Positions 1 through 64,000 of a stretch of DNA of 64,000 nucleotides are shown one piece after another. Under the pieces are notes generated by a model. That model was given only the letters and a program-made list of their open reading frames with translations, ran no database searches and had not been told where the DNA came from. Position numbers and translations under genes: made by a program. The DNA lies in contig NC_092568.1 of NCBI RefSeq assembly GCF_037975245.1, positions 2,666,001 through 2,730,000 of the forward strand, written 5' to 3'. Each line of letters starts with the position of its first letter. The first letter of the stretch is position 1. This stretch comes from Apostichopus japonicus. Lineage: Eukaryota; Echinodermata; Holothuroidea; Aspidochirotida; Stichopodidae.

Positions 1-253
1 CTGTTCCTTAGTTGCTTAGTGCAGTATATAAAAGCAGGAAGAATCCATATTATATTATAAATAATACTGTGTTTTAACTTTCCATGAACAAACTCCTTCC
101 ATGGTGCTCAAGGGTCACCTGCTGGTGCATGGCCCTTGTGGGAAGAGCGCTAACAAGCCCGTCTCTTCTCATGAGTGTCCCTGATGAGGATGTTGGATTC
201 ACCAGCTTCTTCTGACCTCTGCCGGCTGTCTCAAGGTTAATTGTTCCTAAATG

Positions 254-3200
254 TTACCTAGAATATCCTGCAGTGACAGCTGATCTTTTAAAGTCTGTAA
301 TGAATTCCTCCATGAATGTTCTGCAAATGAGTTCAAATGTTACAGTCAAGATATGAGTGCTTAGCTACCCAAAAATTACCACATCCCATTTTTTAACAAA
401 GATAGAAGAGTTTTGGGTTTCATTTTAAAGTATCCCAATTCGAGTCTTTTGTTTAATATTTCGATACACAAAGAGAGGAATGAGGGAGTTGGGATGGAGC
501 TTTTTTTTTAATATTATCTATTTTAAAATGCAGGAAGCTCAACAGTATCTACCTTCCCCTCAGCTTAATACCTCCATCCCCTCTCCCCCTTCTTCCTACA
601 TCCACCCCCTGTCCCCCTTCTCCCTACATTACCAACAAGCCTTGTACACATGTTTGTTCTTGTGTTGCTATTTCTGTCAGCTAAGACTGATGTTCTGGCT
701 GTCATCACCCTCTAAACACCTCCGCCACCCTCACATCCAATGAGAAACAAAATTCACTTTTTCAGGAGGACCATACAGGTAGTCTCTCCACACATCATCA
801 CTGCCCCCCCCTGGTGCCCCCCGGTTCCCCTGCCTTTGGTTCCCCACCTCTCCACTACTCTCCATCACCATTAAAACAATTAACTCACTTTGCTCTTACT
901 GCCATTTCATTGCCAGTCCATCTAGGACTGTACGGGCAGTCTCTCCTCACATCATCACCGTACCCCCCCCACTGGTGCCTCCCCCTCACCATTAAAACAA
1001 TTCACTCACTTTGCTCTTACTGCCATTTCATTGCCAGTCCATCTAGGACTGTACGGCAGTCTCTCCTCACATCATCACCGTTCCCCACCCCCCCCTGGTG
1101 CCTCCCCCTCACCATTAAAACAATTAACTCATTTTGCTCTTACTGCCATTTCATTGCCAGTCCATCTAGGACTGAACAGGCAGTCTCTCCTCACATCATC
1201 ACCGTCCCCCACCCCCCCTGGTGCCTCCCCCTCACCATTAAAACAATTGACTCACTTTGCTCTTACTGCCATTTCATTGCCAGTCCATCTAGGACTATAC
1301 GGGTAGTCTCTCCTCACATCATCACCGTCCCCCCCCCCCACTGGTGCCTCCCCCTCACCATTAAAACAATTCACTCACTTTGCTCTTACTGCCATTTCAT
1401 TGCCAGTCCATCTAGGACTGTACGGGTAGTCTTTCACCGTTTGGTTGAACGGTCGGCCAGTCGAGGTGGTATGGTACACAGACTGAAACACAAACTCTGG
1501 CTGATCTTTAGGAAAGTACGGTGGAATATGAACTGCAGAAGAGAAAAGAACGTCCAATTGTACCATTAATTGGTAGTTTCTCATGCATTATGAATTATGT
1601 ACCAAACAACTTGTGAAATTATCACAAGTATTTGTAGAACTAAAACACTTAAATCTCAAGGCAGCGTGTCGTATTTGCAAAGCGAATACAATCAAAATAT
1701 ACTTAAAAGAATATGTCAACTCGAGCGCATATAGCAAGATTCGAACTAAGATGCTATAAAATGCCCGTGGATTGGGTGAATAGAGACCTTGTCTTACTTC
1801 TGTAATGAAATGTAACCAACTGCTTTAAAGATAGAAGGGAAAATAAGTATCCATTTACCAATGTGATCATGTTGCTAGCCTTACTTGTATCACTTATTGA
1901 AAATACTCCCATTCGTTGAAATCATGAAGAACCACTAGATACTTGCATCTAAAGAATTTGTTAAAATGTTCATATTGACATACAAAACTTTGATCGAACT
2001 GGACGCTTCTGTCCTCAACATGAGATGAGATGCTACAAAAGCAGAAATTTAGCAGAGGCTGGGTGGACTGAGGAAGGGGGATGGGGAGGGAAATAGATTA
2101 TGTAAAGTGCCCCCCCCCCTGCTCCCCCTGATCTCTTCATTGCAACTGGATAGACAAAGTTATAAATACTTACCATGTAACAGAAAATGAAAATCTTGGT
2201 TTTCAAACAGAAATGATATCTGCTCGAAGCTCTCTGCATCGTACTCCAAGACAGACCTGATGAGAGATAATGTAAACAGAAGAAAAATAAATTAACTAGA
2301 AGACTGTTATGTTGCTGAATTCCTCTAAAAGTAAGTGAAAAGTTTGCAATATGATCTACATGATCAACACTAATATATTTACAAATTTACTGGTTTATTG
2401 TACACAATTGTTACTTTCAACATGAGATGTGCACATAGCTTTGCTACAATCACAGTCAGAAAGAAATTTGAAAGATATGAAATTAGTTGATCAACTCTGT
2501 TACATGACTAGAGATTGCAAAAAATCTTCAATTACCATGACCATGTAAATTTATTCCAAAAAGCATCATTTAGTTTGAAGTGGGTATGCTCAGCTGCTGT
2601 TAATAAAAATATATATATTCTTGGGTCAAGGTTTTTCCCCGACTTTCGGAATCTTCCTATGTTTCATGAAAAGAATACAAAGCTGCTTTTTTGTCCTCAG
2701 TATGGGATGTATAAACCTTTTTTACTTTTTAAGCCTTCAGTTTTGCATTAATTATTACATTTTCATTACTTAACACTCCCCCAGATTGATTGTTAGCAAG
2801 TCACATACTTCATTACCATAAAAATCATGAGAAATCATAATTATGTCATATCATTCCAAAACCACCAGTGCTTGTGCACAAATCTTGACTTATTTGTTGT
2901 TAGTTGAAGTGTTGAAGTTAGTTGAAGTTAGTTGAAGTGAATGTGATATACTCACCTGCCATAATGACTGAGAAAAGCTGCAATGTACTCTTGTCGTTTC
3001 TTAAATCCCTTAGCAACCAGGTCAATCTTGAGGTCAAGGAAAGTATGAAAACATCTTTGAACTGAACCAGATAATCTAATCTTCCATGTCTTGATATAGC
3101 TTTACCACTATTATCTTATCAGTCAGTTTAGCAAAGAAATAACTTCACATGTTCTGAAGTCATACATTAAGACCAAATGTATGACTTCAGAACACAAAGA

Positions 3201-6200
3201 TATTTCTTGAAACTCTCTGTTTGGTATGAATGAATACCCAGCAATCACCACCACTCCTAAAGGCTTGGTGTTTACATGGTAGCTTGAATTTTAGTAGTAT
3301 AATAAAGTCATGAGATGTGGAAACAAAATTAATACCAATTCATATTTTAAATTATGTTTGACTTAAAAAATTGATAACGCAGATCTGACATATATGCCTA
3401 CCAAGGTAGATTAATCAAGTTCTGGCATGGTGTAAATGTTTCTAATTTACAATCTATGTTGACCTTTATACTACGATATTCATATAATTTGCAAACATTT
3501 GATTCAGATATATGCAATGTGCAGAAGTCCACATGAGTGTAGGCTGACTTACCATATTTTCTAAAAGTTCACAGACTTGTGGTACGTAGGTGAATAAACA
3601 TCCATCGTTAGGGAAGACAGGAATCCTAAGACTGTTGGACCCACCGAGGGCGCTGACAGTAGAGAAAGACACCAAATAATTTATCACATCCCAAAGAAAA
3701 CTCCTATTGTTTGCATTTATATACAGATCCAAACAACCAAAGGTATATATGCCATTGTAAGCTATTCAATGTGATTCATTTAGTCGGCAAACCTTAAAAG
3801 CAGCGTGTGAGTTGCAACAAGAGATAATTTTTGATCCACTGGGTTAATCCCATTACAATTAAGCACTTTGTAATTAATGAAACTGTCCAATGTAATTTCC
3901 AAATGAACACCCAAAATTTTGATTTTTAAAAAGTGGATTTCAGTGTTGGTTTGAACTTGCAGCGTGATCAAATACTAGGAAAACAATAGTTTATTCAAAC
4001 AGGTTGTGTCAGGATTAACAAAGAATCGTTAATAAATTACTAATAAGCAAGCTTTCAGGGATAAAGGCTTTGTGACATCATTATTTTATCAACTACCATC
4101 ACATTATACAGTACTTGATACACATCCTAAAATTGCTACAAGCTGGGAATGAAATGCAAACCACTGCTTAAATTATCCTTTGAAAGCTGTGTGTGTTAAA
4201 CATGATTCTGGTCACTGCTTGATTCTTATAAGCCTTTCAACCCTTGATGTAAAGGTTTGAGAGATCTTGCAACATCCAGAGGTATGCAAGGGGAGGGGGG
4301 TAAGGAGTGGATTGCTAGAGTTGAAGAGTGAGTACTGAAAGGATGAAGCTTATATCACCCGATGGTGGGTGCCACCTTTTGGAAATACATAACGTAACTT
4401 ACACCATTGTACTTTGCTAATCATAGGAGGCAGGAGGAATTGGCAGAGGAAGGTGAGGAGAGGAGAAGGGGAGACAGTAGGGCAGATGGGTAGCCTAATC
4501 TATCAAAAACTTGAATATTTACTTTTTCAAAAGCAAGAGAATAAGTAAAGAGCAGTGGCGGCGCCAAGGGGGGGCTTGGGGGGGCTTTAGCCCCCCACTG
4601 AAGTAGTCAGCCCCCCATTAGCCCCCCAACTGAAATAGGCACAAAAAAAAAACCTCATTGAAACAATATAGCCTACCCAAATTTTGTCAGCCATAACGCA
4701 GTGCTACAATGGTCAATGGAAATTTTGATGAATTTTGTTCTCATACGGCAATGTCGTGTGCGTTTAACAAACAGCGTGTATACAGACTAAAACAGGAGTT
4801 GTGTCAGAGAGCGCGATATAATAATTGAGCAAAGGAATTGGATCTTTCACAGCAGGTAATATTTTAGTGATACGAAAACTGTGAATTGGTTTCTTCCATT
4901 CTAATTTGACTAAAGTTACTCACAAAAAAATGCAGATTTTTGGAGAAATTTTCAGGTGACAAAAGCCTCGCTAAATGCCACCATTTTGCATGTAGGCCTT
5001 TCCAGGATTGGGAAAAATTTCAAAAGGGGAGGGGGCACCCCCTCCCCTTATACCCCTCCCCCAGGACGGCGATCACTCAATCTTGTAAGCCACCCAAAAA
5101 ATTGGCTCAGCCCCCCCTTAGCCTCCCCAACTAAAAATTCCTGGCGCCGCCACTGGTAAAGAGCATATTACTTGGAAATGGATTTTCATATGATTGAATG
5201 TAAACAAGAGAACTCTCAAAACAATAATACTACAAGAAATACTAAATCCGGAAGCAAAAACTATTCAAATGCAAACAGTTCATACTGACTTCATCAAATA
5301 AACTTGGTCACAATGTGTCTTAGTCAAAGTCAAATAAAACAAAAACAAAATAATCCAAACAATAGCTTTATTGTGTTTTATAGCTTTTAATCTGTTGTAT
5401 TAAAACAAAAGAGTTTTCTCTTACTATTCTACACTAGGTGACAGGTAAAGCTGTGGATACATCTTCTCGCCTGGATGTTGATACGTAACCAAGAGGATAG
5501 CCATATCTTCTCCAGGACTTTCAAGCTAGACAGAAGACATATAAATAAAGCAATGACAATATCAGCTTGTTTCAAATTCAACCTAAACTTACTGATTCTC
5601 TCCAAACGTTCAATAAATGCTGGTCTCAAATCAGGAAATTGAGGTTAAAAACATTCTTTTCTTGTCGTGGCACTTCTTTCCATTCTAAATTAATTGAACG
5701 TCATATGCCCATTTGAGATTCTATATGAAAATAGTAAAATGGTGGCTGATATGTTAGCCGACAGATTTTGGAGGACCAATATGTCACTAGTTTCATCCCT
5801 TCAATGGGAATGTGATATATATTTGTACAAATAATATGAACATTCATCAGGCTAGGCCTCTATCATGGCTGTACAAATGACCAATGTGAGTGAATATAGG
5901 GTGGCGATGTTGGTGGAAGGCCTTGTCCCAAGACTGAGGGAGACAGGGATCAAGACTGTTCATAATGTTGTAAAGTGGACCAAAAGATGCAAACATTGGT
6001 TTGGGGGGAGGGGGGGGAGGTAGGGATTGGATTAATATTTGGAGTTTTGAAATCATAACTCAGCAGCTATCTGTCAATGTACAGGCTCCTATTGACCTAA
6101 GTGCCATTGTTGTTAGGTAGGCATCAGCTTCCCTACAAAGCTCTTGGAGATTAGAGTATGGTGCATATGGGTACATGACCTACAGTATGTTAACATAAAT

Positions 6201-9200
6201 AACATGTTTTGGATGAAACAGACCTAGAGATAACTAACTTTGGTAAATTGGAATGATTTTGAGAAAAACAATAGTTGACAGTTGTGTTCTAAATAATGAA
6301 TACTCAATAAGCTGATTTGAGTCAGGGTTATTCCCCAGGAGATAAACGATGGAAATTAAAACAAATCAGAGGTGATGCTGGTGGTGGTGGTGGTGGTGGT
6401 GGTGGTGGTGGTGGAAGAGGAGGTTAGATGGGTATCTCAAAAGAACACAAATTTTTGCCCACCATTTAATGTCAATTTATGTTGAATTCTTTAGTCTTTC
6501 ACTTACCTTTGTAAAATATTCAGGTATTTCAGAAAAGTTCACAGGTAGCCTTATCAAGAATTTTACCACCGTTTCCCACGTTTGCTGTTGTAAAAGATAT
6601 ATAAAAAAATTCATTGGACTAAAATTTTGAGATATTCATAGTGCTGACAGGCATGAAAACGGTTATGAACAGTGGTTTAGGTCTATCATAGCGCTGAGAG
6701 GTACCAAATTGTACACAGGTTAATAAATAAGCTTTACTCAGTACTGCATAGGAGACGTATAAGGAAGGTATAGCATACATTAGTATGAGAAAATTCTTAA
6801 AATATCTAAACATGGTACATCCATCCCTCCTTGCATCTATTTTAATTGCTTGTGATATTCTAAGTTAAAGGGAAAAGGTAATCAATATTTAATATTCAAT
6901 TTTTTTATATTTTTTTTTATATATATATATATTTTATTTATTTCTATCTTTGTTTGTCAATTAAACAAATACTGTACAAATTGTACAACACTGCCACCAA
7001 CCATTGGGTTCTTGATTTATTACTTACAGTAGCTCTTGTTAACCTGAAGAATGCCCCATAGACAACCTCCAAAGAATCTTTATCTTGAAGATGAGTCTAC
7101 TGAACGCTAGAAGAAACTGTTCACCTACAAGCTATGTATAAGAATCTCACAACAAACTGAACTTTTGTGATAAAAGGTAAATGTTAACAACACAAGAACT
7201 ATTTACATTTGTTTCCATCCAAAAGCAAGACAAAAAGATACCATTTATCTTTAAGTTTTGAGGTAAATAAATATGATTAGCATTGTGAATAAAGTAATTA
7301 ACATCTTTGGCAAGGGAACTTACCATCATCCTTCTATGGGGCATGTGTACCTCTACTTCAGTGAATTTCCTTGTATTCATGAGTGAGGCATATTCAAACT
7401 GAAGCCTGGTGTGTTGACTGATCTCCTCGATTTGGAAGGCTTTGTAAAACTCGATTAACTCACAGATGACAACCTTGAGACTTAAAGGATCGTCTGGATC
7501 CCACTTGACTAATGACTGAGGAAATCGGAAGAGAAGATGACTGTTAAGTTATAAAGAAGCTAAAATAGGCAATTTCATAACTTTATGGAAATTTCAAACA
7601 TTTCCAAAACTTAAACAGTTGGTGTCATTCAAATGTAAAATAAATCTAACATCTTGGTTAAGCAGACCAAAAAATTTACTTTTGATAAAAAAAAAATAAA
7701 AAAAAAATATCATCAATTAGCCAACTTTGCAAACGAAATATTAGGACAGAGGTTATCACTTGATTTGGCCAAAGTTGGCATTCATTTGTAGTGTTTATAC
7801 TGAATGCATCAGTATTAAACTGGAGCGAGAAACAAAGTATCTGGTGGGATGTAAATTATATATTTTTGGGTTTATATATAAGTTTAGCTATGAGACACAG
7901 AGCTCTAAATACTTTGACACATTAACATTTTGTTTTAAAAAAGCTACAAAAGAGTCTTCTTGCTTTTGTCCTTACTCTTATTTCCTCTAGAGGTGGTACA
8001 AAGTCATTGTCAGCCGGTCCAAAGATGAAATCTGGGGGATCCTCGGGATACATTGAATTGAAAAGAACCTGCCCTGAAAATTGGAAATGAACAAAAATGT
8101 GAACAATGTTTCTTTTGAATAACAAACGTGAGGAATGAGTTTTTATATAGTACGTGAGTTGTCAAAATTCATGTGATGGAATATCCTGAAGCATGACTTC
8201 ACTCAACTTCACTCTTATATCTGTATTTTGCTGCACTAGCAGAAAGGGATCCAAATTCAATCCTCGACCAATTTTATATTTTCTGCTGTATAGTTGTGAA
8301 ACAGTAAGGCAACTTGAATAAACATGCTGTCGATAACTATTAACCAGAATAATTGCTTCCCTGTATATGAGAGATATTACTGTTCATTAAATTCTCTCTC
8401 TCCTTCTAATGATTATTGTTGAATGAATTATAACCTGGACTTTGCAAGTAAATCACAATGATCTGATAATATTAAACTAAATTATGAAATACTTACATGA
8501 TAATGTATGAGTAGCAAAGGGGATGTTGACTTGAATCCTATCATACAACTTCTTGCCATCAATAGAATTGCAGCTGCAAGGGGAAAAAATTAGTTTACGA
8601 GATGAAAATGGGGAATTGTTACTAACTCATTTCCATATCTACATTCCAATGATGCATTCCATTCCATGGTACAGGGCCCATGTCACATATAGACTGATAT
8701 GTATGTCATTCATATAATACAAGAACTAATTTTTAATGCACATACCATAATCTCATATAAAGGCAGAAGCAATCATTTATACACCCTCTTCTTGCCCAAT
8801 CCGGACTCGGAACAATACCACTATATAATACTCGAAACCCATGGGAATTGTTCGTCTCATTATTACTTTCTTATTGTCCTAATACTTCTCTAAAATGAAC
8901 CCAGAGATATACAGTACTGTACCCACCCATCAATAACCTCATCTCTCGCATACTAACCTTTCATCATCCATTTCATCTATTCATGTTCACCAGACACTAC
9001 ATATTTACTTTTGTTTCTAGTCACATATGGTTAGTCAGCTCTTTGCTATAGGATTGGAAACTGTTTTATGTTTGGGGAATTTCAGAGCTGTCATATCTGC
9101 CTGGGTGTGAGGAATGTGTTTTTATTCTTTTTCCAGTAAGTTCACTATATTCAAATTCTTGTTAAATTTCAGTTACTATATTATGTTAGTGGCTAAAGTT

Positions 9201-9710
9201 TGTTTGTTACCTGCTCTCAATATATTGTAAACTTTGAGAAGCCTCTTTCTATTTGAGTTCTTTTTGTTGGTGGGGGTCACTGTTACAGTATTCACTAGGC
9301 AGAGGCCCTAAGTCTTTGCTAAGTGTTAAGATGTGTGGTTGAACAGGGAAAATGTATGCTACGGTTAATGTTCGTGGATATGGTTATAACCTCTTATAAG
9401 GGGAATTAAATCGGATAGAATTTTGATACGCACTACTTAAAACCATCATCCGCTTAAAGTGAAATAGTATTTAACGACATGACAAGCAATTCCATCTGCT
9501 TGGCTTTGGTCACACCCCTGTCTCATACCTATGACATGTGTACCAGTTCTGCTAATCGTACATAAAGACAACGGAGTGGATAGCTTACCTTGTTCGTGGC
9601 TCAGTAAGATGAACACGACCTCCTAGAACTCCTATATCATTATTTTCTTGGAAAGCAGCAATGAACGTTGCGATCTTTGGGTGAAAATCTTCCAGCGGTA
9701 ACCCTGTCAT
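254..9710 (-). CDS. BABAM2: BABAM2 (BRE), BRISC and BRCA1-A complex subunit; 11 coding exons, complete
   Basis: The product is the scaffold subunit that joins the BRCC36 deubiquitinase arm to MERIT40 in the BRISC and BRCA1-A complexes, which remove K63-linked ubiquitin. Minus-strand coding exons, in order: 9589-9710, 8497-8573, 7976-8073, 7324-7515, 6507-6584, 5425-5525, 3553-3652, 2956-3026, 2174-2256, 1379-1532, 254-320. All borders have GT/AG and the phases join without a break, giving 1143 nt or 380 residues; human BRE has 383. Recognisable pieces are [11 protein letters not shown] (about residues 75-85, first UEV-like domain), ALGGS and YVPQVC in the middle, [13 protein letters not shown], then [11 protein letters not shown] (311-321) and [13 protein letters not shown] (343-355) in the second UEV-like domain. 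The last exon ends in TAGYSR and is recognised by alignment to the human F-x-x-F-x-x-x-F tail; it is the least conserved part. The start ATG has an A at -3. No AATAAA is seen below 254, so the 3' UTR probably runs out of the window. Confidence 0.95.
866..1430. repeat. 123-bp tandem repeat that duplicates the BABAM2 exon 10 / intron 10 donor junction
   Basis: Units start at 866, 987, 1110, 1233 and 1356, with lengths 121, 123, 123 and 123; the last copy is the true exon end. A degraded partial unit lies at about 766-803. On the minus strand each unit carries the final ~50 coding bases of exon 10 (reading [15 protein letters not shown]), the GTGAGT donor, and about 60 bases of intron ending in a C-rich stretch (plus-strand view). 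Four of five copies keep GT at the donor; the unit at 1110 has AT instead. The intronic units carry an insertion of about 12-13 bp relative to the real exon, beside the ACGGTGA sequence. The long plus-strand reading frame here exists only because 123 is a multiple of three. Confidence 0.92.
3150..3194. repeat. Perfect 19-bp inverted repeat with 7-nt loop in BABAM2 intron 7
   Basis: The left arm TGTTCTGAAGTCATACATT (3150-3168) and the right arm (3176-3194) are exact reverse complements, separated by AAGACCA. At 45 nt this is shorter than a usual pre-miRNA. It may be the remnant of a small palindromic insertion. Confidence 0.85.
4553..5155. mobile_element. Non-autonomous hAT-type MITE in BABAM2 intron 6
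   Basis: The ends are CAGTGGCGGCGCCA and TGGCGCCGCCACTG, perfect inverted repeats of the CAGTGGCG type common in hAT elements. The direct repeat GTAAAGAG flanks it at 4545-4552 and 5156-5163, the 8-bp target duplication expected for hAT. The 603-bp body is C/G-tract rich (CAGCCCCCC-type motifs near both ends) and has no transposase frame. A related fragment lies inverted at about 48566-48740. Confidence 0.92.
6380..6414. repeat. (GTG)n microsatellite
   Basis: About 11 uninterrupted GTG triplets in BABAM2 intron 5. Confidence 0.9.
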
Positions 9711-9759
9711 TTTGTAAGTTATAACTGAGACGCGAGCTGTACCAATTCAAGGAAATACA

Positions 9760-11365
9760 CACCGGTGTGAAGTTAGTTACTTATTCCGCGTTCCTCATTC
9801 GACATTCACGAATAAGTAACTGCAGTACACATGATATACATTTATGAAAAGCCGAATGCTTCCGTACGAGAATATCAAGAATTTTTAGTCGAAAAAGTAC
9901 ATTTTTCCAAAGTTAATTTGGGTTTAACAATGGGTCATATGAAACTTTCAAGACAGTGTAGAAAATTACCACAATGCGTCTTCCCGGTCCAAACAGTGCT
10001 TGACCAATTCGCATGACCACTTCACCATCACTTATTAAATATATGTAACGGAGGCACGAAAATTAGGCCCTAATAAATCCTGCACGCCTTGGACCACCTA
10101 ACCAATGTTTAACATGAACTATATCGACAATGTAGAAGAGTACCATAATACGTCTTGCCCGGTCCAAAGAGTACTTGACCAATTCAAATGACCACTACAT
10201 CATAACTTCTTAAATTAGTGAAACGGGACTACGAGAAAGCTTTGGGCCCTTATCCATCCAGCACGATTTGGATCACCAAACCGATGGGTCATATGAACTC
10301 TAAAGACAATGTAGAAGAAAAACATAATGGGTCTTGCCCGGTCCAAAGAGTGCTTGACCATTTCAAATCACCACTACATCATCATGCACTTCTTAACTTC
10401 AATACAAAGGAACCACGAAAAAGCTTTGGCCCCTAATCCATCCAGCACGCCTTGGATCACCAAACCGATGGGTAACATGAACTCCAAGGAAAATGTAGAA
10501 CAGCACCATAATGCGCCTTACCCGGTCCAAAGGGTTCTCGACCAATTCAATTGACAGCTACACCGTCACTTCTTAAACGAACTACAAAGGGACCACGAAA
10601 AAGCTTTGGACCCTAATCCATCCAGCACCCCTTGGATCACCAAACCGATGGGAATCTTGAACTCGAAGGACATCGCAGAAGAGTACCATAATGCGTCTTG
10701 CCCGGTCCAAATTGTGCAATTCAAATGACCACTACAACATCACTTATAACATGAATGTTACGGGACCACGAAAAAAATTATGGTACTGTACTACATTGTC
10801 ATTAGAGTTCAAAAGACCCATTAGTAAGGTGGTCCAAGGCGTGCTGCATGGTTGGGGATCAAAGCTTTTTTGTGGTCCCGTTACATTCATTTAAGAAGTG
10901 ATGATTTAATTAGTGGTCATTTGAATTGGTCAAGCACTCTTTGGACCGGGCAAGACGCGTTATATGGTACTCTTTTGAATTGACATTAGAGTTGATATGA
11001 CCCATTGGTTGGGGGTCCAAGGCGTGCTGGTTTTTATTAGGGCCTAAAAGGGTTTTTTTCAGGTCCCGTTACATGCATTTAAGAAGTGACGATGTAGTAG
11101 TCATTTGAATTGGTCAAGCACACTTTGGACCGGGCAAAACGCATTGTGAGAGTTTTCTATATCATATGACCCATAGATAAACCCTAAAATTTGGCTTTTC
11201 CACGACCATGATCTTGAACATCTTGTAAGAAAGCATTCGTCTTGCCATTGGTGTTACGTCGATACCATTGTCGAATAAGTAATTTATAGGTAGCAGTTAC
11301 TCATTCGCGAATGTCGAACGAGGAACGCGGAATAAGTAACTAACTTCACACCGGTGAATATCGGT
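9760..11365. mobile_element. Foldback-type element: terminal inverted repeats with internal tandem units in both orientations
   Basis: The 63-bp ends (9760-9822 and 11294-11356, outer motif CACCGGTGTGAAG) are inverted copies with about 3 mismatches. The direct repeat GAAATACA flanks the element at 9752-9759 and 11366-11373; the right side has 9 extra bases (AATATCGGT) before it. Inside are about five direct units of 174-184 bp, marked by CCCGGTCCAAA near 9984, 10158, 10337, 10520 and 10700. At least two inverted units follow, marked by TTTGGACCGGG near 10940 and 11125, with a turning point near 10790. No transposase frame is present; the short frames inside read through repeat units. The layout resembles foldback elements of Drosophila and the TU elements described from sea urchins. 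The element starts 50 bp upstream of the BABAM2 ATG. Confidence 0.85.
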
Positions 11366-11375
11366 GAAATACACA

Positions 11376-14300
11376 TTTTAATGAACAAAGTGTTATGTAG
11401 CCAGATTCCTATTCGTATTGTTGCCAAGTCACCGCTGTAGAGGCATGACGACAGCGGCGGAGGTAATCACGGGGTCCGGCAGGTGCGAAAATATCCCAGT
11501 GCAAAAGTGGGGGACACACACCTCTGAGGGTATCTGCTAAGCCAGCAGATAATGAAAGCCCGTAGTTTTCGCTAAGTTCATTTCCAGTTTATTATATTTT
11601 TAGTATGTTGAATTTCAAGATTCTAGACAGGATATTTCACCAGAGTTTTGAGACAAATACATATTTTGTGCTAAAGCCTGTGTGATAAAGCTGCTTGTCA
11701 TGTTGTTGTTAAAACGATGTTACTCATTATACTTCAAGTTCTAGTTTAGTATAGTAATGTACATATGTTTAAAAAATATTTTATTTGTGATTAAATTACC
11801 TGATGCCAAGTACAGGTCGGTAGCCTGCAGGAGGGCGGGCAGCTTCCCCTTGAGATTTCCACTTCCTTAAAGAAACTTGGCTTACGATAATATGAACGCC
11901 TGGACAGGATGCACTATTTCATTTAGTGTTAGCAAAACTTCATTTCTTTTTATACAATTTCATTAGTCAGTACAATAGTGTGCAACCTCAAGATTATATG
12001 CACGTATTGTACAGGAACGGCGGTCAAAGGAACACAAGGTATATTTTCACCGCGCATCATGTATACGCACGATCACGGATGCGATGACCGGACATGCGAA
12101 AGCTGTTTAGGTTTCCAAGAGTTTTTTTTTTAGAAAATAAACGTAGAGATCCTCCTAAGATTTAACTTCTAATGGCATCAGTGGTACCACTGTTCATAAA
12201 TATATTTATTACGATATTATGTACGGTAGGCATATCATTTTTCATTGCTAGCCCCTATATCAGTGCCCCAATGTTCTAACTAAGAATACTGAGGCACAGT
12301 ACCCTAAACGGCCCACCCATTCATCTCATTTGCCCCCCCCCCCCAGTAGGTCCCTTTATGGCATGTAAAACAAATAATGATAACACAACCTAACAATTAC
12401 TTAACACCTAAATTCTTCGTATGGCTTCCCCTCAGCATAGATAGGCTACGGCTATACAATCAGAATGTCCTAGCGGGCTTTTATATCTTCAATCAGCAGT
12501 ATTATTTATTAAATAAGCACGCGTAAAGTTTCTAGTTTCTTTTCCTATGTTTAGGTGTATTTTGGTGGGGTTAGGCCGGTGGGGGTTCAGTGTGGGTTTT
12601 TTTGTTGGTGGCCTTGATAAGCTCTGCTTCTGCCAGGTCTCCCCCACTTCACATCATTTGTATATTTGTTTAATTATTATGGAATGTAGTGTATTGTATA
12701 TTCAAGTGTTATATGTTCACTTTGTTTATGTTATGGTGAAGTGGAAATAAATAGTTTTCAATTTCAATTTCAATTCAATTTCAATTACCATTGTGTAAAA
12801 CAATTATTAAAGCAGAGTCTATAAAGGAACGTAGAGTCCTTTTACCTTCTTTCTTTTTTCTTGAAGTGTCAATTTCTTAAACATGAGGGCTCAAAGTAAA
12901 GAATGTTTAAATGCAGCTTATAAGGCATGGGAAGTGCCATTTCCGGCAATCTGGGACGAATTATTGGCACCAACCGATGGTGGTACTCCGCTTAGATAGT
13001 GTCATGATGGACCCACTAAACATTTCTAAAACAAGGCCCTGGTATATATACACATAAAATCATCATTGTATAACATATGGACGATACATCATGTTTCTCG
13101 ATGGTCCTCAGCTACCCCACTGAACCCCTAGAGTCCCCGTATTTCGGTGGGTCTTTTCGGGAGCCGCTTTGGGAGCCCCCGTTTTTCTGGGCTCTTTTCG
13201 GGAACCCCGTTTTTGGTTTGTTTTGTTTTTTAATTAAAGCGGTCACCCGTTTTTCACACGAGGTACGGTTATCGATGTTATATGGTTATTTATAAGTACT
13301 GCGTAAACAAGTCGTAACACGTTAGATGACACATGCATCTAATTTTTTTATCTGTTTGGGAGTCTAATCGAATCCCACAACCTTTTTTTCCATTTTTCGG
13401 GATACTCATGCATGGCAGTACATTAGTTCCACATTACATGGTACACAAACTGCAGAAGGGAATGTATACACGTATACACGCTAGGATCCTAGGGCTCCCG
13501 TTTGTAGCCAGTGATAGTACCAAACCAGCATTAGTTGCACGATCTGCCGATGCACTAGAATGATTTTCCTACGTTAACTGTCCAGAAAACTTACGTAACG
13601 GTCAAGCAGCACTAATTTAGATGTGTCTAGAAGAAACCGCGCATTGGCGCCTATGTCCTTCAAGATGGAAAGGGGGGGGGGGGGGGGTTGAACCTTTTGA
13701 AGTGTGACTTTTTGAAGTAGATGAAAGACCTAAAGGAAAATATAACATTTGGCAGAATGGCGGTGTCAAGAATATGCATGCATCGATTTTACACGAAGTT
13801 ATAATTTCATTCGGTCAAGACATTAGCACGATCAATCAAGAACTCATTCGAATGATGACAAGAACGTAATTTAAACGTTTCGAAATTTCGGATATGCCGG
13901 CGTTTTGTAATACATACTAACTTATGACAACACGTGTCTGGGGATGAAGCGTTTCAGAACATTATCGATTAATCGTAGCCCGCCACGGAATGTGAGCCGT
14001 AAATCTATAGCAGATTGTCTTTGCTTGATCTTATTTTCAGTATATTACGTAGGCCTACTCAGTTCGGTTTGGTTAAATTGTCAGACATTGATGAATAAAC
14101 GCAGAAAGTTGCTTTGGCGCTTGTTTTGTGGTGGTTTCTGTTACAACCGTCTTAACAATATACATAGGCCTATTACTATTATTATTATATATAGGCCTAT
14201 TATTATTATAAAGGATGACTTTAGACACAAAATCCAGTGCAGGTTGTATGTAAATTTTGAGAAATGACCCTTTTAACATCTGAAGTTTATCCAATAAAGT

Positions 14301-15733
14301 GGCTGGAAATAGAATAGTAAATCTAACACAAAGGTCATCAGGTCAGTTCCTCAGATGCCACAGAAGAAAACCTAAAATAATATTTTGTTAATACGTTATA
14401 AATTTGTCAAGGACAAATTATGTTGTCAACCAAGGATTCTCCAGCTGTCGAAGGAAGGTGTCAATATCTTGCAACTTTTAGAACAATGAAGTAATGAACA
14501 AAGTGTACAGGACACTTTGGGAGATCATTTCCTTAAAGCTGAGAGTCATTTTTAGCTGATTTGATCATATTTGGGCTATTATAACCCCATATCAATGAAG
14601 TTTACAAGTTTGGATAAAACGTCAAATTTCGTTTCAAATATTGGCGTCAATAATTATAGGATTTTATATATTTGAAGATGTTTTTATACATTAGATTAAC
14701 AGCAATATGAAAAGTGTCTGTCTGACAAAACATTCGACGATTGATTCGAATCTGTTAATTTCTCTCTCTTTTAACGATCATTTGGAACAAAACAATCCAT
14801 AAAGAAAGATTATAATCCTACTTTGACTTAAACTTATATGTAGCCCAAATTTGGTAATAGTTGTCGAGTAAACACACACATACACAAAACTTTGGAACTT
14901 TCAAGAACTTCTCGTTTATTTTTAATCATGTTTTTCTTTTTACGAGTATACATGGGGTATATTACAGATATGTGATTGTTACAGTAACTCAATTCATGAA
15001 AAACTTACACACACACAAACACACATACATTCAATAATACTATAAATAAAAGATAAATCGATTTTGAGAAGTTGACACGTAGTATAAAACATATATTCTA
15101 CTATGTTATGTTATGTTTTGTTAATAAAAATTCAATGAGCCCCCAACTGTTTGCATATCATACAATACGGTATAAAATATAATTTCCCTTACAATATCAG
15201 AATGTACATTTTTCCCCACCCGCAACCCATTCATGACGGAGGGAACATTAAAAAATACAACATGTATATTACGTAAATTAAATAAGTTTTTTAATTTAAA
15301 GTTAATACTTTGCAAGCGTGTTAAAATTTATAGGAACAATTATACGCCAAAATTAATGAACCGAATAACGAATGAAAAATTACATATAACTATAATGGAA
15401 TAGTCACTTTTATATCCTTATTTTCCTTACCAATTCCTGATAAGACAACATCGCTTATATATGGTAAACATATATCATTGCACGAACTAGCCCGACATCA
15501 TTGAAACTAAATATTCACAGATTAATGTGTCCAAATATAAAGGACTATGTTTGCATAAACCTTGAAAGATACAGAATACCGTATACTGGACGAAATTGCT
15601 ATGGTCAATTCTAGTAATACTTTCTCAGGCTCCCCTCATATTCCCCTCCCCTCTCATCCCATACCATACCACCCCCCCCCCACCTCCCCTCCTCACCCAT
15701 ACCTTTTTAGGCACGTCTTTCTTCAACGTTTTC
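11376..15733. other. Gene-poor interval between BABAM2 and the Arf-like gene
   Basis: No recognisable coding exon. The region holds a GC-rich hairpin island (11430-11570), a GC-rich patch at 11800-11875 with exon-like borders on the minus strand, a LINE tail (12547-12786), and a short duplicated GGGAGCC/CCCCGTTTTT motif at 13127-13225. It also has a poly-G tract at about 13672-13687, TAGGCCTAT palindromes in an ATT-rich stretch (14165-14210), and CA-rich microsatellites near 14873 and 15010. Confidence 0.6.
12547..12786 (+). mobile_element. 3' tail of a non-LTR retrotransposon (LINE)
   Basis: A 3'-UTR-like block (GATAAGCTCTGCTTCTGCCAGG) is followed by GGAAATAAATAG and a (TTTCAA)n-type microsatellite tail at about 12756-12786. 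Short simple-repeat tails are typical of CR1/L2-like LINE ends. No reverse transcriptase reading frame is seen upstream, so only the 3' end is present. The family assignment is inference. Confidence 0.5.
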
Positions 15734-16033
15734 TTTTAATCTCATATACGAGATGAAAGCTGAGAATGGATAGGATATATATCTACAGGCATAAATAACA
15801 CGAGAGTCAAGGTGTATGTTCACACTTAATGCGTATGACGTCATCAGTAACATTCACTCACTTATATAAACTTTTACTGATGAAGGAACAGAAGGATGCA
15901 GAGGCGTAAAGAATCCTTTTTACTATCCCTCCACCCCCCCCCCACCCCTGCTCTAACCCTTCAACCTCTTCCTCCCCTTCGAAGGCAATGCACCTCTTTG
16001 ATAATGATTGGTTGTCTGCTGGTTTTCACGTGT

Positions 16034-17927
16034 TCAAGATCTCTCTTTCTTGAAAGTTTTAAGCATTTTAGAGAGCATTTCCATTCCTTCAAATAGCCCC
16101 TCGCCTGTTGTCGCACATGTTCCTTGGATGGACCACGGGTTCCTGCGAAAGTTCCTCAACTGAAGGTTTTCGATGATTTTGGATGGACCAACAGCTCCTG
16201 TTTTGTTAAGAATGAAAAGAGTCTGTTTTTTCGTGCTGAATACAAGGGGGGGGGGGCGAGGTGGCTGACTACCATCTGGTATCACATGCCTATAGCCATA
16301 TTGTGGACCGTCAGGGACCGATACCATCCATACAATGAAGGAAAAATATTTTGCATGGTGGATTTGATATGTATTGATTTCATTCCGAAAATGGGGAAGC
16401 GGGGAAGGGGCGGGGGCCGCCAGGGGTGGGTCGGCAAAGCAGTCTCCTTAATTAGTTGCATGCAGACTGGTACAATAATCTCCATATTAGAAGGTTCTTG
16501 ATCTTTAAAATGCAGTTTATGTATTGCAGAACATTTAAAAAGGTTGTGGTACCTGGTAAGTCTTGCTTGTTCGCCATGACAACGAAGGGTATATCCCTAA
16601 TAATGCCGTCATCTGTCAGAATTGCTTCTATTTCTTCTCGGGCAATCTTAAATCGTTCCACGTCAGTGCTATCCACAACAAATATTAAACCTGTAGAAAA
16701 TCAATGCAAATTTGTTGTTCTATTTTATACCAAAGATTTTAAAAGAAAGATTATCGATCTAAAGAAGCGAAAAATATGTAAAAGAAAATGTTGGTGTCTA
16801 ATTATTTATGACTTGATCATCAGAATTGGTGAAATTAATGTGCTTAAATTCCTTGGTGTAACTCGATGGCCCTCTATTTCTTTGCTAGATAAAATCAAAG
16901 CAAAATAATTTTCTTCCACTTATATAGTCATGTTAATGACCCTTCATTACCCCCTTCCTCCCGTTACCAGGAGAAAAATATATGTGTAGAGAATATATGA
17001 GTATCTAAAACAATTCTCTGAAGTCGACTCATTTAAGTATACCTTCCGCTCCGATGTAATAATGTCTCCATAGCTTTCTGATGGTTTCTTGGCCTCCAAC
17101 ATCCCAAACTGTTAAAGTTAAACCTGGAACTGGTGTGATTTCTTCTACATTAAAACCAATTGTTGGTATCGTGGTCACCACTTCATTCAACTTTAACTTG
17201 TACATAACAGTCGTTTTCCCTGAAAAGAAAAGAAACCTCTGCCTAATTGATGTATCCAGTCACTCGAATGATATATTAACGGTAAGAGTTGACTTGGAAA
17301 CATGTAGGCCTAATGGGGGCGGGCAGTAGTTGAGTGACCACTTATTTTACTGTCCAGAATTTTTGGTTGCAATACTGATGACCTGCAAATTAAGGCCGAG
17401 AACTATTTTGTCAATTTTCCCGGATTGCACAGGTACGTAATACGACAGTGTATTATAATATGGCTACGTGGGAAGTTCGCTTTGAAATCACTCACGAGTA
17501 CGCCAAAACTGGAATTATTGCCTTGAGTTTGCTTATTATACTTAATAATGGATCTATGCAAAACACTGGGGCCTTATAGGGTGCCCGGGGAAATAAGTGT
17601 CAAATTATTTGTTTTTTATTGTAAACTATTGGAAATATGTGGTCTCAGAACCCGGCGGACAGCTGACACTCAACGCCACTGATTCTGTCACAAATTTATC
17701 ATTCCCCCCCCCCCCCCACCAAGTGTGCTGGTTAGGTAATTGCCCAAAAATTGAACTGAGTGTAATCAGTAATTTTGAGTCTTAAATGACTTAAAAGAGA
17801 ATTTAACTTGGAATAACTTAAATCACTTACCTGCACCGTCAAGTCCGAGAAGAAGTACTCTGGTTGGTGGTCCATAGGTAAACCAATCATTGTACAGTGA
17901 AGACAGTTTAGCTAACAGCAGACCCAT
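16034..17927 (-). CDS. Arf/Arl-family small GTPase, 4 exons, complete
   Basis: An ADP-ribosylation-factor-family GTPase, expected to be N-myristoylated and to act in membrane traffic. Exons: 17831-17927, 17043-17219, 16553-16690, 16034-16197. All introns are phase 1 with GT/AG ends, for a total of 576 nt or 191 residues (classical Arfs have about 180). Seen: Met-Gly start for myristoylation, P-loop GLDGAGKT (28-35), switch I PTIGFNVE (51-58), WDVGGQ (71-76), NKQD (132-135) and TCATTGEG (164-171). The start lies in an amphipathic helix-like [12 protein letters not shown]. It differs from classical Arfs by an inserted FTYGPP before the first strand and a lysine-rich KTFKKERS end. The subfamily is not settled: the GLDGAGK loop is as in Arl1, but the switch regions are Arf-like. 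A possible ATTAAA poly(A) signal lies at 15735-15740 (minus). It is divergently paired with Rab4. Confidence 0.93.
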
Positions 17928-18591
17928 ATTGGTATGGTTTCTTTTATAGATGTCTCGATAATCGCTGATTTACATTCCCCGTGCGCGTTGACGAGTTTGG
18001 ACAAAATGAATACAGATGCATGTTGTCTCCCTTATTATATATATTTTGTAGTTCAATGTTGGCAATGAACACGTTGTTGGATTTACGATGATAATTAGTC
18101 ACTGACTAACAGTTTTTTGAACACCTTACCAAATCCACGTTTCAGAAAAGTACATGGGAAGTTCCCATATGACGCATATTGTTTTGGGGATAAAAATAGA
18201 CGAATTTTTCGAAATAAAATCTTGCACCAGTATTTGAATATTGCAACATATCATGCTTTATATCGAAAAAGTTTTATTTCCCTGCAAAATATAATAATTT
18301 TAATACTTAACAATATAATTATTTTGATACAGTTGTTATTAATAGTAAAAACTATAGGCCTAGGTCTCTAATGACTCTGAGCAAATAATTTTACATCTGG
18401 CTGCAGCTTCCAAAATTAAGCAACAGAGAAACCTCGATCAAGATAATAACACCTTGCTAGCAGTTGCAAAGTTTCTACTGCATTTGGTTAACGCTATACA
18501 CTCAAAGGATCTGGGATAGCAATCTTGTTCGATATTCTCTTTGTGAGCTTTATTCAGTGTGTCTGTTTTAAATGGCGGAGACCAGAAAGAT
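17928..18591. promoter_or_regulatory. Shared 5' region of the divergent Arf-like and Rab4 genes
   Basis: Only 664 bp separate the two start codons, which point away from each other, so both promoters must lie here unless either gene has an upstream non-coding exon. I see no clear TATA box. A bidirectional promoter is inferred from geometry alone. Confidence 0.45.

Positions 18592-18595
<4 letters not shown>
18572..18595 (+). promoter_or_regulatory. Upstream ORF (MAETRKI) overlapping the Rab4 start by ATGA
   Basis: An ATG at 18572 opens a seven-codon frame whose TGA (18593-18595) overlaps the upstream Rab4 ATG (18592-18594) as ATGA. If the transcript includes this ATG, it could lower initiation at 18592 or allow reinitiation. 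The transcription start is unknown. Confidence 0.4.
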
Positions 18596-28126
<9,531 letters not shown>

Positions 28127-31100
28127 GGGCCATGCCCCCTTCATTCCATGCGATGAGATCCTCCACTATAACCTTCAATGTTACCCAGCTCTCTTCATCT
28201 CTACATAAATGTTACTCTTGCCAGCAAGTTACGATCTGTAAGAAAAAAAAACCTGGTTATCATTGTTGTCAGTGGGTATTTTTATTTTATTTTTTTTCTC
28301 AGTTCATTCCTGCTGCGAAAAAAAAATATGAGAAGAAAACTCCAGATGATTTTCCAGTAGTGGTCTGATCTTTTTAATGTTTCTCACTTACATAGACTGC
28401 CCATGGTCAGTGTTTTGATAAAGAAAGATGTATATTTAAGATATTTCTGGCTAGATCTTTCAAACAGAGATTTACACATTGTCTAAGGCTCTCACCTTGA
28501 GCTGGCTATGTGTCGTAATTGTTTCATGCGCTAACCCAGTCAGTGGTGTGAAAGAAACACTTGGTATATACCTATCCGTTATCACGTGATCGACGCCATC
28601 ATTGCGGGCCGTCCGAGAATAATATCTCTACAAAGCTAGAATGCAGAGTGCAGAATTTAGCAAGCTGTGAAGTAGTAATTCCCCTTGTCAGTGTTCCAGC
28701 CATTTTTAACAAACATGAGCACTTGACATAGACCGACTACGGTTGTAGCTGTGGTAAGCCTAGCTACTCTAGGCTGATTTTAATTCCAGCTAGAGCTGTT
28801 AGTGGCTTTAATAGTGATGAGTGTATTGCTCCCAGTTATGCTAGAAAGTCAGTTAATGGCCACTGATGCTCCAACTGTCAGAAAGCATTTTACAACATAC
28901 ACTCGGAGGCACTTTAGCTCACCTAGACTATTAATCCTCAAATATGAACACATTTCAATATCTGGAAAAATCTGGAGGAGTCGTAACTACCAGGAGAAAT
29001 GGACTTTTGAAAACTTGGAGCAATTTTTAACGTAAAAAAATTTGGGGCCAATCTCGATGGACTTTTAAACTGTTGCATCTGTGGGCTATTAGTGTGCATT
29101 GATGGGATGAAATGAAAGACTTGACAGACCTCATACAGAGCGTTGCTCAAGTAAACTCGATTGAATCTGCTGCAAAGTGAAATACTGTTATGGAAGGCAA
29201 CCAGCTACGTATTAACGAAAATGATGTGCCGGTCGTCCTTATGTCCGCTTATTTTGGTTTTTAGTCTTATGCAATCTGTTACTACAGTTGTGCTACACGA
29301 TAATTTGTTTGGATCAAGAGATGGCTCATGTTAACTCTTGAGTTAGCAAGCTTCAAATCTCTGTAATATTGTGATGTGGATTAATTTATGCTCATGTATA
29401 GAAAGTTAGAAACACTGAAAATGTAAATCAAGCTAAAAAAGTTATGTGTAAAGTAATGCCCAGTTGCATGATTGCTGTTTTTCTTTGCAGTTTAAAAAAA
29501 AAAAAAAAATTCATTGGATATCTCTTCGAGCAGACTTCCATATCACATGTATCTTCAATTCTGTAAATATTTGTTCGCTTTCTTGCACAAATTGTTTCAT
29601 AAAAATGACCTTGGAGATACATCTTTAAGTCTGTATATTAACTGCGGGAGGATATCTGAAAGAAAAGTTCACCAACCATGTTGGGAACTGTACCACATTC
29701 TTTCAATGTTTTTCAGAGAGTATTTAGCGCTCACTTTACAGCTAGGTCAATGTAAAGCATGCTGAAATTACTGGGACATAAATCGGCATGTTGTAGTGAT
29801 TGTATGGCCGTGTCTAAAAAAGACAAAAAGTTGATTTGCTGTGTTTCATAGAACTAAATACTACTGTCAAGAAGTGTTAACCAATAAAAGAAACTTTTTA
29901 TTGGGGGGGGGGGGGGGGGTTCCTTCATTGTTCAAATGAACAACATCCAAATGGAATGAAATCTTTACATCAAAACTTTCATCAATTTTTATTTTTACAC
30001 ATCTTACTTGACATCTCATTTGTTGCAGTAGAATAAAACTCCCATTATTGGAGCATTATTTAGGGCTACCTTTTCTGCTCCTGAAATAATCTTAAACTTT
30101 ATAAAATTCTATCCAAGTCTTATACATTGAGCTCAATGGGCCGTTTAGCAAGCAGTCAGTGTTGTGATTGCAGTTATAATAGCAGTGCTTGTGTGTTTTG
30201 GTATGAAATTCCATATTGTGACTAATCTACAAAAGAAATTATAAAAAAAAAACTTGTATTGTAACATTAATGTCATCAAGAGGGTGTGACATTGCTTGTC
30301 CCGGTTGGATATTTATCGAAAGCGGACAACAGTTAATATTGGGACTTTATAATAATAATTAATTCACTTTAAAAGTGAAGCAATTGGACGCATGACTTAG
30401 TGGGTAGCATACTTCAGTAACAGACTGCCATATTCAGTTTGTATCATCTAGAAAACTTCTGAGCATGGAATTGTCCCAAGAAAATATGAAATATATAGAT
30501 ACTGAAAACTGTCAAAAAAGTGTTGGAAATTGTGTTGAAATTTTTGAAATGTGACCATTTTGGCATATATCTAAAAGTGTTTGTGCCATCTGGTAGTCCC
30601 TTTAAATAAAACATAAGAAGCCGTTTGTATCAAAGATTTTGTCAGTTATTTCTGTCCATCATATGGTTATTTCAATCATGTTTGAAACATTTTTAAATGA
30701 TTAAAAAAAATCTTTTTATGTAATTTATAATGAACACTAAAGTTTTCATGACAATTGGAATTGAGGTATTTTCTTGTGTCTGGGCATAAGACAACTATTT
30801 AATTATTACCATTATTCTTATTATATTGTTTAGGTGGGAGGGGTTCCGTGTTCTTTTGTTCCCCTTTGTGTAGTCTGATATTTTTCTTCATCTTTTTATA
30901 CCTTCAGGCTAAATATTACTATTTCTGTTTGTATATTGCGCATTTGCAACCTCTTCACATAAATATTTATTCATCATAACATTCTCGTTCACCCAATTAT
31001 CCACCACCCTCGCTAGGATATATGTTCTTGTGTTCTTGTCTGTGAAGGATATATACAAAGGGAGTGCATTCTTTTGTATGTAGAAGTTCACTCTCCATGG

Positions 31101-31139
31101 GATATATCCCTTACAGTTAAGCTTAACTGTGATCATATG
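28127..31139. other. Rab4 3' UTR and following intergenic DNA
   Basis: No recognisable coding exon follows the Rab4 stop. The stretch is AT-rich with several AATAAA hexamers (29883, 30032, 30605) and no family-like protein in any frame. Where the 3' UTR ends cannot be fixed from sequence alone. Confidence 0.5.
29881..29922. terminator. Candidate Rab4 poly(A) signal inside a palindrome, followed by poly-G
   Basis: AATAAA at 29883-29888 lies in the inverted repeat CCAATAAAAG / CTTTTTATTGG (29881-29904), so the hexamer is present on both strands. A run of about 17 G follows directly. It is 1.76 kb past the Rab4 stop. Other AATAAA copies at 30032 and 30605 could be used instead. Confidence 0.35.
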
Positions 31140-31147
31140 GTGATTCT

Positions 31148-33085
31148 CAGTGGCGGAGATTTCTTGTCAGAAGTGGGGGGGTTGCAGGCCATTGATGAAA
31201 TAAAAAGTCATAACTGCTGGCTCACTATATAAGTGGAGCGCCACCATAAGTTGGCGCGAAGTGCACAAGAATTTTTTGGCAAATATTGCCTCCCAGATTG
31301 CAGTAAATGGCACTGCCCAGGCCTTGAAAAGCTGGATTTAACCAGGGGTGTATGCAGGATTTTCTAACCCGGGGGGCGCGTATTACTATCTAAGCGGAGC
31401 GCCACCATTGGTTGGCGCGCAGCGTACAAGAAAATTTCTGGTTTTGGTACCCCCAGATCACCGGAAATGGCACTTGAAATGGCTTGAAACTGACCAACCA
31501 TATGTACACTTTTGCCTGACAACCAAGTTTTTTCCAAATACTTTTTTCTCATCTATAACCTTTTTGAAGATTGTCACCAGTCACACATCATGTTCGACTT
31601 CATCACATATCCTGTGGATCATTGCTTTTGTAGGTGATTCTTCATCACGGCCCACAATATCCGTCAGCCCCACTGTTCAGAATTTGAAAATTCACAATTC
31701 TCGTGAATAAATTCACTTCAAAACATACCCATAATGTTGCACAAAATATCATCTATGGACAACCGATATAGAAAAACCTCCTTCAAACCCTAACAGACGG
31801 GTCAAAATTGCACGAGTATGATGAAGTATGATGAAGAATGTTGGTTAGGGAATTTTCGAAAATTCAGACGCTACTAAAAAATTTCGTTGAAGGAAATAAA
31901 AAATATACCAGATATTTCCGAAACCGAACACTACACACATCGACAGTTTTGACCATGGGCGCAGATCAGTCTTGGATAATGGTGGGGACGCGTGTCTGTT
32001 CTATGACACTATCTAAGCGGAGCGCGACCATGGGTTCGCGCGTAGCGTACGATTTTTTGGGGCAAATATACCTCCCAGATCGCCGGAAATAACACTTCCC
32101 AGACCTAATGATGCTCCTAAACCTCCTTAAGTTTTAGATCTCATTGCTTAGAAATTTAGTTTGGAGAAATACATGGGCGTCTGCAGAAAGAAAATCAGGG
32201 GGCAAATAATCCAAGTAGACTTTTGTATATACGATGGGTCTGGGGTCCTCTCCCAGAAAACAAATATAGACTGCCGCAAATGCGATTTCCGTCCTATATT
32301 TAACAACTGTGGATAAAATACAATAAAATGAGAACTGCTGCATGTCATTTGCACAATGCTGGATCAAACTGCGCCAAAGTTCCATACAGGGGAACTTGAA
32401 ATGCAAAGACAAATTGGTGGGGACACGGTATATCATGTCCCCACTACTGAAAAAGTTTGTGGGGACGCGTCCCGCTGTCCTCACCAGGATCTGCGCCCAT
32501 GGTTTGGAGGCTGTTTATCGTGGAACGCCATTTTCATGCTTACTGATATGATGTGATATCTGCTGTTTGTTTACAAATTCGAATAATTTTGTCACTGTTC
32601 CTCTTCCTCTTCCCGTTTTCTTGCCGTATTTTCTACTCCATCCTTTGGTCCTTTTCTCTCTTTCTTCTTTTTCTTTTCCTTCCTTCACCTCGTTGAAGTT
32701 GGCAAGTGTATACAGTTCCAAAGCTATTCAACAGCAACAAAACGTTATTTTGTGTATTTCTGTTGTGGGGTGAAGTTAGCGCTATGAGCTACAAGGTCCA
32801 ATGCGCAAGGTGGGGGAAAGGGGCTAGAAATAATGTGTCGGTCAATTCTAACTCGGTTTTCGGTCGTTAATTGTTGATGTAGCCTACCAGGTAAAAGGTT
32901 GAAATGACTTTAACAATTTCAAATTTAATAATTTGATTTATTATGCCATTTGGAGCACATAACATAGGCTATAACAGAACATTACTGGCAAAAACTAGGG
33001 GGGGTTGATTGTGTGGGCCAACCCCCCCTCTTCAAAAAGTGGGGGGGTTAAAACCCCCCCAACCCCCCCTGTTTCTCCGCCACTG
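31148..33085. mobile_element. Composite non-autonomous hAT element, copy A (1938 bp)
   Basis: The ends are CAGTGGCGGAGA... and ...TCTCCGCCACTG, with C/G-tract sub-terminal blocks. The 8-bp target duplication GTGATTCT is exact (31140-31147 and 33086-33093), as expected for hAT. The body has no transposase; frames up to 120 codons are repeat read-through. It holds three diverged ~105-bp repeats starting near 31223, 31384 and 32007, marked by CTATCTAAGCGGAGCG. It also holds an inner pair of inverted ends CATGGGCGCAGATC (31953-31966) and GATCTGCGCCCATG (32488-32501), read as a nested element. Copy B is nearly identical. Confidence 0.92.
31953..32501. mobile_element. Nested inverted-repeat element inside hAT copy A
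   Basis: It is bounded by the perfect 14-bp inverted repeat CATGGGCGCAGATC. GGGGACGCGT also occurs just inside both ends. The same block lies at 34601-35158 in copy B, so it was in place before the host element was copied. Its class is not clear. Confidence 0.6.
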
Positions 33086-33290
33086 GTGATTCTCCTTTGC
33101 TACCCTACTTAATTACAATTTGAATTAACTCATTTTATGTTGATTGTTTTAGCAATAAAGCTCTTTGAGGATGTTGAATTAAACATTGTCAAAATGATCG
33201 TCAATTCTGCTTTAAAAAGTCAAGATAGAAAACCTAATATGATATAGCTGTAAATAGTTAATTTCACTTGTAAAATGTTTGTTTAATGGT

Positions 33291-33607
33291 GTATGGAGTG
33301 GGCAACCTACGACCCGCGGGCCACATGCAGCCCGCCAGTGATTTTTTTGCGGCCCTTAATTTGTCTCAAAAAAAAGAAAAAAATCAATCTATTTTACATC
33401 ATCACAAAAAACGAGCTAGCTGCTTAGAATTTATCGGCACTAATGATGCTGTCAGGTAGGCCTATTATTTAATTTTTTGTGAATACACACACCTATTTTG
33501 GAATCAAAGGTTTGAAATCAACAGCAGGTCGTTGGTAAGGTGCGGCCCAGTCCATTTTTCACTCCATATATCTGGCCCATTCATTCACAAAGGTTGCCCA
33601 TCCCTAG
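33291..33607. mobile_element. hAT-like MITE, GTGGGCAACCT family, copy 1
   Basis: It starts GAGTGGGCAACCTACGACCCGCGG and ends AAGGTTGCCCATCCCTAG, with GCGGCCC blocks inside both ends. It shares internal sequence (TTATCGGCACTAATGATGC) with the copy at 42808. No clear target duplication is seen. It lies between the two composite hAT copies. Confidence 0.75.
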
Positions 33608-33800
33608 TAAAATCTAAAGACACGACACAGTATTGATCCTATCAGTGTCAGTTCACTTCCTGTGCTCAGTATCAACAAAGTTTGCTGTCATTTTTAATGT
33701 ACTGTGGGAAGAATAAAATTATATCTGAAATAGTGATTCTTGTTACCTCTCATCAAACTAGTGGCTGATAGCCATTATTATTATTATCTATATTTGTTTG

Positions 33801-35704
33801 CAGTGGCGGAGATTTCTTGTCAGAAGTGGGGGGGTTGCAGGCCATTGATGAAATAAAAAGTCATAACTGCTGGCTCACTATCTAAGTGGAGCGCCACCAT
33901 AAGTTGGCGCGAAGTGCACAAGAATTTTTTGGCAAATATTGCCTCCCAGATTGCAGTAAATGGCACTGCCCAGGCCTTGAAAAGCTGCATTTAACCAGGG
34001 GCGTATGCAGGATTTTCTAACCCGGGGGCGCGTATTACTATCTAAGCGGAGCGCCACCATTGGTTGGCGCGCAGCGTACAAGCAAATTTCTGGTTTTGGT
34101 ACCCCCAGATCACCGGAAATGGCACTTCTCGGGCTTGAAACTGACCAACCATATGTACAATTTTGCCTGAGAACCAAGTTTTTTCCAAATACTTTTTTCT
34201 CATCTAACCTTTTTGAAGATTGTCACCAGTCACATCACGTTCGACTTCATCACATATCCTGTGGATCATTGCTTTTGTAGGTGATTCTTCATCGCGGCCC
34301 ACAATATCCGTCATCCCCACTGTTCAGAATTTGAAAATTCACAATTCTCGTGAATAAATTCACTTCAAAACATACCCATAATGTTGCACAAAATATCATC
34401 TATGGACAACCGATATAGAAAAACCTCCTTCAAACCCTAACAGACGGGTCAAAATTGCACGAGTATGATGAAGTATGATGAAGAATGTTGGTTAGGGAAT
34501 TTTCGAAAATTCAGACGGCTACTAAAAAATTTCGTTGAAGGAAATAAAAATATACCAGATATTTCCGAAACCGAACAATACACACATCGACAGTTTTGAG
34601 CATGGGCGCAGATCAGTCTTGGATAATGGTGGGGACGCGTGTCTGTTCTATGACACTATCTAAGCGGAGCGCGACCATGGGTTCGCGCGTAGCGTGGGAT
34701 TTTTTTTGGGCAAATATACCTCCCAGATCGCCAGAAATAACACTTCCCAGACCTAATGATGCTCCTAAACCTCCTTAAGTTTTAGATCTCATGGCTTAGA
34801 AATTTAGTTTGGAGAAATACATGGGCGTCTGCAGAAAGAAAATCAGGGACAAATAATCCAAGTAGACTTATGTATATACGATGGGTCTGGGGTCCTCTCC
34901 CAGAAAACAAATATAGACTGCCGTAAATGCGATTTCCGTCCTATATTTAACAACTGTGGATAAAATACAATAAAATGAGAACTGCTGCATGTCATTTGCA
35001 CAATGCTGGATCAAACTGCGCCAAAGTTCAATACAGGGGAACTTGAAATGCAGCTATTGGTCAAGACAAATTGGTGGGGCCACGGTATATCATGTCCCCA
35101 CTACTGAAAAAGTTGGTGGGGACGCGTCCCGCTGTCCTCACCAGGATCTGCGCCCATGGTTTGGAGGCTGTTTATCGTGGAACGTTTGCTTTACAAATTC
35201 GAATAATTTTGTCACTGTTCCTCTTTCTCTTCCCGTTTTCTTGCCGTATTTTCTACTCCATCCTTTTCTCCTTTTCTCTCTTTCTTCTTTTTCTTTTCCT
35301 TCCTTCACCTCGTTGAAGTTGGCAAGTGTATACAGTTTCAAAGCTATTCAACAGCAACAAAACGTTATTTTGTGTATGTCTGTTGTGGGTGAAGTTAGCG
35401 CTATGAGCTACAAGTTCCAATGCGAAGGTGGGGGAAAGGGGCTAGAAATAATGTGTGGGTCAATTCTAACTCGGTTTTCGGTCGTTAATTGCTGATGTAG
35501 CCTACCAGGTAAATAGTTGAAATGACTTTAACAATTTCAAATTAATATAATTTGATTTATTATGCCATTTGGAGCACATAACATAGGCTATAACAGAACA
35601 TTACTGGCAAAAACTAGGGGGGGTTGATTGTGTGGGCCAACCCCCCCTCTTCAAAAAGTGGGGGGGTTAAAACCCCCCCAACCCCCCCTGTTTCTCCGCC
35701 ACTG
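33801..35704. mobile_element. Composite non-autonomous hAT element, copy B (1904 bp)
   Basis: It has the same ends, inner repeats and nested block (34601-35158) as copy A, in the same orientation. It has its own exact 8-bp target duplication, TTTGTTTG, at 33793-33800 and 35705-35712. Differences from copy A are a few substitutions and small indels. For example, a ~35-bp piece near 32535 is missing here and an ~11-bp piece near 35052 is extra. Different target duplications mean two separate insertions rather than a segmental duplication. The 168-codon frame at 34989-35495 crosses repeat boundaries and is not a gene. Confidence 0.92.
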
Positions 35705-35712
35705 TTTGTTTG

Positions 35713-38700
35713 TCATCTAAGGACAAGTGAGACATTTCTAATGTGTCTGTGTAAGAAGTGGACTGGTTTGGATAACTCTGACATCAACAGTTGAAGACAT
35801 AAGTCATTCTTTCCTTGTCATGGGGTTCACCAACTAATTGAAATTCACCATATTTCTAGAAATGAACCTGATGCATATTGGTGTGTGTGAAATTGATGCC
35901 TAAGTATCAACACAATAGAAGGATAATGCTTTGTATGAGGGCTTGCAGTTCTCTGAAATGGGTATTCGATGGTTTAGAAGGTGGAAGCAAGGTTTTGTAC
36001 ACCTGCTTATTAGGGTGGTACATTTGGTTGCATCAACATTGAAGATCATGCCTGGGTTCATATGAAATGTTGCATTAGTGGTTAGATCTAGAGATATAAC
36101 GAGGTCTCAAGACAGTACTTACAACTTATAGACGCTTTCCACACAGCTTCGTTTTGGGGCATTGCCATATAAAAGTTTGCGAGCAGTAATTGGTATGACT
36201 TATGGGATCATTATTGAATGAAAATAATAGAATATTACCAAATTATGCAGAATTGACAAAAATGTGACAAAACCCAAAAAGATTATCAGAGTACTTTCCT
36301 GAATGCTTTGAGACCCAAATCATTCCTAGATTAAAGAAGAAGGCATTAAATGACTCGATATTAAAGGGAAAATGTTTGGAAGGAGCCAGTTTATTCGACC
36401 TACGGGTGACCATATCGAAGTATAATAGCATATTTGTCGCTATTATTCCTCCATCTGTACTGTTGTGGATTACTTTCTAAATTCTTGCACATTTGCTAAC
36501 ACAGATATGTGAATAAGTCAATCCTCATTTATTAAAAGCTGCTGTATCATATATAACTCGTTAGATAGAATGTTCGCCGCTTCTTTGTACAAGTAATATT
36601 CCACCAGCTGTTCTTACAACGAGGAAGCATTTTTATTCTGAAGAAAATTTGTGAAATTGTGCAAAGTTTCTTATTCCATTATATCACTTTCTGGACATTG
36701 TTACTTATAACACAATTCGATCGGAATAAAAGCCCAAAAATTGTTGAAGGCTCTGCAGTAAATGTGCAAACAGCTTGAAGGTGGAAATTCCTTCAGAAGC
36801 TTTGCTAACATATGTGGGTTGGTATAACTTAAAGATGTTATACTGTACCCCTTAGGGTATTAAATCCTACTGTTGTAAAGAAATTGATTAGACCAGGGTA
36901 AGGCCATTATAGTAACCTGCGACATTGCCAACACATAACCTACGGCTTACATTTGATCAGGTTAATATCTAATCTTCACCTTTAATGAACGGTTAGTCTC
37001 TGCCTGGAAACCGTTTAGCTTAAAATAGTTAAATTATGAACGTAAAATTAAAAGTCACATGTGAAGTTATAGTATATATCTTGCACGTGCTACTGAACAT
37101 AACATGACTGTCGCAGCATAAGCTTTCAAAAATTAAGTAACCAGGTATGTTAAATTCTGATTGGTTGCTGTGTAATGTGTTCAAGGAGTAACTCTCAAGG
37201 AGAGAACAGCTCTAGAATACTGATACATGCTACAAAGTAAAATTTAATTTGTATTTGTAGTATTTATGTACATTGTCATAATGTAACCCTTTTTTTGATA
37301 AGAACAGTTTAATACCCTGAAAGAATCAACGTTCTTGCCCAGATATTGGTTACAGGAAGTGTAAACTCTCGGACTCTGTGGAGGTAAATATAGATGGTGA
37401 GAAAAGTTTTGCACAGAAGCTTATCGAATGGATTAATTTCAGTTCAAAGTAGTTTTTCTATTTTGATATATGGATAATGATTGCTGTGGATGTGTTTATC
37501 TAGCAGATGTAAGATACTGATTGTATTAATAATATGTAAGTCTTCATCGGTCCAAGTAAGATGAGGATGGGAACTGTAAACTAAGAGATAGGCTAGTCTG
37601 GAGTTACACCTCAGAGGAGTATTGTGCAATAGGTCACAAGGTAACAGTATTAAACATTATGTCACAGACATTTACGTGACCATACACTGTATAAAGTGTT
37701 GTCTGTACACTAACGTGTGTTAATAGGGAACACATACTACATACTGTAGATCTGTGATAGCCTGATACATCCAGAGTAGTCATCAGCCGATATTTCACAT
37801 ATTTTCATTCAGATTTGGAAAGTGTTAAAGGAAGAACTATCAATGGAGATGGTATTTGACTGTGAAAGGCTGACTGAGTCTTAAACTGTCAAGGTCTGTT
37901 GACAGAGAGGGTGGGGGTACATACAGGTTCTGCGACACGAGTGTTGTACATGTTACATACCACACGCAATCAACAGCATAAATTTATGCAAAGTGCAAAG
38001 TTGTTAGTAGTGAACAGGTTACCAAGAGCAGGAGGACGTTATAGAAATATGTTTTCTTTTCCAAAACCTACACGGTTATGAAACAACATAGGTGAAAAAG
38101 ATACCCTAGTTGAATTACGATGTTTGGAAATGTTGTGCTGTGGTATAGCATTACAGTGAATGGTTACCGATTGACCTATTCAGAAAGGTCACAGACAGAA
38201 ACAACACATGCACAGATGTCGTCTCCCAACTAGCTTTTCCAAAATGGATTGATTGAGATGGTTGTAGCTATCAGTTAAATTCATGGTATTCAAACTGTTT
38301 GGTGAGACCCTACTTGTCACCTTCCTAATCTTACCCTCCAACGGCTGAGTTTGTGGCATGGGGAGGTGATCTAATGGGATGGGGCAACCTCTGTCCTTTG
38401 AGAAACTTTTATATGATATTTGCAGTGATTGATAGCTGCAAAAGAGGGCATATGCAGAACCAACAATTGAGGAAAGAAAGTGATCTGTACTTTTGAAATT
38501 ACATGTTAACGTAAACAACTGATTAAATGGAACATGTATTGCAAAAAAAAGTGAACTCTGTAAATGATATTTACAGTTAACTTAAGTAAAAAAAAAAATT
38601 AGTCATGTGCTTTGTTTTTAGTTGAGGGTATAGCTATTTTTCTAATACATTATTGTAGAAGTTATTGTACAGTAAGCCATGTGTATGAAAGTTTGTTTAT

Positions 38701-40382
38701 CCATGTTTTGGAACCAATTAAACATATTAACAATCTCTATGGACTAACTCTTGTCTCCATCTCTTTGTACTACATAGTAGATTAATCCTGGTCTCACAAT
38801 GTTTCATAGGGAAGTGGATGCGAGTTGCCAATTCAGAATTGCATCAAATCCCAAAATGAGATGAATTCTTCATTATGTTAGGTATTGGTCTTGCTCTCTT
38901 CATCGCCCAACTTCTCTCTTTTGAAAGTACCTATTTTTTTAAAAACCATTTTAAGAAATTCTAAAATGTGAAAACTCAGTAAATAGTACACTATTTATTG
39001 AATGAAAGATATTAAAATGTCTTCAAGAATTTAAATTGAGATATTTTTATTTTTACATTTTTCAAATGTCTTTTGAACCAAATAAAATGCGGCCTTCAAA
39101 TACACCGCTACCAATATACAGCAGTAGAAGCTGCTCACTCAGCATTCCACCAGTTTACGTGAAAATAATTGAACTTGCACAAAATACATTTGATAAAACT
39201 ATCGCAGAACAGTGATTTCAATTTGAAATGCTAATGATGTGTTCAATATCTGCTCAACAATGTGTCTTCCACAGGGTTCCCACATCTTCTTAAACTTGAA
39301 ATCCCATGGCTTCTTCATGACATTCGAAAATCCCATGATGTTTTTTTCAGAGATGTTTTTTCATGAGATGTGGGCAACTCTTTATGGTAAAAACAGAACC
39401 AGCAACAAAACAATTCAAGAAAATCACTCCACTTTCCATCACTTTTTGGCAATTGTTATTCTTCTCCATGACATTTTTCAAACCTGGAAATTAACTCTCA
39501 ATGTTCCATGACTTTTCCAGGTTTTCCATGAGAATCCTATGCCGAATATGATGACTCACTGAATTCCCTACCTACTTAAGATGTCCACTTTACAGTTGCC
39601 CACAACATTTCCAACATTTTGCTGACCTAACTTGACCACTGTCTACCAACCAAACACCATATATTTCTTGTACTAAAGTGAATTCACATAGACCAACATG
39701 ATCTACACACAATAATTAATTTCAGTCTTGGTTCATTCTCACAATTCTGTCTTAAAAGCATTGCAAAATGCAGTGAAATATAGGAGATGTCCCCCATTTT
39801 TTTTTTAACCATCTAATAAAGCCTTGCCTGCCCCAAAATATAGATTTTACAACTTGTGAGTAAAAGAATGATAGTGATTTCCTCTGAGGGGTTTTGTCAT
39901 TTCCCAATTTATTAAAAAGCTTGTACCCCTTGAAATGGGAATAGTGTCACTTGTGGATTGCATGAGCCTAACTTCCAATTGACCAGAACAAATAACTTAT
40001 AATTTATGTTAAAATACATCTTGTGATCTTCCATCGTCATGATTTGATATCCATGTCTCAGCTTTCAGAAGAATGTAAAATTGATCATTGTTACCATGGA
40101 ATTGGACTGCAAAATAGGACTGACAACATCAACCATGATATTTCCTTCCATCTTGACTTAGTAAACATCTAATAAATTGATGCTCACACTATTAATCCGA
40201 GTCAGACTTGACTTAGACATTTCAAAATTACATTAAGGCATTAAAACATTTCAGACTGATTAAAAAGACTTAAAAGAGACTCCTTCTTCCTTCTTCTTAA
40301 AGCAAAACTATGGGTTCTTTATAGTCACTACATGAGTTAACATCATGTATCCTTATGAGAGACAGACAACATTTCATCATCA
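35713..40382. other. Intergenic DNA between the hAT pair and CCSAP, including its likely 3' UTR
   Basis: No family-like coding exon is seen on either strand. A candidate CCSAP poly(A) signal on the minus strand is at 39908-39913, about 470 nt past its stop. At 39272-39545 a repeat-like stretch runs from CAGGGTTCCCACATC to a block rich in TTCCATGA, resembling a degraded MITE, but the ends match poorly. Confidence 0.5.
39908..39913 (-). terminator. Candidate CCSAP poly(A) signal
   Basis: AATAAA on the minus strand about 470 nt past the CCSAP stop. Other hexamers occur further on (for example near 38990), so this is a plausible but unproven choice. Confidence 0.3.
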
Positions 40383-43300
40383 TCATCTCGATGGAGTCCT
40401 TGCAGAAAAGTTTCTTTGATACTCGGTCAGCCATATATCATCCTCCTTGTCATTTAGATGAGTGGAAGCATTGAAGAGAGCCCTGGTCCTTTTCTTCTTC
40501 AAGGTCTCTCTTCGTCTTTCCTCCTCGTTTCTTAAGATGTCCAATTCTCTTCTCTTGAATGCTCTCAGTGCAGCTGGATGAACCTGCGAAAGGTATTTCC
40601 AAACATTTTACAAGAATACTTGAACATTTTCTCACGAGATAGAAGACTTGTGTAACTCTACCGTTGAGTAGGTAAATGCACACTGATATACTTTGATATT
40701 ACAGCAAGCAGTCAGTAACAACTCCCAAGGAATCAACAAACCAAAAATGTAAATATACATAAATCAGCTTGAATATACCAAATTTGCTTGTTGATATATA
40801 GGGAATGATTTATCTAGCATTGTGTAGCAAAAATGGTCTGATTGCTACATGTAATTTGCAAAATTGTCGAGTAGTTTTTTTGTTTAACGCAGCATTCTAT
40901 GAGGGACAATATTTAGAGCCTTCAAAACTAAACTACTAAAATTGAACAATAAATTATTCCCCTTCTCTGATGTCCTGAACTCCTGATTTATACTGACTCT
41001 GTCAATGGCTAACCAAAGTACGTATAATAACATTTTAAGCACAGTCTTGGATTTAAACTTACCAGTATATAATTTTAAATTGCCATATATATGCCACATA
41101 CCAAATTTAAACTGGTGTACATTTTCAAATGCCTGAGATTTGTGAATTATAGACGTACCATAGTAACACTACATACTAAAAACGATTCATCTGAACTCAT
41201 TAATCCAAGATCAATTCTCTCACTATGTAAAGCCAGCCATGCACTGCTTGAAGTGAATGCGAACAGACTCAACTTTTGTCATCCGTCGTTGTCGACACGC
41301 AGAGCCTCACAACTGAACCTAACACAATAAATGACTGCATATAAAGACATTCTTCTGTTGAGGACCAGTTCTCCTTAAGGTCACATGCAAAATTTATATC
41401 CCTGTGACTGGTTACATTAAATGAAACTGGGCAGTTGAAGTTGTGAACTGGCATGAAAGAGGAGGACTGCCAGTTAGGAAAACACTACATGTTGTGTTTC
41501 TCCGACTAAAGCTGACATTTATTTACAAGAGGCTGAAGTCTTATCATGATCAATCTCATATATATTCTTAAGCACACACACACTGCCTGACTAGACACAA
41601 TTCTCCACCTCACGATGGTCAATTTGAATCGGTTTGCAGTCAGTCTAGAGCAGGTGCAAACATGTCACCCTGCCCACATCTAACTTTTCTTCAAATAGAC
41701 CTTTCAGCGTAGAAGAGAATAGTGTGATCTGGACGAGTTGTCTTGGAGGAAACAAAGGCGCTGTGGAACAAGATTTACCTCATTTGCAGCTCTGACGTTG
41801 AACGTTTGTTTTGCGCCGACCCCTTTTGTGGCATCTGCCCAGCCAAATGCAAGGAAAGGTGGTGTGAGGTCACTTCTCTCACATTTAGCATCCTTATTTG
41901 GAGATGAGATTGGTCTAGACTTTCTCTTTTGTCTCAAACCTGACTGTTTCTTCTTTCCTGATGACTTTCTAGCTATTACGAGAAAAAAAGAAACATCTTT
42001 GGCGAGCTACAAAAAATATGATCTCGCTGTTAATGTGACTCTTTATCTTCCTTTTTTACTAGTGAAGAGAGTACTTTTCAAAGTTTCTCACATAAATAAT
42101 TACAAACTTGTAAACCAAAAGACACAAAAAAGTACAAACCAAACAAAGTATGGGCGAAGGGAAGGAAAATCCCAGAGTAGTTTCGCACAACTAGTACAAA
42201 TACAAAAAGTATATAAAGCAAAACATGTTTTGTAATTGTTACATATCTTTAAGTCAGAGCAAAGTAAGACACACACACGACCATCATCTTTAGCTTATAA
42301 ATATGTCAGAGATGGTTTTTGATAGACAACTCCTGCAAACAACAAAGAAAACCCTTGTTCTTGTTTGGGAGATATCCTAATATCCTCTTTGGGATCTATA
42401 AGTTTGTAAATATGTGATGTCATAGTGCCACTAAAATATGAAACCTTTCACTTTATTTTTCTCTCTCTATTTTTGTTGTTGTTGCATCCTTCTTTTTAAG
42501 ACCGTAGACTGCTAACAGTGCTGACACTGAAACCAATGACATCATAAATTTTGTAGTTCATAGGTCATGTTAAGAGGTTCAGTATGTTAAGATTCAGTAT
42601 TTGCAAAAGCCAGCTCCATTACAGAATCATAAGTTAATATATAAAGTGAAACATTACAACATATGATGTCATAATCAGACTTGATAAAGTCTTCAACCTT
42701 CTTGGTAAGGAACATTAAGTCTGTGGTATCTCCCACACAGAATTTAGCATATTTAGCTCGGCTGTTTGAGGAAGTTTTTCATGACAGTTTTCTTCATCAC
42801 ATAGACCGTGGGTGGGAAACCTACGGCCCGGGGGCCACATGCGGCCCACCAGTGATCTTTTTGTGGCCTGCGAGATGTCTCAAGAAAAAGCAATTTATTT
42901 TACATCATCACAAGAAAACAAGCAAGCTGCTTAGAATTTATCGGCACTAATGATGCTGTCAAGTACAGTACTGCAGGCCTATTATCCCAATAAATTATCA
43001 ACTGTACTGTATTGACATTATGTTTTTGTGAATACAGATTAAGTACACACACCTATTGCTTGAAAGTCCTCGGAATCAAAGGTTTGAAATTAACAGCAGG
43101 TCGTTGGTTAGGTGCGGCCCAGTCAATTTTTTCACCCCTTATATCGGGCCAATTCATTCAAAAAGGTTGCCCACCCCTGACATAGACCAATAAATGATGG
43201 TTAGTGTTCTGTCTCCAACTCTCCATTATGGGCTGAACTTTGGGAGTTCATGTTCTGAACACCTCAGATATAAAGAAAACCATAAAGAGACTTTGTTCAA

Positions 43301-44145
43301 CGCATGTCACTGCCGATATTCAACCTTGAAAAGTTCAAACTTTTGTCTGCTTGATTAATAATATATTAACAAGTTTTATAACCCACTGTACTGTACCACT
43401 ATGCAGTTCCACAACAGTGTCAGAGAACATGTTTCTATACTTCTAGCATAATATGAAATGTGAAACACATGTTTCGTGTTTGTTATCAAGTAATTAAGTT
43501 TTATTACTAGCTTTTACTTGAACACTTCCTTGTTCAGGAAGAAATGTTTTCTTCAGAATAATACACTAGCATGTATACATGAGATGAAACCAAGTGAATA
43601 TGGTGAAAATTGAACTTAGGTTGGTTGTGCAATTAGTACATAAAATCCAACTGGCTGATTTTTAAAGTCAGAATCCTGTCTGTAACTTTCAGTTTCTTGT
43701 ACAGAAATTTATTTCATGGACAAAAGAAAACACAAAGTTTTATAACAAACGCAAACAAGTGGTACCTGGTGGTGTTGGTGTGTTCTTCTCAGAACTGATA
43801 TGACGGTTCCTGTCTGGAGTAGAACGAAGATGTTCCGGCCGTTTACCGCTCCATTCTGGTGTTTGAACTTCCTTCTCAGTCCTTGCTACATGTATTTCAT
43901 TTTCATCTGGTAGTCTCTCTCTATTACTGTTGTTCAGATTCAGTTCATTTCTGCATAACTTTCCATTCTCTGATTCACTGTCCCAATCCCATTCCACGAA
44001 ATTATGTTGATGTTCCAACTGCCTACGCAACACGCAGTACTGGTAGTTGCTCCTATATGCATCGTGCGTGTGCCTTGAAGGTTCTCGAAACTGTCTCTTG
44101 TATTCCGTCCTCTTTCCCATCTTTACTCTCTTATGCAGATGTCAA
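40383..44145 (-). CDS. CCSAP: CCSAP, centriole, cilia and spindle-associated protein; 3 coding exons
   Basis: CCSAP binds microtubules of centrioles, spindle and cilia. Coding exons: 43766-44120 (start ATG at 44120), 41779-41972 and 40383-40583, phases 1 and 0. They give 249 residues; human CCSAP has about 270. Family marks: an N-terminal EYKRQFREP block with a run of aromatic and basic residues and then VEWDWDSE; PFLAFGWADATKG near residues 157-168, matching the human PFALYGWGE block; an arginine/glutamate-rich helix (residues about 190-220); and the end WLTEYQRNFSAR (234-245), matching human WMTEYMRCYSARA. The middle (residues 50-150) is polar and poorly conserved. A strong acceptor (TTTTCCTCCTTGCAG) ends at 44146, so the exon runs to 44145 and an upstream non-coding exon is expected at higher coordinates. 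It faces Rab4 tail to tail. Confidence 0.9.
42808..43180. mobile_element. hAT-like MITE, GTGGGCAACCT family, copy 2 (CCSAP intron)
   Basis: The element is 373 bp with ends GGGTGGGAAACCTACGGCCC and GGTTGCCCACCCCTGA. It is flanked by an exact CATAGACC direct repeat (42800-42807 and 43181-43188), fitting an 8-bp hAT target duplication. It lies in the first coding intron of CCSAP. Confidence 0.88.
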
Positions 44146-44236
44146 CTGCAAGGAGGAAAATAAAGTCAATTGGACATAAGTAAGCTTGAGGCTATGGGAC
44201 TAAGGACTTTTTGGGGTTAAGAGACCTTGTATAAAC

Positions 44237-45060
44237 TGAGCTACTAAGTTTCTCGGTACTATTATCTTAACTGGAAAAATCATATTTCATATATCTGTAG
44301 TAAAATTGCCGGTGCAAATGGAATTATATATAGATTAAAACATGTTCTTCCGAAAGATACATTATTGACTTCATATAATACTCTAATACTTCCACACCTG
44401 AATTATAATTTACTTGCTTGGGGAGGTGCAAATAAATCACTGTTGCATAAATTATGTAAACTGCAAAACCGTGTAGTTGGTGACATTTGTATTGCCCCGT
44501 ATATTGCTCACTTGGGTCCTCTTTTTAAGAGTCTGAACGTCTTAACTATTTTTGATTTATTTGATTATCAGCTTGGTATTTTTATGTTTAAGTTTAATAA
44601 TGGAAATCTTCCTCTTATTTACAACTCATATTTTCATTATAGATATAATCTGCATCATTACAACACTAGATCGATGTATTCTCTAAACATTCCATATTCA
44701 AGAACTAGACTTAGACAGTCCCAGATTCGTTCAAGTGGTGTTACTCTCTGGAATTCACTCTCATCTAATCTCACTGAATTGAATATTACTTTATATACTT
44801 TTAAAAATAGGTTGAGAAAAAAATTGATGTTGACTTCATATTACATGTAATTATATGCATATTTAGACCAATCTTAAATGTTGCTGTTATTCTTTTGTAA
44901 TTAGCACATTGCTAATTATTTTTTTAATTTCATTTCCTTTCTTTATTGTTAGGGGTCAGACTCGAAAAGCTTTGCTTATTCTGACTCCTCTACCCATCAT
45001 ATGTATATATAAACTGATTATTGCATATAATTTATTATATTTAAGTATATTAATTTAATA
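44237..45060 (+). mobile_element. 5'-truncated LINE with reverse-transcriptase C-terminus, 5' UTR intron of CCSAP
   Basis: The open frame up to 44850 reads the end of a non-LTR reverse transcriptase. It has SYNTLILPHLNYNLLAWGGA, LQNRVVGDI, HHYNTRS and SGVTLWNSLSSN, then a Lys/Arg-rich end and a stop. In the same frame but upstream of the first ATG, from about 44270, LNWKNHISYICSKIAG continues the match. A break lies before that (about 44262). The 3' UTR holds an inverted repeat, AGGGGTCAG (44951-44959) with CTGACTCCT (44981-44989), then an AT-rich tail. It is antisense to CCSAP. The domain order fits CR1/Jockey-like LINEs; I did not fix the family. Confidence 0.88.
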
Positions 45061-48000
45061 ATTATCATGTTATAAAATATAAATTAATGATGATGGTACA
45101 AATAACTTGAAACTTGATGGTGTAGATGCTCAGATGCATTACTTAGTACCTAACCATGTTTTATGAAGAAAAGAGAGGTATGAAACCGTGACTGTGAATC
45201 GCAGAATTTGCAAGGTTGATTGAGACTACTCCAATGAAGTGTATATGATGTGTATAATCCAATGCATTTGGCCAAAACTACGGATGGAAAATAGCCACTC
45301 TAAAACCATGGTCTTTTGCCACATGTGGTTGTATATTTTGTGTTGTCAAGCCAATTATTAGGATACCTTTATTTTTTATTTCACTTATTTGTGTGACTGT
45401 ATTTTCCATTCCATTTTTGGAAAAATCTGATGATCCATTGACTTTGATGTGCCATTCATCATTAAGGCTAAATATTAAATAAAAAGAAAAGCTGGGCAAT
45501 ACGTTGGGTAATAAAGTCTTTGAATTGTTGTTATGGCCCAAGTTTAATAGCAGCTTCTTTTCCTTGCATTGTCTTAAACTTTAATGGCACTATTGCATTG
45601 GTCTGGATTTTTTAAAATTCCATTGTCACTTTCATATGATGAAAGAGCGATTACTGTGATAGAATTTTTACTAAGCAAACCCAAATTAACCTTTTCGTAA
45701 ACATTAACAATTTTGTTCTCCCAAACTATTATGCGTTCATATTTTAAACTCAACCAATCAAATCATCTCTAGTATATGACGTCAGACATTAACAAATGCT
45801 CCTGTTTTGCTCATAATACGTACTGTACTATGTTAAACATGCATACAACCTATACGATATACTGTACTATACTGTGTAATGACATTGCACACAATCACTT
45901 GCACAGACAAGTTTGCCAATGCACTACAAAATGACAAAGCTAGTATTGAAAGTGTTATTCCCATATCTGCCCTATTGTTCTTGTCCATAAAGATTCTTTT
46001 CCGTAGGCAGATTAATAGTGCATTAGGCCTTGGGTATAATCGTCCAGATCACATGATATGTTCCAAAAATTTTGCTAACTAGGCTAGGTACAGAACGTTA
46101 ACATGTTGTTCAATATGACCAATCAGTGTCCAGGACTGGGTACTCTAGGTCACATCCGAAACAGACATGATTGACAACAGCTACAACACATTAATGAGCT
46201 TGGTCTTTACCGTTAACTGTGATAGTTTAAGTCATGATTTGTTTGTTTGTATCTCAAATTTTGAAAAGTTAAGTTTCATTTGACATCTTAAAAGGTTAAA
46301 TTTGGAACAGGAAAGCTGGAAAGTCTTGCTAAATAAACAGGCTTTCAATGCAATATTGCCCTATAATGTACATCTGTAATCGAATTGAAGTTACTGTTTG
46401 CTCAGATGGGATTTGATCAAAATTTCTGGAAATTTAATAAGCATGATCTTTATTGCACAACTATAATCCTTGAAGATTTGATGAAACTTTGATGTGAAAA
46501 AAATCAGTGTTTTGTGGTCCTGATCCTTCTCTCATTCACACTTCACAGGTGTTGCCACGGTATTCCACAGTATTCACATATAAAATCTGTAATGTTTGGC
46601 GACGAGCTTTACCAAAGTATGGACGGCTTACAGTAGTCTGCCTTACTACGTAATAGGCCAGTGGCTAATTACAGTATGTATTGTATTGAGTCTAGCTGTT
46701 TATTTGACCCATTAAAAAGCTGATATGGCGATATTACTTTGTAAAACCTGGTCAGCAAACATTGACTGCTGCTGATGTATTAATTATAATTTGAGAACAC
46801 TCCAATCCTATTTTCGAAACCTTTGTTAAATCTCTGTAACTGTGTAAGAAAATTTATCACTTTTTTATACCCCTCAAGAAAACACATAGGCATATCTGAA
46901 TTCTGATTACTCTAGTCTAACAGTAAAAGGTAAAGTAACGCTGAAATGCAGCTCTAGAATAGGCCAACCACGTTTGTGTTGCCCTACGTTAGCGTAGATT
47001 TGAGAGATTCTTGCCATTTTCTCCGCAATTTTGATATACAAAAACTGTGGTATACGCTGGGGGCGCAACTATCTGCTTATTAACCCTGATCTGTACACTT
47101 AGTGTACAGATTAGTGGCTTATCATCGACCCCCTGTTGTAGTATTAGACCTAGGCACAGTTCCACGAAAACCGAGTAGGTGTAACACAAAACGTATGAGA
47201 ATCATAATCAACATGGACAAAGAGATATTTTCAAACCTAGAAATACAGGGATGTGGAGAATGAACAACAAAGGATAATGTAAACGATACCTAACTCTTTG
47301 AAACCGAAAAAACGTTCAAACACGGAATACGGTTGCTTTTGTTCTTGCTTTTTAGTCTGGTGCACTCGTCGTTGCTAGTAATGAACATTTTGCATTCTGG
47401 GGATATTTAAATTTACCAAAACAATCAACAGCCTCGTTCAAAACCTCAAAATCTTTATGGAGCGCCGTTAATGATCGATAGCAATCTTAACTGAGGATTT
47501 TGAATTAAATTGTTGGAATTCAAACAAAACAAAAAGTGAGGAAAATCTCATTTTTCAGAGGCATAAAAATCATGCTGGTGGATAAGAATAAGGAGAGGAA
47601 GGGGAGGGGGTTGAGCTCAGTTCGCGCTGTTTACTTCTTCCTGTTCGGCCTCTTTTTGGAGTTCCAGAATAGAAAATATCCGAACATGCATAGGTCAATG
47701 TAACAAATTAAAAATCCATGATATGAAAATAATTCCCCCCCCCCTTTGCTTCCCTTTCCTCCCCTCAGTCCACCCTTTTTTCTCAGCTGCCGAACCCCTG
47801 CATAAAAAAAAATACACTGTAGTACCTCCATACTTTGCAGCTAACATGAGTTGACAGTGGAAATCCCACGAATCACTGAATCCGGTCACCTTCCAGCGAC
47901 AATTCAAATCATGTTCGAAAGGTCAACAGTTTTGAAATGCCGTTAATACAGCCTAATCTGTCACAGTCGGAAGTTCATCAGGTCCCCAATATATGCTTAC

Positions 48001-49740
48001 CATATGTATTACTGAAAGCGTATTTGCTGTTAGGTAGTGCTATAGACGAAGAGGTGGGAGTTAGTAAACGTAACGAATTTAATGTAACAACATCTGATAT
48101 TTTTTATTTTGGTGTTTTAGTTAGCAGATTTACAAAACAGTGTTGATGAAACCGGGTTAAATTACAATGATCCAATCACATGATTTTCTTTATCCATCGA
48201 AAATTCATGGATGATTTTATGAGCCCAAAATTCAGTTTGATATGTCACAGACCATCATAGGCTAAAAATGGCACTGGCTTACATTTTCTGGTTAATTCGA
48301 GAATAACATAAATTCCTGATCAATTTATTTTGCCGAATTGACCACACTTAAAAGAGGTGGGCAAATAATTTCACCCAACACTGAGTAGCGTGTGTGACAT
48401 CCCTCCGTAAGGGCCTTAACATTTACAGTAGAAATGATCTTCTGTCACGTGGAAAGTCTTTTAACTTGAAACTTTTTACCGTTAAATACATCAGATTTAG
48501 GCTAGCCTAATTTTCAATAATCTGCATATCAGAATCATATTAAGCAGTAGCTTTTTCTCGTTTGTCGAGTGGCGTCGCCAGACATTTCAATCTGGGTCGG
48601 GGGGGGGGAGGTTGGGCACAGTATTAATGAGGGGGCACAATGTTTATTTGTGAATGCCGTCATGGGGAGGGGCCTAAGGGAGGGGTGTCCCTCTCCCCTT
48701 TGAGAAATTTTTGAATAATTGAGGGTCCTATATTTTGCATTACAAAACAAAATCTATATTGCGACGGAGAAAGGGGGCCCAACGGTGTTTGTGTGTGTAT
48801 GTGTGGTGAGGGGAGGGGTGGGGGTGGTAGGCCTGTATTGCGCACTTATAGGAATCTAGGAGGAAGTTATGATAGAATCCACATGAAGCGAGAAAAAAAT
48901 TATTATATGATCTTTGCACTACTTTACTGAAAAGATTATCTATGACAATATATAATGTAAGTTACCGAGCAGACTGCTTAACAGAAGAACAAAATTATAT
49001 CTTATAAGAGGCATTGATCCTGGATCAGACACATGAATTTAAAGAGATGATGATCAAATTTATAAATAGTGTGTTCCGATTAGAATACGATTAACAGAAT
49101 GAAATTGATTTATCGTATTCATCGGCACTGTCAGTATGAAGTAGGTCACCAGTTTAGTTTATATATAGACGTATTTCATTTGCCTTGAAACCGTAAAGTT
49201 ATATGAGCAATTGAGTTGGTCACATATGTAACCGAAGTTTGGCTACAGGCTTGTATATACAGGCAGCCCCCTTATTTTACGGAGAATGCTACTAATTTAC
49301 TGACATAAGCCCATAAATGCAAGTTTATCAAAGCAGGAAGTCGAGGATATCCATCCTTTCCCAAGATATTCATTATTATGTTTACATATCCTGCTACGTG
49401 TCGTTGTCTTAAAGGGTAACATTTTTTCCCGACCGTACTAAACATATAATGTTTAGAAGCGTAGACTGCGTGTTTTATTATTTATTTGCCATAATGTCAA
49501 ATTACTAATGCACAAACGCAGAACAATGGTGAAAAGAAGGTATGTGCCCTGAAAAAGGCTTCCTGGTAAATTCCAACAGCGTAGTATTACTTTCAAAGTA
49601 CCGCCGTGCTCAGAACATTATCTTTTCTCAACCTAGATATATACTTACAGTTCATGTTGCCAAGATTAGAAAAAAGTAACCTTTTCCCCCCAAGAAGAAA
49701 TACAGTGGGTCTGTACAGTTGAAATGGTACTGTCGCCCTC
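45061..49740. other. Interval between CCSAP and the NOVA-like gene
   Basis: No convincing coding exon. It probably includes the CCSAP non-coding first exon and promoter, which I could not place; the stretch near 46970-47450 is a possible site on the basis of more CpG-rich sequence only. It also holds poly-C and poly-G tracts (47737, 48599) and an inverted relative of the 4553-5155 MITE. Confidence 0.5.
48566..48740. mobile_element. Fragment related to the CAGTGGCGGCGCC MITE, inverted
   Basis: It begins AGTGGCGTCGCCAG, close to the inverted-repeat end of the 4553-5155 element. Read on the minus strand, the piece with CAAAGGGGAGAGGGACACCC and CCCCATGACGGC matches 5019-5070 of that element. No second end or target duplication is evident. 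Confidence 0.65.
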
Positions 49741-49760
49741 TATTTATAAGGGGCGGAGCT
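49741..49760 (+). promoter_or_regulatory. Candidate core promoter of the NOVA-like gene (TATA-like plus GC box)
   Basis: TATTTATAAG (49741-49750) is followed at once by GGGCGGAGC, a GC-box-like motif. The site is about 350 bp upstream of the probable start codon. Position and motif fit a core promoter, but there is no transcript evidence. Confidence 0.4.
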
Positions 49761-50092
49761 TCCGTGGCTATGTGTAACTTTCCCTACATGCTCCAGCTGC
49801 AGCTAGCTAGCTAGGTACGGTACGGTTTCAACTTCGGTGAGTATTCTGCGGTTCAACTCCACAGTACATATGCATGCTACACACTCACACACAGAACGAG
49901 CAGACTTCAACAATTGGTAGTTCCCTATTCTGGAAACGACTTTCCTGTTTAACGATTCTCGGTAGAAATCTTTTTTTCTTTAACACACAGTCGCCGTTTT
50001 CATCTCCGCGCGGTGATTCAGATTTGAAGTTCGTTGTGCTGAAAGAAGGACAAAAACCCCCGAACTTCTCACTTCAGAGCAGTGTCGTGAAA

Positions 50093-50312
50093 ATGGCCAC
50101 TGCGGACTATACTGTAACTTCACTGGCAAGTGGCAGCCATGAAAATGTTGGACATGTTAGCATGCCGTTAGATGTACAGTCAGTCATTGGGCAACCTATA
50201 ATAGACGTTAATGGACTTAATGGAGATTCTAGTGATTCAAGAAAGCGACCATTAGATACTATGGAAGGTGATTTCGAAGCAATATTAACAAAACGGCAAA
50301 ACGTTTTAATAG
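50093..50312 (+). CDS. NOVA1: First coding exon of a probable NOVA-type KH-domain splicing factor (partial gene)
   Basis: NOVA proteins bind YCAY clusters in RNA through KH domains and regulate splicing in neurons. The exon gives 73 codons from MATADYTV and ends in AG|GTGAGT, phase 1. The key clue is DSRKRPLD (48-55) followed by TKR (66-68), a bipartite nuclear-signal-like block. It matches the stretch just before KH1 in vertebrate NOVA (DSRKRPLE...STKR). The rest of this exon is not conserved enough to prove the family. The ATG at 50093 has A at -3 and G at +4. An in-frame ATG at 49874 would add 73 residues but has a poor context and unlike-protein sequence, so I treat it as leader. The KH exons are not seen before 64000. 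It could instead be another nuclear RNA-binding protein with a similar N-terminal signal. Confidence 0.6.
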
Positions 50313-53300
50313 GTGAGTAGCGTTCGACAAAGAGTAGTATGGCTATCCCAATTTACCATTAGACCAGACTTTTAAGGTATCTGGGCTTAGACCTAATTTA
50401 GAGTTAGACCTTTTATATTCATACCACTCAGTAACATTCAGGACCTTTGCCAAGTTTAGGGTCCAATGTAGCTCTAAATAGTAGGACATAAGTTAGGCTT
50501 GTCAAATTAGCTTAGGATAGGTAATAGAGTTTGTTTAGACAGCACTGTGGTAGAAAGTTCCCACCGTGGAAAAGTTCATTAGAAATATCACTACGATAAT
50601 TGGTATAATATGCTAGTAACCATATCATGCCACGCTTGTTAGCTAGACCAGTTGTGACCTACTCAACTGGTGCTCAGTGGTAGCCAACCATTGCCAAATC
50701 AACAGCTAACCCCAAATTTTAAACATTTAAGGAGGGACAGGAGCTATACAATTTGTTGATGTAGTTTATAATAAGTTTGAATTAGCGCCCAAACGTCAGT
50801 CTTAGTTTGGCCTAGTCCTACATCAACTTTAACCTCTGTCACTGGCAGACTCTTGTTGTGAAGAACAGATCAATCAAGCTTTTCTGAACCAAATGTTTTG
50901 AAGACAAAAGCACTTTTTTATATTTGACATGGGGTAAAATATTAAAATGCTTCACAGACTTTTCTAATATCAGATGAATTCAAATGTAGCTCCTTGCCTC
51001 AGATGACGTTAAGCAAGGTACTTGTTGGTCTTCATTGGGCCAGAATCTTATTATGGTATATGATCAAAAACTAGTATACGTATTTTTATTGAATGAGCCG
51101 AAATTAAATACCATACTTTTTCCTTGGTCAATGAGAAGTTGTCACTAATCTAATTGGTAAGAATGAATCCTTTGCACAATAACGTAAAAAGGAAGACTTA
51201 AATTAAGCTTAAAGTTGTAACAAGGTCGTAAGTTGTATTAACCGTGAGTTATTAATTAACTAAATATATGGTGAGCATGCCCCTATGCTACCATAATGCA
51301 TAATGCAATTGATGTATTGTCTCCCTCAGTATTTTTTTCCTTCACAATGAATAAAACAGAAAAGAAGGGAAAAAGTGACTGGTTTCTATCGGAGTGTATT
51401 TTAAGAGGAACCATTTACTGTAAAACAGGCACAGATGACAGAGCAGTTTAATTTACTAAGTTGCTTACATTTCTTTTAGGCATATCATATATTGTTTACA
51501 GTTTGTGTTATGGGCCTGGCTATCGTCTCACCTGGCTAAGACATCCTAGGTTCAGTCTTGTATTTTGAATAACTGTACTATAAGATAGTACAGAGCATAC
51601 AATGTTGTACCTTATAACTGAAATAGTTCCAACATTCTAATGAAAATAAACAGTATATAATGGTCTCCAGTTTTACAGCTTAACCCGCACAATATTGTAT
51701 TATCAAGTTCATGATTCACTGTTTGTTGTTGTTATCAGTTAAAATCAATTACCTGTACAGGTACCACTGTGCAGTGTTCTTGAAAACTGTGCAAACCAGT
51801 CTGGTGCATAAAGTGTGTTCCCAGGGAACTAACTACAGTATATATGTGAATTTTTAAAGTAGTTTGCTGTTACAGTAGTGTATCTGATTCAATTATGTGA
51901 ATCTAAGTGTGTGTGTTTTTTTGTTTTTTTTTTAAATTTCAAATTTATGCTGCAGAAAGGAATCCTGGGGATGAAATCTGAGTGAATTAAACTGCTTAAG
52001 AGAAGAAGCTGGGTTGCACTGTGTTCTTAAACATTAATTAATACAACTTATGTGATCTTTGGAGAGGCAATGATGTACCTGAAGATGTAATATTTGTTAC
52101 TATAATACTCTAATACAGCAGCATGAATAGGAAAGACTTCAAAAACTTGCAAAGAAAACAAAATGTCTCTCTTTGCAATTTGTTAGACATATAGACAGTA
52201 AGTCTTTAAAGTGGAGTACTTTAACCAAATGGTTGTAACCACATTGAGGGCATAGTAGATCGTCATGGTTACATTTGCGATGTCTAACTAAAAGAAAAGT
52301 TAAAACTATACAAAATGCAGAGCTTTTAAGTAAGTGGTGCAAAAAAAAAAAAAAAATGGTGCTAAACTAATGGGAATGAAGTATTTTCACTTTCCCAAAA
52401 CTGAAGTAAATCATCAATCACGAGTATATAAATCACAAGTTCTGAACGTTTTCAAAACATTTAATAGTTTCATAACCCAGAAAAGCTGTGATTGTAAACG
52501 CTTCAGATCTGCTCCTGAGTACTCATTGTGCGTAGTAATGTCAGATCCACTACTTCTAATACATTGCTACTCTCTGCACTGATGGTACACTGAAATCAAT
52601 GGAAGACAGTACACACCTGTATGTCAAAGACAACCAGCTCGGATTTAAAGCATCACTTTGGGATCAAATCTTGTCCTTAAGTACCAAAAATTCTCTTTGC
52701 TTAAACTGATACGTCCCCCTGCCCCCTCCCCCCTTGCATTTGATTGAACGGTAGTATTTTATTGCCTGCATGTGATGAAAATCTGGAAAAAAAATGTGTT
52801 TTGATAACATTTTTTTAACCAGAATCATTTCCATTCCTATTTGAATTCAGTCAAAGAAGAAGCTACATTCCCACTGCCCCATTCACAGTACGTTCTTGGT
52901 AAAATTTCCCCAAGCTATGCGTTCTTGGTATTTCCCCAAGCTATGCGAACATCCAAAAAGATAATGTACTCTACAGCTCCCTGACAATGGCAAACCACAC
53001 ATAACAAATCTGGTCATGCTTCATTGTAACCTAATTGCTTCTGTTTTGTTACAAGGCTTGAGTCTTTTGCCTATAATGCTCTGCAGACAAGTTCATTTCA
53101 ATACAGAATTTTCTTTTAACTTTGTCCTAGGTTCAGATATATATGCCAAGGCTATTAAGGTTATCCATCCAATACACTTCAATATTCCAAGGTTAGGCTA
53201 CAGTACTGTCTAGTACAGTAGTAAGTAGTATCATTGATAATATATATACCAATGTATTGAATGGGTTTTTTCCACCAGAGCTCCTTTCACTGTGCAGAAA

Positions 53301-56300
53301 ATAAATAACAAATAACAACCCAATGAGTTATACTTTGGAGACTAAAGGAAAAGGAAGATTATACAATTGTGGTTAAAATTAGAAAAAATGTTTAAAAAAA
53401 ATTGGTAAAGAATGTAGCTCAGATATGAAAGATGTTAAATTTGTTATGTTATCACTATATTGAGAGGTAATTTAATTTGTTGAAATTTCTGACAAGTATG
53501 GCAGAAAAGGTTGTGACCTTGAGTAAAAGCTTAAAATTATTGAATTGCTTACTAGAAGGATGTGAAGAAGAATGGTAAAGTATGTGCCTTTTGCATAATT
53601 GGAGATAACTGGTGTTAAAAGTGTTGCTTTGTGATGTTTTTAGTTCTTAGTTCCTGTTTTCTGGTAAAATTTATAATCCACATAGACAACACAAAAGTAT
53701 TACCGGCACATTTCAGTAAAAAACTAAAAATTATAAATAATTTTTATTATAAGATTGGTGGTACTGCAAAATGTCCAAGATACTTGATTACAGGAGAGTA
53801 GCCTCACACCATTTTTCGTTCTAATGACGTTGCCAATGTTTATCCGGGGAAAAAAAAGATAGATTTTTCAGTTAGTTGCAAAGCCTTCTTAAATTAGGTT
53901 GCGCCGTACCAGGTACATTAAAATTGTTCCGCAGGAATTAGAACCTCTTTGTTTGCTCGGGAGCTTCATATAAAACACTAATGAAGACTGTGCAGCTGTT
54001 TCAACAATTATCACAATCTGCATTCCCCACTTAAATCCTTAAATTTGCCGGTTGCCATGGATACCAACAAATTGCAACTATAATATCCACTTGACAGAAT
54101 TTATAATAGGCATCCAGTGCCTTTGTATGTGCATTTCTGATTATGATTTTTTTAAATTTTGTTAAATTGAAAAAATTGAGAAAAAGAATACTATTCCTTT
54201 TTTTTAAAAGTTTTATGTTTGGGGGAAATTATGGACATTGGGAGCATATGGTGGAGTGAGTATGCAGCTTTTAGTGTTTTTAAGTTCTGAGGTAAAACTA
54301 TTCATCATCTTGTAATTCTGTGTCTGTGCTGAATCAGTAAAGTTTGTGTTTATCTAGATTGAAATATGTACATTTTAATGATATTTTTGGTTTAATTAGG
54401 TAAATCTTATCTTCTCTTACAGGTCACATTGTTAGCCTGTTATATATATGTGTGCCTCAACAGATGTTTATCAACTGTTAAGTGTTAACCCTAAATACTT
54501 TAGGTTCACAATACTGTATGTTGTGGCAGCAGGTTCTTGAAAGAACATTACCTAGGCCTAGCATTATAAATTGCTACATTGGAGTTGTTATCTTTTCATA
54601 AATAGCTCTTGATGTTAATTACTACATGTTGTCATCATTAACTGATAATACAAATTATGAGCTTATGCTAATTGCATCTTGATAACCCTTTTCCCCTCTC
54701 CCCCCCCCCCAAAAAAGACTTAAAATACTCCCTACCTAGCCTTCATATGACAAACCTCGTCACACACATCAACTTGATTGAATATATTCTGGAAATTGAA
54801 ATCTAGGTCTGATAATTGTACTGCCACAAACTGATGTATGAGTCACTGTACACAAATTTGATTTATTTAACATGATGCAACAAATTGTTAGAATTGTAGC
54901 TGTATTGTGCCGTATGAATGATTTCAGGAAATCATCAAAATTGATATGTTCTATGTTAGTGTGGAAAAGAACCAAATTGGCGAGATTAGTCAAACACTGA
55001 TTAGTGCTAAAACAGCATTGCCACAAAAGGATGGATTTGTGCATATATATCTATGTTAATCCGAAATGTAAATTACCAAATCATTTTGTAACATTTCTCT
55101 TCCTGTTTTGAAACAAATTCTTTGGTTAATTGTTCAAATGGATTTTTGTAATTAAATTTCAAAATATTTGTCGTTACAGAAAACAATAATTTCCATTACT
55201 GTTAGACTGTTAACATTTCTTGTATCACAGTTAGTAGTGATTATAGAACCAACCTGTATGTGACCCGGTTTGCTTCCAATCTTTAGATTAGCATATTTTA
55301 AGGCAGCAGAATTACCTCCATGTGTCAATACTTTCCTCACCACTGTAATAGAAGGTAGGTATTGCATGATGTTTTTTTTTTTGTGGTCTAGGCAAGTGGT
55401 TACCAGTACTCTACAAGAGAGTCTACATGCATGAATGTGTGTGTGTTTATGTGTGCGTGTATGTGTGTTGACCTTGTACACCTGAAGTACATATGGAAAG
55501 GTGCCTCTAGGCACCTTTTTGAAATTTTGTGTAACAACAATAACATTGCTAAAAAGTAGGTTAGCTACTTTAAACGGTTGACTTATACAGTGAGAGTTGG
55601 TCTTTTAGTACAGATTTTTTCTTATTGAGTATAAACAGTACACAGACAGAAGACAATGGTTAATTCTGGACCTGACAGTGTACCCTACTGCCCCCCTCCC
55701 CTCCCTTAGCATATTTTCCTGTTTTATTTGTCAAAGACTCAATGTTTAACCACTACATCTTCTAAGTTTCCAACATGATGGTAAGTTTATAAACAAAAAA
55801 GTAGGATGATACTGTCACCTAGGTCACAAGTTTGAGGTCAGATGTATAGAGTCTGCTGGTATGGTATTATAAACCTTGGTGTTGTGGTCAACTTTAAACC
55901 ATGGAAAGGGGGGGGGGGGTATGGGTGTGTGTGATAGGTAAGGAACTGTACATATATATCTTACTGTATACACTCAAGTTTCCTAATTCATGGTTGACCT
56001 ACAGTAATGATGTTTCCCTTGGGTTGTAGTAATTTTCTTTCCTCACAAAGTACAACAACACAAAACAGCAATGCTAAAACCCATCACTCTCAAAAGGCAG
56101 TTGAATAACACCTATTGTCAAGGTTTATGGGCAGAGATAGCTCCATTCTGAAATACAATAGCTCAGAGGTCTTTGTTACTCTTCTGCCCACTGGAGAGTA
56201 AAATCCTTATGGTATGTTGATAAGGAAAGGAAATCCATAGTGATTTCTATAGGGTACCTGCTCAGTGTTTTCAATAGGTTTCTAGAGGAATTTCAAAGAA

Positions 56301-56655
56301 ATGAGAGAGGACCATAAAAATCACAGCATGATGAATAGATTGAGGATTTGAAAGGGCTTTGACCATCCATATCATAGGATGACTCTTAGGCAGCCAACTT
56401 AAATGCCTAGTTTTAGTTGGCTAAGTTTGTCCATTCAATGGATTAGGCAATGGTGTGGTTGTCAGTGTTAACTGCTAAGCCAGTTTTGAATTGCCATTAA
56501 AAAAAAGACAATTCTTGTTTGATGATATTATGACTGAAATACCAAATCTCATACCCGTGTACAGTAGTGCATTTAACTCGGCTAGTTAAGTTTCATTCCA
56601 AGTATTGAAGTACAAGTTGGAAAATTCCAAAATTAATCATATTTGAATTTTACAG

Positions 56656-56702
56656 ATAGATAGATACTAGACAGACATAGACAGGCAGACAGATAGATAG
56701 AC
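56656..56702. repeat. GATA/GACA microsatellite
   Basis: Alternating GATA and GACA tetramers, imperfect. Confidence 0.85.
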
Positions 56703-59313
56703 AATCTTTTGCCAACTGGTGCTCATTCCACAAATTTACCAAAGTTTACAATGTTGCCTTATATTGGCATTGTTTCATCTACAGCACTGTTTAAGCACAT
56801 CTTGTACAAATAGAAAGAGAACAATAAGGACAGTAGCAGGTTTCACTTCCTAGTTGCACTATTATAGATGGCTTTACACATTCACATAAAAATGGCAGCC
56901 CCAACACATCTCTGAAACCCTCCATGCACAGAGCAAGATTTTCCATAGCATTTTGCGATTGTAGTCTAATCCAAGCGTTGCTATGATTTCGGGTGAAGAA
57001 TATGCCTAACTTGTTGTGTAGAGAGGACAGGAGTCTTTTTGCTACTGCGAACTTTTGCAGTGAACTCAATAATCTGGGAAACTGCAAAAATTTATCCTCA
57101 GTGTGTTCTGAGTCCAGATCTGCCATACCTTTTCTTTAAATATAAGAAACTGTATATTCAGGTCTTTACTCGAAACCAAATTCAGATAAACTGAAAAAAA
57201 AACTAAATAATTGGTTTGTTTTGTATAACAAACTGTTCCTCTCATTTAAAAGTTATGCCTTTCGAGCAGGGAACCACTACTGCCTATACAGCTCCATGAT
57301 TCAAAGGTATATATGTTCACACAGCAAGACCCATTGGCATTGTTGTACCTGTGCAATTTTTACCCAAATGTCTATATAAGGTGAGAAAGTCAACACAAGT
57401 GTGCACTACAGTAGTTGAACTGTTATGCTTTTAAATCATGTATAGAACACTACATTGCTTATAGAAGTTTGCATATGTTACTACCGTTATACATTTAACC
57501 CTGTCAGCAGTATTACTGACTGTCTTTACCGGTGATGAATATTCGATCTAGATTAATGAATGCTGCTGACTTTTTCTATGCACTGTAGCTATCTTAACCA
57601 GACCAAGAATCTGTTTGCCCAATTCCCTCAAACATTACTTGTGACATATGGAGGTGCATGGCCTTATTACAAAATTGTAGGGCTTGGCCTGGACTTTGAG
57701 ACATTGCTTTTTTTTTTTTTTTTTGCCTGTGTGGGAATATTGGAAGTTGCTTCATCTGACTGACTGATGGATGTTGGAATTGAAAACACTCACCTGAAAG
57801 GTTTACAGAGAATTTACTTTCCGAGGTGGTTTTTAGCTTTCAGAGATTGTTTAGGTTAGAGGAACAGTTCAAAGCATTCATTCCTTGATTCTCCTCTGTA
57901 GAGACAATTGTTCGCTTGTGAACTAAATTATTAGCTGCCAAGATTGGCAGTGGGAGGGTTATCGGGGTGCAGAGTTGGTCGTCCATTTGATATATGTTCA
58001 CAGTGTCTGCGGTCTGATGATAAGTTTTTCCTGCCTAGTTACTGGCGTAATTTTGCCCCTAGTTTAATACAGATGTAGTTAATATTGCTGTTCTCGTTTC
58101 TCCCATGATGTTATTACATTTATTGATATTTAGGTTTCTTCTAAGAGTTTATGGGACAGTCTGTATATGAATACTGTATACTATAGGAGCTTTAATCTTG
58201 TAGCAAAAAATTTACCCTACTTACTATATATACAGTGTTAACTACTGTACATCCAGTCATATAATGGGTCTGTGTTCATGTGTTACTTCCCTTCCCCCCC
58301 CCTCCCCCCAATTCCAGTCAATATTGCGGCTGTCCATGATAAAAACATGGTAAATCATAGATTATTGATTTTATGATTTTAAATTAAAAAATCATAGTAT
58401 TGTGCAGAACTTATATATTAATTGATCAGTCATGTTCAGACCGTACATATACAGACTTCTGCTTCCGTCGTAACTCATTCAGTTTTTAATTATCAAGGCA
58501 CAAAGGGTTTTCTTACATTGTAAAATCATACAATCGGTTTAAATGCAAGCATTTCAGTGAATGCAATCTCTATGGGTCGTAGTAGGTTTTGAAGCTTTCA
58601 ATGCAATGAGAAGAAGATGAAGTTGAATGGGTCCAAAGACCTTGGCTATTTTACTACCTAATAAATAGATACTGGGTGAAGTTCAAATGTTCTTATATGA
58701 GTAACCTTGCTTGGTTTTCCCTTCTTTCTGATAATGTCCTGTATTAAAGTACAAAACACTATCAGTCAGTCAGTGTTATGAACCAAATTTTAATAATTTC
58801 TAAATCCTTGGAGCAAAATTTGGAAGTTTTGAATTTTTACTAATTGTTACTTGTTGCTATCGAGAATTACTTGCAGCTACTTCTCTGTAATGTCACAAAC
58901 TACTGTAAGTACAAAATTGCAATGATTATGTTATAAATATGCACAAAACCACCCACAGTCAGACATTTTGCATTAGTGTGTATAGAGAGATGTGTATATT
59001 TTGGTTTGAAATATGCTGTTTGCTTTACTGAAGTTCAAATTTGTTTCAGGTTTCAGGAAGGAAACCTGTAGGTCAATTTCTCAGAGATGTTAGTTAAGTG
59101 AAATGAAGTTGTTGTTTTTAGCCTAATATTAAATATCCAAAGGGATGTTAAAGAAAAAAAAGGCTGGCAATTCATTGTTTGTAGTTCTGTCAATAAATTT
59201 TTGTCGCATTTGTTAGTAATTCAGTGAAAATGCAGAAATGCAGATTTGCTAACCATAATTGGTTCATTTCAATTCAACATTTTTTTCCAAAATAAGGGCA
59301 GACTTGTAGTGAG

Positions 59314-59365
59314 TCCATCCGTCCCTGTCCCATCCCTGTCCCGTCCCTGTCCCCTTCCCGTCCCA
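59314..59365. repeat. CCGTCCCTGT-type decamer tandem repeat
   Basis: About five imperfect copies, followed about 35 bp later by a TACTCA/TACTCG hexamer run. Confidence 0.75.
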
Positions 59366-62300
59366 TGTTGTCTGTCAGTCTTACTCACCCTCATGGGTTT
59401 TTACTCGTACTCATACTCATACTCGTGGCATTTTGGAATCTGTACCACAGATAATAGTACAAGAGAACTACTGATATTCGTACTGTCTGTTATTTTACTT
59501 GTACCACTACTACAAGTCGGAAATAATTTTGTAAAATATTTTGTTTTAGTTCCATTCTAGATGTACCTAATAAGCAACTATTTATATACACCAGAAAAAG
59601 GTGATGACATGTGTGAATGAGACACTGTTCTGAAGCTGGTACACAACTGGTATGCTATCGCTTCTTGCACTTAAAAAAAAAAGAGAATTTGCTTGGGATT
59701 TCATTCATCCCGGTTGTAATACTGTGAGTTATTTTGGATTTTGAGGAATTAGTTTGTCTGAGGTTAGATCCATAAAATATTGTTATACAAAGCAATATAC
59801 GGTCAAGTAAACTACATTAAAAGTAGCTTGACAACATTACCATGCATTCCTTTTGCCCTGGAGATATTTTTGAAGTTGTTTAGTCCCTTTTATTAACAGG
59901 TAGCTAATAGTTTTGACTTGCCTGTTTCTTGCCCAGAGGCAGTTGTTAGGTGGTAGTATCTCTCTTGTGGGAGGTTTATCCAGGTCTTTGTACTCTTCTG
60001 GGAGTTGAATAGAGGGTTTATATTATAAAAATGTTTATGTAACAGGTAGAAAAAAGGCGGGGGAATAGTTGTTTTCCTGTCAAATTTGCTAGTAGGTTCA
60101 AAGTCACATCAACTTTGTTCATCTTCCATGTAAATTTGATTGATGTCAGGAAGTAGAGATCAGAAGTGTAAGAAGTCTTGGCTTGGTGGAAAGGATTTCG
60201 TAGCATCCTAGAATATATACACAGTGCTAAGATACATCAGTTGTCATGATGTTACTATGGAAATTCCAGATCGTTCTCCAGAAGTGTGTTAATAGACTAC
60301 AGCAAACATTGCAACCAGTCGGGTAATCTTTGTTGGTGGGGGACTACCATTTTGTCTACCCTGTGATGCCATCATGCCATTACCAGACTTTGTAGCTCAC
60401 ACCTAGTTTCTGATCTAAGTTACTTTCGTCATGTTTGTACGTGAGCGGTTTTAAAGATTAACAGTTTTATATCGATGTAGTCAATAAGAGTGGTGGTAGA
60501 ACTAAGTTTATAAAATTATGAGAGAGGAAAACAAAAATTATGAAAGTCCTGCCCTGTTGGTTCTGTGATGTTTAAAAGTTCAGGACAATGTTCTTTTGGT
60601 CTACCCAGATTAATGATGGCTTTGTGGTTCATTTGCCATATTATATCATTCATACAATGCAAATGAAAGGAATGTAATAACATAATCATTTGAAACTTTT
60701 CATCAGTTGAAATTGAAGAAAAAATTAAGACAAGTCAGATAATGTTACAGTCCTGACTTCTATGAATTCAAAATTAGGAAACTTGGAATGTCTCTAGTTA
60801 AAAGTGTGATTTGTGAAGCTGAATGAAACTGAAATATGGATACCTCTGACTAGGGTTGACTTTTTCTCAGCCTGATCGTTAAATATTGGTAATGAGTTAT
60901 TTTGATTCCTCAAAGGCTGACAGAGCCAATTATGTTGGATGCCTCACATTATATTAATTTGTAGCTTTGTAATTCACTGAGATGTCCCCTGGAAGAGCTG
61001 CTTTTTGGGTTTCTGTTTTACTTTCACAAGTTTCAAAAAGGTGTGCAAAATTTGATAAGTTCAGAGAAAGAAAAGGAAAACTATCGAGGCCAAAAATGAT
61101 TGTATGATGCATCAAAGCCAGTGAAAGGAAAAGAGAAACACATAAAAAAGGAGATTAATCTGGTCATCATCCAGTATACTGAAACATATTCAATATTTCA
61201 AAGTACATATTTCATTGATTTTGTAGCCAACCCGACGTGCTGTTTCATCGGACAAGGATTCATAAACATAAGTATCGAAAACGAGCAGTGGATTGACATA
61301 ATAAACAGACACCTGCGTGGCTGTACCGTCTCTGCAGGGATTGTTTGCAAGTCACATTCGCTAAAGTTGTAATTTCATTTTCAGCTCGGGTTGAGTCTGT
61401 CAAGAATGATTTTCTCGCCTGTTTTGATCCTAATGAAGCATAGTAGAAGTTCATGGGGGAAATTCTTGCTCGTTTCTTAACATTCAATCCCCACCTTCAA
61501 GTTGTTTCTACCAAATATTTTAAACAGATTCTTTAGATAGCTCAGACAATTAAACAGATGATTTCATTTTTTCTGTTGATACATTTGATCATTTTCTGTA
61601 GGAATGCAAATGATATGACCAGAGCATGGTTGGCTATTGATCGTTTATATGTAAAATAACCCTTATTTGTATCCAACTTCGTTCGGAAATTGGAATGCTT
61701 CGGGCAGAATGAGGACTGTCCTGCACTTTGCGTCTTACTGTGCTACATAGGACTCATTCTGTTTGCAAGGGCATGTAAGAGAGAGAGGGAAAGAATCCTC
61801 GTTTACCCATGAAATGGCCCCTTCAGCAAGTTTGAGCAAAGTACATCATAAACATTTCATTGAAAGCCGGTTTTTGAGTCGCTGCGGTAAATTAGCGGTA
61901 ACATTTGTTACTTATTACAGTTCACTACAGTGCAGAATATAAGCTTGACTATAGGAAATTCTCATTTTAAGTGAATCAAATTTAAAATATTAAATTTCTG
62001 AAAACTTCTCAGTCACAACTTGCATGTTTTCAAATTAAATGTAAACTTCTCGTAAATGGAAGTGATTTACAATCATTGGTGTTTTTAATGGAATGAAGAA
62101 AATGGCTGTTTAGTTAGTTGTATATGCAGGGTAAAACCTAGCAGCGGGACATGTGCTTCAGAGGGTCACAAGTTGGGAAACTGTGCACCCACAACTTGCC
62201 TGTTCGAGTTCTTAGTACTTTGTGTTTCTTTGTGTTTCTTTGCATTCTTGTTATTTGTCAGTGCTTTTTATGCCCTGAATGTATTTTCAGAATAGACTTG

Positions 62301-63535
62301 GTTTTGTCGTTGCTCCCCATCTTTCTAGCTTCAACTTGTTGTGCTAATCAGGTTGCAGCTAAGGAGCCTAGGTAGGTTTGAATGAATAATTCAGTGATAT
62401 AGTTAAATATAGTACTAGTACTATACAGATGTTATGTGTGTTAGGCTTGTCTATGTGCTGATATGTGCTGTGATATATATGCAGGCAGAGTGTGCACTAT
62501 CGGGTAAGTTTACACTACACTAGAAGAGGGTATACACAAGTGCATTAAGCTTAGTCAGTTTCAGTTTTTTTCTATACCCGTTGTCTGTTCGTTTGCACTT
62601 GTTATAGAAATGCTGGTATAGGAATATAGACTTTATATCAGCAGAAAAGAACACATTCAAGGGTGGAGTGGAACCCAAACATATTGCAAAGCTTCAACAA
62701 CGATAACTACTGACCTTTGACCCTGACCATATGGCAGCATGTTAAAAGGCATTAATGGTAGAGTTGTCCCCCCTCCCTATCTTATCTAAGATATTTCCAC
62801 TAGCGAAGTCTTAACTAGCACAGAAAGACTTATCATGACTGGTTAATTTAAAGCTTGTTGTTTGTTTGATGGGTAAATATCAACCTTCCTTATAAGGCAG
62901 AGAGGCATTAAAGGTCGTATTTGTTTAATCTGTAGAATCTCTATCTGGTGATTGTCATAGGTGATGTATTGTTTGTAATTTGGTAAACTTTATCTTTTCC
63001 TTTTTTTTTTGAAGTGGTGTGGGAACCCTGGGAATGAAATCACTGATAACCCACCATTTAGCATCAGCACCCATGAGTTTAATGGCTCTGTTTGTGATCA
63101 TGTGATGTCATTGTTGCTTGGTAGGTCTGATTACTATTAGCTGCCAGTTTACTTAAGACAAGCAGTGCCATTGCTCTAACAAGCATTTGGAGTGAAAAGT
63201 AAAGACCATTATTGTATAACCCGACAGATAAGATCAGAGGTAAACAGTGATTTACTTCTTACCCAAAGGTTATGGTCCAACTTATATTTTGAGTCTCCAG
63301 GTTGAAAAACACACATGAAAAAATAACCTAGAGCTCATAGGAATTAAGGATAACTTGCACTTTGGCATACATGTACTTATGTTATGTACAGATTGTATCC
63401 TCGGGCAACACACTTTTAAGACTTTGACATCGGAATCTACATCTAGGCTGCTTCACCTTCAAGGAAGGATACATACAATTGTGCCTTGGATTGGTGGTCA
63501 TTACCAGTAGGTATAAGAGTAACAGGTGCAGGAGG

Positions 63536-63590
63536 TATCAGGGTATCAGAGTATCATGGTATCAGAGTGTCAGGTGGTATGAGGTGCATT
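63536..63590. repeat. GGTATCAGAGTATCA-type tandem repeat
   Basis: Several imperfect copies of a GGTATCAG motif in the presumed intron. Confidence 0.7.
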
Positions 63591-64000
63591 CGTTTGTCGC
63601 CTTGAATTGCCAAATGTTGTGCTCTAAACTTAAATAACCGAACATAAGGTCCCACCCTCCCCCCACCCAACCCTCCCCCACCTATCACAAGCATGCTTGC
63701 AATGGAATTACATATTTGATATTAAAATGAGATCATCTATCCTGTGTACATTTAAATACAAAAAGTGGCAGTTTTAGTGAAAAACACTAACCACATTGGT
63801 TGATGATATTGGCATCAGTTCTGGAGAGACAGCCTTGACTAGTGACCTGTGACAACATATAGCTAACGACCCAAAGCTGTAACCGTGACTACCTTGCAGA
63901 TGAATGGTCACTCTTGGATGACGGTATCAATGTATTTTAATATCTCTAGTGTTGAAAACCGATTCTCTTTGAGAATTTGATTCTGAAACATTTGTTTTTG

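Follow-up and report, generated by a model that had tools for sequence, protein, structure and literature searches.

Can the end of a coding exon be copied, together with its splice donor, several times into the following intron, and what becomes of the gene's message if it is? This question is raised by BABAM2 (BRE), a gene of a DNA-repair complex, which is carried by Apostichopus japonicus on the minus strand of the window (i.e. the whole 64,000-nt stretch of DNA analysed here).

The BABAM2 locus and its repeated exon end

The gene was identified by protein similarity. An upstream exon of BABAM2 matched the Pfam profile PF06113 with 56.4 bits as compared to a cut-off of 25.8, and a search of the genome with this profile found matches in two exons only, both of this locus. 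The end of the spliced protein matches residues 313-380 of the human BABAM2 chain 9smn_C (E 3.5e-21), and the chains that it matched bear the name BRISC and BRCA1-A complex member 2. The C-terminal peptide of the spliced product, when searched alone against Pfam, gave no match. A tblastn search with the human BABAM2 protein produced matches at 8572-8501 (weak, E 3.3), 8092-7994, 7518-7357, 6611-6507, 5522-5427, 3651-3550, 3029-2958, 2252-2175 and 1569-1378, the last of which ends in the exon 1532-1379. As residues 1-43 were unplaced, the exon numbers are uncertain and this exon is termed the penultimate coding exon. The acceptor TTTTCTCTTCTGCAG lies directly upstream of it, and its 3' end encodes a 16-residue peptide followed by AA of the next codon. 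Splicing from 1379 to 320 keeps the frame; reading on past the true donor meets an in-frame TGA at once (AAG TGA, after AVRAK). The gene, exon, true donor, last exon and stop codon put forward in an earlier note on this DNA, including the immediate TGA, were all correct according to the protein match, tblastn and the in-frame splice. The features of the locus are listed below, with donor distances given relative to the true donor.

1379-1532, minus strand: penultimate coding exon of BABAM2, 154 nt (9smn_C match, tblastn, acceptor and donor)
1377-1378, minus strand: true donor GT, 9-mer AAA/GTGAGT (splice to 320 preserves the frame)
254-320, minus strand: last coding exon, (K) plus 21 residues and stop (protein match; in-frame splice from 1379 to 320)
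1309-1431, minus strand: unit u0, true exon end (53 nt) followed by 70 intronic nt
1186-1308, minus strand: unit u1, donor 1255-1254 intact (+123)
1062-1185, minus strand: unit u2, donor 1132-1131 (+246) lost, with A for G at +1
942-1061, minus strand: unit u3, donor 1009-1008 intact (+369), one base deleted from its exonic part
785-941, minus strand: unit u4, donor 888-887 intact (+490), intron part of 104 nt, 157 nt long
641-784, minus strand: possible decayed sixth copy or original intron flank (22-nt exon match, 4 mismatches; suggestive only)

TRF delineated an array at 858-1432 with a period of 123 bp, 4.7 copies, 94% matches and a score of 1006. Its tandem units belong to the class of about 10-200 bp present in several copies (i.e. 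a minisatellite), and each joins the end of the coding exon to the start of the intron (i.e. 53 nt of exon, the donor and 70 nt of intron). The 123-bp array on the BABAM2 exon-intron junction is real and far beyond chance. Units start at 1431, 1308, 1185, 1061 and 941, with spacings of 123, 123, 124 and 120; they begin with GACTRCC in the exon and finish with GGAGA in the intron. Past the true exon end come four units, each with 52-53 exonic nt, a donor and an intronic part of 68-71 nt, or of 104 nt in u4. Both TRF and the alignment of units agreed with the earlier description of a 123-bp minisatellite that reiterates the BABAM2 exon donor in four units of about 50 coding bases, a donor and about 60 bp of intron. 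The array end had been placed at 866, which is too short as the last unit reaches 785 and the exon similarity extends slightly further.

Four of the five donors are AAAGTGAGT, and the live donors of u0, u1, u3 and u4 are identical as 9-mers (AAA/GTGAGT). The true donor is at 1378 and intact copies are at 1255 (+123), 1009 (+369) and 888 (+490), while the donor of u2 at 1132 (+246) has been lost by a change of GT to AT (AAAATGAGT). More than one unit carries an intact donor, as in repeats of the IFI6 type. The aligned units confirmed GTGAGT at three of the four extra donors and the loss of GT at one. Of the distances proposed earlier, +123 for an intact donor was right; the lost donor is at 246 and not 369, and the intact donors placed at 246 and 492 are at 369 and 490.

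Further repeats and frames were observed. A second array in the window (9930-10775; 184 bp x 4.7 by TRF) belongs to a dispersed satellite, unlike the 123-bp array, with at least 194 matches in the genome, many of them overlapping and spread over many contigs, and about 77-82% identity among the matches listed (best 40 of 336 candidates). The plus strand has an open frame of 292 codons that crosses the 123-bp array in antisense (691-1569) and is probably a by-product of a stop-free 123-nt unit, this length being a multiple of three. Also on the plus strand, a 200-codon frame at 44248-44850 of the window resembles by eye the end of a LINE reverse-transcriptase ORF. COX1 is intact on contig C35, whilst contig C29 has several ordered, frame-broken pieces of it and, about 16 kb away, a second partial copy (14745-16086 and 30842-31219, minus strand); the C29 copies may be a head-to-tail concatemer of mitochondrial DNA, or else an insertion in the nuclear genome. 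When the mitochondrial COX1 was translated under tables 4, 5, 9, 13 and 14, tables 9 and 14 produced the conserved residues expected, as judged by eye; as table 14 continues past the stop codon, table 9 (the echinoderm code) fits. The frames after COX1 are putatively nad4L and cox2, and ARAGORN detected no tRNA in that stretch.

Divergence, origin and persistence of the array

The array is probably a young, locally born and nearly neutral minisatellite in BABAM2 that causes at most minor unproductive splicing. In a search of the 671.6-Mb genome (671,581,487 bases in 35 contigs; best candidates scored, simple repeats skipped), it matched only itself and an adjoining 45-nt piece (767-811). Origin from a dispersed satellite was not supported, with only the BABAM2 locus found among the best candidates.

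Divergence was counted against u0. The exonic parts of u1-u4 exhibited 6 substitutions in 211 aligned sites plus one deletion, confined to the first 12 nt, and the first 35 intronic nt of u1-u3 exhibited 3 changes in 105 sites. For u4 only the exonic part was counted, because a length difference of 34 nt upsets the alignment of its intron part, in which 7 and 4 substitutions plus 3 gaps appeared. Exonic and intronic changes (6/211 versus 3/105) did not differ (Fisher P = 1.0), although the changes are few and the power is low. At the u1-u3 rate (13 changes in 366 sites), the four extra donors, with 8 GT positions, would be expected to carry 0.28 changes and one was observed, these sites being too few to reveal conservation. 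Similarly, the 36 sites of the extra 9-mers contained 1 change as compared to 1.3 expected, again with little power. The "conserved donors" of the earlier note find no backing, as a signal of selection, in the GT counts or in the like divergence of exon and intron, weak as this test is. Intact spare donors are what a young array gives, and there is no sign of selection on the donors in this weak test.

All five units agree over the final 41 nt of the exon, with 0 of 164 sites changed in the extra copies (P 0.003 at the u1-u3 rate). This could be read as constraint, but homogenisation is the simpler reading because intron positions +8 to +35 are likewise unchanged in u1-u3 (0/84, P 0.05). When the units were read by codon, five of the six exonic substitutions altered an amino acid, one being common to u2, u3 and u4 and perhaps a single event. 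The change in u1 is silent; u2 has Y to C, P to L and Y to F; u3 has Y to C and a frameshift; and u4 has Y to C. The altered codons fall in a stretch matching human YPYSPRW. Selection on the copied codons was not supported, the copies having mostly amino-acid changes or a frameshift, and the extra copies are not maintained as coding sequence.

That the array is an assembly artefact, or an expansion private to the sequenced animal, is highly improbable. It was seen in one genome, and its units contain long G-runs, which are hard to sequence. The units also differ by substitutions outside the G-runs, and, should the genome be the PacBio HiFi assembly described in an excerpt of PMC10344927 (mean read 14,729 bp, 64x), single reads span the 0.6-kb array.

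A young, local origin could have begun with a tandem duplication that fused an intronic sequence to a similar one within the exon, which would explain why the unit includes the exon end with its donor and 70 nt from the start of the intron. Over 22 nt spanning the unit boundary, the exon and the downstream flank agree at 18 positions, and this similarity either seeded the first duplication or indicates that the flank is an old decayed copy. For the putative decayed copy at 784-641, the alignment score was reached by 0 of 500 shuffles versus u0 and 2 of 500 versus u4; once the boundary match was removed (i.e. from 767), by 6 and 18 of 500, respectively; and among real background pieces of the window, by 1 of 873 (u0) and 6 of 988 (u4). 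The array may then have been expanded and shuffled by unequal exchange, seemingly involving the true exon end. This end appears to exchange with the array, as u0 is no more distant from u3 (2 substitutions, 2 gaps) than from the adjacent u1 (4 substitutions).

Arrays of four or more copies with a period of at least 30 were surveyed in 16 sampled 10-kb pieces. Five arrays, in four of these pieces, cover 3,616 of 160,000 bases (i.e. about 2% of 160 kb, two of the five arrays touching the end of a piece). The excerpted text of PMC10344927 gives 19,828 genes for A. japonicus, from which, with the mean lengths, about 100,000 introns were estimated. With this cover and this number of introns, minisatellites placed at random would fall on many exon ends. 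Selection would then have to purge most exon-end arrays, and those that spare the first copy could persist.

Donor choice and the fate of the message

Predicted structure offers no reason to prefer the true donor because the predicted openness of the spare donors is equal or higher (0.59 for the true donor; 0.60, 0.71 and 0.75 for u1, u3 and u4). Hiding of the spare donors by RNA structure was rejected on the same predictions, and an Rfam search of window positions 1-12000 gave no structured RNA match. Exon definition would be expected to favour the true donor, whose exon measures 154 nt, given a mean exon of 194 nt and a mean intron of 1,286 nt in A. japonicus (PMC10344927, excerpted text). 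The first donor would yield the normal message, and the spare donors would be tolerated because they lie within the intron. Exchange in register would restore a proper exon end, unless a dead donor were brought in.

Use of a spare donor would expose the TGA directly past the true exon end, and the message would be destroyed by nonsense-mediated decay (NMD). With a live spare donor in use, the stop would lie 119, 365 or 486 nt upstream of the final junction. Under the 50-55 nt rule, should it hold in echinoderms, a stop farther than this from the last junction triggers NMD, and the UPF1 and Mago families have matches in the genome. As the stop lies 119-486 nt upstream of this junction, and so beyond 50-55 nt, messages from the live spare donors are expected to be NMD substrates and not to yield stable protein without the last 21 residues. 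The net effect would be a small loss of product and no regulated short protein.

The earlier note had assumed that a spare donor truncates the protein after AVRAK and drops the last exon; decay is more likely at these distances, and the last exon would remain in the spliced message, though untranslated. Regulated C-terminal truncation, by which the spare donors would make a stable BABAM2 lacking its last 21 residues, is very unlikely: the TGA does directly follow AVRAK and the lost segment does align with the human C-terminal region, but the stop is 119 nt or more upstream of the junction and the donors have no extra conservation.

Alternatively, the spare donors could act as a brake through unproductive splicing, competing with the true donor such that copy number sets the loss of BABAM2 message to NMD. 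G-runs occur in every unit (lengths 5+11, 5+7+5, 5+8+4, 5+8 and 4+4+6+8 for u0-u4), and G-runs downstream of a donor are splice enhancers. The 9-mers are identical at u0, u1, u3 and u4, the predicted structure leaves the spare donors unhidden and, in an excerpt of PMC4526556, repeat units of IFI6 are reported as used donors. Such a brake is nonetheless unlikely, one of the four extra donors being dead and the donors being without sign of constraint, though by a weak test. It is also rather doubtful that the exon end is self-repairing. With the coding end and a functional donor present in most units, copy number would then be free to vary without harm to the protein, and the count of live spare donors would tune the loss of BABAM2 message to NMD. 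If this were true, the array would provide a heritable, fast-changing dosage setting among animals, and the dead u2 donor, if moved first by contraction, would produce a harmful allele.

Relation to known multi-donor repeats

Repeated splice donors are known elsewhere. In single duplications of a 5' splice site, the duplicate donor and its exonic flank compete with the original; the layout in BABAM2 is the same and differs by having four extra copies in an array. According to the title of a 1995 paper by Turri, Cuin and Porter, a minisatellite reportedly supplies multiple splice donors in human IFI6 (6-16/G1P3). The IFI6 unit is about 12 bp and essentially a donor motif, whereas that of BABAM2 measures 123 bp and includes 53 coding nt, and the spare donors of BABAM2 are candidate donors. 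In both cases a minisatellite offers several donors to one transcript, two downstream repeat units of IFI6 acting as splice donor sites in the excerpted text of PMC4526556. Tandem repeats at exon-intron boundaries that alter splicing were surveyed in human segmental duplications (PMC2812944, in excerpt). These are likewise minisatellites at such boundaries with the ability to alter splicing, but have a mean unit of 30 bp repeated 4 times, lie in recent primate paralogues and include reported novel introns. With these two precedents, a satellite arising from an exon junction is less unusual than the earlier note supposed.

In an excerpt of PMC3039753, the repeat is a start site and not a donor in all of the 12 places covered, of 13, and an excerpt of PMC12771815 contained nothing on donors in tandem repeats. 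No report of the BABAM2 array in sea cucumber was found in the part of the open-licence literature covered, nor was one on competing duplicated donors found in open-licence papers.

The BABAM2 array is a further case of a multi-donor minisatellite, with a long unit that holds coding sequence. It constitutes a natural competing-donor experiment, in which four identical 9-nt donors with near-identical exonic flanks differ mainly in position, and donor choice within it would bear on the weight of exon length versus nearness to the next exon in an echinoderm. The array also indicates that a minisatellite can occupy the end of a coding exon and yet leave the reading frame intact.
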